Part shown: piece by piece, positions 1 to 64,000 of the stretch
How positions within the stretch are numbered: position 1 is the first letter of the stretch
Layout: each line of letters starts with the position of its first letter
Assembly (NCBI RefSeq): GCF_900111745.1
Contig: NZ_FOIJ01000008.1
Location: 248,001-312,000 of the forward strand
Source: Stigmatella erecta
GTDB taxonomy: Bacteria; Myxococcota; Myxococcia; Myxococcales; Myxococcaceae
Direction: 5' to 3'
Length of the DNA stretch: 64,000 bases
Notes under the pieces: generated by a model
Told to the model about the DNA's origin: nothing
Databases searched by the model: none
Seen by the model: the letters and a program-made list of their open reading frames with translations, nothing else
Position numbers and translations under genes: made by a program

Positions 1-213
1 GGAGGGCTGCCCGCGGGCCGCTGCCTCCTGCATGCGCAAGGGCTGGAGCTGGCGCACCCGGGCACCGGAAAGCCCCTGCGGCTCGAGGCGCCGCTGCCCG
101 GGGACCTGCGGGCCTTCTTCACGGCGGCGAAGGTGCCGCCGCCCGAGGGGCCCTTGCCCGTCCTCACGCCGCGCACAGGAAGTCCGTTCCCTCCACCCAC
201 CCCCGGGCGGTGA
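1..213 (+). CDS. RluA-family pseudouridine synthase, C-terminal end (partial)
   Basis: Frame 1 is open from the window edge to a TGA and encodes the last 70 residues of a protein. It carries the C-terminal signature of RluA/RluD-type 23S rRNA or tRNA pseudouridine synthases: LHA, then a hydrophobic strand, HPGTGKPL and APLPGDL. The catalytic Asp region lies outside the window, so activity and exact target cannot be judged. The last 50 bases overlap the 3' end of the convergent glycosyltransferase gene. The Pro-rich tail after APLPGDL is longer than in most family members. Start not visible. Confidence 0.8.
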   Translation, partial: GGLPAGRCLLHAQGLELAHPGTGKPLRLEAPLPGDLRAFFTAAKVPPPEGPLPVLTPRTGSPFPPPTPGR

Positions 214-1177
214 GGTCCGCGCGCAGCTCCTCGCGGGCCCAGCGCACCCCGACACAGACGAGCAGGAGCCCCCGGCCAGGAGGGCCCAGCTCCGCGCCGG
301 ACACCACCGGGATGCCGTGGATGCGGGTGCCCACCTTGCGGGGGTGGACCTCGATGTACCGCTCGATGTGGATGCCCTCCTGGACGAGGAACCGGCTGAG
401 CGTCAGCCCGCTGGGGCCCGCGCCCCAGAGGGAGCACGGCCGCCCATCCGCGAGCGGCCCGCGGGCCAGGTACTGGGCCTTGAGCCACAGAAACCGCCGC
501 TGCGCATAGCGCGCGTCCGTCCGGGTGAGCCGCTGGGCGCTGTCACGCCAGCGCAGCAGGACCTCCGGCAGGTTCTTCAGCCCGTACCCTGCGTGCATCA
601 GCTTGAGCCACAGAGCGTAATCCTCCGGGAAGTCCCCGTCCTCCCAGGCCCCCGACGTGACGAGGGCGTCCCGCCTCAGGCACACGGAGGGGTGGCACAG
701 GGGGCTCTCGATGAAGCGTCCCCGGTGCAGGGCGTCGGGGGTGGTGAGGCTGTTGAGCCAGGCGGCATAGGACTGGAGCGAGGGGCTGACAGGCTGGTCG
801 TCGCGGAACAGCTCCACCCCCGTGCCCACCCCCGCGAGGCGCGGATCGGCCTCCAGCGCCTCCAGGCTGGCCTCCAGTCGCCTGGGGAGCGCCTCGTCGT
901 CGGCGTCCATGCGGGCCACATAGGGGGAGTGCGTGTGCGCCAGCGCCAGTTGGAGCGCGGCCACCAGCCCCCGGCCCCCGCCGTCCAGGAGGTCCACCCG
1001 GCGGTCCTGGGCTGCCAGGCGCTGGAGCACCTGCTTCGTCCCGTCCGTCGAGCCGTCGTCCACGGCGAGCACCCGAATATCCTGGAAGGTTCCCTCCAGC
1101 AGGCTTTCCACGGCTCGGGCCACCGTGGTCTTGGCATTGCGGGCGGGAAGGAGGACGGTGACGACCGGCGCGGGCAT
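164..1177 (-). CDS. family 2 glycosyltransferase with C-terminal Rossmann-like domain
   Basis: 337 residues. The N-terminal half is a GT-A fold, family 2 glycosyltransferase: VTVLLPARN strand at residues 6-14, DDGSTDG at 40-46 for the nucleotide-sugar, and the DADD metal-binding motif at 91-94. It should transfer a sugar from a nucleotide donor to a polysaccharide or lipid acceptor on the cytoplasmic face; the acceptor cannot be read from the sequence. Residues about 235-337 form a second module starting with a glycine-rich LWGAGPSG motif, like the small Rossmann-type domains appended to some sugar-modifying enzymes. No membrane segment is seen. It starts 18 bases from the divergent TPR gene and its 3' end overlaps the pseudouridine synthase by 50 bases. 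Confidence 0.85.
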   Translation of the reverse strand: MPAPVVTVLLPARNAKTTVARAVESLLEGTFQDIRVLAVDDGSTDGTKQVLQRLAAQDRRVDLLDGGGRGLVAALQLALAHTHSPYVARMDADDEALPRRLEASLEALEADPRLAGVGTGVELFRDDQPVSPSLQSYAAWLNSLTTPDALHRGRFIESPLCHPSVCLRRDALVTSGAWEDGDFPEDYALWLKLMHAGYGLKNLPEVLLRWRDSAQRLTRTDARYAQRRFLWLKAQYLARGPLADGRPCSLWGAGPSGLTLSRFLVQEGIHIERYIEVHPRKVGTRIHGIPVVSGAELGPPGRGLLLVCVGVRWAREELRADLTARGWVEGTDFLCAA

Positions 1178-1195
1178 CGCGTGTAGACTGCCTCA

Positions 1196-4100
1196 GTGAT
1201 GGGTGGCGTGAGAAACGGGAAGAGCGTCGAGGGGCCCGGGGATTCCGGTGCCCGACAGGAGACGCTCGCCGTGGACGCGCGTGCCTCCGGGGATGAGCCC
1301 GGCGTGCGGAGCAGGGTGGAACAGCACCTCCAGGTGGCCGCGCGGCTGCTGCGAGAGCGCCACGCCCCCAAGGCCTTCGGGGAGCTGGTCCGCGCCAGCC
1401 GCATCCTGCCCATGACGGAGCGGCTCGCCGCGGCGCTCGTCACCGTCTCCCTCCATGCGGGCACCGAGGCCGCCGCCATCACGCTGCTCACCGCGTCGCT
1501 CGAGAAGGTGGAGGGCCCTGTCCACCAGGCCGTGCGCCGCCAGCTCGCGCGCGTGCTGCGCCGGGTGGAGCAGGTGCCCCGCGCCATCGAGGCGCTGGAG
1601 TCGCTGCTGGCCGTGTTCCCCGAGGACCACCGCTCGCGCCGGGTGCTCCAGGAGCTCTTGCAGCGCACCGGCCGGTGGGAGGCGCTCGTGGCCTCGCTGG
1701 AGGGCGAGGCCCAGGAGGCGCTCGTCCGGGGCGAGTTCTACCGGGCGGCCCGGGCCACCCGGTGGCGGGCCCGCGTGCAGGCCGAGCAGCTGCGCAACCT
1801 GGCCCGGGCGGCGGAGAGCTACGGGAAGGCCGCCAACTACCTGGAGCAGATGGAGGATGCGGGCGGGGCCCTGTCGGTGCGGTTGGATGGGCTCCGGGTG
1901 CTGCATGCCGCCGGCGCCTCCGAGGCCGTGCTCACCGCCGCCTCCTCGGTGTGTCTGTCCGCGGGCTCCCGGCTGAACCGGGGGGACGAGGTGCGGCGGG
2001 TGCTCGAGGAGCTGCGGCTCATCCCCACCCGGGCCGAGCCCCCGGCCAGCAAGGCACCTGCCGCGGAGGCTCCGCCCGCGCCGCCGCCCCCGGAGGCCCT
2101 GGCGCCGGCCGAGCCTCCGGCCCCCGCCGCGGCGTCCTCCTCCGCCGCGACGGTGCTGGAGATGCCCGCGGTCACCGAGCCCGCGCCGCCGGCGGAGGGC
2201 CGGGAAGAGCCCGTCTCCCAGCAGCGGCTGGAGACCCAGCTCATCGCCCGGAAGGCGTGGCCCGAGCTGGCCCAGTTCTACCTGGCGCGGGCCGATGCGG
2301 CGAAGGAGCCTTCGGTTCGCGCGGAGGCGCTCACCCGGCTCGCGGAGGTGATGGAGAACGAGCTGGAGGATCCGGCGGGCGCCGCGCGCATGTACCGGGA
2401 GATCGTGTCGCTGACCGGCGACCGCGTCGCGCTGAAGGAGCAGGTGCGGCTGCTGGCCAAGCGGGGCGACCCCTCGCTGGTGCAGCGCGCGCTCAACGAG
2501 GCGGTGCAGGGCGCGCGCTCCTCCAAGGCCCGGGCGGATGCCTACCTCACCCGCGCCGAGCGCGAGCTGGAGACCGGAGACTGGCTCAAGGCGAAGGCGG
2601 ACTTCGAGACGGCGGAGGCGCTCACGCCCGGCCTGCTGCTGGTGCTCGCGGGGCTGGTGCGCTGCGTGTCCGATGCGGAGCGGCCCTCGATGGCCGCCCG
2701 GCTGCGCGCCTCGCTCACCGCCGCCCCCCGCCGCTCGCCGGACCGGCTCGAGGCGCTGCACGTGCTGGCCACCGTGGCCGAGGAGTCGCTCCGGGATTTG
2801 CGGCTGGCCCAGTGGGCCTGGACGGAGGTGCTGGCCGAGGAGCCCAGCACCGCCCATGCGCGCGAGCGGCTCACGGCCCTGGCCCGGCAGCTCGGGGACA
2901 AGGGCTCGCTGGGCTCGCTCTTGCGAGAGCAGCTGGCGCGGGAGCCCCGGGGCCCCGCGGCGCGCCTGGCCCGCCTGGAGCTCGTCTCCGTGCTGGAGAA
3001 GGCCGGGGAGGCGCAGGAGGCCCTCACGGAACTGCGGCAGGCGGTGCGCTTCGAGCCCGGACACAAGGAGGCCTGGCTGCTGCTGGCGGACCGGCTCACC
3101 GCGTTTGGCCAGATTGGCGAGGCGGCCTGGGCGCTGGAGCATGCCGCCACCGCCATGGAGGATGAGGCGGAGCGCGAGTACACCTGGGCCCGCCTGGCCC
3201 GGTTCTGCCAGGACGTGCTCAAGGATCCGGCGCGCGCGGAGGTGTACTCCCGGCGCGCGGAGAACCTGCGGCGCTCCCGGGAGGAGCCCGATGCGCCCCT
3301 CGTTCCCGAGGCCCCCCGGAGTGCCCGCATCCGCCGGGAGCGGGAGCTGAGCGTCCCGCGCACCGTGATTCTCATTCCCCCGCCGGGCGCCGTGGAGCTG
3401 ACGCCCTCTGGACAGGCGCTGCCCCTGCCGTCCTCCGGGAGCGCGGCGCCGGCGCCGGTTCCCCCGGATACCTCCAGCTCGCCGACCCAGGAGTTCGAGG
3501 CGGTGTTCCCTCCTGGCGCGCGGATGCCCTTCTCCGACGAGGAGCCGACGGCCACCGAGGCGCCCGAAGGGTTCGTTCCCCCCGGCGATGCGGCCCCCGA
3601 GGCGTCCGCGGCCCCGGCGGCGCCCGCGGAGGCCCCACCGTTGGAGGACACGGGCCTGATAGAGGAGCCGCTCGGGGAGTCCTCGCCCAACACCAGCACA
3701 TCCCTGACCGCCTGGGCCTGGCGCAAGCCCCGGCCGCCGCCGCCCGCCGTCCCCAGCGCCGGGAAGAAGGACGTTGCGGCCCGGAAGGCCCGTTCCGTCC
3801 CGGAGGCCGAGGAGAGCACGGCCACCCAGGCGCCTGCGGCTCAGAAGGCCGCCGCGCCCCGTCCTCCCGAGCCCCCGGCCGTCCAGGCCGTGGCCCCGAA
3901 GCCGGCCGTGGCCCCGCCGCAGGAGAAGGCGGCCCCCGCCGGGGGCCCGCTGCTGGCCCCCATCCCCTCGAAGGGAGGGACCTCCAAGCGGCCCGCCCTG
4001 GACCTGCCGGGGACGCACCCGGGCACCGTGGCCAAGGGCACGTCCGGCACCCGGCGGCCCGCGCGGGACGACTCGCCCTTCGACAAGGTCTCGCCCCGGG

Positions 4101-5194
4101 AGCCCGAGGGAGGGCCGGCGCCGGTGGAGCCCAGCGCCCCCGTGCAGAACACGGCGTTCCTCTCCTGGGAGGCACCTCCGGGAAAGATGGACCCGGTGCG
4201 GCGCATTGCCCGCTCCCGCGGGGGCACGTCCGTGGGGCCCGCGCCGGTGAAGCCGCCCCCCGCCCCGGCCCCCGCCGTGGGCGCCGAGCCCGCCGTGTTC
4301 CAGCAGGTGCGGGAGCGCCCGCTCGACGAGAAGCTCTACTTCGAGGTCGCGGAGTACTTCGAGGCCCGCGGGGATGCGGAGCGCGCCGCGCTCATGCGCG
4401 AGATCGCCGATGCCATCGAAGGCCGGGAAGGCCCCGCCCCCCGCGCGCTTCGCCGGCCCCTGTCCGCGGAGGAGCGCTCGGGCCTGCGGCACCCCTTGCT
4501 GCGCACCCCCCCGGGAGAGCTGCTCGCGTGCGTGGGGCTGGCGCTCTGCCGGCTCTTTCCGGCGTACGGCCGTGGCGCGGGCACCCAGGCGCCGCTGCGC
4601 CCGGAGCGGGGGCCCGGCGCGCCCCTGGCCCTCGAGGCCCTGGCGGCCACGGAGCGGCTGCTGGGCATCGAGGCGCCCGAGGTGGTGCTCTCGGAGGACA
4701 ACGGGCCGCCGTTCTCCCTCGTCTACACGAACGCCCCGCGGCTGCTCACCGGCAAGCAGGCGGTGCGGCAGGTGCTGTCGGCCGCGGAGCTGCGCTTCTA
4801 CGCGGGGCGCGCGCTGCTGTGCCTGGGGCCGGAGCTGCTCGCCCTGCGCAGCCTCAAGAAGGACCAGGTCCTGCGGGGCCTGGCCCACCTGTCCACGGTG
4901 CTCAAGGACAGCAAGGCCACCGGGCCCGAGGCCCGCGCGGTGCGCGAGACGCTGACGCCCGCGCAGCTGTCCCGGGCCTCGGCGCTGTTCGACGCCGCCA
5001 CGCGGCAGTTCGATGTGTCCGCCCTGGCGGATGCGGCGCGGGACTCGGCCAACCGGGCGGGGCTGGTGGCCTGCGGCAGCGTGGGGCCCGCCATCGCCTC
5101 GTTGCGGATGAAGCGGGCCCTGGAGCGCGAGGTGGTGGAGCTGGTGCGCTTCGCCGCCTCGGAGCGCTACTTCCAGCTGCGCGCCGTCCGGTAG
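1196..5194 (+). CDS. large tetratricopeptide-repeat protein
   Basis: 1332 residues, with GTG then ATG as adjacent possible starts. Residues about 20-280 and 340-715 are degenerate helical repeats of TPR type (Ala, Leu and Arg rich, about 34-residue spacing, e.g. LLELVSVLEKAGEAQEAL-like helices). They are separated by a Pro/Ala linker at about 281-341. A long low-complexity Pro/Ala/Glu region covers about 715-1030, followed by a compact conserved-looking C-terminal domain of about 300 residues. No signal peptide or membrane segment is visible, so it is probably a cytoplasmic scaffold. TPR arrays bind partner proteins, but no partner can be named. It ends 6 bases before the convergent outer-membrane protein gene. 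Confidence 0.75.
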   Translation: MMGGVRNGKSVEGPGDSGARQETLAVDARASGDEPGVRSRVEQHLQVAARLLRERHAPKAFGELVRASRILPMTERLAAALVTVSLHAGTEAAAITLLTASLEKVEGPVHQAVRRQLARVLRRVEQVPRAIEALESLLAVFPEDHRSRRVLQELLQRTGRWEALVASLEGEAQEALVRGEFYRAARATRWRARVQAEQLRNLARAAESYGKAANYLEQMEDAGGALSVRLDGLRVLHAAGASEAVLTAASSVCLSAGSRLNRGDEVRRVLEELRLIPTRAEPPASKAPAAEAPPAPPPPEALAPAEPPAPAAASSSAATVLEMPAVTEPAPPAEGREEPVSQQRLETQLIARKAWPELAQFYLARADAAKEPSVRAEALTRLAEVMENELEDPAGAARMYREIVSLTGDRVALKEQVRLLAKRGDPSLVQRALNEAVQGARSSKARADAYLTRAERELETGDWLKAKADFETAEALTPGLLLVLAGLVRCVSDAERPSMAARLRASLTAAPRRSPDRLEALHVLATVAEESLRDLRLAQWAWTEVLAEEPSTAHARERLTALARQLGDKGSLGSLLREQLAREPRGPAARLARLELVSVLEKAGEAQEALTELRQAVRFEPGHKEAWLLLADRLTAFGQIGEAAWALEHAATAMEDEAEREYTWARLARFCQDVLKDPARAEVYSRRAENLRRSREEPDAPLVPEAPRSARIRRERELSVPRTVILIPPPGAVELTPSGQALPLPSSGSAAPAPVPPDTSSSPTQEFEAVFPPGARMPFSDEEPTATEAPEGFVPPGDAAPEASAAPAAPAEAPPLEDTGLIEEPLGESSPNTSTSLTAWAWRKPRPPPPAVPSAGKKDVAARKARSVPEAEESTATQAPAAQKAAAPRPPEPPAVQAVAPKPAVAPPQEKAAPAGGPLLAPIPSKGGTSKRPALDLPGTHPGTVAKGTSGTRRPARDDSPFDKVSPREPEGGPAPVEPSAPVQNTAFLSWEAPPGKMDPVRRIARSRGGTSVGPAPVKPPPAPAPAVGAEPAVFQQVRERPLDEKLYFEVAEYFEARGDAERAALMREIADAIEGREGPAPRALRRPLSAEERSGLRHPLLRTPPGELLACVGLALCRLFPAYGRGAGTQAPLRPERGPGAPLALEALAATERLLGIEAPEVVLSEDNGPPFSLVYTNAPRLLTGKQAVRQVLSAAELRFYAGRALLCLGPELLALRSLKKDQVLRGLAHLSTVLKDSKATGPEARAVRETLTPAQLSRASALFDAATRQFDVSALADAARDSANRAGLVACGSVGPAIASLRMKRALEREVVELVRFAASERYFQLRAVR

Positions 5195-5200
5195 GGCGCC

Positions 5201-6064
5201 TCAGCCCACCTGCATCCGGATGGACAGGGAGAACAGCCGCCCCCGGCCCTCGCCCTTCCCGAACTCATGCCGGTACGCGAAGTCGATGCCGCCGCCCTGC
5301 TGGGTGATGAAGCCCAGCCCGGCGCCCAGCTGGGAGGTGCGGCGGAAGGTGTCATACGAGTAGCCCAGCCGCACCGGCACCGCCTGGCCGAACAGGTACT
5401 CCGCGCCCCCACTGTAGGTGAAGATGTTCTTCGCCGCGGTGTCGAAGTCCGCGCGCACGTCCGCGCCCAGCGTGAGCAGCCCGGTGAAGATGCCCAGGTG
5501 GGCCGAGTAGTAGCGGCCGAGCTCCGGCCGGTCGCTGCCCACGAGGTTGTGGGCGGAAAAGCCCAGCGTGTACGCGCTGCCCAGGCGCATCAGCAGCCCC
5601 GCGTCCACCGAGGTGTCGTTGACGCGCAGCGGGTCGATGCCCCCCCGGAGCCGCAGGTAGTGCAGGGACGAGCCGATCATCAAGTTCGAGCTCAGGGGCA
5701 GGGCGAGCGCCAGGGTGGTGAAGTGGGCGGTGGAGCGGCCCGCGCCGTTGCGCAGCGACAGGATGTGGTAGTCGAGCCCGGCGGCCACGGGGCTCGTCTT
5801 GGCGTCCATCACGGACACCCCGGCGAAGGCGTCCTTGTCCGAGGTGTCCCAGGCCCCGTGCAGCTCGACGCGGTACAGCTTGAAGAGGGCGATGGCGGCG
5901 GGGTTGCCCAGGAGGGACTCGGTGCCCAGCCCGTGCGCCAGGGTCGCTCCGCCCATGGCGTAGCCGCGCGCGGAGGAGAGGTCCCTCAAATCATCGAATT
6001 CAGCCTGGGCGTGAACGGTGGCGGAGAGACCCAGGAGCAACAGCAGCGTCAGGCGGCTCAACAT
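5201..6064 (-). CDS. outer-membrane beta-barrel protein (PorV/UPF0164-like)
   Basis: 287 residues. The N-terminus is a clear signal peptide (MLSRL, a leucine run, cleavage likely after VHA at about residue 19). The mature protein is a series of amphipathic strands with alternating aromatics, opening with the SSARGYAMGGA segment typical of PorV/PorQ and FadL-like barrels. Short outer-membrane barrels of this kind act as pores or as shuttle/anchor proteins, but the substrate is unknown here. The ATG start at 6064 is well placed. The gene converges on the TPR gene and diverges from the LolA-like gene across 122 bases that must hold both promoters. Confidence 0.7.
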   Translation of the reverse strand: MLSRLTLLLLLGLSATVHAQAEFDDLRDLSSARGYAMGGATLAHGLGTESLLGNPAAIALFKLYRVELHGAWDTSDKDAFAGVSVMDAKTSPVAAGLDYHILSLRNGAGRSTAHFTTLALALPLSSNLMIGSSLHYLRLRGGIDPLRVNDTSVDAGLLMRLGSAYTLGFSAHNLVGSDRPELGRYYSAHLGIFTGLLTLGADVRADFDTAAKNIFTYSGGAEYLFGQAVPVRLGYSYDTFRRTSQLGAGLGFITQQGGGIDFAYRHEFGKGEGRGRLFSLSIRMQVG

Positions 6065-6186
6065 GAGACATCCATCCTAACCGCCTTGATGCCATGGGGG
6101 GCCACCACTAGATTCTTCCGCCCCCTTATGTTCATGCGGTTCATGCAGGAGACACGGTGGGTTACCTCGAAGGGCGTGGAGACGTC

Positions 6187-6939
6187 ATGAAGCGGCTGGT
6201 CGCGCTGGTGGGAGGGCTCGTCGCGTTTGCCGCCGGGGCCTATGTGCTTCCGGGCGGCTCCATCCTGCGCCGGACGGTGAGCGCGCGGGAGGAGGCCGCG
6301 TTCGCCAACCTGCGCGTGGAGGGCTCGTACGTCTTCTTCGGGCCCGCGGCGAAGGAGGCGGGCACGGCGCTGGGCGTCTCCACGGAGCGCGCCGAGCTGG
6401 CCGCCGATGGGGCCATGCTCCTGAAGCCCCCCGAGCGCTGCCGCTTCGAGCTGGGAAGCCAGGACGGCAACCGCCTGGCCGTGGTGCAGGCAGGCGGCCG
6501 CCGGCGCCAGGAGGGCGCGGAGGTGGCCGTGCTGTCGGCCGCCATGGGCCAGCTCTGCCCGCTGCTCACGGCGCGCAACGGCGCCGACGGGGAGGCGCGC
6601 GCGGAGCTGGAGCAGCACCTGCAGGGGCTGGGCATCGCCACGCGCACCACGTCCCTGGCCCGGTTCGGGGGAGACGTGGCGTACGTGCTGGGCGACCCCG
6701 GCGAGGGCAAGCCCCAGTTCTGGGTCTACAAGGACAACTTCCGCCCGGCCCGGGTGCGCTGGACGGACAAGGCCGGCACGGCGTGGGACGTGCGCTTCAT
6801 CGACTATGCGTCCGCGGTGACGGGCGGCACGCTGCCCCGGAGCATCGAGGTGTGGCGCGGCGGCCAGCGGGCCCTGCGCTTCACCTCCATCCGGTCCGAC
6901 ACCCGCACGGTGCTGGCCGATAAACTCTTCACCCCTTAG
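6187..6939 (+). CDS. exported LolA-like lipoprotein-sorting family protein, function unknown
   Basis: An upstream in-frame GTG at 6157 exists, but ATG at 6187 follows a GGAG element and begins a clean signal peptide (MKRL, then a 17-residue hydrophobic core), so it is preferred. The mature part, about 225 residues, is beta-strand rich with FWVYKDNFRPARVRW and SIEVWRGGQRALRF segments. This resembles the half-barrel of periplasmic outer-membrane lipoprotein-sorting proteins (LolA/LolB superfamily). Identity is fold-level only; lolA itself is at 62452. It probably acts in the periplasm. The following gene starts 81 bases downstream. Confidence 0.55.
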   Translation: MKRLVALVGGLVAFAAGAYVLPGGSILRRTVSAREEAAFANLRVEGSYVFFGPAAKEAGTALGVSTERAELAADGAMLLKPPERCRFELGSQDGNRLAVVQAGGRRRQEGAEVAVLSAAMGQLCPLLTARNGADGEARAELEQHLQGLGIATRTTSLARFGGDVAYVLGDPGEGKPQFWVYKDNFRPARVRWTDKAGTAWDVRFIDYASAVTGGTLPRSIEVWRGGQRALRFTSIRSDTRTVLADKLFTP

Positions 6940-7020
6940 AAACCGGCTCCCGCCCTCCCGCTGCCGGCGTCCGTGGCTTCGAGGTAGCTCCCGCAGGCTG
7001 CCCGCCCCTATGTTGAGGGC

Positions 7021-9516
7021 ATGTTTGACTGTGAGCGGACGCAGCTCTGGACGAGGACCCTGGGCGAGCGGGAGGCGGATCCAGACCGGGCGGCGCGGGA
7101 ATACCTGCGGGAGCACCTGCGCCGGCTGCGCGAGCGGGCGGCGCTGGCCGCCGAGCAGATCCGGAATGCCTATCCGAGCTTCGGGTGGGTGCGGCGGGGC
7201 AACCGCTTCGATGTGCTGTGGGAGCGGGTGGATCTGCTGCTGGGGCCTGACTACCCCCTCACGGCCGCCGAGGCCTTCGTGCTGGGCAGCGCGCTGCTCG
7301 TGCAGGAGCTGGGGGTGGGGCTCGCGGGCATGCCCGGCGGCGAGGCCGGCCTGCGCGCCACCCAGGAGTGGAAGGATGCCCTGGCCGCGCGCATCCACCG
7401 GGAGACGGACCGGGCGCCCTCGCCCGCCGAGCTGAAGAACCCGGCGGAGGAGTACATCCTGCTCGCCATGGAGGATGCGCTGCGGGTGCTGGCGCTCAAG
7501 CGCGCCCGGAGCCTGGCGCTGTTCTCCTGGCAGGGGACCCGGGGCGAGGCGCTGCACCTGCTGGAGGACGAGGGGCTGCGGCGGCACTTCGGCGAGCTCG
7601 TGGGCGAGGTGGCCTACAGCCAGGAGTGGGACGTGTCCGAGGTGGGCCGGGTGCTCGCGCGGCGCACGCTGGCGGCCCCGGCCTCGGTGCCTTCGGACTG
7701 GACGGTGGATGCGCTGAAGGTGGCCGCGGTGCTCCGGGCCGCGCGGACGCTGCTCGTCGAGGAGCGGCGCCGCCGGCTGAGCCGGCCCACGCTCGTGCAG
7801 GACCGGCTGCTGTACACCACGGCCGAGCCCTTCTCGCGTGGGGAGTCCGAGGTGTTCTGGACCTGCTTCGACGCGCTCCGGGTGATTGACCGGGAGCTGC
7901 GCGACGTGGACGCGCTGCTCCGGGCCAGCGCCCGGCCCCGCCTGCTGGCGCGGGGCGTGGTGGACGTGGACGATGCGTCCCGGCTGGCCTCGCACCTGAA
8001 GACCCAGGACTGGATTCCGGTGGATGCCCGGGTGCACATCTCGGATGTGCCGGGGTTGCTCGCGCAGATTGGCGGCGCGGCGCTGTACCGCAAGGATCCG
8101 TCGGTGCCGCTGCGGGAGCTCATCCAGAACGCCGCGGATGCCATCCGCGCCCGGCGCGTGCTGGAGGGCCGGGACGAGGAGTGGGGCACCATCACCGTCC
8201 GGGTGGGCCGGGACTCCCACGGCCGGTGGATCGAAGTGGCCGACACGGGGCTGGGCATGACCGAGCGCGTGTTGACCCGGCACCTGCTCGACGTGGGCCG
8301 CAGCTACTGGATGTCCGAGGACATGCGCCGGGACCACCCGGGCCTGGCCGCCAGCAGCTTCCACCCCACGGGACGCTTCGGGGTGGGCTTCTTCTCGGTG
8401 TTCATGTGGGGGGACCGGCTGCGGGTGGCGTCCCGGCCCTTGCAGGGGCAGGCCACCCAGGTGCTGGAGTTCGACAACGGCCTGGGCGCGCACCCCATCC
8501 TGCGGCCCGCGCAGCCGGGCGAGCTGCTGGCCGAGGCGGGCACGCGGATCCGGGTGTGGCTGGCCCGCGAGCAGGACTGGGAGCAGATGCTGCTGGACCG
8601 GAGCGATCAGTGGGACCACTGGTCGGAGTCCGAGGAGCGCATCGCCTTCGGCGAGCTGCTGGGGCGGGTGTGCCCCACGCTGGATGTGACGCTGGAGCTG
8701 GAGGAGCATCCGGACCAGGCGGTGACGATCCTCAAGGCCAACGACTGGCTGACGCTGGAGAGCACGCGGCTCTTGCGCCGCATCGGCAACACCACGCGCG
8801 GGGTCAACACGGCGCTGATGGAGTTCCTGGCCCCCATGGTCCGGCCGGTGATGGCGGAGAACGGGCAGTGTGTCGGGCGGATCTGCATCGCCTCCGCCTC
8901 CATGCAGCGGTGGGCGGGCCTGTCGGTGCTCACGGCGGGGGGCCTGCGGGCCCGGTACTCGCGGGAGTTCACCGGGGCGCTGCTGGCCACCACGGATGTG
9001 GTGACGCGCGATGACGCGGAGCCGCTCGCGATGCGCGAGGACCTGGCGCGGTGGGCCTCGGAGCAGGCGCGGCTCTGGGAGAAGTACCAGCTCAACTTCG
9101 AGGGGTACGAGCTCCACAAGCGGCTCGACATCGGGCTGGCGGTGCTCTCCTGCGGCGGCGAGCCCGGAGCGCTGCCCATCGGGTACCGGGCCGGCACGGC
9201 GCTGACGCTGGCCGCGCTCCAGGAGTTCGCGTCGGAGCGGGACGAGGTGACGCTGGTGGACGGCGCGGAGCGGGCCGTGCGCAAGCATGCCGAGCTCGTG
9301 GTCATCCCGTGCCACGAGGCGGGACACGCCGCCGCGGGCCGCCTGCTGGCCCATCTGCCCGAGCTGATCGGCGTCTACCTGGCGAAGGCCTGGGGCGCGT
9401 CCATCCAGGAGGTGGTCGACAACGTGCAGATCTCCGAGAAGGAGTGGAACCCCACCGATGGGCGCAAGCGCCGCACGTGGGTGTTCCAGCGGCCAGAGGT
9501 GCCCCGGTTCCACTGA
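7021..9516 (+). CDS. Hsp90-type ATPase with N-terminal degenerate HD (HD-CE-like) domain
   Basis: 831 residues. The centre is a GHKL ATPase of HtpG type: N-box RELIQNAADAI (365-375), G1 box DTGLGM (408-413) and G2 box GRFGVGFFSVFMWGDRL (451-467). All ATP-site residues look intact, including the N-box Glu. Residues about 60-260 are helical and follow the pattern of HD domains found ahead of Hsp90-like ATPases in bacterial conflict systems (HD-CE). The positions expected to hold metal ligands are changed: HD is replaced by QE (95-96) and the AD pair by AA (240-241). The rest (490-831) is unlike HtpG and contains HEAGH at 765-769. No signal or membrane segment. Possible roles are a regulatory or defence-related chaperone-like switch; the domain assignment of the N-terminus is my inference. 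Confidence 0.7.
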   Translation: MFDCERTQLWTRTLGEREADPDRAAREYLREHLRRLRERAALAAEQIRNAYPSFGWVRRGNRFDVLWERVDLLLGPDYPLTAAEAFVLGSALLVQELGVGLAGMPGGEAGLRATQEWKDALAARIHRETDRAPSPAELKNPAEEYILLAMEDALRVLALKRARSLALFSWQGTRGEALHLLEDEGLRRHFGELVGEVAYSQEWDVSEVGRVLARRTLAAPASVPSDWTVDALKVAAVLRAARTLLVEERRRRLSRPTLVQDRLLYTTAEPFSRGESEVFWTCFDALRVIDRELRDVDALLRASARPRLLARGVVDVDDASRLASHLKTQDWIPVDARVHISDVPGLLAQIGGAALYRKDPSVPLRELIQNAADAIRARRVLEGRDEEWGTITVRVGRDSHGRWIEVADTGLGMTERVLTRHLLDVGRSYWMSEDMRRDHPGLAASSFHPTGRFGVGFFSVFMWGDRLRVASRPLQGQATQVLEFDNGLGAHPILRPAQPGELLAEAGTRIRVWLAREQDWEQMLLDRSDQWDHWSESEERIAFGELLGRVCPTLDVTLELEEHPDQAVTILKANDWLTLESTRLLRRIGNTTRGVNTALMEFLAPMVRPVMAENGQCVGRICIASASMQRWAGLSVLTAGGLRARYSREFTGALLATTDVVTRDDAEPLAMREDLARWASEQARLWEKYQLNFEGYELHKRLDIGLAVLSCGGEPGALPIGYRAGTALTLAALQEFASERDEVTLVDGAERAVRKHAELVVIPCHEAGHAAAGRLLAHLPELIGVYLAKAWGASIQEVVDNVQISEKEWNPTDGRKRRTWVFQRPEVPRFH

Positions 9517-9556
9517 CGGGGGCCGTCCCGACGGCTGGAGGGGCGGCGAGGGAGCC

Positions 9557-9575
9557 CTTTCCCGCGCCGGGAAAG
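9557..9575. other. perfect hairpin upstream of priA
   Basis: A 7-bp perfect inverted repeat, CTTTCCC and GGGAAAG with a 5-base loop, lies 36 bases ahead of the chosen priA start. A second 6-bp hairpin, GCCGTC and GACGGC, is at 9522-9535 just after the preceding stop codon. Neither has a T-run, so a factor-independent terminator is not certain. The 94-base gap otherwise holds only the priA leader. Confidence 0.35.
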
Positions 9576-9610
9576 TGGTCGTGTCGGAGCACGCCGCTAC
9601 AGTGGTCCTT

Positions 9611-11857
9611 GTGAACGCGTCCGCCGCCCTAGCGTCCGTCGCCGTCGGCCGCCCTGTCCGGGGTGAGTTCACCTATGTCGTCCCGGACACACTCTCGGGA
9701 CGGCTGGTGCCCGGACAGCGGGTGCTGGTGCCCTTCGGACGGGGCACCGCCCTGGGCTTCTTCCTGGGGCCCGCCGTCCCGCCCGCAGAGGAGGGGGTCA
9801 AGCTCAAGCCCATCCAGCGCGTGCTGGAAGAGTCGCCCTCGCTGCCGCCGGACCTGATCGCCCTCTTGCGGTTCGCCGCCGAGCACTACCGCTATCCCCT
9901 GGGCGAGGTGATTCGCAGCGCGCTGCCCCCGGGGCTCACCAAGGCCGAGGATGGGAAGGAGGCCCGGCCGGACGTGCAGCAGTTCGCGGTGGCGCTGGTG
10001 GCCGAGCCCCCGGCGGAGCTGCGCCGGGCGCCGGCCCAGTCCGCGGCCCTGACCTACCTGCTGGCGGTGGGTGGCCGGGCGCCCCTGGAGGAAGTGTCCC
10101 ACGCGATTCCCGGTGCCCGGGAGATGCTGAAGAAGCTGGCCTCGCGCGGCATGGTCCGCATCGAGGAGCAGGTGCTCCAGCCAGGCGTGCGCGAGGGGCT
10201 GGAGCAGGGCCGTCCCACGCTGCTCACCCCCGAGCAGTCGGTGGCGGTGAAGTCGCTCCAGGGCTCGCTGGAGGCGGGCGGCTTCCAGACGGTGCTGCTG
10301 CACGGGGTGACGGGCAGCGGGAAGACGGAGGTGTACCTGCGCGCGGTGGAGCACGCGCTCGCGCAGGGCAAGGGCAGCCTCGTGCTGGTGCCGGAGATCG
10401 CCCTCACGCCGCAGCTGGTGGGGCGCTTCCGCAGCCGCTTCGGCGCGGAGGTGGCGGTGCTGCACTCGGGGCTGAAGGACCGGGAGCGGCTCTTCCACTG
10501 GCAGGCGCTGCGCAAGGGCACCGTGCGCATCGCCGTGGGGGTGCGCTCGGCCATCTGGGCCCCGGTGGAGAACCTGGGCCTGGTGGTGGTGGACGAGGAG
10601 CACGACCCGTCCTTCAAGCAGGAGGACAAGCTGCGCTACAACGCCCGCGACATGGCGGTGGTGCGCGGCAAGCAGGCCGGCGCGCTGGTGGTGCTCGGCT
10701 CGGCCACGCCCTCGCTGGAGTCGCTGGAGAACGTGCGCCGCGGCCGGTACGGCGTGCTGGAGATGAAGAGCCGGGTGGATGACCGGCCCATGCCGGGCAT
10801 CGAGCTGGTGGACCTGCGCATCGAGCGGCCCCGCGACGGCGGCCCCGTGCAGGAAGAGGCGCCCATCCTCTCCCCGCCACTGCTGGATGCGATGCAGCAG
10901 ACGCTGGAGCGCGGGCAGCAGACCATCCTCTTCCTCAACCGCCGGGGGCACAGCACCTTCCTGCTGTGCGAGGTGTGTGGGCTCACGCTCAAGTGCTCGG
11001 ACTGCGACGTGTGCCTCACGCTGCACCGCTCCTCGTCGCGGGTGGTGTGCCACTACTGCGGCCTGAGCGGCCCGGTGCCGGACCAGTGCCGCGAGTGCAC
11101 GGGCCCGCTGCTGAAGCTCGGCATCGGCACCGAGCGCGTGGAGGCGGAGGTGGCCGAGCGCCTGCCCCACGCCCGCGTGGCGCGGCTGGACCGGGACTCG
11201 GCCACCAGCGCCGAGCGTGTCACGGAGCTGCTGGCCGCGTTCGCCCGGCGTGAAATCGACGTGCTGGTGGGCACGCAGATGGTGGCCAAGGGGCACGACT
11301 TTCCGGGGGTGACGCTGGTCTGCGTGGTGATGGCGGACACGTCCCTGGCCATCCCGGATTTCCGGGCCGCCGAGCGCACCTTCCACCTGCTCACCCAGGT
11401 GGCCGGCCGGGCCGGCCGCGGCAAGGACCCGGGCCGCGTGCTGGTGCAGACGTACAACCCGGACTCCGAGCCGGTGAAGCGCGTGCTCACCCATGACTTC
11501 GAGGGCTTCGCGCAGCAGGAGCTGGAGTGGCGCCGGGCCCTGGCCTATCCCCCCTACACCCGGCTGGTGGCCATCCGGCTGGAAGGCGAGCACCCGGAGC
11601 AGACCGCCCGCGTGGCGCGGATGCTGGGGGACTTCCTCTCGCGGCGCATGCCTCCGGCCTCCGCGGGCGTGCGCATGCTGGGGCCGGCCCTGGCCCCCAT
11701 TGCCCGGGTCCGGGGTCGCACGCGGTGGCAGATGCTCCTCAAGGCGCCGACACATGCGGCGCTCGCCCCACTGCTTACCCGGCTGGAGGTGAAGCTGGAA
11801 GAAGTTCCCGCCGGGGTGAAGGTGACAATCGACGTGGACCCGGGGGCCATGCTGTAG
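9611..11857 (+). CDS. priA: primosomal replication restart helicase PriA
   Basis: 748 residues from a GTG start at 9611. The frame is open further upstream, but the conserved N-terminal 3'-DNA-binding domain (VAVGRPVRGEFTYVVP) begins right after this GTG. It is a superfamily 2 helicase that reloads the replisome at stalled forks. Motif I is GVTGSGKT at 232-239 and motif II is DEEH at 328-331. Between the helicase lobes lies the zinc domain with eight cysteines (from C453, spaced as CxxC pairs to about 497). RAGR-type motif VI (QVAGRAGRG) follows. Length and motif order match full-length PriA. The next gene starts 15 bases downstream, suggesting co-transcription. Confidence 0.95.
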   Translation: MNASAALASVAVGRPVRGEFTYVVPDTLSGRLVPGQRVLVPFGRGTALGFFLGPAVPPAEEGVKLKPIQRVLEESPSLPPDLIALLRFAAEHYRYPLGEVIRSALPPGLTKAEDGKEARPDVQQFAVALVAEPPAELRRAPAQSAALTYLLAVGGRAPLEEVSHAIPGAREMLKKLASRGMVRIEEQVLQPGVREGLEQGRPTLLTPEQSVAVKSLQGSLEAGGFQTVLLHGVTGSGKTEVYLRAVEHALAQGKGSLVLVPEIALTPQLVGRFRSRFGAEVAVLHSGLKDRERLFHWQALRKGTVRIAVGVRSAIWAPVENLGLVVVDEEHDPSFKQEDKLRYNARDMAVVRGKQAGALVVLGSATPSLESLENVRRGRYGVLEMKSRVDDRPMPGIELVDLRIERPRDGGPVQEEAPILSPPLLDAMQQTLERGQQTILFLNRRGHSTFLLCEVCGLTLKCSDCDVCLTLHRSSSRVVCHYCGLSGPVPDQCRECTGPLLKLGIGTERVEAEVAERLPHARVARLDRDSATSAERVTELLAAFARREIDVLVGTQMVAKGHDFPGVTLVCVVMADTSLAIPDFRAAERTFHLLTQVAGRAGRGKDPGRVLVQTYNPDSEPVKRVLTHDFEGFAQQELEWRRALAYPPYTRLVAIRLEGEHPEQTARVARMLGDFLSRRMPPASAGVRMLGPALAPIARVRGRTRWQMLLKAPTHAALAPLLTRLEVKLEEVPAGVKVTIDVDPGAML

Positions 11858-16771
<4,914 letters not shown>

Positions 16772-16776
16772 GGCCC

Positions 16777-17229
16777 ATGCCCTTCGCGCCCGAACCGTTC
16801 TCGCTGCGGAACCTGCCGAGTGAGCCCGAGGTCCTCATCGAGTCGCCGCGCTGGTCGGTCGTGAAGCGGCGGGTGGACGGGAGCGTCGATTTCATCTCCC
16901 CCCTGCCGTGCCCCTACAACTACGGCTGCATCCCCAGCCTGCTCTCGGACGATGGCGACCCGCTGGATGCCGTCGTCCTGGGGCCTCGCTTGGCGCGGGG
17001 CCAGCGGCTGGTGGTCCGCCGGGTGGGCGTGGTGGACTTCCTCGACGCGGGCCGGGGGGACCCCAAGGTCATCTGCTCCGCGGGCCCGTTCGGGCGGAGG
17101 GATCGGGCCGGGGTGGAGCTGTTCTTCCACACCTATGCCCGCTTCAAGCGGGCGCTCTACCGGGCGCGGGGTCAGCTACCGGATACTCGCTTCCGGGGGT
17201 GGCTCCTGGAACCGGCCAGGGAGGCGTAG
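16777..17229 (+). CDS. ppa: inorganic pyrophosphatase
   Basis: 150 residues, a short family I soluble pyrophosphatase that hydrolyses PPi to phosphate and pulls biosynthetic reactions forward in the cytoplasm. The active-site signature DGDPLD is at about residues 63-68, preceded by CPYNYG (PCNYG in the E. coli enzyme). The later Asp/Lys cluster is recognisable as DAGRGDPKV. It is about 25 residues shorter than the E. coli enzyme, mainly in the loops and C-terminal helix. It starts 5 bases after the stop of the coiled-coil gene, so it is probably translated from the same message. Confidence 0.85.
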   Translation: MPFAPEPFSLRNLPSEPEVLIESPRWSVVKRRVDGSVDFISPLPCPYNYGCIPSLLSDDGDPLDAVVLGPRLARGQRLVVRRVGVVDFLDAGRGDPKVICSAGPFGRRDRAGVELFFHTYARFKRALYRARGQLPDTRFRGWLLEPAREA

Positions 17230-17289
17230 GAGGGGGGGAGGATGCAGCCCCGGGTTGCCCGCTCCCTTCAGGAGGGTTAAGAAAAATCC

Positions 17290-17811
17290 ATGGTTCGCGA
17301 GATTCTGATCTGGCCGCACCCCGTTCTGAAGCAGAAGGCCCAGCCGGTCGCCCAGGTGGACGACGCCGTCCGGGCCCTGGTGAAGGACATGTTCGAGACG
17401 ATGTACGCCGCCGATGGCGTGGGCCTCGCGGCGCCGCAGGTGGGCATCCTCCAGCGCATCATCGTTCTTGACACCACGCCCCGGCAGCCGGACTCCAAGC
17501 CGCTGGCGATGATCAACCCGGAGATCATCGGCATGGAGGGCTCCACCACGTACACGGAGGGCTGCCTGTCCATCCCCGGCGAGGCCGAGGACGTGGACCG
17601 CGCCGCCACCGTCACCGTGAAGTTCCTGGACGTGGACGGCCAGGAGCGGACCCTCGCCTGCGATGATCTGCTGGCCATCGCGGTGCAGCACGAGACGGAC
17701 CACCTGGATGGCACCGTCTTCGTGGACCACGTCTCCTCGCTCAAGCGGGAGATCATCCGCAAGCGGATGAAGCGCCTCAAGTCCGAGCGCGAGACGCGCC
17801 CGCAGGCTTAG
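17290..17811 (+). CDS. def: peptide deformylase
   Basis: 173 residues. It removes the formyl group from nascent N-terminal methionine. All three family motifs are present: GVGLAAPQ (43-50), EGCLS (90-94, metal-binding Cys92) and QHETDH (133-138, two metal His and the catalytic Glu135). The ATG at 17290 follows an AGGAGGG ribosome site and puts the family's normal N-terminus (VREILIWPHPVL) in place. The C-terminal Lys/Arg-rich helix extends beyond the core. The last 35 bases overlap the convergent nth gene. Confidence 0.95.
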   Translation: MVREILIWPHPVLKQKAQPVAQVDDAVRALVKDMFETMYAADGVGLAAPQVGILQRIIVLDTTPRQPDSKPLAMINPEIIGMEGSTTYTEGCLSIPGEAEDVDRAATVTVKFLDVDGQERTLACDDLLAIAVQHETDHLDGTVFVDHVSSLKREIIRKRMKRLKSERETRPQA

Positions 17812-18511
17812 CCTTCGCCACCCCGAGCTTCGGGCACAGCCCGGCCACGGTGCAGCGCTCGCACGCTGGCGCGCGCGCGAAGCACGTGCGCCGGCCGTGC
17901 CACACGAGGAGCTGATGGCCCATCATCCACCGCTCGGAGGGGAGCAGGGCCTGCAGGTCCAGCTCCACCTTGTCCGGGTGCGCGTGCCGGGTGAAGCCCA
18001 GCCGGTTCGCCAGCCGCTTCACGTGGGTGTCCACCGGAAAGGCCGTGTCCCCGCCCAGGTGGATGCACACCACCCCCGCCGTCTTGTGGCCCACGCCGGG
18101 CAGCTGCTCCAGCGCCTGCCGGGAGCGCGGCACCTCCGCGCCGTGCTCGCGCACCAGCGCCTGGGCCGCCAGGACGATGTTCTTCGCCTTGGCGCGGTAC
18201 AGGCCACACGTCTGGATGTAGGGCTCGACGTCCTCGGGCCGCGCCTCGGCATAGGCTTGCGCGCCGGGGAAGCGCTGGAAGAGGGCCGGGGTGACGAGGT
18301 TCACCCGCTTGTCCGTGCACTGAGCGGACAGGATGACGGCCACCAGCAACTCCAGCGGGGTGCGGTAGTCCAGCTCGATGCGCGCCTCGGGCATCTGCTG
18401 TTCCAGCAAGTCCAGGACCTTTGCCGCGCGCTGCCGCCTCGCCTCTGTCGATTCGCGTCCCACACGGCCTTGTATGGCATAACCGCCCTCGTTCCAGAAG
18501 AGGGCTCCCAC
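17777..18511 (-). CDS. nth: endonuclease III (DNA glycosylase/AP lyase)
   Basis: 244 residues. This is a base-excision repair enzyme for oxidised pyrimidines. The helix-hairpin-helix LPGVGHKTAGVV carries the catalytic Lys143, and Asp161 is in FPVDTHVKR. The C-terminal iron-sulfur loop has Cys210, 217, 220 and 226 in the canonical C-x6-C-x2-C-x5-C spacing. The first 20 or so residues (MGALFWNEGG...) precede the usual N-terminus, so a later start, for example at Val17 (18463), is possible. The gene diverges from threonine aldolase with only 21 bases between and converges on def. Confidence 0.93.
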   Translation of the reverse strand: MGALFWNEGGYAIQGRVGRESTEARRQRAAKVLDLLEQQMPEARIELDYRTPLELLVAVILSAQCTDKRVNLVTPALFQRFPGAQAYAEARPEDVEPYIQTCGLYRAKAKNIVLAAQALVREHGAEVPRSRQALEQLPGVGHKTAGVVCIHLGGDTAFPVDTHVKRLANRLGFTRHAHPDKVELDLQALLPSERWMMGHQLLVWHGRRTCFARAPACERCTVAGLCPKLGVAKAKPAGASRART

Positions 18512-18532
18512 CCATCAGGTAGGTAGAAAACC

Positions 18533-19558
18533 ATGAAACCGATCGACTTTCGCTCCGACACCGTGACCCGGCCGACGGCGGGCATGCGCCGCGCCATGAT
18601 CGACGCCGACGTGGGGGATGACGTCTACGGCGAGGACCCCACCGTGAACCGGCTCGAGGAGCAGGTGGCGGGGCGGCTGGGGTTGGAGGCGGCCATGTTT
18701 GTCCCCTCGGGCACCCAGTCCAACCAGATCGCCATGGGGCTGCACTGCCGGCCGGGCGACGAGGTCATCACCGAGGCGGGCAGCCACATCCTCCAGTACG
18801 AGGGCGGCGCGGTGTCCGCGCTGTGGGGCATTCAGCCCCAGCCGCTGCCCAGCGAGGATGGCCTGCTGTCCCCGGAGCAGGTGACGGCGGCGGTTCGCCC
18901 GGAGGGCATCCACGCGCCCCGCTCACGGCTGCTCTCGCTGGAGAACACCCACAACCGGGCCGGCGGGACGGTGTGGCCGCTGGAGCGCTTCCAGGCGGTG
19001 GTGGAAGCGGGCCGCCGCGCGGGCCTGGCCGTGCACCTGGACGGGGCGCGCCTGTTCAACGCGGAGGTGGCTGCGGGCACCCCGGCGTCCGCCTGGGCGA
19101 AGCTGACGGACACCACCTCCGTGTGCTTCTCCAAGGGGCTGGGCGCCCCGGTGGGCTCGGCGCTGGTGGGCTCCGCGGCGCTCATCAAGGAAGCCCGGCG
19201 GCTGCGCAAGCGGCTGGGCGGGGGCATGCGGCAGGCAGGCATCCTGGCCGCCGCGGCCCTGTACGCGCTGGAGCACCAGGTGGCGCGGCTCGCGGAGGAC
19301 CACGCCCACACGCGCCGTCTGGCGTCGCGGCTGGCGGAGATGCCGGGCGCGAAGGTGAACCTGGTCCGGGTGGAGACCAACATCCTGCTGGTGGAGTTCG
19401 CCCGGCCCTCCGGGGAGATGGTGTCCCGGCTGGCGGCGCAGGGACTTCTCGTCAACGCCACGGGGCCTCACACCGTGCGGCTGGTGTGCCACCTGGATGT
19501 GTCGTCCACCGACATCGACGAGGCGCTCTCCCGCTTCCGCCGGGCCCTGGAATCGTGA
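18533..19558 (+). CDS. ltaE: low-specificity L-threonine aldolase
   Basis: 341 residues, a fold type I PLP enzyme that cleaves L-threonine and L-allo-threonine to glycine and acetaldehyde. It begins with the family hallmark FRSDTVTRPT (6-15). Asp170 sits in the HLDGARLFNA motif, and the PLP lysine is Lys201 in CFSKGLGAPVGS. Length is normal. ATG at 18533 is preceded by a purine stretch (AGGTAGGT). The M23 peptidase gene starts 32 bases after the stop. Confidence 0.93.
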   Translation: MKPIDFRSDTVTRPTAGMRRAMIDADVGDDVYGEDPTVNRLEEQVAGRLGLEAAMFVPSGTQSNQIAMGLHCRPGDEVITEAGSHILQYEGGAVSALWGIQPQPLPSEDGLLSPEQVTAAVRPEGIHAPRSRLLSLENTHNRAGGTVWPLERFQAVVEAGRRAGLAVHLDGARLFNAEVAAGTPASAWAKLTDTTSVCFSKGLGAPVGSALVGSAALIKEARRLRKRLGGGMRQAGILAAAALYALEHQVARLAEDHAHTRRLASRLAEMPGAKVNLVRVETNILLVEFARPSGEMVSRLAAQGLLVNATGPHTVRLVCHLDVSSTDIDEALSRFRRALES

Positions 19559-19590
19559 GGTGGGGGAGGCCGTGGTAGGCTGAGCGGGTC

Positions 19591-20568
19591 TTGTCCCGCC
19601 TCGCCACCGCCGCTGCCCTTGCGTGTCTTGCCCTGTCCGCCTGCGCCACGCCGCGCGCGGACAAGGTCAGCTTTGAAGAGGCCTTTGGCTCCGCCTCGCC
19701 GCCCGCGCCGGAGGAAGACTTCCCGCTGCCCGCGCCCGTGCGGAAGCCCAAGCGGGTGCTCGCGGCACCCGGCGCGGAGCTGCCCTCCGCGCGCAAGTCC
19801 CAGGAGCTGGAGGCCGCGCTGGCCTTCTTCGTCAACCAGTCCCGGGCGTACCGCACCCAGGTGGAGCGCGGCAGTCCGATGACGGCCTCCCAGGTGAACA
19901 ACTGGGAGCAGATCACCGCCGCGCTCGATGCGTTCCTCGAGCGGCCCACGGCCAGGACGTCCTCGCTGGACATCGTCCGGGCCCGGGTGACGCTGGAGGC
20001 GGAGCTGGAAGAGGATGCGCGCGCCTACGGGGACATTCCGCCGGAGCTCGCCGAGGCGGTGATGGGCCGGGTGTCGCTGCTCGCCGTGCGCATGACGGAG
20101 GTGCGGGGGCTGCTGGTGAAGTCCACGCGCCAGGCCCCGCGCCTCTCCTGGCCCATTTCCCCCGTCTCCGTGACGAGCCACTTCGGCGAGCGCGTCCACC
20201 CCATCAAGGGCGAGGTGAGGGACCACCTGGGCGTGGACCTCGCGGCCCGGCGGGGACAGGGCGTCGCCGCCGCGGCGCCGGGCGTGGTGCTGCGGGCCGG
20301 CTGGAACGGGGCCCATGGCTACCAGGTGGAGGTGCAGCACGCGGAGCGCGTCGTCACCCGCTACAGCCACCTGTCGCGCGTGCTGGTGGAGCCCGGCGAA
20401 ATCCTGGAGCGGGGCGATGTGCTGGGGCTCGCGGGGGACACGGGGCTCGCCACCGGCGTGCACCTGCACTTCGAGCTGTGGGAGGACGGCCAGCCGATGG
20501 ACCCGCTCGATGGGCTCGGCTCCTCCGACGAGGCCGTGGCCGGGGGCATCCCCATCTCCCAGCGCTAG
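19591..20568 (+). CDS. M23-family peptidase lipoprotein (LytM/murein hydrolase type)
   Basis: 325 residues from a TTG start. The N-terminus is a lipoprotein signal with lipobox LSAC at Cys18. A helical region of about 120 residues precedes the M23 domain. Zinc ligands and catalytic residues are intact: HxxxD at His212/Asp216, YSH with His260, and HLH at 291-293. Such proteins cut peptidoglycan cross-links or regulate amidases in the periplasm; the complete ligand set suggests an active enzyme. It is followed directly by a hairpin shared with the convergent HU gene. Confidence 0.9.
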   Translation: MSRLATAAALACLALSACATPRADKVSFEEAFGSASPPAPEEDFPLPAPVRKPKRVLAAPGAELPSARKSQELEAALAFFVNQSRAYRTQVERGSPMTASQVNNWEQITAALDAFLERPTARTSSLDIVRARVTLEAELEEDARAYGDIPPELAEAVMGRVSLLAVRMTEVRGLLVKSTRQAPRLSWPISPVSVTSHFGERVHPIKGEVRDHLGVDLAARRGQGVAAAAPGVVLRAGWNGAHGYQVEVQHAERVVTRYSHLSRVLVEPGEILERGDVLGLAGDTGLATGVHLHFELWEDGQPMDPLDGLGSSDEAVAGGIPISQR

Positions 20569-20577
20569 AAACACGAA

Positions 20578-20604
20578 GGGCGCCGTCCTGACAGGACGAC
20601 GCCC
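20578..20604. terminator. bidirectional hairpin between M23 peptidase and HU genes
   Basis: GGGCGCCGTCCTG and CAGGACGACGCCC pair over about 12 bp with a short loop and a single mismatch. It sits 10 bases after one stop codon and 23 bases before the other in a convergent arrangement, which is the usual place for a shared terminator. There is no long T-run on either side. Confidence 0.7.
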
Positions 20605-20626
20605 CGGGGCCCACCGCCGCCCAACC

Positions 20627-20896
20627 CTACAGGGAGTTCTTCAGCTCCTTGGCGGGGCGGAAGCCGATGGTCTTCGAGGCCTTCAGCTTCATCATCTCGT
20701 TGGTCTGCGGGTTGCGGATCTTCCGCGCCTTGCGCGAACGCACCGACCAGGTCCCGAAGCCGGGGTAGCTGAAGCGCGCGTCCCGCTTCACCGCCTTGCC
20801 GATGTTGCTGAAGACGATGTCGAGGATCTCCGCCGCCGACTTCTTCGTCAGCCGCGACTGCGCTGCCACCACCTCCACGAGCTCTGCCTTGGTCAT
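20627..20896 (-). CDS. hupB: HU-family DNA-binding protein
   Basis: 89 residues, the full length for HU. N-terminal helices MTKAELVEVVA and LTKKSAAEILD are followed by the saddle (FSYPGFGTWSV), the DNA-intercalating arm with RNPQTNE, and the C-terminal FRPAKELKN motif. It bends DNA and compacts the nucleoid as a dimer. The arm carries TN after RNPQ, as in normal HU. It lacks the long lysine-rich tail seen in some actinobacterial HU proteins. It is transcribed from its own promoter upstream. Confidence 0.95.
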   Translation of the reverse strand: MTKAELVEVVAAQSRLTKKSAAEILDIVFSNIGKAVKRDARFSYPGFGTWSVRSRKARKIRNPQTNEMMKLKASKTIGFRPAKELKNSL

Positions 20897-20945
20897 TCGC
20901 CCCTCCGTCCGGGGTTGTCTGGCGTTGAATCGGAAACCCGTGGCG

Positions 20946-20975
20946 GTGGTAACAAATCGCTCTTTTCCCTGTCAA
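20946..20975 (-). promoter_or_regulatory. candidate sigma70-type promoter of the HU gene
   Basis: On the minus strand TTGACA (20970-20975) is followed after 18 bases by TACCAC (20946-20951), about 50 bases before the HU start. The -35 is perfect and the -10 weak. The 296-base gap 20897-21192 is distinctly more AT-rich than its surroundings; no gene is seen in it. Confidence 0.5.
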
Positions 20976-21192
20976 TGATGGAGCGGCGCCCAGGCCGGAA
21001 AATCGGTCCCCGAGAAATGTTGACGGATGAAACACACGGCTTACAGAGGGAATGCGCGTGAAAGGGGTTCCACCCTCCTGCCCAGTGGCGCTTCTGTCAT
21101 TGAGAGGGATTGTGATCGATTGGAGAGGAATTCCTTTGTCGTTTCGATCACTTGCATGCGGCTTCTGATCGCGGCGGCCCCAGGAGGATAGA

Positions 21193-22665
21193 ATGGCGAA
21201 CCCGATGAGCCCGCGCCTCCCCTTCCTTGCGCTGCTGTGCCTGGCGGCCTGCCGGGCCCCCACCCCCGCCGCGCCCCCGCAGGCCCTCCCGGCCCCGGTG
21301 TCCGGGGTGTGGGTGAATGCCGCACAGAAGGGGGCTGGCGATGGTTCCCGGGCGAAGCCCTTCCGGACGCTCGCCGAGGCGCTGGCCGTGCGGCCCTTGC
21401 CTACCGTGTACGTTGCGTCCGGCCTGTACGCGGAGCCGGTCCTGCTGCCCCCGGGGGGACACCTCGTGGGGGAGGGGCCGGGCACGGTGCTGCGGGGGGC
21501 GGGGGGCTCGCCGGTGGTGCGTGCCCCGGGCGGAGGGACGGTGGCGCGGATGACGCTCCAGGGGGGCGCCTGGGGCGTGGAGTCCCTGGGGGGGCTTCGG
21601 CTGGAGGAGGTGGCTTTCCAGGGGCAGCAGGCGGGCGCGGTCTGGCTGCGGGCCGGCTCACTCGGGGTGCAGGGGGCACGGTTCGAGGCGGGCGGCGCGG
21701 AGGCGGTGGGCCTCGCCGTGGAGGGCGCCTCCCGCGCGGAGGTGCGGGGCAGCGCCTTCACCGGGGCCTGGCAGCGGGGCGTGCACATCCGGGAGGGCGG
21801 GACGGTGGTGCTGGAGGACGTCCGCTTCGCCGGCGCGAAGGTGGCGCTCGACCAGGAGGGCGGCCAGGGCCGGCTTCACCGGGTGACGGTGGAGGGCGGC
21901 GAGGGGCCCGGCCTGCTGGTGCGGGGCGGCGCCGCCGTCATCACCGAGACGAAGGTGACGGGCCACGAGTATGGCCTCGCCACCCATGGCGCCGCGCTCG
22001 AGGTCCGTGGCTTCACCTCGGTGCGCGCGAAGCGGGCGGGGCTGGGGCTGACGCGGAGCACGGGGAGCCTGGAGGACATCCAGGTGCGCGAGAGCGGGAG
22101 CTTCGGCGGGGTGCAGCTCGTGGACTCGGATCTGTCGCTCCGGGGCTTCCAGGTGGAGAACGTGGACGCCTATGGCGTGGTGGCCGTCCGGGGGGCCCTG
22201 CGGGCCTCGAAGGGCCGCATCACCCGGGTGCGCTCGTCCGATGGGTTCTCGGGAGACGGGCTGCACCTGCGCGGGGTGAAGGCCGAGGTGGAGGGGCTGG
22301 AGGTCCGTGACGCGAAGGGCGTGGGCGTGCTGGCGGCGCAAGCCGCGGCGGCCGGGGTGCGCGATGCGCGCTTCCAGGGGTGCAAGCAGGCGGGCCTGCT
22401 GGTGGAGAGCCTGGGCGTTCTTCGGGCCATGGACATCGAGATCCGCGACACGGAGGGCCCCGCGCTGGCGGTGCTGCGCGATGGGCAGCTCCAGGTGGAG
22501 GGGCTCACCGCGAGCGGGCTGGCCGAGGGGCTCGTGTGGGCCGAATGCGGTGGCGCGTCCCGGGTGCGGCTCCAGGGCGTGCGGTCCGAGGATCGCCGCG
22601 GCGCCGAGGCCCCGTGCGTCGAGCGCGAGGCCCCGGACGGAGGGCCCCCGGGCGCTCCCCGCTGA
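21193..22665 (+). CDS. lipoprotein with right-handed beta-helix (pectate-lyase-like) repeats
   Basis: 490 residues. Lipoprotein signal with lipobox LAAC, Cys20. From about residue 40 the sequence is a DUF1565-like opening (VNAAQKGAGDGSRAKPFRTLAEAL) followed by many 20-24-residue turns rich in Gly and Val, which fold as a parallel beta-helix. Beta-helix proteins at the cell surface often bind or cut polysaccharide. No catalytic pectate lyase residues can be assigned, so activity is unknown. The ATG follows AGGAGG closely. It converges on the hydrolase gene, with 17 bases between stops. Confidence 0.7.
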   Translation: MANPMSPRLPFLALLCLAACRAPTPAAPPQALPAPVSGVWVNAAQKGAGDGSRAKPFRTLAEALAVRPLPTVYVASGLYAEPVLLPPGGHLVGEGPGTVLRGAGGSPVVRAPGGGTVARMTLQGGAWGVESLGGLRLEEVAFQGQQAGAVWLRAGSLGVQGARFEAGGAEAVGLAVEGASRAEVRGSAFTGAWQRGVHIREGGTVVLEDVRFAGAKVALDQEGGQGRLHRVTVEGGEGPGLLVRGGAAVITETKVTGHEYGLATHGAALEVRGFTSVRAKRAGLGLTRSTGSLEDIQVRESGSFGGVQLVDSDLSLRGFQVENVDAYGVVAVRGALRASKGRITRVRSSDGFSGDGLHLRGVKAEVEGLEVRDAKGVGVLAAQAAAAGVRDARFQGCKQAGLLVESLGVLRAMDIEIRDTEGPALAVLRDGQLQVEGLTASGLAEGLVWAECGGASRVRLQGVRSEDRRGAEAPCVEREAPDGGPPGAPR

Positions 22666-22682
22666 ACGCGGGCCTCCTGGCC

Positions 22683-23816
22683 TCAGGCGGGCAGGGTCGC
22701 GGGCGCGGTCTGCTCGACGGGGGAGGGCAGGGGGGTGGCGTGGGCCTGCAACCACGTGCCGATGAGGGGGTACACCTCCAGGGGGGCGCCCGTGCCGAAG
22801 ATGAGGTCGCCGTGCCCGTAGTCCATCTTGTCCCCGCGGTCGCGGCCGAACACGTGGAGCGTGCGGTCGCTGCAGGTGAGCAGCTCGTACTGCTTGCGGA
22901 TGTTCTCCGGGGTGGCGAGCCGGTCGCTGCTGCCGCCCATGATGAGCATGGGCTGGGTGAGGCGGGACAGGCCCGCGCGCCAGTCCACGGAGTGATCGTA
23001 AGAGCGGAAGGCGTCGTGTTCGATCCAGTCCTTGAACTGCAGGAGCACCTTGCGGCTCATCGACGACATCATGTTGGCGTAGACCTGCCGCTGGATCGTG
23101 GGCGGCATGTGCTTCGTGTTCACGAGCAGGTCCGACAGGGGCAGGGTGACGTAGCCCAGGAAGGGGGCCATCGTGGCGCTCATCCACTCCTGCCGGAACC
23201 GGGCGGGCCAGGCCGCGCGGACCCCGATGCCCACCAGGGCGCGCAGCAGCGGGCCGGACTGGAGGAACACAGGCGCCCCCAGGGCCATCAGGCCCGCGAG
23301 CTTGGGCCCGTGAGGGCCCTGGGCCACCCCGTACCCCACCAGTCCGCCCAGCGAGTGGCCCAGCCAGAAGGCCCTGGGGGCGCCCGTCTCGGCCAGGGCG
23401 AACTCCAGCAGCGCGGGCCCGTCCTGGAGGATGTGGTCATCCACGGTGAAGTCCGTGTACCGCCGCCCGCGCGGAGGGCGCCGCGAGCCGGCCGTGCCGC
23501 GCCACTCCACGCTGAAGCAGTCGAAGCCCGCCTCCGCCAGGTAGTGGGCCACGGAGTAGGGCGGGGCGAAATCGAAGGTGAAGCGGTTGGCGGACAGTCC
23601 GTGGCACAAAAGGACGGGCTCCTGGAAGCGCCGCACCGGGGCCCGGCGGACATGGACGGCAATCTCCCAGCCGTCCTGGCACCGGACCCGCCGCAATTGT
23701 GGTGGCACTGTACGGGGACGGTACAGCCGCCGGACGCCCAGCACCCACAGGACGTTGCCCAGGAGGAGGAGCAGGACGATGACTGTCCCCCAGAGCGCCC
23801 AAACTTCCGGATGCAT
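22683..23816 (-). CDS. membrane-anchored alpha/beta-hydrolase
   Basis: 377 residues. One N-terminal membrane segment (about residues 8-28), then an alpha/beta-hydrolase core. The oxyanion region is LLCHGLSANR (69-78), and the nucleophile elbow is GHSLGG with Ser155. A Gly-Ser-Ser-Asp segment supplies the likely acid, and YGHGDLIFG the catalytic His. The family resembles lipases/esterases and PhaC-like depolymerases; substrate unknown. The catalytic domain is probably anchored to the inner membrane. It is divergent from pssA with 83 bases between. Confidence 0.75.
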   Translation of the reverse strand: MHPEVWALWGTVIVLLLLLGNVLWVLGVRRLYRPRTVPPQLRRVRCQDGWEIAVHVRRAPVRRFQEPVLLCHGLSANRFTFDFAPPYSVAHYLAEAGFDCFSVEWRGTAGSRRPPRGRRYTDFTVDDHILQDGPALLEFALAETGAPRAFWLGHSLGGLVGYGVAQGPHGPKLAGLMALGAPVFLQSGPLLRALVGIGVRAAWPARFRQEWMSATMAPFLGYVTLPLSDLLVNTKHMPPTIQRQVYANMMSSMSRKVLLQFKDWIEHDAFRSYDHSVDWRAGLSRLTQPMLIMGGSSDRLATPENIRKQYELLTCSDRTLHVFGRDRGDKMDYGHGDLIFGTGAPLEVYPLIGTWLQAHATPLPSPVEQTAPATLPA

Positions 23817-23899
23817 CCCAGTCCCTCCGTCCGAGCAATAAAAACTTGCTATGGTCCGTTCATCCCGCCGTGCACGGGAATCAGAAAAGCGAGGACACG

Positions 23900-24757
23900 A
23901 TGAAGTTGCGGAAGTTGATGTTCGTACTGCCGAACCTCTTCACCGTTACCTCCATCTTTTGCGGCTTCTACGCCATCACCCTGTGCACGGGCGAGGCGAC
24001 GCCCGTGCACCTCTATCAAGCCGCATTGGCGATCCTCTTCGCCATGTTCTTTGACGGGTGCGATGGGCGTGTTGCCCGGCTGACGAAGACGCAGAGCGAC
24101 TTCGGCGTGCAGCTCGACAGCCTGGCGGATGTGGTGTCCTTCGGGGCCGCGCCTGCCCTGCTGGTGTACAAGTGGGCGCTCGCCCCGCTGGGCTTCCTGG
24201 GCCTGTTCATCTCCTTCACCTTCGCGGCCTGCGGCGCCCTGCGGCTGGCGCGCTTCAACGTGCTCGCCGCGCGCAACCCGCACGGCGGCGGGGGCAACTT
24301 CTTCGTGGGCCTGCCCATCCCGCTGGCGGCCGGCGGCCTCGTGTCCCTCATCATCGCGCACCACGCGGTCCGGGGCGGCGAGGTGAGCCCCTCGGTGCAG
24401 GGCCCCGTGGCGGCGGCGGTGCTGGCGCTGGCCCTGCTGATGGTCTCCACGGTGCGCTACCGCACCTTCAAGGACCTGCGCCTGTCCAAGAAGTCAGCGC
24501 TCGTGCTGATGCTCGTGGCGGTGGCCGGCTCCGTCATCGCCACCCGCGCGCACCCGGCCTATGTGCTGGTGGCCTTCTCCTCCGCGTACCTGGCCATGGG
24601 CCTCATCGAGTCCGCCTTCCTGGTGCGCCGCCGCTTCTCCGCGCGCAAGGTGGGGGCGGGCGCCGTGGGCGCCGCGGCCGTCGTGCTCGACGAGGAGGAG
24701 GACGAGGAGGACGAGGAGGAGGAAGGCAGCCCCGAGGGCCGGGACGGCTTCCTGTAG
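23900..24757 (+). CDS. pssA: CDP-diacylglycerol-serine O-phosphatidyltransferase
   Basis: 285 residues from ATG at 23900, which follows a GAGGA element; longer in-frame starts lack a site. It makes phosphatidylserine, precursor of phosphatidylethanolamine. The CDP-alcohol phosphotransferase motif is complete: DG-x2-AR-x8-G-x3-D-x3-D at residues 55-77, with metal and substrate aspartates Asp55, Asp73 and Asp77. About seven membrane helices are visible. An unusual cytoplasmic tail (262-285) is almost entirely Glu and Asp. The enzyme is of the membrane-integral type II (Bacillus-like) class. Confidence 0.9.
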   Translation: MKLRKLMFVLPNLFTVTSIFCGFYAITLCTGEATPVHLYQAALAILFAMFFDGCDGRVARLTKTQSDFGVQLDSLADVVSFGAAPALLVYKWALAPLGFLGLFISFTFAACGALRLARFNVLAARNPHGGGGNFFVGLPIPLAAGGLVSLIIAHHAVRGGEVSPSVQGPVAAAVLALALLMVSTVRYRTFKDLRLSKKSALVLMLVAVAGSVIATRAHPAYVLVAFSSAYLAMGLIESAFLVRRRFSARKVGAGAVGAAAVVLDEEEDEEDEEEEGSPEGRDGFL

Positions 24758-24818
24758 TCCGCCCCCCCGCGGGAGTTTGGATGCGGGGGCCGGGCGGTGC
24801 CGCTAGGATGCCCGCCCC

Positions 24819-26084
24819 ATGCACGTCGAGCTGCTGTGTACCGGTGATGAACTCGTCACCGGGCTGATCACCGACACCAACAGCCCCTGGTTCGAGGCCC
24901 GGCTCTTCGAGCTGGGGGTGAAGGTGGAGCGGGTGCACCTCGTGGGAGATGTCCACCCGGACATCACCCATGCCCTGCTGGAGACCGCCCTGCGCGCGGA
25001 TGTGGTGCTCGTCTCGGGGGGCTTGGGCCCCACGTCGGACGACTTCACCCTGGAGTGCGCGGCGGCGGCCGCGGGCGTGCCGCTGGTGGAGGATGCCCGG
25101 GTCCTGGAGTGGCTCCAGGAGCGCTACCGGAGCCGGGGCCTGACGCTCTCGCCCAGTGCCCGGCGCATGGCGCGGATTCCCCAGGGGGCCGAGGTGGTCC
25201 GCAACCCCGCGGGCTCCGCCCCCATGGTCATCCTCCGGCTGGGGCGCTGCCAGCTGTTCTTCGTGCCCGGGGTGCCGCGGGAGTACCGGGCGCTGGCGGA
25301 GGGCGAGGTGCTGCCGCGCATCCGGGCCCTCCTGGCGCAGGAGCCTGGGCGCGCGTACCGGGCCTTCCGGCTGCTGCGCACGGTGGGCGTGCCCGAGTCC
25401 CAGCTCGATGCCCGGGTGGCCCCGCTGCACCCGCTGCACCCCCAGGTGGTGTTTGGCTTCCGGACCCATGCGCCGGAGAACCACGTCAAGCTGATGGCCA
25501 CCGCCTCCTCGCAGGCCGAGGCGGACGCGGCGCTGGCCGCCGCCGAGGCCGCCTGCCGCGCGCTGCTCGGCCATGCCCTCTTCGGCGTGGATGGAGAGGA
25601 GTACACGCAGGTCCTCGCCCGGCTGCTGACGCAGGCGGGGGCGACGCTGGCCACGGCGGAGAGCTGCACGGGAGGGCTCATCGCCCAGCAGCTCACCGAG
25701 GTCTCCGGGGCGAGCGCCTTCTTCATCGGGGGCGCGGTGTCCTATTCGGAGAAGATGAAGCAGGCCTGGGTGGGCGTGCCCGCGGAGGTGCTGGAGCGCC
25801 ACACCGCCGTGTCGCGGCAGACGGCGGAGGCCATGGCGGAAGGGGTGCGCGCCGCCTGTGGCAGCACGTACGGCCTCTCGGTGACGGGCTATGCGGGGCC
25901 CACGGGGGGCACGGCCGAGGATCCGGTGGGCACCGTCTACTGCGCGCTCGCCCGGCAGGGGCACCCCCCGCGGTGCGAGCGCTACACCCTGTCCGGAGAC
26001 CGGGACCGGGTGCGCCTCTTCGCCGCGTCCTCGGCCCTGGAGCTGCTGCGCCAGGCCCTGCTGTCGGGAGGCACCGCGGGATGA
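24819..26084 (+). CDS. cinA: CinA-family protein (ADP-ribose pyrophosphatase/NMN deamidase)
   Basis: 421 residues, full length. The N-terminal molybdopterin-binding-like domain (CTGDEL at the start, SGGLGPTSDD at about 67-76) has pyrophosphatase activity in characterised homologues. The C-terminal CinA domain (from about 265) has TAESCTGGLIA and GGAVSYSEKMK, the NMN deamidase signature. In other bacteria it recycles pyridine nucleotides, and in Streptococcus it is linked to competence. The stop codon overlaps the start of the next gene (ATGA), indicating coupled translation. Confidence 0.92.
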   Translation: MHVELLCTGDELVTGLITDTNSPWFEARLFELGVKVERVHLVGDVHPDITHALLETALRADVVLVSGGLGPTSDDFTLECAAAAAGVPLVEDARVLEWLQERYRSRGLTLSPSARRMARIPQGAEVVRNPAGSAPMVILRLGRCQLFFVPGVPREYRALAEGEVLPRIRALLAQEPGRAYRAFRLLRTVGVPESQLDARVAPLHPLHPQVVFGFRTHAPENHVKLMATASSQAEADAALAAAEAACRALLGHALFGVDGEEYTQVLARLLTQAGATLATAESCTGGLIAQQLTEVSGASAFFIGGAVSYSEKMKQAWVGVPAEVLERHTAVSRQTAEAMAEGVRAACGSTYGLSVTGYAGPTGGTAEDPVGTVYCALARQGHPPRCERYTLSGDRDRVRLFAASSALELLRQALLSGGTAG

Positions 26085-27484
26085 GCCGCACACCCAAGCC
26101 CTCCGCAGAGCCACCGGTGGCCCCCTTGCCGCCCGGGGCCGAGACACCTCCCGTGCCGGGTCCCCCGGAGGCGGCAGAGCCCGGGGGCCCGGGGCGCGGG
26201 TGGGCGGCCTACAAGACGGAGGCCCTGCTCTTCCTGGTGGGCTTCGCGGTGCTGGCGAGCTTCAGCTCGCAGCGCTTCCTGCGCCAGAGCGCGGCCCCGC
26301 ACTTCGTCTACCAGGCCCAGTCGTGGCTGGAGGGCCGGCTGGACGTGGATCCGGAGGTGCTGCCCAACCTGGAGGACTGGGCGTGCGTGCGCGTGCGGGA
26401 GGGGAAAAAGGTCCGGTGCGAGGGGCGGCTGTTGCCCGGGGACCGCTGGTACGTGAGCTTCCCGTCGTTTCCGGCGGTGGTGATGCTGCCGTTCGTGGCG
26501 CTGCACGGCTACCAGTTCAACGACACCTCGTTCGGCGTCATCACCGGGGCGCTGGCCCTGGTGAGCTTCTACGTCCTGCTGCGCTTCCTCTCGCGGCGCG
26601 GGGAGTCCTCACGGAGCCCGCACGAGAACCTCGCGCTGGCGCTCCTTCTCGGCTTCGGCACGCTGTTCTTCTACTGCGCCATCCGGGGCGAGGTGTGGTT
26701 CAGCGCGGAGGTGATGGGCGTGGCGCTCACCTGCCTCTACGTGCGCAACGCGGTGGGGGCGAACCGCCCGGTGCTCGCGGGCCTCTTCTTCTCCATGGCC
26801 ACGCTCACGCGCACGCCGCTGCTCTTCGCGGGCCTCTTCTTCGTCCTGGAGGCGCTGTGCCCCGGGCCGGACCGGCGCGAGCAGCTCCGGGCGCTCTCCC
26901 GCAACTGGAAGCCCGCGGCCCGGAAGCTGGGCCTCTTCGCGCTGGGGGCCGCGCCGCTCGCGGGCCTCGCGGCGGCCTACAACCTCTACCGCTTCGGCCG
27001 CCTGGGGGAGTTCGGCCACGCGTTCCTCTACAACAACCGCGTCAACCTCGACATCGACCGGCACGGGCTGTTCAACCTCGCCTACCTGGGGCGGAACCTG
27101 GAGGCCGCCTTCTTCAAGCTGCCCCAGGTGTCGTGGAACCCGCTCCGGCTGGGGTATGACCCGCATGGGCTGACGCTGCTGCTGACGTTGCCGCTGCTCG
27201 TCTTCCTCCTCATCCCGAAGAGCCGCCCGCGGCTGCACCTGCCCCTGTGGCTCACCGTGGCGGTGTGCGCGCTGCCCGGGCTCTTCTACCAGAACACCGG
27301 CTACATGCAGTTCGGCTTCCGGTTCAGCCTGGACTACACGCCCTACCTGCTGGTGCTGTTCGCCGTGGGCGGCTGGTCCCTGCGCCACCGGGCCGTGCTG
27401 GCGGCGGTGGCGCTCGGCGTCCTGGTGAACTTCTGGGGGGCCGTGGCCTTCCGGGGCTACACGGAGCTTGTTCGGAACTGGTAG
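26081..27484 (+). CDS. polytopic membrane protein, possible GT-C-type glycosyltransferase
   Basis: 467 residues starting at the ATG that overlaps the cinA stop. A 40-residue Pro-rich cytoplasmic leader is followed by about 9-10 membrane helices, with a loop after the first helix (SSQRFLRQS...) as in GT-C lipid-linked-sugar transferases. I see no decisive DD/DE motif in the first loop, so enzyme identity is a guess. Aromatic-rich loops (YNLYRFGRLGEFGHAF) resemble those in Dol-P-Man-type transferases. It ends 54 bases before the DUF1285 gene. Confidence 0.5.
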   Translation: MSRTPKPSAEPPVAPLPPGAETPPVPGPPEAAEPGGPGRGWAAYKTEALLFLVGFAVLASFSSQRFLRQSAAPHFVYQAQSWLEGRLDVDPEVLPNLEDWACVRVREGKKVRCEGRLLPGDRWYVSFPSFPAVVMLPFVALHGYQFNDTSFGVITGALALVSFYVLLRFLSRRGESSRSPHENLALALLLGFGTLFFYCAIRGEVWFSAEVMGVALTCLYVRNAVGANRPVLAGLFFSMATLTRTPLLFAGLFFVLEALCPGPDRREQLRALSRNWKPAARKLGLFALGAAPLAGLAAAYNLYRFGRLGEFGHAFLYNNRVNLDIDRHGLFNLAYLGRNLEAAFFKLPQVSWNPLRLGYDPHGLTLLLTLPLLVFLLIPKSRPRLHLPLWLTVAVCALPGLFYQNTGYMQFGFRFSLDYTPYLLVLFAVGGWSLRHRAVLAAVALGVLVNFWGAVAFRGYTELVRNW

Positions 27485-27538
27485 CGGGGGGCAGGTGGGC
27501 TTGCGTCCACCCACGTCCCCGCGCACATAAGGAGCCTC

Positions 27539-28036
27539 ATGCAACCTCCCACCGGCCAGCCCCCTCCCGGCCAGCGTTGGCACACGCGCGAGGACAGCGG
27601 TATCCGCCTCGATGCCGCCCTGCGCTGGTGGCACGACGACAAGCCCGTGGAGCACCCGAAGATCGTCGAGCTCTTCAACATCTCGCTCGTGCTCGATGAC
27701 GAGGGGCGCTACCAGCTGCGCATCGGCAAGGACTGGTGCTACGTCCAGGTCGAGGAGGCCGCCTACGAGGTGCGCACGGTGGACGTGACGGAGGACGAGC
27801 GCGTCTCCGTCCGCTTGAGTGACCGCACCGCCGAGGCCCTGGAGCCCGCCACGCTGACGCTGGGGAGCGACGGCGTCTTCCGCTGCCGGGTGAAGGGCGC
27901 CAAGGCCCAGGCCCGCTTCTCCCGTGACGCCCAGTACCAGCTGGGCGAACTGCTGGAGGAAGGGGAGGGCGGCCGCCTCTTCCTCCGCGCGGGCCAGCGC
28001 CGCTGGGCCGTCTCGCTGGAGGCGCCCCCCGCTTAG
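27539..28036 (+). CDS. DUF1285 family protein
   Basis: 165 residues. The pattern [17 protein letters not shown], a Gly/Asp turn, then [16 protein letters not shown] follows the DUF1285 family, whose members are two-domain beta-rich proteins of unknown function. No signal or membrane segment is seen. The start is well defined by TAAGGAG seven bases upstream. The stop overlaps the recA stop on the other strand (TTAG). Confidence 0.7.
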
Positions 28037-29064
28037 GCCACTGCCTCGGCCGCGTCGGGCAGGGCGGCCAGGGCGGTCGCGCTCCCCGCCAGCTCGGCGG
28101 CCAGCGCCTCCAGGACCTGGGGCCGCTCGCGCAGCCAGTCCGTGGCCCGCTCCCGGCCCTGGCCGATCCGCTCCCCGCGCAGGCTGAAGTGGCTGCCAGC
28201 CTTCTCGATGAGGCCCAGCTGCACGCCCAGGTCCAGCACCTCGCCCGCGCGGTGAATGCCCACGCCGTACAGCAAGTCGAACTCCGCCTCCTGGAAGGGC
28301 GGCGCCAGCTTGTTCTTCACCACCTTCACGCGCGCCCGCGTGTCGATGATGCTCTCGCCCTCCTTGAGGTTGCCCGTGCGGCGGATCTCCAGCCGCATCG
28401 AGGAGTAGAACTTCAGCGCGTTGCCGCCCGTGGTCGTCTCCGGGTTGCCGAACATCACGCCGATCTTCATGCGGATCTGGTTGATGAAGAGGATGCAGGT
28501 GCCCGAGCGGCTCACCGCGCCCGTGAGCTTGCGCAGGGCCTGGCTCATCAGCCGGGCCTGCACCCCCATGTGCGCATCGCCCATCTCCCCCTCGATTTCC
28601 GCGCGCGGCACCAGCGCGGCCACCGAGTCCACCACGATGAGGTCCACCGCCCCGGAGCGCACGAGCTGCTCGGTGATTTCCAGCGCCTGCTCGCCCGTGT
28701 CGGGCTGGGAGATGAGCAGCTCCTCCACGCGCACCCCCAGCTTGCGCGCGTAGTTGACGTCCAGCGCGTGCTCGGCGTCGATGAAGGCCGCCACCCCGCC
28801 CGAGGCCTGCACCTGCGCGATGGCGTGCAGGCTCAGGCTCGTCTTGCCGGAGGACTCATTGCCGAACAGCTCCACCACCCGGCCGCGCGGATAGCCCCCC
28901 ACCCCCAGCGCCCGGTCCAGGCTCACCGAGCCCGACGGGATGACCGCCACCTTCTGCTCCTGCGCCTCGCCGCCCAGCGCCATCACCGCCCCCTTGCCGA
29001 ACTGCTTCTCGATCGCCGCCACCGCCGCCGCCACTGCCTTCAGCTTCTCCGCCACCTTGTTCAT
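28033..29064 (-). CDS. recA: recombinase RecA
   Basis: 343 residues from ATG at 29064. Strand exchange and SOS coprotease. Walker A reads GNESSGKTS (68-76), slightly off the usual GPESSGKTT. The Walker B strand ([13 protein letters not shown]), loop L1 ([10 protein letters not shown]) and loop L2 ([18 protein letters not shown]) are all present. The C-terminus is short and not acidic. Myxobacteria are known to carry two recA genes; this one's leader shows no sequence resembling a LexA box, so it may be the non-inducible copy (inference). It converges on the DUF1285 gene with a 4-base overlap. Confidence 0.95.
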
Positions 29065-29206
29065 GGTTGCTCCAACGCCGCCCTTCACGGGGCCTGGGTG
29101 CTGCGCCCGGGCGCTTCGCGTCCACGGGGCATCGTGATGGGCAGGAGCAATGACCGTGCCGGAGGGCTTCCGCTCGGAGGCGTGCGGCAGGAGGGTCCAG
29201 AAACGA

Positions 29207-29237
29207 GCCGCCCGTCCAGCCACGTGGACGGGGCGGC
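29207..29237 (-). terminator. hairpin after plsC
   Basis: On the minus strand, GCCGCCCCGTCCA and TGGACGGGCGGC pair over 12 bp with one bulged C and a 6-base loop, followed by TCGTTTCT. It starts 12 bases after the plsC stop and fits a terminator separating plsC from recA. Confidence 0.65.
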
Positions 29238-29248
29238 GCGCGGGCTGC

Positions 29249-30046
29249 TCACCCCGAAGGGGCCGGATCCGAGCGGCCCTCGTGGCCCTGCCGGGCGATG
29301 GCTTCGTCCACGGCGCCCGGGCCGCCAATCTCCCGGTGCAGCTGGATGAGGGCATCGCGGGTCCGGAGCAGCAGGGTCTCGCGGTCGGCCCCCGTGAGCC
29401 CCCGGGTCTCGATGGGCGTTCCCACCTTCACGCGGATGTCGTGGCGGCGCAGGTGGATGCCGCCGGTGGGCAGGGCGCGGCCGGAGCCCTCGATGGCCAC
29501 GGGGACGATGGGCACCTGGGCCTCGATGGCGAGCACGAAGGGGCCCTTCTTGAAGGGAAGGATGAGCCCATCCGTGGAGCGGGTGCCCTCGGGGAAGGCG
29601 AGGATGCTCTTGCCCGCGCGGATGCGCTCACCGGCCCGCCTCAAGCTCTGCACCGCTTTGCGGCGGTTCGAGCGGTTGATGAAGATCATCCCCGTCATCG
29701 CCATGTACCAGCCGAGGAACGGCACGTACTGGAGCACGTGCTTGGCGATGAACCGGATGTTCACCGGCAGGGCCGCGAACGCGCAGGGGATGTCCATCGC
29801 GGACTGGTGGTTCATCAGGAAGATGTGGGGCCGGCTCCAGTCGATGTCCGGCAGGGGCTCGACGTGCATGCGCGCGCCGGCGATGCGCCAGTGCATGGGG
29901 GCCCAGAGGCGCCGCGCCATCATCAACGGCACGTTGCCGTTGAGGGTCAGCACCATCAGGACGCCCGAGAGGCTGATCCAGAACACCCCCCAGAGGACCA
30001 GGAAGATGAGTTGCAGCACGTTGAGCAGCGGGTAGAGCCACATCAT
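29249..30046 (-). CDS. plsC: 1-acyl-sn-glycerol-3-phosphate acyltransferase
   Basis: 265 residues from ATG at 30046. A TTG at 30091 would add 15 residues, but it has poor spacing to a ribosome site. It converts lysophosphatidic acid to phosphatidic acid. Motif I is NHQSAMD (catalytic His80, Asp85), and motif III is FPEGTRS (Glu153). One or two N-terminal membrane helices anchor it to the inner membrane. PlsY at 45552 supplies the first acylation step. A terminator-like hairpin follows. Confidence 0.88.
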
Positions 30047-30196
30047 GTCCAGCAAAGCCTCTCGGGCGCCACGGCGCCGCTGGGGAAGCAACCTTCTGTC
30101 ACGTCACGGTCAATCAGGCGGGGCTGGAGGCCGTCAACGGGCAAGGGGAACACATGGACGTTGACTTCACGCGAAGAGGTACGGACTGCTCTGGCT

Positions 30197-31552
30197 GTGA
30201 GCGACCCCACCGGCACCCGGCATCATGTGGTCATCCTAGGCGGAGGTTTTGGCGGGCTCCACGCGGCCCTGCGGTTGAAGCGGGCCCCGGTGCGCGTGAC
30301 GCTCGTGGACCGCCACAACCACCACCTGTTTCAGCCGCTCCTGTACCAGGTCGCCACCGCGACGCTCAGCCCGAGCGACATTGCCTCGCCGCTGCGAGGC
30401 TTGCTGGGCCGCCACCACATCTCCGTGCTGCTCGCGGAGGCCACCCGCGTGGAGGTCGCGGCCAAGCGCGTGATTCTCGCGGATGGCGAGCTGCCCTACG
30501 ACTCGCTCATCGTCGCCACGGGCGCCACCCACTCCTACTTCGGCAACAACGCGTGGGCCGCGCATGCGCCGGGCCTGAAGACCATCGAGGACGCCCTGGA
30601 GATCCGCAAGCAGGTCCTGCTGGCCTTCGAGCTGGCCGAGCGCGAGCCGGACCCGGAGTTGCGCCGGCAGCTGTTGACCTTCGTCATCGCCGGGGGAGGG
30701 CCCACGGGGGTCGAGCTCGCGGGGGCCCTGGCGGAGATCAGCCGCCATGCCCTGGTGCGCGACTTCCAGAACATCGATCCCACGCAGGCCCAGATCATCC
30801 TCGTGGAGGGCCACCATCACCTGCTGCCGACCTATCCCGAGCCGCTCGCGCGGCGGGCCCGGCAGGCGCTGGAGCGGCTCGGGGTCGAGGTGCGCGCGGG
30901 GGCCCGGGTCACCCGCATCGATGAAACCGGCGTCTTCGTGGGAGACGAGCACATCCCGGCCCGGACGAAGCTCTGGGCCGCGGGGGTCGCGGCCTCCCCG
31001 CTGGCCCGGTCCCTGGGCGTGGAGCTGGATCGCGCGGGCCGGGTGCCGGTCTCGCCGGAGCTGACCCTGCCAGGCCGCAAGGACATCTTCGTCATCGGGG
31101 ACCTCGCCTTGCTCCAGCAGGATGGGCACCCCATCCCCGGGGTGGCGCCTGCGGCGATGCAGGAGGGCAAGCACGCGGCGAACAACATCCTGCGCCAGCT
31201 CAAGGGGCAGCCGATGGAGCCGTTCCGCTACAATGACCGGGGCACGTTCGCCGTCATTGGCCGGGGCGCGGCCGTGGGCATCGCCCTGGCGCGCTTCCAG
31301 ATGTCGGGCTACCCCGCGTGGCTCGCCTGGCTGTTCATCCACGTGCTGTTCCTCATCGGCTTCCGCAGCAAGGTGGCCGTGCTGCTGAACTGGGCCTACT
31401 CGTACCTGGCTTTCCGCCGGTCGGCGCGCATCATCACGGGCGTCATCCCCCTGCTTCCCCAGGCCTCCGCTCCGCCCGGTGTCCTGGCTGGGAGCACGGG
31501 CGCCGGGCAGGCGGCGCGCGTGGAGGCGGCGCCGCGTCCGGGCGCATCCTGA
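30197..31552 (+). CDS. ndh: type II NADH dehydrogenase (NDH-2)
   Basis: 451 residues from GTG at 30197. The frame is open far upstream, but the FAD-binding strand VVILGGGFGG begins eight codons after this GTG. It oxidises NADH and passes electrons to quinone without proton pumping. The FAD motif is GGGFGG (15-20), the second nucleotide motif VIAGGGPTGVELAG is for NADH, and the FAD C-terminal motif is IFVIGDLALL. The C-terminal amphipathic/hydrophobic segments (WLAWLFIHVLFLIGF) attach it to the membrane. Confidence 0.9.
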   Translation: MSDPTGTRHHVVILGGGFGGLHAALRLKRAPVRVTLVDRHNHHLFQPLLYQVATATLSPSDIASPLRGLLGRHHISVLLAEATRVEVAAKRVILADGELPYDSLIVATGATHSYFGNNAWAAHAPGLKTIEDALEIRKQVLLAFELAEREPDPELRRQLLTFVIAGGGPTGVELAGALAEISRHALVRDFQNIDPTQAQIILVEGHHHLLPTYPEPLARRARQALERLGVEVRAGARVTRIDETGVFVGDEHIPARTKLWAAGVAASPLARSLGVELDRAGRVPVSPELTLPGRKDIFVIGDLALLQQDGHPIPGVAPAAMQEGKHAANNILRQLKGQPMEPFRYNDRGTFAVIGRGAAVGIALARFQMSGYPAWLAWLFIHVLFLIGFRSKVAVLLNWAYSYLAFRRSARIITGVIPLLPQASAPPGVLAGSTGAGQAARVEAAPRPGAS

Positions 31553-31562
31553 CGCCGGGCGC

Positions 31563-33137
31563 TCAGGGCCTTCCGGGCCGGGCGCCGTGCGTGTTGGCGT
31601 GCAGCCACCCCCGGCGATCGAGGATGCGGCAGTCGATGGCGAGCTGAATGTCCACGTCCTCGATGCGGGCATGGCCCTCCAGGTCGGCCCGGGTGAGGGC
31701 GAGCTTGAGGATGCGGTCGTGGGCCCGGGCGGACAGGCCGTGGTGGCGCACGGCGAGCTCCAGCATGCGCTCGGCCCGGGCGCTCAGGACGCAGTGCTCG
31801 CGCAGGAGCCGGGGGGGCATCTGGGCATTGCAGTGGATGCCCGGCTCCTCCCGGAACCGGGCGCGTTGCCGCTCCCGGGCGGCTTCCACCCGCTGCTGGT
31901 AATACGCGCTCGGGGGCTCGCCGCCGTGGGCCCGGGCGATCTGGTGGTACTCCACGGGCCGGGTCTGCAAGGTGATGTCGATGCGGTCCAGCAGGGGGCC
32001 ACTCACCCGGGCGTGGTAGTCGAAGACGCGGTGCTCGGAGCAGGTGCAGGCCCGGCCCGGCACGTTGAAGTAGCCGCAGGGGCAGGGGTTCATCGCCGCC
32101 ACCAGCATCACCCGGCAGGGATAGGTGACGTTCTGGTTGGCCCGGGCCAGGTGGATGAAGCCCTCCTCCATGGGCTGGCGCAGCACCTCCAGCACGTTCT
32201 TGCGGAACTCCGGCAGCTCGTCGAGGAACAGCACCCCGTGGTGCCCCAGGGACAGCTCCCCGGGCCGGGCCGCCGGGCCCCCGCCGACGAGCCCCGCGTC
32301 GGAGATGGTGTGGTGAGGCGCCCGGAAGGGGCGCTCCCGCATCAGGGCCTGGTCCTCGCCCAGCAGCCCCAGGACCGAATAAATCTTGGTCACCTCCAGC
32401 GCCTCGGTGAAGGTCATCGTGGGCAGGATGCTGGGCAGCCGCCGGGCGAGCATCGTCTTTCCCGAGCCGGGAGGGCCGCACATGATGACGTTGTGGCCCC
32501 CGGCCGCGGCCAGCTCGAGCGCCAGCTTCACGTCGGGCTGCCCGCGCACATCGGCCATGTCGAGGGGCGGAGGGCTCCGGGAGGCTTCCCGGGAGGCCGG
32601 CGGGCGGGCGTAGGGGGTGAGGGGACGGGCGCCGGTGAGGTGCTCGACGGCCTCGCGCAGGTGGCGCACCGGGAGCACCTGGATGCCCTCCATGAGGGCC
32701 GCCTCGGCCGCGTTGGCCAGGGGCACCATGACCCCCTCGAAGCCTCCATGGCGCGCGGCCACCGCCAGCGGCAGGACACCCTTGATGGGCTTCACCCACC
32801 CATCCAGCGACAGCTCGCCCCCAAAGAGGTAGCGCCCCAAGGGCTCCTCCTCCATGAGCCGGGCCGCCGCCAGCACGCCCAAGGCGATGGGCAGCTCGAA
32901 CGCCGCGCCTTCCTTGCGGATGTCCGCGGGGGCCAGGTTCACGGTGATGCGCTTCTGGGGAAGCTCGAAGCCCGTGTTCTTCAGGGCCGAGACGACCCGC
33001 ACCTTCGACTCGCGCACGGCCCCCTCCGGGAGCCCGACGACATTGAAATAAGGGAGCCCCAGCGCCATATCCACCTCACACTCCACCACCACCGCGTCGA
33101 TGCCCATCAACGCGCCGGACCTCACCCTCGCCAGCAT
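31563..33137 (-). CDS. comM: YifB/ComM-family Mg-chelatase-like AAA+ ATPase
   Basis: 524 residues. The frame is open upstream to 33317, but ATG at 33137 follows CTGGAGGTG at ideal spacing and gives the family N-terminus MLARVRSGALMGIDA. ComM promotes branch migration in natural transformation in other bacteria. It has an N-terminal Lon-like (ChlI) domain, Walker A GPPGSGKT at 221-228, Walker B VLFLDELPEF, and a C-rich segment CPCGYFNVPGRACTC. Complete length. Together with cinA and recA this is suggestive of DNA uptake, but such neighbours occur widely. Confidence 0.92.
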   Translation of the reverse strand: MLARVRSGALMGIDAVVVECEVDMALGLPYFNVVGLPEGAVRESKVRVVSALKNTGFELPQKRITVNLAPADIRKEGAAFELPIALGVLAAARLMEEEPLGRYLFGGELSLDGWVKPIKGVLPLAVAARHGGFEGVMVPLANAAEAALMEGIQVLPVRHLREAVEHLTGARPLTPYARPPASREASRSPPPLDMADVRGQPDVKLALELAAAGGHNVIMCGPPGSGKTMLARRLPSILPTMTFTEALEVTKIYSVLGLLGEDQALMRERPFRAPHHTISDAGLVGGGPAARPGELSLGHHGVLFLDELPEFRKNVLEVLRQPMEEGFIHLARANQNVTYPCRVMLVAAMNPCPCGYFNVPGRACTCSEHRVFDYHARVSGPLLDRIDITLQTRPVEYHQIARAHGGEPPSAYYQQRVEAARERQRARFREEPGIHCNAQMPPRLLREHCVLSARAERMLELAVRHHGLSARAHDRILKLALTRADLEGHARIEDVDIQLAIDCRILDRRGWLHANTHGARPGRP

Positions 33138-33296
33138 CACCACCTCCAGGTTGCTGACGGGCCCTGGCAGCAACCCGCGTACCAAGCCCTCCGCGTAGGG
33201 AAACCTGCTTCCGCCGTCCACGGTGGGGGACGGGGTGTCCAGCGGCGGGACGGGGGCGGGCAAAGCGCAGAGGGGTTGGATAGGCTTCCGCCCCTC

Positions 33297-33947
33297 ATGA
33301 ACGACACGTCGCCTCAAGAAACCGCGTCAGGCCGCTTTCGCATCCGCCGCGCGGACCGGCTCCGGGCGAAGCGGGTCAAGCGCTCCTACACGGTCTTCCG
33401 CTTCTGGCTCTACGGGATGGTGGGCATCTCGGCGGAGATCTTCTTCTACAACTTCGTCCGCGTCGCCCGGAACGTGCCGCTGCTGGAGGCGCTGGTGCGC
33501 TTCCGCTGGCAGGTGGACGAGCGGCTGCCGCTCAATGACATCTGGGACACGCCCGCCATCGCCGGCTACGGCCAGTGCTCCCTGTGGATGTTCGCCGTCT
33601 ACGGCATCGCGTCGCTCTACTTCATCGAGCCGGCCTTCCGGCGGCTGGTGCGCCAGCACCTGCTGGTGCGGGCCGCCGTGTACGGCGTCATCATCCTGCT
33701 CTTCGAGGGCGTGAGCGGGATGCTGCTGCACGGGCTGACGGGCTATCGCATCTGGTACTACGCGGACGCGGGGGCCATCCTCTGGGGGATGACGTCGCTC
33801 TACATCCTGCCCATCTGGATGGTGACGGGGCTGCTGACGGAGCGCATCTACAGGGAGTTGATGGACCCGGCCCTCTTGGAGGCCTTCGAGTCGCCGCTGC
33901 CCAGCACGGAGGAGGAGACCGAGGCTTCCTTCCAGCTGATCCGGTAG
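33297..33947 (+). CDS. polytopic membrane protein, unknown function
   Basis: 216 residues from ATG at 33297. Basic cytoplasmic leader (RIRRADRLRAKRVKRS), then about five membrane helices and an acidic C-terminal tail. The segment FEGVSGMLLHGLTGYRIWYY, followed by a helix, resembles the CmpB-type putative ABC permease family only loosely. Divergent from comM, with 159 bases between. Its last 100 bases overlap the DUF2378 gene on the other strand, in different frames; both reading frames look genuine. Confidence 0.6.
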   Translation: MNDTSPQETASGRFRIRRADRLRAKRVKRSYTVFRFWLYGMVGISAEIFFYNFVRVARNVPLLEALVRFRWQVDERLPLNDIWDTPAIAGYGQCSLWMFAVYGIASLYFIEPAFRRLVRQHLLVRAAVYGVIILLFEGVSGMLLHGLTGYRIWYYADAGAILWGMTSLYILPIWMVTGLLTERIYRELMDPALLEAFESPLPSTEEETEASFQLIR

Positions 33948-34471
33948 GTGCAGCCGTGGCCATCATGGCCCATGGGCTCGACGCGGATGTTCTGCGCCCC
34001 TGCCACGCGCAGCCCGGCGTGGATGATGCCGGCGGTGAAGGAGGGCAGGGAGCCCACCTCGTTCATCCACAGCTCGAACTGGGTGGCGCCCAGCTCGGTG
34101 AGCCGGGACTCGGTGTAGTTGTTGCCCGCGCGGAAGCTCTGCGTCGCACGGCTCAGGGCCCGCCGGGGGCCCAGCACGCGCAGCAAGGACAGCACGGCCC
34201 GCCCGAGCATCGTCTCCCGGAAGCCCTCGATGTAGAGCTCCCCGAGCTTGAAGGCGCCCTCGTCCACGGGCAGGTCCGCGTACAGCTCCTCCGTGGCGAT
34301 GCGGAGGAACGTCATCCAGGACTGGAACGCGTAGGCGGGTTTGAGCTTCTGGTCGACGTCCAGGCCGGCGTGCCGCAGGCGGGCCTTGCAGTCGGGCTTC
34401 AAGCGTCCGGCGAGCGCCCGGAGAAAGAGCGCTTCGATGGTCTGCTCGAAGATCAGGAGCTCGTCGGCCAT
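33848..34471 (-). CDS. DUF2378 (TIGR02265) family protein, Myxococcales-specific
   Basis: 207 residues. It matches the myxobacterial paralogous family TIGR02265: an N-terminal LFLRALAGRLKP-like helix, YPFQ-like YAFQSWM, GELYIEGFRETMLGRAVL in the middle, and a beta-rich end with GITYRI-like sequence (CTYRISW). Members occur in many copies in Myxococcus and Stigmatella and have no assigned function. No signal peptide or membrane segment. The C-terminal 30 residues, after the conserved CTYRISW, are coded in the 100-base overlap with the membrane protein gene. Confidence 0.85.
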   Translation of the reverse strand: MADELLIFEQTIEALFLRALAGRLKPDCKARLRHAGLDVDQKLKPAYAFQSWMTFLRIATEELYADLPVDEGAFKLGELYIEGFRETMLGRAVLSLLRVLGPRRALSRATQSFRAGNNYTESRLTELGATQFELWMNEVGSLPSFTAGIIHAGLRVAGAQNIRVEPMGHDGHGCTYRISWKEASVSSSVLGSGDSKASKRAGSINSL

Positions 34472-34522
34472 GTGGAGGCCACTGTAGCCGACGAGCCCCG
34501 GAATGGGAACGGACCCGCTGCC

Positions 34523-35035
34523 CTAAGGGGCCGGGGGCGCGGGAGGGGCCTCGGGGACCGGGGCTGCTTCACCCTCGGCGCCCGGGACGACGGCGCCCTG
34601 AGGCAGATCCTCGGTCGCCATGCCCAGCACGAAGGCGCCGGCGGCCTTGGCGCCATCCAGCGCGGCGACGAGCGAGCCGTAGTTCGTCTTGTCCGTGGCC
34701 ATGAAGAACACGATGCGCTCTTCCTTGGGCTTGGCGGCGAGCATGCGCTTGAGCCGGGTGACGTAGTCATCCGGGCTGGCCATCTGCTCGGCGTTGATCT
34801 TGATCTTCCCCGTCTCGTCGAGCTGCACCACGAGCTGGTCCGGGTTCTCGGGCGGAGGCGTGTTCTCCACCTCGGTCTCCGGCACCCGCACCTCGATGTC
34901 CTTCTCGAGCAGGGGCGTCACCACCATGAAGATGATGAGCAGCACGAGCACCACGTCCACCAGCGGGGTGACGTTGATGTCCGAGTTGGGAGCGCTCTGC
35001 GGCTTGACCCACTGACGTTGCTTGTGTCCGGCCAT
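34523..35035 (-). CDS. exbD: ExbD/TolR family biopolymer transport protein (second copy)
   Basis: 170 residues. One membrane helix carries the essential Asp27 in NVTPLVDVVLVLLIIFMV, followed by a periplasmic domain and a Pro/Ala tail. It converts proton flow through ExbB into movement of TonB. The gene begins 2 bases after the first exbD, so the two are co-translated; two ExbD proteins with one ExbB is common in myxobacteria and could give heterodimers. Last gene of the tonB-exbB-exbD-exbD operon. Confidence 0.92.
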   Translation of the reverse strand: MAGHKQRQWVKPQSAPNSDINVTPLVDVVLVLLIIFMVVTPLLEKDIEVRVPETEVENTPPPENPDQLVVQLDETGKIKINAEQMASPDDYVTRLKRMLAAKPKEERIVFFMATDKTNYGSLVAALDGAKAAGAFVLGMATEDLPQGAVVPGAEGEAAPVPEAPPAPPAP

Positions 35036-35037
35036 GG

Positions 35038-35451
35038 CTATTCCTTCAGCTCCTCGACGCCGAGCGCGATGCTCTTGGCCTGCGCCTTGCGCGCGATGTC
35101 CATCACCCGCCGCACGTCGCCGACATCCAGCGTGTTGTCACCCTTGAGGAGGATCTTCCGGCCGGGCGTCTTGCCGAGCTCCTCGCGCAGCTTGGTCTCC
35201 AGCCCCGCCGCGTCGAACTCGTCGTTCTCCAGGAACGTCTTCTTGTCCGGCGTGACGGACAGGATCAGCGGGTCCGAGTCCGTCTTGTCCTTCTCGGTGT
35301 TCTGCGCCTTGGGCAGCGTCACGGACTTGCCCCGCTGAAGCATGGGCGTGATGACCATGAAGATGATGAGGAGCACGAGCACCACGTCCACCAGGGGCGT
35401 GACGTTGATCTCGTTCTTGATCCCCTTGTTGGAGCCTGCTGACATTCCCAT
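35038..35451 (-). CDS. exbD: ExbD/TolR family biopolymer transport protein (first copy)
   Basis: 137 residues. The membrane helix has the essential Asp22 (NVTPLVDVV). The periplasmic part KTPGRKILLKGDNTLDVGDVRRVMD is the typical ExbD fold. It shares the motif NVTPLVDVVLVLLIIFMV with the next gene but differs outside it, so it is a paralogue, not a fresh duplicate. It is separated from exbB by 88 bases holding two hairpins. Confidence 0.93.
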   Translation of the reverse strand: MGMSAGSNKGIKNEINVTPLVDVVLVLLIIFMVITPMLQRGKSVTLPKAQNTEKDKTDSDPLILSVTPDKKTFLENDEFDAAGLETKLREELGKTPGRKILLKGDNTLDVGDVRRVMDIARKAQAKSIALGVEELKE

Positions 35452-35465
35452 GAATACACCTGGGG

Positions 35466-35518
35466 CTCCCGGCGAGGGAGCTGGAAAGAAGGGGGCCCGC
35501 CGTCAGACGAGGCGGGCC
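35466..35518 (-). other. two hairpins between exbB and exbD
   Basis: Perfect inverted repeats GCTCCC/GGGAGC (about 35465-35481) and GGCCCGCC/GGCGGGCC (35494-35518) lie in the 88-base gap. They may stabilise or attenuate the message, so that exbB is expressed above exbD. Neither has a T-run. Confidence 0.5.
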
Positions 35519-35539
35519 TGCCGGTACACGGCCCTTGGA

Positions 35540-36217
35540 TCAGGAGTGGGAGGTAGCGCCGCCGGTCAGCTGCCGGGCCACCACGTCCAGGAACTCGTTG
35601 GAAGACTCGGAGATGTCCACCGAGCGCGCATCCACCCAGCCCTGGAGGAAGTTGTAGGCCATCACCGCGGGGATGGCCACGAGCAGGCCGAACGCCGTGG
35701 TGATGAGCGCCTCGGCGATACCGGCCGAGATGGTGCCCAGACCGCCCGAGCCCGCCTCCGCCATGAGCTGGAAGGCGTTCACGATACCCATCGTGGTGCC
35801 GAGCAGACCGACGAACGGCGCCGTCGAGCCCACGGTGGCCAGCACGCCCAGGCCGCGCTTGAGGCTCTGCACCTCGCGCTGCGCCTGGCGCTCCAGGGCG
35901 CGCGCCACGGACTCCACGGCCACGTCCTTGTTGCTGGGGCTGATCTTGTACGCCGTCAGGCCCGAGTTGATGACGCGGCCCAGGTGGCCCACGTCCTTGC
36001 CCAGGTTGGTGTTGGCCGCCGCGGTCAGATCGCCCTTGGCGAGGATGGCTCCCATCTTCGCGGCGAAATTGCGCGAGTCCGCGCGCGTCTTACGGAAGAC
36101 GAAGATGCGCTCGGCCATGACGACCAGAGATGCGACCGACATGAAGGCCAGGGTGAAGATGATGAAGCGGGCGAAGAGGCCCGTGTGCGCCCAGATATCC
36201 GCAAGAGTGAATTGCAT
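35540..36217 (-). CDS. exbB: ExbB/TolQ/MotA family proton channel protein
   Basis: 225 residues with three membrane helices. The first is near residues 13-33, and the second and third are in the conserved MotA/TolQ/ExbB domain (TVGSTAPFVGLLGTTMGIVNAF, then ALITTAFGLLVAIPAVMAYNF). The conserved Thr of helix 2 and Thr of helix 3 that line the proton path are present. With ExbD it forms the inner-membrane motor that energises TonB. Gene order tonB-exbB-exbD-exbD. Confidence 0.93.
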   Translation of the reverse strand: MQFTLADIWAHTGLFARFIIFTLAFMSVASLVVMAERIFVFRKTRADSRNFAAKMGAILAKGDLTAAANTNLGKDVGHLGRVINSGLTAYKISPSNKDVAVESVARALERQAQREVQSLKRGLGVLATVGSTAPFVGLLGTTMGIVNAFQLMAEAGSGGLGTISAGIAEALITTAFGLLVAIPAVMAYNFLQGWVDARSVDISESSNEFLDVVARQLTGGATSHS

Positions 36218-36298
36218 GGTTGTAGGAGCGCTCCTCCTCGAGCGCGTGGGAAAGTACAGGTGACGACAGGGAACGGGGCCGCGGCCCGTGTGGCCAGG

Positions 36299-37051
36299 CT
36301 AGCGCGGCATCGAGAGCTTGATGTTGAAGGTGTAATCGACCTGGACAGGGCGGCCCTGGAAGGTGACCGGCTTGTAGCGCTGGGCATACAGGGCGTCCAG
36401 AACCGACTGCTCCATGTGGGGCAGGGGCTTGATGATGCGGCACTTCTCGACCTTGCCCTCGGTGGTGATGACGCACTTGACGATCATCAGACCCTGGACG
36501 CGGGCCTCCAGCGCCTCACGCGTGTACTGAGGGGAGGGACCCGCGAGCTTCTCGGGCCGGGTCATGCCCGCGCCGAACGGCAGCACGTCCGTTCCGGTGC
36601 CACCCACCTGGCCCCCGAGCACGCCGCCCAGCACGCCCCCGACGACACCGCCCACCACGCCACCGGCCACGCCACCCTCGACGCCGCCTTCGACGGCCTC
36701 CTCGGTCGGCTCCTCGGGCGCGGGCGGCTCCTCCACGGGCTCCTGCTCGGGCGGTTTCTCCTGCGGAATCTCCTTCGGCTGGACGATGGTGTCCGGCTTC
36801 TTGACGGGCTTCTTGGGCGTCGTCTTGGGCTTGGAGGCCGCGGGCGGGGGAGGGGGGGGCGGCGGGGGAGGCGGCGGCGCCATGGCGGCCTTGAAGGTGA
36901 CCTCTACTTCCTTCTCCTCGAGCGGCGGCGGCCGGGTGGACAGGTAGATCGCCACGGCGAAGAGGACCACGTGCAGCACCACGGAGACCACGGCTCCGGT
37001 GCCGAACCGGCCTCTGGGGCCGGCTCCGCGGTCAAGGACAGAGTCGAACAT
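36299..37051 (-). CDS. tonB: TonB-family energy transducer
   Basis: 250 residues. N-terminal membrane helix at about 22-39 with the His often needed for ExbBD coupling (VLHVVLF). Then a run of 12 prolines, a KPKTTPKKPVKKP linker, a Glu/Pro-rich stretch, and an odd GGVxGGVxGG segment of about 30 residues. The C-terminal TonB domain (VKCVITTEGKVEKCRIIKPLPHM) ends the protein. It spans the periplasm and pulls on the TonB box of an outer-membrane receptor. Promoter at 37124-37151 faces away from the Oar gene. Confidence 0.92.
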   Translation of the reverse strand: MFDSVLDRGAGPRGRFGTGAVVSVVLHVVLFAVAIYLSTRPPPLEEKEVEVTFKAAMAPPPPPPPPPPPPAASKPKTTPKKPVKKPDTIVQPKEIPQEKPPEQEPVEEPPAPEEPTEEAVEGGVEGGVAGGVVGGVVGGVLGGVLGGQVGGTGTDVLPFGAGMTRPEKLAGPSPQYTREALEARVQGLMIVKCVITTEGKVEKCRIIKPLPHMEQSVLDALYAQRYKPVTFQGRPVQVDYTFNIKLSMPR

Positions 37052-37123
37052 TCGCGATCACTCCTCAGTTACCGGCGCGAACCCAGGAGATTCCTGGCCG
37101 CTTCGCCTGATCAAAGGCGTGCT

Positions 37124-37151
37124 ACCATACAGAAATGCAGTCCGGGTTCAA
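37124..37151 (-). promoter_or_regulatory. candidate promoter of the tonB-exbBD operon
   Basis: Minus strand: TTGAAC (37146-37151), 16 bases, TATGGT (37124-37129), about 65 bases ahead of the tonB start. Both hexamers match the sigma70 consensus in 4-5 positions. The region is much more AT-rich than the genes around it. Confidence 0.6.
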
Positions 37152-37221
37152 GCAAGCGGCGATCAGGACTTGACTGACGCGGGCGTACCAATCCCGTAGG
37201 TCCCAAAAAAGCAACCATTGG

Positions 37222-37249
37222 TTGACAACTAGCCGACCTCAAGTATTTT
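37222..37249 (+). promoter_or_regulatory. promoter of the Oar-type receptor gene
   Basis: TTGACA (37222-37227), 16 bases, TATTTT (37244-37249); a perfect -35 and a good -10. The predicted transcript would have a leader of about 40 bases ending in the ribosome site GGAGGGG seven bases before the ATG. This is the best-looking sigma70 promoter in the window. Confidence 0.7.
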
Positions 37250-37296
37250 CGGCGACCATTTTTCCTTGCATTGGCCCACCTTGGAGGGGTTCCGGC

Positions 37297-40200
37297 ATGA
37301 GATTAACCCGTGTGCTCCGGGAAACCGGAGTTGTGCTGCTTGCTGGCCTTTTGTTTGGCTCAGCGGCCCTGGCGCAGTCGAGTAGCGTCATCATCGGTAC
37401 GGTCGTCAACGCCGACCCATCCGCGAATAGGGCTCCCCTGGCGGATGTCGTCGTAACCGCGACGTCGCCCAACCTTCAGGGTGAGCAGACCGTGGTTACT
37501 GACTCACGGGGCGAGTACCGTATTCCCCAACTTCCGCCGGGTGTTTACACCCTGCGCTTCGATACGCAGGGCTTCAAGCCCTTCGCCCGCTCGGACATTC
37601 AGCTGCGCCTCAACCGCACGATCCGCGTGAACGTGGAGCTGCTGCCCGAGGCCTTCACCGAGGTCATCGAGGTGGCGGGCACCCCGCCGACGATCGACAT
37701 CGGCAGCACCACCCAGGGCGTGAACGTGGATCAGGAGTTCGTCCGGCGCATCGCCGTGAACCGCCCCGGCGGTAAGGGCGGCGCGGCGCGCTCGTTCGAC
37801 AGCCTGGCGGAGCTTGCTCCCGGCGCGCAGAACGACACGTACGGCGTGTCCGTCGGTGGCGCGTCCTCTCCCGAGAACGGCTTCTCGGTGGACGGCCTGT
37901 CCACCAACGATCCGGCCTTCGGCATCAACGGCAGCGCGCTGAGCGTCGAGTTCGTGCAGGACGTGAGCGTGGTGACCGGTGGTTACCTGCCGGAGTTCGG
38001 CCGCGCCACGGGCGGCGTCATCAACGCGGTGACGCGCTCGGGCTCCAACGAGTTCCACGGCAGCGTGTTCGGCAACTGGACCCCGGGCGCCCTGGAGGGC
38101 ACGCGGACCATCGCCCTGAACGCGGGCTCCGTCATCAGCGGCAACAACCAGCTGAAGAACCTCGGTGACTTCGGCGCCACCCTCGGCGGCCCGATCATCA
38201 AGGACCGGCTGTGGTTCTTCGCCGGTGTCACCCCGTCCTTCACCCGCTACACCCACACCCGCGGCGTCAACTACTTCCAGTTCGACGAGGCCGGCGAGCC
38301 CCTGCTGGACGAGAACGGCGATCAGCGCGTGCTGCCCATCCCGGGCGCCGAGCGGACGTACTTCGCGGACTCCCGCAGCATCCAGTACCTGGGCAAGCTG
38401 ACGTACCTCATCAACCAGGATCACAACGTGGCGGTGTCCGTTAACGGCACCCCCGCGAGCACGGGTGGCCGCGGCAAGCTGACCGTCAACCCCCAGACGG
38501 GTGGTCTGCCTGGTGCCCAGACGATCAGCCCCAACGACATTGGCCTGCGGGAGATCACCTCCGGCGCCACGTCCGTGGGTCTGAAGTACTCCGGCTCCTT
38601 CAATGAGAAGAAGCTGCTCCTCGACGTGAACGCGGGCTGGTTCCACCAGGTCGCGTCCACCCTGCCGGTGGACGGCAGCGAGGTGGGTGACATCTTCGGC
38701 GGCGGCCTGGCCGGCTACTCGGCCGTGGACTACCAGAAGCCCCGCTCGCTGGCGTACTTCGAGAACCTGGGTGACACCCTGGCCGTGTGCGATGCGCCGG
38801 ACACCACGGATCCGGTGATCTGCCCGGTGAACACCTACCGCGTGGGTGGCCCGAGCCTCCTGACCGACGGCTCGCTGAACCGCTACCAGGCCAACGCCAA
38901 GGCCACCTACCTGCTCAACGCGCTGGGCAGCCACGTGTTCAAGGCGGGCGTGGACGTGGAGCTGCTCTCCTTCAGCCAGAAGAAGTCCTACAGCGGCGGC
39001 GTGTACTTCAACGAGACGAACCTGGGTGGCCGCATCGACCCGCGCACGGGCACGGCGATTCCCGCGGGCACCTACGGCTGGATCGATGCCCGCCGCTACG
39101 GCATCCAGACCCGGCCGGACAGCGCGCAGGTGCTGCCGTTCCTCCAGTCCGACACCAGCAGCAACACCATCGGTGGCTTCCTGCAGGACAGCTGGACGAT
39201 CGCCAGCCGCGTGACGCTCAACCTGGGCCTGCGCTACGACGTCCAGCAGGTCTACGGCGCGGATGGGGACCTGGCGCTCGTGCTGCCCAACCAGTGGTCG
39301 CCCCGCCTGGGCGCCATCGTGGACCCCCTGGCCAACGGCCGCATGAAGTTCTTCTTCAACTACGCCCGCTACTACGAGCAGGTCCCGCTCAACCTGGCGG
39401 ACCGTCAGTTCCCGCCGGAGCGCCAGGTCACCGCCTACCGGGTGGCCCCCTCGGGTCCGAACGCGACCGATGGGTGTGACCCGAGCACGCTGGAAGGCCA
39501 GCGGACCGGCTGCGCCGACCCGGCCTACCTGGCGGGCAGCGTGGAGACGAACCGCAACCCGAGCCGCCTCTACGGCGGTGGCAAGACGGAGCCGACGCCC
39601 GTCGATCCCGACCTGAAGGCCCAGTCCGCCAACGAGTACGTGGTGGGCGGCGAGTACGAGGTCGTCTCGAACACCCGCTTCGGTGCCACCTACACGCACC
39701 GCAACATGGGCAGCGTCCTGGAGGACATGAGCCGCGACAACGGCGCCACGTACTTCCTCGGCAACCCGGGCGAGGGCTTCGCGCAGGAGTTCCCCAAGGC
39801 GCAGCGTGACTACGACGCCGTCACGCTCTACCTGAACCGCAACTTCGCGGGTGGCTGGCTGGCCCAGGCCAGCTACACCTGGTCGCGCCTGTACGGCAAC
39901 TACCCCGGTCTGTTCCGTCCGGAGACCGGCCAGCTCGACCCGAACATCACCGCGGACTTCGACCTGATCGAGCTGCTGGACAACCGCACGGGTCTGCTGC
40001 CCTTCGACCGCACGCACTCCGTGAAGCTGTTCGGCGCCAAGGAGGTCAACTTCACCAACGCCATCTCGGCCAACCTCGGTCTGTCCTACCGCGGCAACTC
40101 CGGTACGCCCATCAACTACCTGGGCGCTCACCCCTCGTACCTCGAGGACGAGTCCTTCGTGCTGCCCCGTGGCTCGGGTGGCCGGACCCCGTGGGTCAAC

Positions 40201-40521
40201 ATCATCGACACCAACGTCGGTCTGAACTACCGGATCAACAAGGACAACGTGGTGTCGTTCACCATGGACGTGTTCAACCTCTTCAACTTCCAGACGGCGA
40301 GCACCGTGGACGAGACCTACACGCTCTCCAGCGTCTACCCGGTCAAGGGCGGCACGCGCGCGGACCTGCCCAGCAAGGTGCAGATCAACACGGGTGACAG
40401 CGCCGCGGACGCGGAGGATCCTGTGTTCCTCACCGAGGGCGAGGTGAACCCCAACTTCGGCAATGCGCGGACGTACCAGGCGCCTCGCCAGTTCCGGTTT
40501 GGCGTCCGTTACACCTTCTAG
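37297..40521 (+). CDS. oar: Oar-type TonB-dependent transporter
   Basis: 1074 residues (about 115 kDa) from ATG at 37297 after GGAGGGG. Signal peptide ends near ALAQ (about residue 27). Residues 30-120 form a carboxypeptidase-regulatory-like (CnaB-type) domain (GVYTLRFDTQGFKPF). Then the plug, with VDQEFVRRIAVNRPGGKG, and a large beta-barrel ending in a C-terminal Phe (FGVRYTF). Size, domain order and the adjacent Ton motor match Oar of Myxococcus xanthus, needed for development and, in published work, for secretion of protease PopC. That this gene is its orthologue is inference. Confidence 0.85.
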   Translation: MRLTRVLRETGVVLLAGLLFGSAALAQSSSVIIGTVVNADPSANRAPLADVVVTATSPNLQGEQTVVTDSRGEYRIPQLPPGVYTLRFDTQGFKPFARSDIQLRLNRTIRVNVELLPEAFTEVIEVAGTPPTIDIGSTTQGVNVDQEFVRRIAVNRPGGKGGAARSFDSLAELAPGAQNDTYGVSVGGASSPENGFSVDGLSTNDPAFGINGSALSVEFVQDVSVVTGGYLPEFGRATGGVINAVTRSGSNEFHGSVFGNWTPGALEGTRTIALNAGSVISGNNQLKNLGDFGATLGGPIIKDRLWFFAGVTPSFTRYTHTRGVNYFQFDEAGEPLLDENGDQRVLPIPGAERTYFADSRSIQYLGKLTYLINQDHNVAVSVNGTPASTGGRGKLTVNPQTGGLPGAQTISPNDIGLREITSGATSVGLKYSGSFNEKKLLLDVNAGWFHQVASTLPVDGSEVGDIFGGGLAGYSAVDYQKPRSLAYFENLGDTLAVCDAPDTTDPVICPVNTYRVGGPSLLTDGSLNRYQANAKATYLLNALGSHVFKAGVDVELLSFSQKKSYSGGVYFNETNLGGRIDPRTGTAIPAGTYGWIDARRYGIQTRPDSAQVLPFLQSDTSSNTIGGFLQDSWTIASRVTLNLGLRYDVQQVYGADGDLALVLPNQWSPRLGAIVDPLANGRMKFFFNYARYYEQVPLNLADRQFPPERQVTAYRVAPSGPNATDGCDPSTLEGQRTGCADPAYLAGSVETNRNPSRLYGGGKTEPTPVDPDLKAQSANEYVVGGEYEVVSNTRFGATYTHRNMGSVLEDMSRDNGATYFLGNPGEGFAQEFPKAQRDYDAVTLYLNRNFAGGWLAQASYTWSRLYGNYPGLFRPETGQLDPNITADFDLIELLDNRTGLLPFDRTHSVKLFGAKEVNFTNAISANLGLSYRGNSGTPINYLGAHPSYLEDESFVLPRGSGGRTPWVNIIDTNVGLNYRINKDNVVSFTMDVFNLFNFQTASTVDETYTLSSVYPVKGGTRADLPSKVQINTGDSAADAEDPVFLTEGEVNPNFGNARTYQAPRQFRFGVRYTF

Positions 40522-40530
40522 AGCTCCGAG

Positions 40531-41253
40531 ATGGGAACCAAGAAAGTCATGATCAAGAACATCGTTTCCACCGTGACGGCTCTGGCAGGCATGAGCCTGT
40601 TGCTGACGGGCTGCGACCAGCCCAGCGCCGGATGCGTCGTGCAGGACTCGACCAGCTGGTACGCCCGGTACGACGTGAAGGAAGGCCAGAACATCTCCGA
40701 GGCCTGCGCCGCCCTGATCCCCCTGGGGGAGCCCGTCGGTGTCTTCAAGTACGTGAACCCGGACGTGGAAAACTCGGCCGTGCTCGCCCTGCGCCCCAAT
40801 GCCCTGGCGAGCCGCTCGCGGCTGGATCCCACGGTCAACGTGCCGGCCGAGGGCGTCTATCCTCAGACGGCCATTGGCAGCCTGGTGGCGGAGCCGGACG
40901 GAGACGACCTGTGCGGAACGTCGAACTGGAGCGCCGCGTCGGTGAACGCCTCGGCGTCCGGCACGACGCCCGCGACGCAGATCTCCTACACGTACAGCAA
41001 CGTGCGGGTGGTGGCCCGGCCGGACGCGCCGGGAACCCAGATGGGTGGCGACATCACCTTCACCCGGACGCAGGGGGAGCTGACCTGCACCGCGCAGCTG
41101 ACGATGCGGGCCATCTGGCCGGCGATCCCGTGCGATCCCACGGACGCGAACTCGTGCGGTCCGGAGCACAACATCAACCCGATCTTCGACGTGGTGTGCG
41201 ACCCGGACGTGAACTTCTGCGTGCCGCGCAAGGAAGTTCCTTCCTTCAAGTAG
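40531..41253 (+). CDS. lipoprotein co-transcribed with the Oar-type transporter
   Basis: 240 residues. A lipobox LLTGC puts the lipidated Cys at 28; an ATG at 40549 would give the same lipoprotein with a shorter n-region. The rest is beta-rich with eight further cysteines (e.g. CVVQ, CGTSNW, CTAQL, and CDP-x-CG and CDP-x-CVP near the end) that could form disulfides. It begins 9 bases after the receptor stop and ends before a terminator-like hairpin, so it belongs to the receptor operon. No named domain recognised. It may be a surface or periplasmic partner of the receptor. Confidence 0.65.
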   Translation: MGTKKVMIKNIVSTVTALAGMSLLLTGCDQPSAGCVVQDSTSWYARYDVKEGQNISEACAALIPLGEPVGVFKYVNPDVENSAVLALRPNALASRSRLDPTVNVPAEGVYPQTAIGSLVAEPDGDDLCGTSNWSAASVNASASGTTPATQISYTYSNVRVVARPDAPGTQMGGDITFTRTQGELTCTAQLTMRAIWPAIPCDPTDANSCGPEHNINPIFDVVCDPDVNFCVPRKEVPSFK

Positions 41254-41281
41254 TGGTTCAGGTTCGAGCCGTTTGACCGTG

Positions 41282-41319
41282 GCCCCGGCTGCCCTCCCTT
41301 GGGAGTGGCTGCCCGGGGC
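41282..41319 (+). terminator. hairpin after the Oar operon
   Basis: GCCCCGG and CCGGGGC pair over 7 bp, with an inner CTCCC/GGGAG helix, 28 bases after the lipoprotein stop. A short TTTAAA follows. It separates the receptor operon from the radical SAM gene. Confidence 0.5.
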
Positions 41320-41357
41320 TGCGGTGTTTAAAGAGGACAGGATTTCTTCGGAGGCAC

Positions 41358-42959
41358 ATGGAGGGCCGGTACTCACTCGTTGAAGCAGTCCGTGCACGGC
41401 TGGCGGACGAGCAGGGAACGCTCTTCAAGGAGGCACCCTACCGGGTGGCCCTCTGCTATCCGAGCCCCTACCACGTGGGGATGAGCTCCCTCGGCTACCA
41501 GACGATCTACCGGGAGTTCCATGCGCACCCGGACGTCTCCGCCGAGCGCGTCTTCCTGCCGGACGACGTGGAGGCCTACAAAAAGACAAGGACTCCGCTC
41601 TTCACCTATGAGTCCTCGGCCCACGTCTCCAGCCTGCCGATGCTGGCCTTCTCGGTGGCCTATGAGCTGGAGCTCACCGGGCTCTTCACGATGCTGGAGC
41701 TGGCGGGCCTGCCCGTGCTCCGGGAAGAGCGGACGGCGCGGCACCCGCTGATTGTCGCCGGGGGGCCGCTGACCTTTTCCAACCCGGACCCGCTCGAGCC
41801 CTTCGTGGACGTGCTGCTCCAGGGGGAGGCGGAGGAGCTCGTCCACACCCTGCTGGAGGCCGCCCTCACGATGGAGCGGGAGGCCCTGCTGGACTTCCTG
41901 GCGCAGCGGCCCGGCTTCCTGGTGCCTGGGCGGGGAGGCAAGCGCTACTTCGTCGCCAAGGCGATGGATGCCCGGCTCCCGGCCCGGTCGCAGATCATCA
42001 CCCCCCATACCGAGCTGCGATCGATGTTCCTCATCGAGCCCGAGCGCGGGTGCTCCCGGGGCTGCCACTACTGTGTGATGCGGCGGACCACCAATGGGGG
42101 GATGCGGACGGTGCCTCCCGAGCGGGTGCTGTCGCTCATTCCCGAGCACGCCCGGCGCGTGGGGCTGGTGGGGGCGGCCGTCACCGACCATCCGCGCATC
42201 GTCGAGCTGCTGCGGACCTTGGTGGACGCGGGCCGGGAGGTGGGCGTGTCCTCGCTGCGCGCGGACCGGCTCACCCAGGAGCTGGTGGACACCCTGCGCC
42301 GGGGCGGCGCCTCCAACCTCACCGTGGCCGCGGATGGGGCTTCCCAGCGGATGCGGGACTTGGTGGACCGCAAGCACTCGGAGGAGCAGATTGTCCGCGC
42401 GGCGAACTTCGCGCGGAACGCGGGGTTCAAGCAGCTCAAGGTCTACAACGTCGTCGGCCTCCCCCTGGAGGAGGACGCGGACGTGGACGAGCTCATCCGC
42501 TTCACCACCGAGCTGTCGCGCATCCTCCCCGTGGCGCTGGGGGTGGCCCCCTTCGTGGCCAAGCGCAACACCCCACTGGATGGCGCGCCCTTCGCGGGCA
42601 TCCGCGAGGTGGATGCGAAGCTGGACCGGCTGAGGAAAGGGCTGCGCGGCCGGGCGGAGGTGCGCCCCACCTCGGCCCGGTGGGCCTGGGTGGAGTACAT
42701 GCTCGCCCAATGTGGCCCCGAGGCGGGGCTGGCCGCCATGGACGCCTGGAAGGCGGGGGCGGGGTTCGCTGCCTTCAAGCGGGCCTTCGAGGCGCGCGGG
42801 TGCGTGCCGTACCTGGCCCGCCGGGTGGATGACGGCCGGCGAAACCCCACTGTCTGGCCCACGGTGCCTCAGGTGGCCCCACTCGGGCCGGACGCTCTGC
42901 TAGAAGGCCCGCTGGCGTCGGCGGACGGCGCGATGAGGAGACGCAGCGTTGAGCACTGA
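41358..42959 (+). CDS. radical SAM protein with B12-binding-like N-terminus
   Basis: 533 residues. The N-terminal 200 residues follow the pattern of TIGR03960-type proteins (RVALCYPSPYHVGMSSLGYQ, FSVAYELELTGLFTMLELAG, IVAGGPLTFSNPDPL), a degenerate cobalamin-binding fold. The radical SAM cluster is CSRGCHYC at about residues 232-239, preceded by IEPERG. It should bind one 4Fe-4S cluster and cleave S-adenosylmethionine. Substrate unknown; relatives are often linked with RNA or ribosome modification genes. The stop overlaps the next gene by 11 bases. Confidence 0.8.
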   Translation: MEGRYSLVEAVRARLADEQGTLFKEAPYRVALCYPSPYHVGMSSLGYQTIYREFHAHPDVSAERVFLPDDVEAYKKTRTPLFTYESSAHVSSLPMLAFSVAYELELTGLFTMLELAGLPVLREERTARHPLIVAGGPLTFSNPDPLEPFVDVLLQGEAEELVHTLLEAALTMEREALLDFLAQRPGFLVPGRGGKRYFVAKAMDARLPARSQIITPHTELRSMFLIEPERGCSRGCHYCVMRRTTNGGMRTVPPERVLSLIPEHARRVGLVGAAVTDHPRIVELLRTLVDAGREVGVSSLRADRLTQELVDTLRRGGASNLTVAADGASQRMRDLVDRKHSEEQIVRAANFARNAGFKQLKVYNVVGLPLEEDADVDELIRFTTELSRILPVALGVAPFVAKRNTPLDGAPFAGIREVDAKLDRLRKGLRGRAEVRPTSARWAWVEYMLAQCGPEAGLAAMDAWKAGAGFAAFKRAFEARGCVPYLARRVDDGRRNPTVWPTVPQVAPLGPDALLEGPLASADGAMRRRSVEH

Positions 42960-43860
42960 GCGCGTGGACAAGGCATGGCAGAACAAGGGCCTCCAGGGGT
43001 ATTCGACGGAGGCCATCCTCGGGACCCTGGGGCACTATGGGGCGCCCACCACCGAGGCGGACTTCCGGACGCTCTCCGAGACGGTCTGGCCGGCGGACAT
43101 CGCCCAGCAGTGGGGCTCCAAGTGGAAGGGCACGGGCCCCTTCAAGGTCTTCCCCTTCGGCGCGGCCGAGGAGCTGTGGCGCCGGTGGGTTCCCGACCGG
43201 CTCGCGCCCCGGGAGCTCTCCGAGACCCTGGTCGAGGTGATGCAGTCGGCGTTGAAGCTGCTGGGCGGCATGCAGGATGCGCCCCTGGGCGCGGCGTTCG
43301 AGCGCATGAACGCCGTGCGCCAGAAGGTGCCCCTGGATGAGAAGGGCCAGCCCAAGCAGCCGTTCATCGAGCGCGCGCTGGGCGTCTTCAACGAGAAGAT
43401 CGCCGAGACGTTCGACTCGCTGGCCGAGTCGCTCACCAAGGCCGGGCACCCCCAGCACGGCGAGGCCTTCGCGGACCTGGAGGAGTTCCTCCTGCCCGAG
43501 CGCAAGGGCATCGCCAGCGCCATCGTGCGCGCGGCGAAGGGCGAGCGCGAGCCTGCCGTCGCCAGCCTGGAGCAGATCATCACCGACACGTCCCGGACGC
43601 AGCTCAGCCGGCTGCTCTCGGTGGATGGGTTGATCCACCTGGGCGCCTATCCGCAGGCGGCGGCCCACGCGCGGCCCGTCATGCTGCAGGCCGAGAAGGA
43701 CGGGGACATCCACCTGGCGATCGATCTCTGCTCGCGGCTGGAGCACATCTTCAAGACCACGGGCGACCGGGGCTCGCAGCAGGAAGTGGCCCGGGACATG
43801 GCGCGCCTCAGCGCGATGCATGACCAGATGCACCCGGGGCACGGCCACCGGCACGGCTGA
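42949..43860 (+). CDS. helical protein of unknown function, coupled to the radical SAM gene
   Basis: 303 residues from TTG at 42949, which lies inside the upstream gene and follows GAGGAG nine bases before. Mostly helical, with no signal peptide or membrane segment, ending in a His-rich tail (HPGHGHRHG) that could bind metal. No family recognised. The 11-base overlap suggests it is produced with the radical SAM protein and may act with it. It converges on the nuclease-like gene. Confidence 0.55.
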   Translation: MSTERVDKAWQNKGLQGYSTEAILGTLGHYGAPTTEADFRTLSETVWPADIAQQWGSKWKGTGPFKVFPFGAAEELWRRWVPDRLAPRELSETLVEVMQSALKLLGGMQDAPLGAAFERMNAVRQKVPLDEKGQPKQPFIERALGVFNEKIAETFDSLAESLTKAGHPQHGEAFADLEEFLLPERKGIASAIVRAAKGEREPAVASLEQIITDTSRTQLSRLLSVDGLIHLGAYPQAAAHARPVMLQAEKDGDIHLAIDLCSRLEHIFKTTGDRGSQQEVARDMARLSAMHDQMHPGHGHRHG

Positions 43861-43866
43861 CGCGCG

Positions 43867-44463
43867 CTACTTCGCGCCGGTTCCCGTGGGAGCGAGGGCC
43901 TCGGCTTCGGGGCCCTCGGGGTGTTCAGCCCCTGGCGGGGGCGCGGCATGTGGGGCCGCGCTCCGCTTCAGGGAGACGCACAGGACGCCGGGCACCGCAT
44001 CGGCCACCTCGTGGCAGGGCACCACCGCGCCCACCGTGGTGTAGCGGATGGCGCCCGTCTTCGTCGTCGTGTGCTTGAGCGGGTATTGCTTGGCCTTCGG
44101 CAGGAACCACTCCCGCACGTTCTTCAGCGGCAGCGCATGGAGCTGGGCCTGGGCGAGGAAGACGTAAACGAGCAGATCCGCGGAGCTGTAGAGGAAGCAG
44201 CCCGGGGTGTCCTTCTCCACGTTGGAGACGAGCTCGAACCAGTAGCGCCGGCGCGCCTGGCGGTCGCCCTTCACCTCGATGCCCCGCACCTCTCCGGAGG
44301 GCAGCTCCCAGAGCAGGTCCACGCCCCGGTGCTGGAAGCGCGGGTCCTCCTGCACGTCGTGAATGCGGGAGGCCGGCTCGGTCTCCAGCATCCAGTTCCG
44401 GGCGTGTTGCACGGCCCGGTCGGCCGCGCCCTGCACGCCCCTCATGCTGAAGCTGCGCACCAT
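43867..44463 (-). CDS. PD-(D/E)xK nuclease-like protein, unknown function
   Basis: 198 residues. The centre carries D49-x13-E63-V-K65 (GVDLLW ... GIEVKGD), the spacing of the PD-(D/E)xK active site, with surrounding alternating strands (YWFELVSN, GCFLYSSADLLVYVFL). The N-terminal 40 residues are helical and the C-terminal 35 are Pro/Ala-rich. Restriction, repair or recombination roles are possible in this superfamily, or none. It is one of two genes read leftwards here (with the DUF4920 gene, 3 bases away). Confidence 0.5.
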   Translation of the reverse strand: MVRSFSMRGVQGAADRAVQHARNWMLETEPASRIHDVQEDPRFQHRGVDLLWELPSGEVRGIEVKGDRQARRRYWFELVSNVEKDTPGCFLYSSADLLVYVFLAQAQLHALPLKNVREWFLPKAKQYPLKHTTTKTGAIRYTTVGAVVPCHEVADAVPGVLCVSLKRSAAPHAAPPPGAEHPEGPEAEALAPTGTGAK

Positions 44464-44466
44464 TGC

Positions 44467-45021
44467 CTAGCGGCGCAGCTCGACGCCGGTGGCCACGAGC
44501 TGCACCTCGCGCGGCTTGCCGTCGTTGCCCCGGGGAACGATGGCCCCCTCGGACTCGTAGTGCTTGGCGCGGGCCTCGCTCAGCTCCGCCACCTTCACCA
44601 CGCCCTCCACGCGGGCCGCGGCGCCCGCGGAGTCCACGGGGACGAAGAAGCCGTAGTCCTTGAAGGTGACGCGCACGCCCGGGCTCTTGGCGTCCTGCGA
44701 GGCCGCCAGCTCCATCCAGCAGCCCTTGCGCTCACACGCCTTGCGCACCTGGCCCTCCACGCGGACCGTCTTGCCGTCGTGCGCCTGGGGCTTGGCGAGC
44801 ATGTCCGCCAGCTTCACGGCCGGGGCGCCCTGGAGGGGCTCGCCGCGCGTCAGGGTCCAGCCCTCCTTGGGCGTGGCGGCCTGGGGCGGCGTGGGGTGGT
44901 GGCACTCCGCCTCGTCGGCCTTGGCGGCCTTCTGGGAAGCGGGGGCAGCGGACGGCTCGCCAGCGAGCGCCACGCAGGGAACGGCCACCAGCATCAGCAG
45001 GGCGGAACGGAGCGTCTTCAT
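44467..45021 (-). CDS. DUF4920 exported protein
   Basis: 184 residues from ATG at 45021; ATG at 45027 adds two residues. The signal peptide MKTLRSALLMLVAVPCVALA is clear. The mature protein has the DUF4920 pattern: GKTVRVEGQVRKACERKGCWMEL, with a Cys-x4-Cys metal-like site, then VRVTFKDYGFFVP. These are small OB-fold-like periplasmic proteins of unknown role. Its 3' end is 3 bases from the start of the nuclease-like gene on the same strand, so the two form an operon. Confidence 0.75.
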   Translation of the reverse strand: MKTLRSALLMLVAVPCVALAGEPSAAPASQKAAKADEAECHHPTPPQAATPKEGWTLTRGEPLQGAPAVKLADMLAKPQAHDGKTVRVEGQVRKACERKGCWMELAASQDAKSPGVRVTFKDYGFFVPVDSAGAAARVEGVVKVAELSEARAKHYESEGAIVPRGNDGKPREVQLVATGVELRR

Positions 45022-45112
45022 GTCCATGCGAATAGCCCAAAAGTCTTTGTCCGGGCAAGACAGCGGCCCGCCGCCGTCCACTCCCGGACCCCTTCCGGGT
45101 TAGAGTGTTCCC

Positions 45113-45544
45113 GTGAAGGTTTTCTTTCCTCCTCCGAATCGCCGGTTCGGCACCGTGGATGTGCTGGGCCTGGTGGGGCTCATCGGGCTGCTCGTGGGCC
45201 GCTATGTCCCCGTGGCGAAGCTCATTCCCTTCTGGGGCTGTGTGCTTCGCGAGTCGACAGGCTGGCCCTGCCTCGGCTGTGGGCTGACCCGCGTGGCGGA
45301 CCGGGTGGCCCACTTCAACTTCGTGGGGGCGTGGGAGGCCAACCCCATGGGCACGGTGGGGGCGCTCCTGTTCGCGCTGGCCGCGGTGGTGATGGTGCTG
45401 CACCTGGCCTTCAAGATGCCCGTGCCCGACATCGAGCTGTCCCCCCGCGAGTGGACCTGGCTCCGGGTGGCCTTTCCCATCCTCCTCTTCGTCAACTACG
45501 CCTATGTGGTGGTGAAGACGAAGTTTCCTCACCTGCTGACCTGA
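45113..45544 (+). CDS. DUF2752 membrane protein
   Basis: 143 residues from GTG at 45113. Three or four membrane helices with the DUF2752 signature GWPCLGCGLTRVADRVAHFNFVGA (Pro-Cys-x-x-Cys-Gly-x-Thr-Arg). Family function is unknown. It is followed 7 bases later by plsY, so the two are likely co-expressed, linking it by context to membrane lipid synthesis. Confidence 0.8.
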   Translation: MKVFFPPPNRRFGTVDVLGLVGLIGLLVGRYVPVAKLIPFWGCVLRESTGWPCLGCGLTRVADRVAHFNFVGAWEANPMGTVGALLFALAAVVMVLHLAFKMPVPDIELSPREWTWLRVAFPILLFVNYAYVVVKTKFPHLLT

Positions 45545-45551
45545 GCCCGGC

Positions 45552-46130
45552 GTGCTCATCGCCCTCATCCTGCTGGGGTATCTCGCGGGCTCCATTCCCT
45601 TCGGCGTCCTGGTGACGCGCTGGGCGCGGGGCGTGGATGTCCGCGCCGAGGGCAGCGGCAACATTGGCGCCACCAACGTGGCGCGTGTGGCGGGCAAGAA
45701 GGCCGGGGGGCTCGTCCTGGTGCTGGATGCGCTCAAGGGCGCGCTGCCGGTGCTGCTGGCCTTGCAGCTGATGCCGGGCGAGCCCCGGGCCCATGTGGCC
45801 GTGGGGCTGGCGGCGTTTCTCGGCCACTGCTTCCCCGTGTGGCTGAAGCTGCGCGGAGGCAAGGGCGTGGCCACCGCGCTGGGCGTGCTGCTCGTGCTGG
45901 TGCCCCTGGCGGCGCTCGTGGGCGGCGCCGTGTACGCGCTGGTGGTGAAGGTGGCGCGGATGAGCTCGCTGGGCTCGCTCTCGGCGGGGGCGGCCGCCGT
46001 GGGGACCGCGGCGTTCACCGCCGCCGCGCCCGAGTACGCGCTTCTCTCAGGCCTCCTCTTCGCCTTCATGCTCTGGACGCACCGGGGCAACATCGGGCGT
46101 CTGCTTCGAAGGACCGAGCGCCGGTTCTGA
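45552..46130 (+). CDS. plsY: glycerol-3-phosphate acyltransferase PlsY
   Basis: 192 residues. It transfers an acyl group from acyl-phosphate to glycerol-3-phosphate, the first step of phospholipid synthesis. Five membrane helices are visible, with the motifs GSIPFG (13-18), RAEGSGNIGATNVARVAG (motif 1, at about 30-47) and FLGHCFPVWLKLRGGKGVATALG (motifs 2-3). The C-terminus (84 bases) overlaps the convergent RlmL-type gene; the last helix LLFAFMLWTHRGNIGRL is normal, so the overlap is genuine. Confidence 0.93.
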   Translation: MLIALILLGYLAGSIPFGVLVTRWARGVDVRAEGSGNIGATNVARVAGKKAGGLVLVLDALKGALPVLLALQLMPGEPRAHVAVGLAAFLGHCFPVWLKLRGGKGVATALGVLLVLVPLAALVGGAVYALVVKVARMSSLGSLSAGAAAVGTAAFTAAAPEYALLSGLLFAFMLWTHRGNIGRLLRRTERRF

Positions 46131-47300
46131 GCGCCGTTCCGCGAGGGGAGCGCCCCAACGGCCTAACCGGTAGCCCAGCAGCTCGCACTCGATGGGGCCG
46201 TTCCACACCTCGCGGCGGCTGGAGGGCCGGGCGTGGAAGGCGCTCTCGAAGCCGGGGTTGCCGGAGAGGATGTGGGCGCGCCAGCCGTCCAGCTCCTGGA
46301 AGCTCTCCCCGAGCTTGAAATAGAAGGTCTTCATGCCCTTCTGGCCGCCCGTGCCGATGCGCTCGCCATAGGGCGGGTTGGTGATGAGCAGCCCCCCGGG
46401 CTTGGGCAGGGGCAGGGGCTTCGTGGCATCGCCCTCGGCCACCTGAATCTCCTCGGAGAGCCGCGCGGCCTTGATGTTGCGGCGCGCGGCCTCCAGGGCC
46501 TCGGGATCCTTGTCGAAGCCCAGGATGGGAAAGAGCACCTTGCGCTCGTTGCGGCGGGCATCCGCGCGCAGGTCCTCCAGCAGCTCCCGGGCCCGGGGGC
46601 CCTGATGCGGCCAGCGCTCCACCGCGAAGGGCCGGCCGATGCCGGGCGCCCGGTGCCGGGCGATGAACCCCGCCTCGATGAGCAGCGTGCCGGAGCCGCA
46701 CATGGGGTCCACCAGCGGCTCCTCGCCGGTGTAGTTCGCCGCGCGCAGCAGGGCGGCCGCCAGCGTCTCCTTGAGCGGCGCCGCCGTGGGCCGCACGCGG
46801 TAGCCGCGGCGGTTCAGGGGCTCGCCGCACAGGTCCAGCGAGAGCGACAGCTTCTCCTTCGCCAGGTGCGCCACCACGCGCACGTCCGGCTCCCGCGTGT
46901 TCACGTCCGGCCGGGCGCCCAGGGTGCCCCGCATGCGGTCCACGAGGGCATCCTTGACCTTGAGCGCCACGAAGCCCGAGTGGCTGTGCTCGCTGTCGCG
47001 CAGCGTCGCCTCCACCGCGAAGGTGTGGTCCGGGGTGAGGTGCTCCTCCCAGGGCACGCTCGCCGCGGCCTCGTAGAGCCCCTCCGCCCCCCGGGCCTCG
47101 AACTCCCCCAGGGGGTAGAGCACGCGCATGGCGATGCGGGACCAGAGGCAGACCTGGAGGGCCTCGTACAGGGAGGCGAGGAAGCGCACGCCTCCCCGGT
47201 CCTGACGGATGCGGCGGGCCCCCAGCTCGCGAAGCTCCTCGGCCAGGAGGTCCTCGGTACCGCGCGCGGTGGTGGCGAAAAGGGGGAGGCGTTCGGCCAT
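46047..47300 (-). CDS. rlmL: THUMP-domain rRNA/tRNA N2-guanine methyltransferase (RlmL type)
   Basis: 417 residues. The N-terminal ferredoxin-like/THUMP part (ATTARGTEDLLAEELRELGA) binds RNA. The C-terminal Rossmann methyltransferase has motif I DPMCGSGTLLIEAG and motif IV NPPYGERIG. It is likely to make m2G in 23S rRNA, like the N-terminal half of E. coli RlmL; the RlmK half is absent, as in many bacteria. The acidic C-terminal 30 residues lie in the 84-base overlap with plsY. Confidence 0.85.
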   Translation of the reverse strand: MAERLPLFATTARGTEDLLAEELRELGARRIRQDRGGVRFLASLYEALQVCLWSRIAMRVLYPLGEFEARGAEGLYEAAASVPWEEHLTPDHTFAVEATLRDSEHSHSGFVALKVKDALVDRMRGTLGARPDVNTREPDVRVVAHLAKEKLSLSLDLCGEPLNRRGYRVRPTAAPLKETLAAALLRAANYTGEEPLVDPMCGSGTLLIEAGFIARHRAPGIGRPFAVERWPHQGPRARELLEDLRADARRNERKVLFPILGFDKDPEALEAARRNIKAARLSEEIQVAEGDATKPLPLPKPGGLLITNPPYGERIGTGGQKGMKTFYFKLGESFQELDGWRAHILSGNPGFESAFHARPSSRREVWNGPIECELLGYRLGRWGAPLAERRSEPALGPSKQTPDVAPVRPEHEGEEEA

Positions 47301-47350
47301 GGTGCTCCGCCCTTAACGGACCTGGGGCCTCTTGGGAACGGGGAAGAGGC

Positions 47351-47635
47351 TCATTGGGCCACGACTTCGTACAGGGCGAAGGTGGCGTCCTCCTGGGCGG
47401 CCCCAGCGGCCTTGGCCGCCTGGAAGTCCTCGGATTGGAGGTAGGCCCTCAGGGCGTCCCGGTCCCGCCAGCGCGTCATCAGCAGGAACTCGGGCTGCCG
47501 CTCGAAGGACCGGAGGACTTCCAGGCCCAGGAAGCCCTCGTGCCGGTCCACGAGCCGGGCACGCTCCTGGAACCGGGCGGCCAGGGCGTCCCCCTGGCCC
47601 TCGGGTGGCCGGAATCGGGAGATGGCGACGATCAT
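47351..47635 (-). CDS. antibiotic-biosynthesis-monooxygenase-fold protein
   Basis: 94 residues from ATG at 47635. It follows the dimeric alpha/beta ferredoxin-like ABM pattern: VAISRFRPPEGQGDALAARF, HEGFLGLEVLRS, and FLLMTRWRDRDALRAYLQSEDFQAA. Homologues include haem-degrading IsdG/HmoA-like proteins. No residues allow the substrate to be fixed. The gap between this and the ftsK stop is 10 bases, so it is in the ftsK operon. Confidence 0.75.
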   Translation of the reverse strand: MIVAISRFRPPEGQGDALAARFQERARLVDRHEGFLGLEVLRSFERQPEFLLMTRWRDRDALRAYLQSEDFQAAKAAGAAQEDATFALYEVVAQ

Positions 47636-47645
47636 CCCCCGGACT

Positions 47646-50600
47646 CTACATCGCCCCCGCGCCGGGCATCTCGCCCACCCCGCGCAAGAGCACCTCGCGG
47701 GGCTTGGCGCCATCGGCGGGGCCGACCACGCCCTCGCGCTCCATGCGTTCGATCATGCGCGCGGCGCGGTTGTAGCCGATGCGCATCTTGCGCTGGAGCA
47801 TGGAGATGGAGACGGCGCGCATCTCGCTCACCGTGGCGAGCGCCTGGTCGTACAGCTCGTCGGACAGCTCGTCCTCCTCGCCGCCGCCCTCGGTGTCCTC
47901 GTCGCGCGGCTTGAGGATGGACTCGTCGAAGACGGGCTTGCCCTGGGCCTTGAGGTGGTCCACCGCGCGCTTGATTTCCGTCTCGGAGACGTAGGCGCCG
48001 TGCACGCGCTGCAGGTGGGCGCTCGTGGGCGGCATGATGAGCATGTCGCCCATGCCCAGCAGGGCCTCGGAGCCCACCGTGCCGAGAATGGTCATCGAGT
48101 CCGGCTTGGAGCGCAGCATGAAGCTGACGCGCGTGGGGAAGTTGGCCTTGATGACGCCCGTCACCACGTCCGTGGAGGGACGCTGGGTGGCGACCATCAG
48201 GTGGATGCCGGAGGCGCGCGCCATCTGCGCCAGGCGCGCCACGTACGTCTCCACCTCGCGGCTGGCCACCATCATGAGGTCCGCCAGCTCGTCGATGATG
48301 ACGACGAGGTAGGGCAGCTTCTTGAGCTCCTTCTTCTCCGGGGCCACCTCGGGGGCGCTCTCCTCCAGGACGGCGTCCTCCTCGGCCTCCGCGTGGACCT
48401 CGGGCACGTCCTCCTCGGACTCGACCGCCTCGCGCATGTCCTCCAGGTCGTCCCTGGGCGCGGCGACCCCGGGACCGTCGCTGGACGGGGCGCCGTCGAC
48501 GACGAGCACCTTCTTGGCCTTGGCGGGCTTCTTCTCCTCGGCGGCCTTCTCGGGTTTGACCTCGGTGGCGGAGCTCTCCACGAACTTGTTGTACCCGGCG
48601 ATGTTGCGCACGCCCGCCTCGGACAGCAGCTGGTAGCGGCGCTCCATCTCCTCCACGGCCCAGCGCAGCGCGAGTGCCGCCTTCTTCGGATCGGTGACGA
48701 CGGGCAGCAGCAGGTGGGGGATGCCCTCGTACACGGACAGCTCGAGCATCTTCGGGTCCACCATGATGAAGCGGACCTCCTCCGGCGTGGACTTCAGGAG
48801 GATGCTCATGATCATCGAGTTGACCGCCACGGACTTACCCGAGCCGGTGGTGCCCGCGATGAGCAGGTGCGGGGCCTTGGCCAGGTCGAGCACGTACGGC
48901 ATGCCCTCGATGTCCTTGCCCATGCACATGGTGAGCTTGCTCTGGCTCTTCTGGAAGGCGTCCTGCTCGGCGATCTCCTTGAGGTAGACGGTCTCGCGGT
49001 CCTTGTTGGGCACTTCGATGCCCACCACGCCCTTGCCGGGGATGGGGGCGACGATGCGCACGCGCATGGCCTCCATGGCCATGGCGAGATCGTCCGAGAG
49101 CGCGGCGATCTTGCTCACCTTGATGCCGGGCCCCGGGAGGAACTCGTACATGGTGACGACGGGACCGGGGCGGATCTCCACCACCTCGCCCTGGATGCCG
49201 AAGTCGGCCAGCTTGGCGCGCAGCTTCTCGGCGGTGACGAGGAACGTGTCCTTGTCCAGCGCCGTGCGCTCCTTCAAGTCACACTCGAGCACGCTCAGCG
49301 GCGGCAGCGAGAAGCTCTTGCGGCCTCCGACGAACTCGAACTCCTCCATGTCGCGCTTCTTCGGCGCGGTGGGCTTGGGCGGGGCCTTGGGCTCCACGAT
49401 GAGCGGCATGCGGGCCAGCGCCGAGGCGGGCGCGGGCACGATGGCCGAGGGACCCGCGGCCACGGGGGCCGCTGCGGGGGAACTGGGGACCGCCACGGGG
49501 GCAGGCGCCGCATCCTCCTCCTCGGAGGAGGCCGCCGGAGACATGGGGAACACGGCGGCGGGCGTGGCCGGCGCGGTGACGATGTTGGGCGTCTTGCGGT
49601 CCCGCTTGCGCGGGGGCTCGGCGGCCACCGCCTCGGGGGAGGGGATGTTGGGGGTAGGGGAGAGGAAGGACGCCCAGGCGGGATCCGCACCCGGGGCAGG
49701 CCGCTTCTCGGCCTGGGCCACGGGGGCCGCTGCGGGCTCGGAGGGCTTCTCCTTGGCCTGCGCCTTGGCCTCGCGGGTGACCTCCTTGGCCTCCTTGGCG
49801 GCCTTCTTGGCGGCCAGCAGCTGCTCCTTCTCGGCCTCGCGTGCCAGGCGCACGGCCTCCTCGGCCATGGCCTCGGCCTCGGCGGCCTCGGCTTCCGCGG
49901 CCTCGCGCTCGGCCTCCAGCAGCTCCTCCTCGTCCGCCTCGAGCTGGGCGAGGAACGCGGCCTCCTCCTCCTTCTCCTTGGCGGCCCGCTCCTGGCGCTG
50001 CTGGTAGGCCACCTTCTGGGCCTCCCAGAAGGCCTGGCCCGCTTCCTGGGCCCGCTTGCCGAGCACGCAGGCCCCGGCCCACAGCAGGGCGCACAGCTTC
50101 AGGAAGGTGTACTGCGTGCCGACGATGAGCCCCGCGACCGCGACGGCGGTGACGAGGATGACGGTGCCCACGGTGGAGAAGAGTTTCTGCAGCGTGCCAC
50201 CGAGGGCCGCGCCCACGGCGCCGCCCGGGGGGTGCGCCCACCCGGGCTCACCGGCGAAGAAGATGTGCGCGAGCACCGAGGCGCTCAGGGTCAGCAGCGT
50301 CAGCGCGGCGATCTGCGGCAACCGGCGGCGCTCGCGATCCCCCACGAAGAGGATCATCGCCGCGTAGCCCCCGCACAGGGGAATGAGGTAGGCGCACACG
50401 CCGACCACCCCGCGCAGGGACTCGGCGATGAGGTGGCCCATGGGGCCGACCATGTTGCGGAAGCCAGGCCCCACGCGGTCCTTCGCGCTGAAGGTGGCAA
50501 CCGACAAGAACGAGATGATTGAAGCCGATAGGAGAAAGACGCCCACGATGGCACGCCGGCTGGCGCCTCCCGTTTGCATCTTCTTGGCCGCCAGCGCCTT

Positions 50601-50669
50601 GCGACGCGTGGCGATCTCCTGCCTCGACAGGACCGTCTTCTCTGCCCTGCCCTTCCTGGCCGCCGTCAT
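47646..50669 (-). CDS. ftsK: DNA translocase FtsK/SpoIIIE
   Basis: 1007 residues. About four N-terminal membrane helices in the first 180 residues, then a long acidic/Ala/Pro linker (about 200-440), a RecA-like motor and a winged-helix gamma domain at the C-terminus (IGYNRAARMIERMEREGVVG). Walker A is GTTGSGKSVAVN (from Gly606) and Walker B VIIDELADLMM (Asp793). It pumps chromosomal DNA through the division septum and activates XerCD at dif. The motor has an unusual acidic insert of about 85 residues (697-783). Promoter at 50718-50745. Confidence 0.93.
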   Translation of the reverse strand: MTAARKGRAEKTVLSRQEIATRRKALAAKKMQTGGASRRAIVGVFLLSASIISFLSVATFSAKDRVGPGFRNMVGPMGHLIAESLRGVVGVCAYLIPLCGGYAAMILFVGDRERRRLPQIAALTLLTLSASVLAHIFFAGEPGWAHPPGGAVGAALGGTLQKLFSTVGTVILVTAVAVAGLIVGTQYTFLKLCALLWAGACVLGKRAQEAGQAFWEAQKVAYQQRQERAAKEKEEEAAFLAQLEADEEELLEAEREAAEAEAAEAEAMAEEAVRLAREAEKEQLLAAKKAAKEAKEVTREAKAQAKEKPSEPAAAPVAQAEKRPAPGADPAWASFLSPTPNIPSPEAVAAEPPRKRDRKTPNIVTAPATPAAVFPMSPAASSEEEDAAPAPVAVPSSPAAAPVAAGPSAIVPAPASALARMPLIVEPKAPPKPTAPKKRDMEEFEFVGGRKSFSLPPLSVLECDLKERTALDKDTFLVTAEKLRAKLADFGIQGEVVEIRPGPVVTMYEFLPGPGIKVSKIAALSDDLAMAMEAMRVRIVAPIPGKGVVGIEVPNKDRETVYLKEIAEQDAFQKSQSKLTMCMGKDIEGMPYVLDLAKAPHLLIAGTTGSGKSVAVNSMIMSILLKSTPEEVRFIMVDPKMLELSVYEGIPHLLLPVVTDPKKAALALRWAVEEMERRYQLLSEAGVRNIAGYNKFVESSATEVKPEKAAEEKKPAKAKKVLVVDGAPSSDGPGVAAPRDDLEDMREAVESEEDVPEVHAEAEEDAVLEESAPEVAPEKKELKKLPYLVVIIDELADLMMVASREVETYVARLAQMARASGIHLMVATQRPSTDVVTGVIKANFPTRVSFMLRSKPDSMTILGTVGSEALLGMGDMLIMPPTSAHLQRVHGAYVSETEIKRAVDHLKAQGKPVFDESILKPRDEDTEGGGEEDELSDELYDQALATVSEMRAVSISMLQRKMRIGYNRAARMIERMEREGVVGPADGAKPREVLLRGVGEMPGAGAM

Positions 50670-50717
50670 GACCTTCCCTCGTAAGACCCGTAGCAGGCTG
50701 TAGCGACTGCCCGGGCG

Positions 50718-50745
50718 AGTGTAGGGGGGGACGCTGATCGGTCAA
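50718..50745 (-). promoter_or_regulatory. candidate promoter of ftsK
   Basis: Minus strand: TTGACC (50740-50745), 16 bases containing a run of seven C, TACACT (50718-50723), about 50 bases before the ftsK start. The 177-base gap also holds the start region of the divergent zinc ribbon gene, for which I see no clear promoter. Confidence 0.55.
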
Positions 50746-50846
50746 CTTTCCATCCTGTTGAGCGGCGGCCGTTTGGGGCTCCAAATTGAGGTCTTGGCAG
50801 TCCGGAGCAAGTATGTTGCCTGAACCGAAGCGGGCAGGCGGGGTGC

Positions 50847-52214
50847 ATGGACGTCCGATGTGATCGCTGTAAGTCGCAGTACCAGCTGGAGGACGCCCGA
50901 ATCCCCGAGGCCGGTCTCACCGTTCAGTGCCCCTCGTGCCAGTACGTCTTCGGCCTGAAGAAGAAGTCGCTGCTCATCACGTTGCCGGTGAAGCCAGGCC
51001 AGGAGCAGTCCTCGCCGGTGGTGGTCCTGGGCAGCGCCGCGTCCGCGGCGGCCTCCGAGGAGGGACCGGAGCCGGGCCTTCCTCCCGCCGGGGCCGGTGA
51101 GCGGTCCCGCGAGTGGCGGGTGCGCCAGGCCAGTGGGAACGTCTTCTCCCTCAAGGATCTCACCACGCTCCAGAAGTGGATCATCGAGCGCAAGGTGGTG
51201 CGCGATGACGAGATCTCCCTGACGGGGGACAGCTGGAAGCGGCTCGGGGACATCGCCGAGCTGGCGACCTTCTTCCAGGTGCTGGATGAGGCCCAGAGGG
51301 CCTCCCTGCTTCAGGCGCAGATGGAGCTTGGCAAGGCCCTGGGGACCCCGAAGCCGGGCGCGCCCATAGGGGGCACGCCAGCGAGCGCCGGGAATTTGAG
51401 CCCCCGGCCTCAGGGCCCGGTGGCCATGCGGCGGGGCAGCCCGCTTCCGCTCCTGGTGTTGCTCCTGCTGGGGGCGGGCGGGGCCTTCTATTACTTCCAG
51501 GTGTGGGGGCCCCAGCGCGAGGAGGCGGCGCGAGCGGAGTCCGCCCGGCAAGAGGAGGAGCGGCAGGCGCAGCTCCGCGCGGAGCGGGCCGCCGCCGAAG
51601 CGTCCCCCGTCGCCCCGGACGCTGAGGGTGGGAATGACCCCTCGGACGCGGGGAAGGCGCTCGCCGCGGCGGTGCCCCCTGCCTCCCAGGACGCGGGGAG
51701 TGGGGAAGACGCGGTGGAACTGGTCGATGTGGGCGCCCTCCCGGACGCGGACGCGGGCGCGGATGCAGGGGAGGCGGTGGACGCGGGCGTAGAGGCGGAC
51801 GCGGGGACGGACCTGGATGGGGGAAGCCCTCCGGTGAAGCGGCCCGAGCCCGTGCGCGACTACAACTACTACATGGCACAAGGCAACCGCCTGCGGGCGC
51901 GGGAGCGCTTCGTGGCGGCCGCGGAGGCCTTCGCGAACGCGGCGGAGCTCGAGCCGGAGCGGGCGGAGCCCTACTCGGGCCGGGGGCTGGCGCTGCTGGA
52001 CCTGGGCAACCCCCAGGAGGCGGCCCCTGAGTTCGAGCAGGCCCTCCGGCTCAACCCCCGGTACGGGGAGGCCATGATTGGACTTGCGGAGACCTACCGC
52101 TCCCAGGGAAAGAAGGCGGAAGCGATTCGCTACTACCAGCGGTACCTTGAGATCCTCCCGGAGGGTCCCGAGGCGGAGGTGGCGCGCAGCGCCATCGAGC
52201 GTTTGATGCAGTGA
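50847..52214 (+). CDS. membrane protein with zinc ribbon, GYF-like and TPR domains (GltJ-like)
   Basis: 455 residues. N-terminal MJ0042-type zinc ribbon with Cys5, 8, 28 and 31. Residues about 89-145 (WRVRQASGNVFSLKDLTTLQKW, then GDSWKRLGDIAEL) look like a GYF_2-type domain. A single membrane helix at about 196-215 separates these from an outer segment rich in Ala, Asp and Gly, and three TPRs at about 345-455. The ribbon-GYF-TM order is shared with GltJ/AgmX, the M. xanthus gliding protein whose cytoplasmic part contacts MglA. Here TPRs replace GltJ's TonB-like end. The TFIIB-ribbon gene starts 12 bases downstream. Confidence 0.7.
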   Translation: MDVRCDRCKSQYQLEDARIPEAGLTVQCPSCQYVFGLKKKSLLITLPVKPGQEQSSPVVVLGSAASAAASEEGPEPGLPPAGAGERSREWRVRQASGNVFSLKDLTTLQKWIIERKVVRDDEISLTGDSWKRLGDIAELATFFQVLDEAQRASLLQAQMELGKALGTPKPGAPIGGTPASAGNLSPRPQGPVAMRRGSPLPLLVLLLLGAGGAFYYFQVWGPQREEAARAESARQEEERQAQLRAERAAAEASPVAPDAEGGNDPSDAGKALAAAVPPASQDAGSGEDAVELVDVGALPDADAGADAGEAVDAGVEADAGTDLDGGSPPVKRPEPVRDYNYYMAQGNRLRARERFVAAAEAFANAAELEPERAEPYSGRGLALLDLGNPQEAAPEFEQALRLNPRYGEAMIGLAETYRSQGKKAEAIRYYQRYLEILPEGPEAEVARSAIERLMQ

Positions 52215-52226
52215 AGGGAGAACCAC

Positions 52227-52553
52227 ATGGCCGAGTTCGACAAGCCGTCGTCCACCGAGGATGAGTACTTCGCCCGCGAGGATATCGAGAAGAAGCGCAA
52301 GCTCGCCCTCCAGCAAGCCGGCCAGCTGGCCGCCCAGCAGCGGGAGGACCTCCGGAAGCTCCACCACATGAAGTGCCCCAAGTGCGGCCTGGACCTGCAC
52401 ACGCTGAAGAAGGGGAAGGTGGAGATTGACACCTGCTTCGAGTGCAAGGGCGTCTGGCTGGATGCGGGCGAGCTGGAGCAGGTGCTGCACCAGGGCTCGG
52501 AGAACAATGGCAAGGTGATGGGCGCCATCCTCAACCTGTTCAAGCGCAGCTAG
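52227..52553 (+). CDS. TFIIB-type zinc ribbon protein
   Basis: 108 residues. The helical N-terminus is followed by a zinc ribbon with Cys50, 53, 70 and 73 and the hallmark VWLDAGELEQVL after the second pair, as in PF13453 proteins. No signal or membrane segment. Role unknown. The gene is 12 bases after the upstream gene and 12 bases before gatC, so it probably belongs to one transcript with the gat genes. Confidence 0.85.
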   Translation: MAEFDKPSSTEDEYFAREDIEKKRKLALQQAGQLAAQQREDLRKLHHMKCPKCGLDLHTLKKGKVEIDTCFECKGVWLDAGELEQVLHQGSENNGKVMGAILNLFKRS

Positions 52554-52565
52554 GAGGACTCCCCC

Positions 52566-52853
52566 ATGAAGCTCACGCTCGAGCAGGTCCGTCATGTGGC
52601 CGCCCTGGCCCGGCTGTCGTTGTCACCCGAGGAGGAGCGGCGCTATGCCACGCAGCTCTCGGCGGTGCTCGACGCGGTGGCTCAGCTCCAGGAACTCGAC
52701 GTGAGCGGCGTGGAGCCCACCTCTCACGCGACGCTCGCGGCCTCGCTGCTGCGCGAGGACGTGACGCGTCCGTCCCTGCCGCCGGAGAAGGGGCTGGCCA
52801 ATGCCCCCTCGAAGGTCGGTACCCGTTTCGCCGTCCCGAAGATCATCGAGTAA
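52566..52853 (+). CDS. gatC: Asp/Glu-tRNA amidotransferase subunit C
   Basis: 95 residues, normal length. It stabilises GatA in the amidotransferase that converts Glu-tRNA(Gln) and Asp-tRNA(Asn) to the amidated forms. It has the family pattern: [17 protein letters not shown], then VEPTSHA, and a C-terminal [15 protein letters not shown] is preceded by GGAGG. The gatA ATG follows 4 bases after the stop. Confidence 0.93.
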
Positions 52854-52857
52854 GGCC

Positions 52858-54318
52858 ATGTCCCTGACCGAACTGTCGATGCTGGAGCTGGCGGCGAAGC
52901 TCGCCTCGGGGGAAGTCACCTCCCTGGAGGCCACGCGCGCGTGCCTGACGCGCATTGCCCAGGTGGAGGGGAAGGTGAAGGCCTTCCTGCGCCTGGACGA
53001 GAAGGGCGCCCTGGCCGCCGCCGAGGCCAGCGATGCGCGCCGCAAGGCGGGCAATCCCGCGAGCCCCCTGGACGGGGTGCCCATCGGGCTCAAGGACATC
53101 TTCCTGACGGAGGGCACGGAGACGACGTGCGCCTCGCGCATCCTCCAGGGCTTCATTCCCCCGTATGACGCCACGGTGGTGCGCCTCCTGAAGGAGGCGG
53201 GCCTGCCCATCCTGGGCAAGCTGAACATGGACGAGTTCGCCATGGGCTCGTCCACCGAGGGCAGCGCGTTCGGCCCGACGTACAACCCGTGGGACCTGGA
53301 GCGGACCCCCGGCGGCTCCTCGGGCGGTTCGGCGGCGGCGGTGGCGGCGTGTGAAGTCTTCGGTGCCCTGGGGACGGACACGGGCGGCTCCATCCGCCAG
53401 CCCGCGGCGCTCACCAACACGGTGGGGCTCAAGCCCACGTACGGCCGGGTGTCGCGCTACGGCGTCATCGCCTACGCCTCGTCGCTGGACCAGGTGGGGC
53501 CCATGACGCGCACGGTGGCGGACACCGCGGCGCTGCTGCAGCTCCTCGCCCGGCACGACCCGCTCGACTCGACCTCCGCGAAGGCCGACGCGCCCGACTA
53601 CCGGGAGGACCTGGAGGGCGGCGTGCGGGGCCTCCGGCTGGGGGTGCCCCGCGAGTACTTCACCGAGGGCATGGATCCCGAGGTGGAGCAGGCGGTGCGC
53701 GAGGCGCTGAAGGCCTACGAGCGCATGGGCGCGACGCTGGTGGACGTGTCGCTGCCCCACACGAAGTACGCCCTGGCCACGTATTACCTCCTGGCCACCG
53801 CGGAGGCCTCCAGCAACCTGGCCCGCTATGACGGCATCCGCTACGGCCAGCGCGCGAAGGATGCGAAGGGGCTGAAGGAGCTCTACGGCCTGACGCGGGA
53901 CCGGGGCTTCGGGGCCGAGGTCAAACGCCGCATCATGCTGGGCACCTATGCCCTGTCCGCGGGCTACTACGACGCCTACTACCTCCGGGCCCAGAAGGTC
54001 CGCACGCTGATCCGCCAGGACTTCGCGGGCGCCTTCGAGCAGGTGGATGCCCTGCTGTCGCCCACCTCCCCGGTGCCCGCCTTCAAGCTGGGCGAGAAGG
54101 TGGCGGACCCGCTGTCCATGTACCTCATGGACGTGTTCACCCTGCCGTGCAACCTGGCGGGGCTGCCGGGCCTGTCGCTGCCGTGTGGGTTCACGAAGTC
54201 GAACCTGCCCATCGGGCTGCAGATTCTCGGCAAGCCCTTCGACGAGGCCCGTCTGCTGCGCATCGGCCGCGCCTTCGAGCGCGAGCACGGTTTCACCCGC
54301 CGGTTCCCGGCGCTCTAG
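52858..54318 (+). CDS. gatA: Asp/Glu-tRNA amidotransferase subunit A
   Basis: 486 residues from ATG at 52858. It hydrolyses glutamine to supply ammonia. The amidase triad is at the same numbering as the well-studied Staphylococcus enzyme: Lys79, cis-Ser154 (GGSSGGS) and nucleophile Ser178 (DTGGSIR). Full length, with no insertions. It lies in the order gatC-gatA-gatB with spacings of 4 and 9 bases. The use of GatCAB implies that the organism lacks one or both of GlnRS and AsnRS, or uses the pathway for one tRNA. Confidence 0.96.
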
Positions 54319-54327
54319 AGGACCGCC

Positions 54328-55773
<1,446 letters not shown>

Positions 55774-55783
55774 GGCCCGCAGG

Positions 55784-56743
55784 CTACTTGATGAGGCCGA
55801 TCTCCCGCAGGCGCTGCTGGAGGAACGCATCCGCGGTGATGGGGGGCGGGGGCACCGGGTGCTCGGCCGTGGTGGTGCCCGGAATGGGCTTCAGCACGCA
55901 CTGCGGATAGGGGTGGACGAAGAAGGGCATGGAGTAGCGCGTGGTGTCCTGCTCGCCGCTCTTCGGGTTCACGACGCGGTGGGTGGTGGCGGGGATGACG
56001 TTGTTGGTGACGCGGCTGAGCATGTCGCCCGAGTCCACGACGATCTGCCCGCGCAGCGTGTCCACGGGCAGCCACTCCCCATCGCGCGTGAGCAGCTCCA
56101 GGCCGGACGCGGTGCCCTCGCAGAGCAGGGTGATGAGGTTGATGTCCTCGTGCTCGGCGGCGCGGACCCCGCCGGGGATGAAGCGCTCCTTGAGGGGCGG
56201 ATAGTGGATGAGCCGGAGGATGGAGTTGCCATCCTCCGCCATGGCGCTGAAGGTGGTGCGCTCCACGCCGAAGTACTCCGCCAGGGCCTGGAGCATCACC
56301 GCCGCGGCCCCATCGAGCGCGTTGAAGAGCGCCCGCGTGTTCTCTTGGAAAGTGAGAACTTCCGAGGGCCACACGTTGGAACCGTACTGCGGGGAGAAGT
56401 GTGGGTGGGAGGGGGACAGCTCCCGCCCGACGTGCCAGAACTCCTTGAGGTCTCCCACGGTGCGGTTCTTCGCGTGCTCCTGGCCGAAGCCGGTGTAGCC
56501 GCGCTGGCCGCCGCCGCCCGGGACGGCGTAGCATTGCTTCACCGCCTCGGGGAGCTGGAAGAAGCGCTCCACGTCCGCGTAGGTGCGGCGGATGAGGCCA
56601 TCTTCGATGCCATGTCCCTCCACCGAGACGAAGCCAAACTCCTTGAGTGCATCCCCGAAGACTTGAACGAAGCGGGCGCGCTCCTGGGGCGTCCCGGAGC
56701 GGTAGTGGGCCAGATGAACGAGCGGAACGCGGCGGGTGGACAT
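55784..56743 (-). CDS. isopenicillin-N-synthase-like 2-oxoglutarate/Fe(II) dioxygenase
   Basis: 319 residues. N-terminal DIOX_N part (FGDALKEFGFVSVEGHGI) and C-terminal jelly roll. Iron ligands are His198 and Asp200 (HED) and His255 (TTHRV); Arg269 in RYSMPFF binds 2-oxoglutarate. Full length. Related bacterial enzymes oxidise amino acids or secondary metabolites; substrate not readable here. No secondary-metabolism cluster is around it. Divergent from the kinase gene. Confidence 0.88.
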   Translation of the reverse strand: MSTRRVPLVHLAHYRSGTPQERARFVQVFGDALKEFGFVSVEGHGIEDGLIRRTYADVERFFQLPEAVKQCYAVPGGGGQRGYTGFGQEHAKNRTVGDLKEFWHVGRELSPSHPHFSPQYGSNVWPSEVLTFQENTRALFNALDGAAAVMLQALAEYFGVERTTFSAMAEDGNSILRLIHYPPLKERFIPGGVRAAEHEDINLITLLCEGTASGLELLTRDGEWLPVDTLRGQIVVDSGDMLSRVTNNVIPATTHRVVNPKSGEQDTTRYSMPFFVHPYPQCVLKPIPGTTTAEHPVPPPPITADAFLQQRLREIGLIK

Positions 56744-56967
56744 GGGAGCAACTCTACCCAGGCCTCCCGCGGCGTTGAATCAAACCTTCAGTAGTCCGTG
56801 GGGACTCTCTGTCTACTGCCCAGGCGGGCAGGAGCACCGCTCGCCGGAAACACTCGCTCTTCAAGGGCATATCTGAAAGAGCGGAAGTGCTGTAAAACCA
56901 GGGTGGGGGCCGGAGAAAGCGCGTCACGGGTGACTCCCTGCCAGAACATGTCGAGAATGGGCTCTGT

Positions 56968-58848
<1,881 letters not shown>

Positions 58849-58855
58849 AAGAAAG

Positions 58856-58884
58856 GGCCCAGCCCCGCTACATGGGACTGGGCC
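58856..58884. terminator. bidirectional terminator after the kinase gene
   Basis: GGCCCAGCCCC and GGGACTGGGCC pair over about 10 bp with a 7-base loop and one mismatch, between the stops of two convergent genes (kinase and the small lipoprotein). Preceded by AAAGAAA and followed by TGAGAAT. Confidence 0.75.
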
Positions 58885-58905
58885 TGAGAATCACTGCGAC
58901 GTGGC

Positions 58906-59313
58906 CTAGCGGGCGCGGCTGAAGCTGGCGGGAACCTTCAGCGAGCTCGAAGCAATCGACGCCGCGCAGGTCGGGCTCAGCTTGTTCGCCAGGGACAGGA
59001 AGCAGATGTTGTACGCGTTCTCGAAGGGCTCGCTGTTGCTGGCGGAGCACTTGGGAACATCCTTGATGCAGTCGGCGAGATCCTTGATCGCGTCCTTGTC
59101 GCTGTCCGAACAGTTATCCAGGCCGTCCTTGCACTGTTCGACCTGCTCGTCCGTGGACTTCTCGAAGTAATCGTCATCAATGACGTTGCGGCAGTCGGAA
59201 GCCTTCTCGACGGCCTCGTTGTTGGCATCAGCCAAGTCGTCACACTCTCCACCGCCACCACAGCCCACCAGCGCCAGGGACACCGCCGCCACACAGGCCA
59301 TCCACTTCTTCAT
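58906..59313 (-). CDS. small Cys-rich lipoprotein
   Basis: 135 residues. Lipobox LVGC places the lipidated Cys at 18, followed by a Gly stretch. The mature part is acidic and helical with about seven further cysteines spaced for disulfides (CDDLADANNEAVEKASDC, CKDGLDNC, CADCIKD-like). No family recognised; it resembles many short secreted myxobacterial proteins. It lies alone between two terminators/promoters. ATG is preceded by AGGAGAG. Confidence 0.65.
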   Translation of the reverse strand: MKKWMACVAAVSLALVGCGGGGECDDLADANNEAVEKASDCRNVIDDDYFEKSTDEQVEQCKDGLDNCSDSDKDAIKDLADCIKDVPKCSASNSEPFENAYNICFLSLANKLSPTCAASIASSSLKVPASFSRAR

Positions 59314-59443
59314 GGGAACTCTCCTTGGGACATGAAATGAAGCGGCGGCATCCTAGCGATGGCCCCTCACGGTGCCAGGAGAGCCTGCAACCAGGCGGAA
59401 GTTCAGACGACTTTCATACTTTCCAGGTGTCCCTACATCCGTC

Positions 59444-59472
59444 TTGACTCCCCGGGCCTTCTCTCGTAGATC
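59444..59472 (+). promoter_or_regulatory. candidate promoter of rplU-rpmA
   Basis: TTGACT (59444-59449), 17 bases, TAGATC (59467-59472). It would give a leader of about 85 bases before rplU. The gap 59314-59563 also includes the upstream region of the small lipoprotein on the other strand. Confidence 0.55.
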
Positions 59473-59563
59473 GGCCATCCTTTGCGTATCCGGGCGATCA
59501 GCCGTCCGAAATGCGCGGCGACTCCCACGGGTTGACCCAACCCGACCGATAGAGGGTTTGACG

Positions 59564-59872
59564 ATGTACGCAGTGATTCGCACGGGCGGTAAGCAGTACC
59601 GCGTTGCCGAGGGCGATGTGCTCCGCATCGAGAAGGTCGCGGGCGATGTCGGCACTGAGGTGACCTTCAACGACATCCTCCTGCTGGGCGGCACGGACTC
59701 TCCCAAGGTGGGCCGGCCGACGGTCAGCGGCGCCAAGGTGGTGGGGAAGATCCTCGCGCAGGACAAGCACCGCCGCGTCCTCCATTTCCGCAAGGAGAAG
59801 GAAGGCTGGACGCGCCGCCGGGGCCACCGTCAGCCGTACACCGAGGTCAAGGTTACCTCCATCGCGGGCTAG
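59564..59872 (+). CDS. rplU: 50S ribosomal protein bL21
   Basis: 102 residues from ATG at 59564, after AGAGGG. The frame is open further upstream but has no ribosome site. It binds 23S rRNA in the large subunit. The family pattern is [14 protein letters not shown] at the start and [25 protein letters not shown] [19 protein letters not shown] at the end. First gene of rplU-rpmA-obg, the usual bacterial order. Confidence 0.97.
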
Positions 59873-59931
59873 TACCGGCTCATCCACTCTTCGGCCGCCT
59901 CTGGCGGCCCGTCTCACGTAGGACAGGTGTC

Positions 59932-60201
59932 ATGGCTCATAAAAAGGGACAGGGTTCTTCTCGCAACGGCCGCGATTCGAATGCGCAGCGCCGGGGCGTC
60001 AAGGTGTACGGCGGCGAGGCAGTGTCCGCGGGCAGCATCCTCGTGCGGCAGCTGGGCACGGTCATCCACGCGGGCACCAACGTGAAGCTGGGCCGTGACT
60101 ACACCCTCTACTCCACGGTGGACGGGGTGGTGAAGTACGAGCGGCTGGGGCGTGACCGCAAGAAGGTCTCGGTCTATCCGGCTGAGGCGAGCGCCGCCTA
60201 G
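59932..60201 (+). CDS. rpmA: 50S ribosomal protein bL27
   Basis: 89 residues. It has the N-terminal [17 protein letters not shown], which reaches the peptidyl-transferase centre, and no cleavable leader. The rest is the bL27 fold ([19 protein letters not shown]). It follows rplU by 59 bases with a ribosome site AGGACAGG. Confidence 0.97.
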
Positions 60202-60212
60202 GCGTTCCCTTC

Positions 60213-60236
60213 GGGCCTGGTCCTCCGGACGGGCCC
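60213..60236 (+). other. hairpin between rpmA and obg
   Basis: GGGCC-x2-GTCC pairs with GGAC-x-GGCCC around a TCC loop, 12 bases after rpmA. It may be an attenuator lowering obg expression relative to the ribosomal genes. A second small hairpin CCCCA/TGGGG lies just before obg. Confidence 0.45.
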
Positions 60237-60352
60237 TGTTGCATCCGAGCGGGTCGCTCCCGGTCCAGGTGCCTCAAGGCGGCTGGACGCGAGGGCGGCC
60301 CGTTTTGCATTTTTCGACTCCTGCTTCCCCAAGCTGGGGTGAGGCCAGAGCC

Positions 60353-61711
60353 ATGAAATTCGTCGATGAAGTCCGCATCTTCGTGAAGGCCGGGGACGGG
60401 GGGAACGGCGCCGTCTCCTTCCGCCGGGAGAAGTTCATCGAGCGCGGCGGGCCCAACGGAGGGGATGGGGGCAACGGCGGCTCGGTGGTGTTCGTGGCGA
60501 ACCCCCAGCTCACCACGCTCCTGGACTTCCGCTACCAGCAGCACCACCGGGCGAAGAACGGTGAGAACGGCATGGGCAGCGACTGCAACGGCCGGGGCGC
60601 CGAGGACATGATCCTCCAGGTCCCGGTGGGCACGCTCATCCGTTCGACGGACACGGGCGAGCTGCTGGTGGACCTGAGCGCGCCGGAGCAGCGCTACGTG
60701 GCCGCCCAGGGCGGGCGCGGCGGCCTGGGCAACATGAATTTCGCCACCTCGACGCGGCAGACGCCGCGCTTCGCCCAGGATGGGACGAAGGGCGAGGAAG
60801 TCACGCTCACCCTCGAGCTGAAGCTGCTGGCGGACGTGGGGCTGCTGGGCTTTCCCAACGCGGGCAAGAGCACCTTCATCTCCCGGGTGAGCCGGGCCCG
60901 GCCCAAGGTGGCGGACTACCCCTTCACCACGCTGGTGCCGAACCTCGGCATGGTCCAGTACAAGGACAACCTCTCGTTCGTGATGGCCGACATCCCCGGC
61001 ATCATCGAGGGGGCCAGCGAGGGCGTGGGGCTGGGGCACCAGTTCTTGCGGCACGTGGAGCGCTGCAAGGTGCTCATCCACCTCATCGACCTGGGCGCGG
61101 AGGGCGAGGGGCGCGAGCCCCTGCAGGACTTCGACATCCTCAACCGCGAGCTGGAGAAGTACAGCGCGGAGCTGGCGAGGAAGCCGCAGGTGGTGGCTGC
61201 CAACAAGCTGGACCTCACGCACGCGCGGGAGCGCCTGGAGGCACTCGCCAACGCCCTGCGTGAGCGGGGCATCGCCGTGTTCCCGGTCTCCACCGCGACC
61301 GGCGAGGGCATGCAGGCGCTCATGGACGCCACCGCCGAGGTGCTCTTCACGGGCAGAACGGACAAGCTCCGCGTGGAGCCCCCGGCGAAGCCCGCGTCCC
61401 GGACGGCCGCCCAGAAGGCCCCCGCGCGGAAGGCGCCCGTGAAGAAGGCCGCTCCCCGGAAGGCGGCGGCGAAGAAGGCTCCCGCCAAGAAGGCGCCCGT
61501 GAAGAAGGCCGCTCCCCGGAAGGTGGCGAAGAAGGCTCCCGCCAAGAAGGCGCCCGTGAAGAAGGCGCCGGTCCGGAAGGCCTCGGCGAAAAAGGCCCCC
61601 GCGAAGAAGGCTGCGGTGAAGCGGGCTCCCGCGAAGAAGGCCACCCCCAAGAAGGCCCCCGCCCGGAAGTCCTCCGCGAAGCCGGTACGCGCGAAAGGGC
61701 GGAGGTCCTAG
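60353..61711 (+). CDS. obgE: Obg-family GTPase with Lys/Ala-rich tail
   Basis: 452 residues from ATG at 60353. N-terminal Gly-rich Obg fold (1-158), then the G domain with P-loop GFPNAGKS (about 166-173), DIPG switch and NKLD base specificity motif. It controls 50S assembly and growth. The usual C-terminal OCT domain is absent. Instead residues 342-452 are a basic tail of KKAPAKKA-type repeats, like histone H1 or the tails of some myxobacterial DNA-binding proteins, which would give nucleic-acid affinity. The trmH gene starts 3 bases after. Confidence 0.93.
   Translation: MKFVDEVRIFVKAGDGGNGAVSFRREKFIERGGPNGGDGGNGGSVVFVANPQLTTLLDFRYQQHHRAKNGENGMGSDCNGRGAEDMILQVPVGTLIRSTDTGELLVDLSAPEQRYVAAQGGRGGLGNMNFATSTRQTPRFAQDGTKGEEVTLTLELKLLADVGLLGFPNAGKSTFISRVSRARPKVADYPFTTLVPNLGMVQYKDNLSFVMADIPGIIEGASEGVGLGHQFLRHVERCKVLIHLIDLGAEGEGREPLQDFDILNRELEKYSAELARKPQVVAANKLDLTHARERLEALANALRERGIAVFPVSTATGEGMQALMDATAEVLFTGRTDKLRVEPPAKPASRTAAQKAPARKAPVKKAAPRKAAAKKAPAKKAPVKKAAPRKVAKKAPAKKAPVKKAPVRKASAKKAPAKKAAVKRAPAKKATPKKAPARKSSAKPVRAKGRRS
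61390..61700 (+). repeat. KKAPAKKA-type repeats in the obg tail
   Basis: About 13 units of Lys-Lys-Ala-Pro or similar, coded by near-identical GCCCCCGCGAAGAAGG-like blocks. It is low-complexity at DNA and protein level, so it may vary in length between strains. Confidence 0.85.
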
Positions 61712-61714
61712 GCG

Positions 61715-62395
61715 ATGAGTGGGGGAGGTCCTCGGTACGCGCCATTCGAGGGCAAGCCCGTGGAGCCGGAGTCGCTCCTGCTCGACGTGCGCAAGGAGAA
61801 GATCGATCGCGTGGTGGAGCAGCGGACGCGAACGTTCACCGTCGTGCTGGACCGGTTGGAGGACAGCTTCAACATGGCCGCGGTGCTGCGGACGTGTGAG
61901 GCCATGGGCGTGCAGGAGGTGCACGTCGTCATCAACCCGGAGGCCCCCTTCCTTCCCAACTCGCGGGTGGCGCAGGGGTGCGACAAGTGGCTGGACGTGA
62001 AGCTCTACAAGTCGTTCGCCGAGTGCCGGGAGCACCTCAAGGGGCGGGGCTTCTCGCTGTATGCCTCGGCCATCCGGGAGGGCGCCACGAGCCTCTACTC
62101 GATGCGCTTCGACGCGAAGGTCGCCATCGTGTTCGGCAACGAGCGCTTCGGGGTGAGCGAGGAGGTGCTCGCAGGCGTGGATGGCACCTTCTGGATTCCC
62201 ATGCGGGGCTTCAGCCAGAGCATCAACATCTCGGCGGCCGCCTCCGCGTGCGTGAGCCGCGTCATGGCCTGGCGCGAGGAGCACCTGGGCAAGGTGGGAG
62301 ACCTCTCCCCCGAGGAAGCCCAGGAACTCCGGGAGCGCTTCTATGTGCTGGCTGTCAAACAGAGGAAGCGGATTTTCAAGGCCCAGCAGCCGTGA
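61715..62395 (+). CDS. trmH: SpoU-type tRNA (guanosine-2'-O)-methyltransferase (TrmH)
   Basis: 226 residues. SPOUT (trefoil-knot) methyltransferase: motif 1 NMAAVLRTCEAMGV (Asn and Arg of the active site), motif 2 IVFGNERFGVSEE, and motif 3 MRGFSQSINISAAAS. Probably makes Gm18 in tRNA. Normal length. Likely part of the rplU-rpmA-obg-trmH transcript. Confidence 0.9.
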   Translation: MSGGGPRYAPFEGKPVEPESLLLDVRKEKIDRVVEQRTRTFTVVLDRLEDSFNMAAVLRTCEAMGVQEVHVVINPEAPFLPNSRVAQGCDKWLDVKLYKSFAECREHLKGRGFSLYASAIREGATSLYSMRFDAKVAIVFGNERFGVSEEVLAGVDGTFWIPMRGFSQSINISAAASACVSRVMAWREEHLGKVGDLSPEEAQELRERFYVLAVKQRKRIFKAQQP

Positions 62396-62451
62396 ATGAG
62401 GCGTTCCAGGCCGCGTCATGAAGGGATAGACGCCCCCTTCTTGGAGACCCC

Positions 62452-63150
62452 ATGCTGATCGAGACCTTGCTCGTGTCCTTGCTGTCCGCACAAGCAGTCC
62501 CCCCGGCGGCGCCGGCTGCTCCCAAGCCCGCCCCCGCGGCGGCCAAGGGCAGCGTGGCCCCCGAGGTGAAGACGCTCGTCGAGCGGATGCAGGCCTTCTA
62601 CGAGAAGACCGAGGACTTCCAGTCCAGCTTCAAGCAGGACTACAAGTACAAGACGTTCCGCCGCACGCAGACCTCCACGGGCACGGTGACGTACAAGAAG
62701 CCCGGGTTGATGCGCTGGGAGTACGAGAAGCCCTCGCCCCGGACGTTCGTCCTCGCGGGTAGCAAGGTGTACGCGTACGATCCCGGGGCGCAGAGCCTCA
62801 CCGTGGGCAGCGTGGACACCAACACGCTCTCCGCCTCGGTGACGTTCCTCTTCGGGCAGGGCCGCCTGGCCGATGAGTTCAACATCACCCGGGGCCCCTG
62901 CGCCGACTGCAAGGGCACGCTGCTGGTGCTGGACCCCGCGCAGGCCGACCCGCGCTTCAAGCAGGTCCGCCTGGAGGTGGACCCCAAAACGGCACAGGTG
63001 CTCAAGAGCACCGTGATTGACCCGGACGGCAGTGAGAACGCCATCTCCTTCCTGAACCTGAAGACGAACGTGGGCATCTCGAAGGACAGCTTCCGGCTGG
63101 ATCCCCCCGAGGGCACCCGCATCGACGACTTCACCAAGCAGGGAAAGTAG
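62452..63150 (+). CDS. lolA: outer-membrane lipoprotein carrier LolA
   Basis: 232 residues. N-terminal hydrophobic signal (MLIETLLVSLLSAQA) and an Ala/Pro linker, then the LolA half-barrel: MQAFYEKTEDFQSSFKQDY, GTVTYKKPGLMRWEY, FLFGQGRLADEF, and a Cys-x2-Cys pair (CADC). It carries lipoproteins across the periplasm to LolB. Consistent with the many lipoproteins in this window. Followed after 6 bases by another lipoprotein gene. Confidence 0.88.
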   Translation: MLIETLLVSLLSAQAVPPAAPAAPKPAPAAAKGSVAPEVKTLVERMQAFYEKTEDFQSSFKQDYKYKTFRRTQTSTGTVTYKKPGLMRWEYEKPSPRTFVLAGSKVYAYDPGAQSLTVGSVDTNTLSASVTFLFGQGRLADEFNITRGPCADCKGTLLVLDPAQADPRFKQVRLEVDPKTAQVLKSTVIDPDGSENAISFLNLKTNVGISKDSFRLDPPEGTRIDDFTKQGK

Positions 63151-63156
63151 CCCGGC

Positions 63157-64000
63157 GTGCGTGGCCTGCTCCTCGTGGCGGTGCTGGGGCTCACGGGCTG
63201 CCTCCGGGGGGCCGCCGCCCCCGCGCCCGAGAAGCCCCACTTCACCGGCCGGACCTTTCCGCTGCTGTCCAGCCCCGCGCTGCGCCTGTCCGTGCCGGGC
63301 AAGCTGGGGGACCGGCCCATTCCCATCCTGCTCGACGTGGCCCGGCCGCTCTCGCTGGTGGCCACGGCGTGCTTCGCGGGGGGCCCTCCGCGGCCGGAAG
63401 GCAAGGTGCGCGCCCCCGAGCCCAACGGCATGCGGGAGTGGGCCATGGTGCCGCTGCCCGGCCTGCTCGTGGGAGAGGTGCCCCTGGCCGGGTTCTCGGC
63501 GGGGCTCACGGGGGAGAAGTTCTGCGCGGTGACGCTGGGGGCGGATGTCCTGGCGCCGTATGCCCTCACCGTGGATGCCCTGCGCCGCGAGGTCTCCTTC
63601 GCCGCTTCCCGTTCGCGCGAGGCTTACACCGCCGAGCTGGCCGCCCTTCAGGAGGATCCCGCCTGGGAGGGGCACCTGCTGGAGCTGAGCCGCGAGCCCA
63701 TCGGCGATTGGCCCCTGCTGGCCGCCCGGGTGGGGCAGGGCGAGGCCCGCCTCACCGGCCCCCTGGTGCTCTCCACGCGGGATCCATTCTCGCGGCTGGC
63801 CCTGGGGCCCGCCGAGGCCCAGGGGCTGCGCCCGCTGGAGACGGCCGCGGGGCTGCCCCCGCGCGCCATCCTGGTGGACTCCGTGGAGGTGGCGGTGGGG
63901 CTGGGCGTTCACCCCCTGGTGGTCGAGACGGGAGGGTGGGCCTCCGCAAGCTCGCTGGGCCGCCTGGGGCCGGATGTCTGGGGCCACTTCCTCGCCACCG
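63157..64000 (+). CDS. lipoprotein with degenerate retropepsin-like domain (truncated by window)
   Basis: Open from GTG at 63157 to the edge (281 codons, partial). Lipobox LTGC places the lipidated Cys at 15. The first domain follows the retropepsin-like aspartic protease pattern: a LSVPGKLGDRPIPILLDVARPLSLV strand, then LGADVLAPYALTVD. The catalytic DTG reads DVA, so it is probably not an active protease. A second similar module may begin near residue 180. Likely co-transcribed with lolA. Confidence 0.6.
   Translation, partial: MRGLLLVAVLGLTGCLRGAAAPAPEKPHFTGRTFPLLSSPALRLSVPGKLGDRPIPILLDVARPLSLVATACFAGGPPRPEGKVRAPEPNGMREWAMVPLPGLLVGEVPLAGFSAGLTGEKFCAVTLGADVLAPYALTVDALRREVSFAASRSREAYTAELAALQEDPAWEGHLLELSREPIGDWPLLAARVGQGEARLTGPLVLSTRDPFSRLALGPAEAQGLRPLETAAGLPPRAILVDSVEVAVGLGVHPLVVETGGWASASSLGRLGPDVWGHFLAT

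Follow-up and report, generated by a model that had tools for sequence, protein, structure and literature searches.

A degenerate HD-CE domain joined to an Hsp90-type ATPase at a conserved chromosomal place in the Hyalangium clade

The locus and its features

The window (the whole stretch of DNA analysed, 64,000 nucleotides) carries, just upstream of priA, a gene whose product joins an N-terminal HD-CE domain to an Hsp90-type ATPase. The features referred to below, with residues numbered in this protein, are:

6157..6939, + strand: upstream neighbour, a conserved protein present in 75/76 genomes of the family (context)
7021..9516, + strand: pseudo-HD-CE plus Hsp90-type ATPase gene (ORF, ATG start, 831 aa)
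7183..7785, + strand: HD-CE domain, residues 55-255, catalytically degenerate as judged by its ligand positions (PF24391, E 3.8e-18; HD-superfamily fold)
7192..7206, + strand: first His motif, residues 58-62 (RRGNR in the window protein, HDITH in relatives)
7303..7308, + strand: HD pair, residues 95-96 (QE in the window protein, HD in relatives; four orthologues have YD or SD)
7744..7746, + strand: last metal-ligand Asp, residue 242 (R here, D in relatives and four orthologues)
7768..7773, + strand: deletion point after residue 250 (22-residue APxFL...HWxFQ segment of relatives absent)
8029..9123, + strand: Hsp90 N (GHKL) and middle domains, best aligned over residues 337-701 (Hsc82 (6xlg) match, HtpG models)
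8116..8139, + strand: ATP-site helix ELIQNAAD, residues 366-373 (no change at E366, N370 or D373 across 24 aligned sequences)
9007..9009, + strand: R663, candidate Hsp90 middle-domain catalytic Arg (invariant in all relatives covering the position)
9458..11857, + strand: downstream neighbour priA (context; translation probably begins near codon 40)

Domain assignment and predicted fold

The HD-CE assignment had been considered the weakest point of an earlier, sequence-only reading of this DNA; it now clears the Pfam cut-off and agrees with the fold comparison. The Pfam HD-CE model (PF24391) matches residues 66-250 with 66.5 bits (cut-off 27, E 3.8e-18), and four orthologues reach 58-78 bits with the same model; neither the window protein nor these four matched iHD-CE (PF24401), even at E 10. 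Further along, NCBIfam HtpG/Hsp90 models match residues 355-517 (E 1e-18 to 3e-17), with the curated HtpG equivalog cut-off missed by a wide interval (62.5 bits vs 371). No Pfam family matched the C-terminal 141 residues, and no PADLOC anti-phage model matched the protein at E up to 1. A second HD-CE match in the same genome was set aside as being, by sequence, a Ppx/GppA-type protein.

The N-terminal 343 residues were modelled by AlphaFold2 from 21 sequences with a pLDDT of 91.5. Foldseek alone returned no significant matches to this model, and searching PDB sequences with the profile of the N-domain returned none at all; in structural comparison, all 50 matches listed belong to the HD superfamily, the best among them being the C-terminal HD-like domain of PPX/GppA (Z 9.3 over 184 residues, rmsd 4.0), with cyclic-nucleotide phosphodiesterases at Z 8.0 or less. 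A Z of about 9 for a helical domain is weak evidence by itself, and it agrees with the Pfam match: the similarity to an HD family and the HD-type predicted fold on which the first reading depended have both been found.

The full-length model has a pLDDT of 84. In this predicted structure, residues 337-791 match the N and middle domains of Hsp90 at Z 22.8, and Hsc82 (6xlg) aligns to residues 337-701 at Z 22.6 (301 residues, rmsd 4.3); most alignments to the Hsp90 matches listed stop inside the N and middle part, and the C-terminal part was modelled only within the full length. The protein carries the E/N/D helix and the DxGxGM and GxFGxGF motifs of Hsp90/GHKL ATPases, and the intact ATP-binding residues ascribed to it earlier are also intact in its orthologues: E366, N370, D373, D408, G410, G412, M413, G454 and G456 are invariant in all eight. 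Relative to more distant homologues, the ATP-binding residues are unchanged except for one I/V exchange within the GxFGxGF motif. From the local pattern, R663 may be the middle-domain catalytic Arg; the global profile alignment to HtpG is unreliable in the middle domain.

Near the C-terminus, residues 765-769 (HEAGH, window 9313-9327) fit the HExxH zinc-protease pattern; the motif is present in 8/8 orthologues of the Hyalangium clade and 0/28 other relatives. The idea of a zinc protease was rejected: residues 766-776 are under pLDDT 50, in a loop-rich region with no Pfam match.

Decay of the HD site

In the alignment, all 28 relatives outside the Hyalangium clade carry H58, H62, H95, D96, H201 and D242. 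At these positions the window protein has R, R, Q, E, Q and R, respectively, leaving every metal-ligand position changed; judged from the alignment, the metal-ligand site (H, HD, D) of an active HD phosphohydrolase is lost. Replacement of the HD pair by QE had been read correctly from the single sequence. Loss of the later Asp had been placed one residue off, at A240-A241: the motif is in fact A241-R242, retained as A-D in four of the eight orthologues. Surveyed across homologues, the site turns out to be more degraded than that reading had seen.

The orthologues preserve intermediate states. H58, H62 (always to R), H95 and H158 (to A) are lost in 8/8; D96 and D242 are still Asp in four of the eight and lost in the window protein's subclade; H201 is lost in three of the eight, which is 3/4 of that subclade, window protein included. 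On this pattern of substitutions, decay of the HD site is stepwise, with His residues going first and both Asp later in the window's subclade. The window protein has lost the 22-residue segment that follows R250 in relatives, in which a P and an H-W are invariant; the non-ligand HD residues L66, W67, E84, G98, R239 and R250 are invariant. Among positions nearly invariant in relatives outside the host clade, 13/24 are changed in the HD part vs 7/36 in the GHKL part (Fisher p 0.011). The earlier suggestion of a dead or ligand-binding HD module beside a live ATPase is supported by this comparison with orthologues and distant relatives.

Inheritance and chromosomal context

Orthologues with the same start are found in all seven Hyalangium genomes examined (window genome counted in) and in one genome of another Myxococcaceae genus, which together are called here the Hyalangium clade; those of the six congeners and the other genus are full-length, with 72-95% identity. 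Among 195 genomes of the phylum, G147 alone adds another full-length relative, of the canonical kind. The eight sequences form a clade with 100/100 support, on a stem of 1.3 changes per column. The frame is open in 8/8 genomes, with neither stop nor frameshift, and no segment, HD part included, reaches a dN/dS of 1: the HD segment has the highest ratio in several pairs (0.26-0.62) and the middle domain the lowest (0.04-0.32), figures that serve for between-segment comparisons only, the Nei-Gojobori method tending to overstate the ratio in GC-rich genes. The gene is inherited vertically and is under purifying selection.

Its place is conserved, between the family-wide protein gene and priA. In several other genera of the family these two genes lie near each other with no HD-CE/Hsp90 gene, so a single insertion at this site is most likely. 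An operon with priA was considered and rejected: it is not conserved, since 3.7 kb or more separates the gene from priA in three congeners. That the gene stands alone between housekeeping genes, as first described, holds up; intact relatives are likewise single genes with no constant partner at the surveyed loci, and no partner of the window protein was found.

Two further genes were noted in the surroundings. Downstream of priA (window 11873-16771) lies a gene for a 1632-aa protein whose N-terminus resembles a response regulator and whose C-terminus is a DnaJ domain, its middle poorly conserved between congeners. About 86 kb upstream of the HD-CE/Hsp90 gene is one for an HtpG-like ATPase (G000:C8:169340-169702), with counterparts similarly far away in several congeners.

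Intact relatives and known systems

Relatives with roughly 26-40% identity occur in archaea, Bacillota, Bacteroidota, Chloroflexota, Acidobacteriota, Fibrobacterota, Armatimonadota, Cyanobacteria and Pseudomonadota. They are rare: 6/398 genomes in one phylum sample and 1/299 in another, each count taking in the genome around which the sample was built. In the 398-genome sample, the gene is duplicated in one genome and frame-broken in another. Frame-broken canonical HD-CE/Hsp90 copies were seen at L074:5974-8678 and L135/L137 (Dictyobacter vulcani; one genome, Methylobacter phylum sample).

Some intact relatives keep suggestive company. At L069 the relative adjoins paired AbiLi and AbiLii genes together with a serine recombinase, at L071 a UvrD helicase as well as a type IIG restriction gene, and at L070 a KAP-type candidate defence gene; a Zymomonas plasmid carries another near a TIR gene. 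A clear defence neighbour is present at only 3/13 surveyed loci, a raw count, and several of the others are among ordinary genes. Two related architectures were also seen: an HD-CE domain in one chain with a NACHT NTPase and zinc fingers of the ClpX type (L082:4315-7899, same phylum), and a 1655-aa protein from another genus of the family (G102, L083:5549-10513) consisting of a metallophosphoesterase, iHD-CE, an Hsp90-type ATPase and five wHTH-HSP90_Na-assoc repeats. Surroundings and architectures are suggestive of a connection with conflict systems.

The single-gene relative of Methylobacter tundripaludum (L075; PF24391 plus HATPase_c_3) shares the domain order of the window protein over nearly its full length, with 38% identity and the same ATP-site motifs. 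Single-gene relatives of this kind keep all HD ligands, the post-R250 segment and a longer C-terminal part, which the window protein has lost. Degenerate HD-CE domains preceding an Hsp90-type ATPase are themselves already known, being covered by Pfam iHD-CE, in which the "i" presumably stands for inactive, judging by the family name and the G102 protein sequence. That protein has the additional metallophosphoesterase and wHTH repeats, whereas the window protein does not match PF24401; since four of its orthologues do not either, the window protein looks like an independent inactivation within the HD-CE family. More remote comparisons are PPX/GppA, the nearest solved fold to the N-domain, in which the HD-like domain is joined to a phosphatase of another fold with no Hsp90 part, and HtpG/Hsp90/TRAP1, which have the N and middle domains and ATP-site motifs in common with the window protein; they differ from it in lacking the added N-terminal HD module, and its C-terminal part has no clear match to their dimerisation domain among those listed. 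A literature search found no paper describing HD-CE in the library consulted.

Possible roles of the protein

The protein is probably a domesticated former HD-CE/Hsp90 conflict-type effector, now serving as an ATP-gated pseudo-HD switch or adaptor. On this proposal, the N and middle domains of the Hsp90 part would bind and probably hydrolyse ATP, changing shape as they do so. The HD part keeps its fold, by prediction, and most likely no longer cleaves a phosphoester, because the metal-holding residues are gone; it would have shifted from enzyme to binding or scaffold module, an arm moved by the ATPase and perhaps binding a ligand (a guess) or a partner protein.

A role in phage defence is unlikely to have persisted, with the pseudo-HD sensing or binding a signal of infection while an effector from another locus acts: relatives are rare, sometimes doubled or broken and partly beside defence and recombinase genes, and the iHD-CE plus metallophosphoesterase protein of the same family pairs a dead HD with another kind of catalytic domain, but the gene occupies one fixed chromosomal place throughout the examined members of the genus, which is unusual for a defence gene, and has neither a fused or adjacent effector nor a PADLOC match. 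The Hsp90 fold, intact ATP site and conserved neighbourhood would also suit a housekeeping accessory chaperone, perhaps linked to replication restart by its position just upstream of priA. This is quite improbable, given the distance to priA in the three congeners, the other genera in which priA lies near the same upstream gene with nothing of this kind present, and the HtpG-like genes that occur elsewhere in the orthologue-bearing genomes.

The relatively high dN/dS of the HD segment and the stepwise loss of ligands could instead mark a decaying remnant, with the HD part drifting and the gene being lost; uninterrupted frames throughout the clade, HD-part ratios below 1 and the invariance of the six non-ligand HD residues make this equally improbable. 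Activity of the HD part by other chemistry or another metal site is very hard to credit when every metal-ligand position in the window protein is altered; in its favour, an anion-binding pocket might survive, since each of the eight orthologues has R62 in place of H62 and no aligned sequence departs from Arg at 239 or 250.

The preferred reading, domestication to a pseudo-HD switch or adaptor, can be extended, with low probability. In this extension, a mobile conflict effector would have been captured once by an ancestor of Hyalangium and a sister lineage and its HD site then lost, giving a fixed chromosomal regulator whose pseudo-enzyme arm is driven by the Hsp90 ATPase; it might act as an antagonist or decoy of active HD-CE systems, or, in view of the clade-specific HEAGH motif, have acquired a new metal site.

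Taken as a whole, the comparison suggests that a mobile, defence-associated enzyme settled in the chromosome and became a switch or binding protein. It also offers a natural experiment: an identical architecture with full HD ligands in 28 relatives, and with a dead HD in a vertically inherited clade of eight. Some basic questions may be approached by comparing intact and dead-HD proteins. What is the role of the Hsp90 module when there is no enzyme for it to act with? Do bacterial pseudo-enzymes descend from defence effectors?
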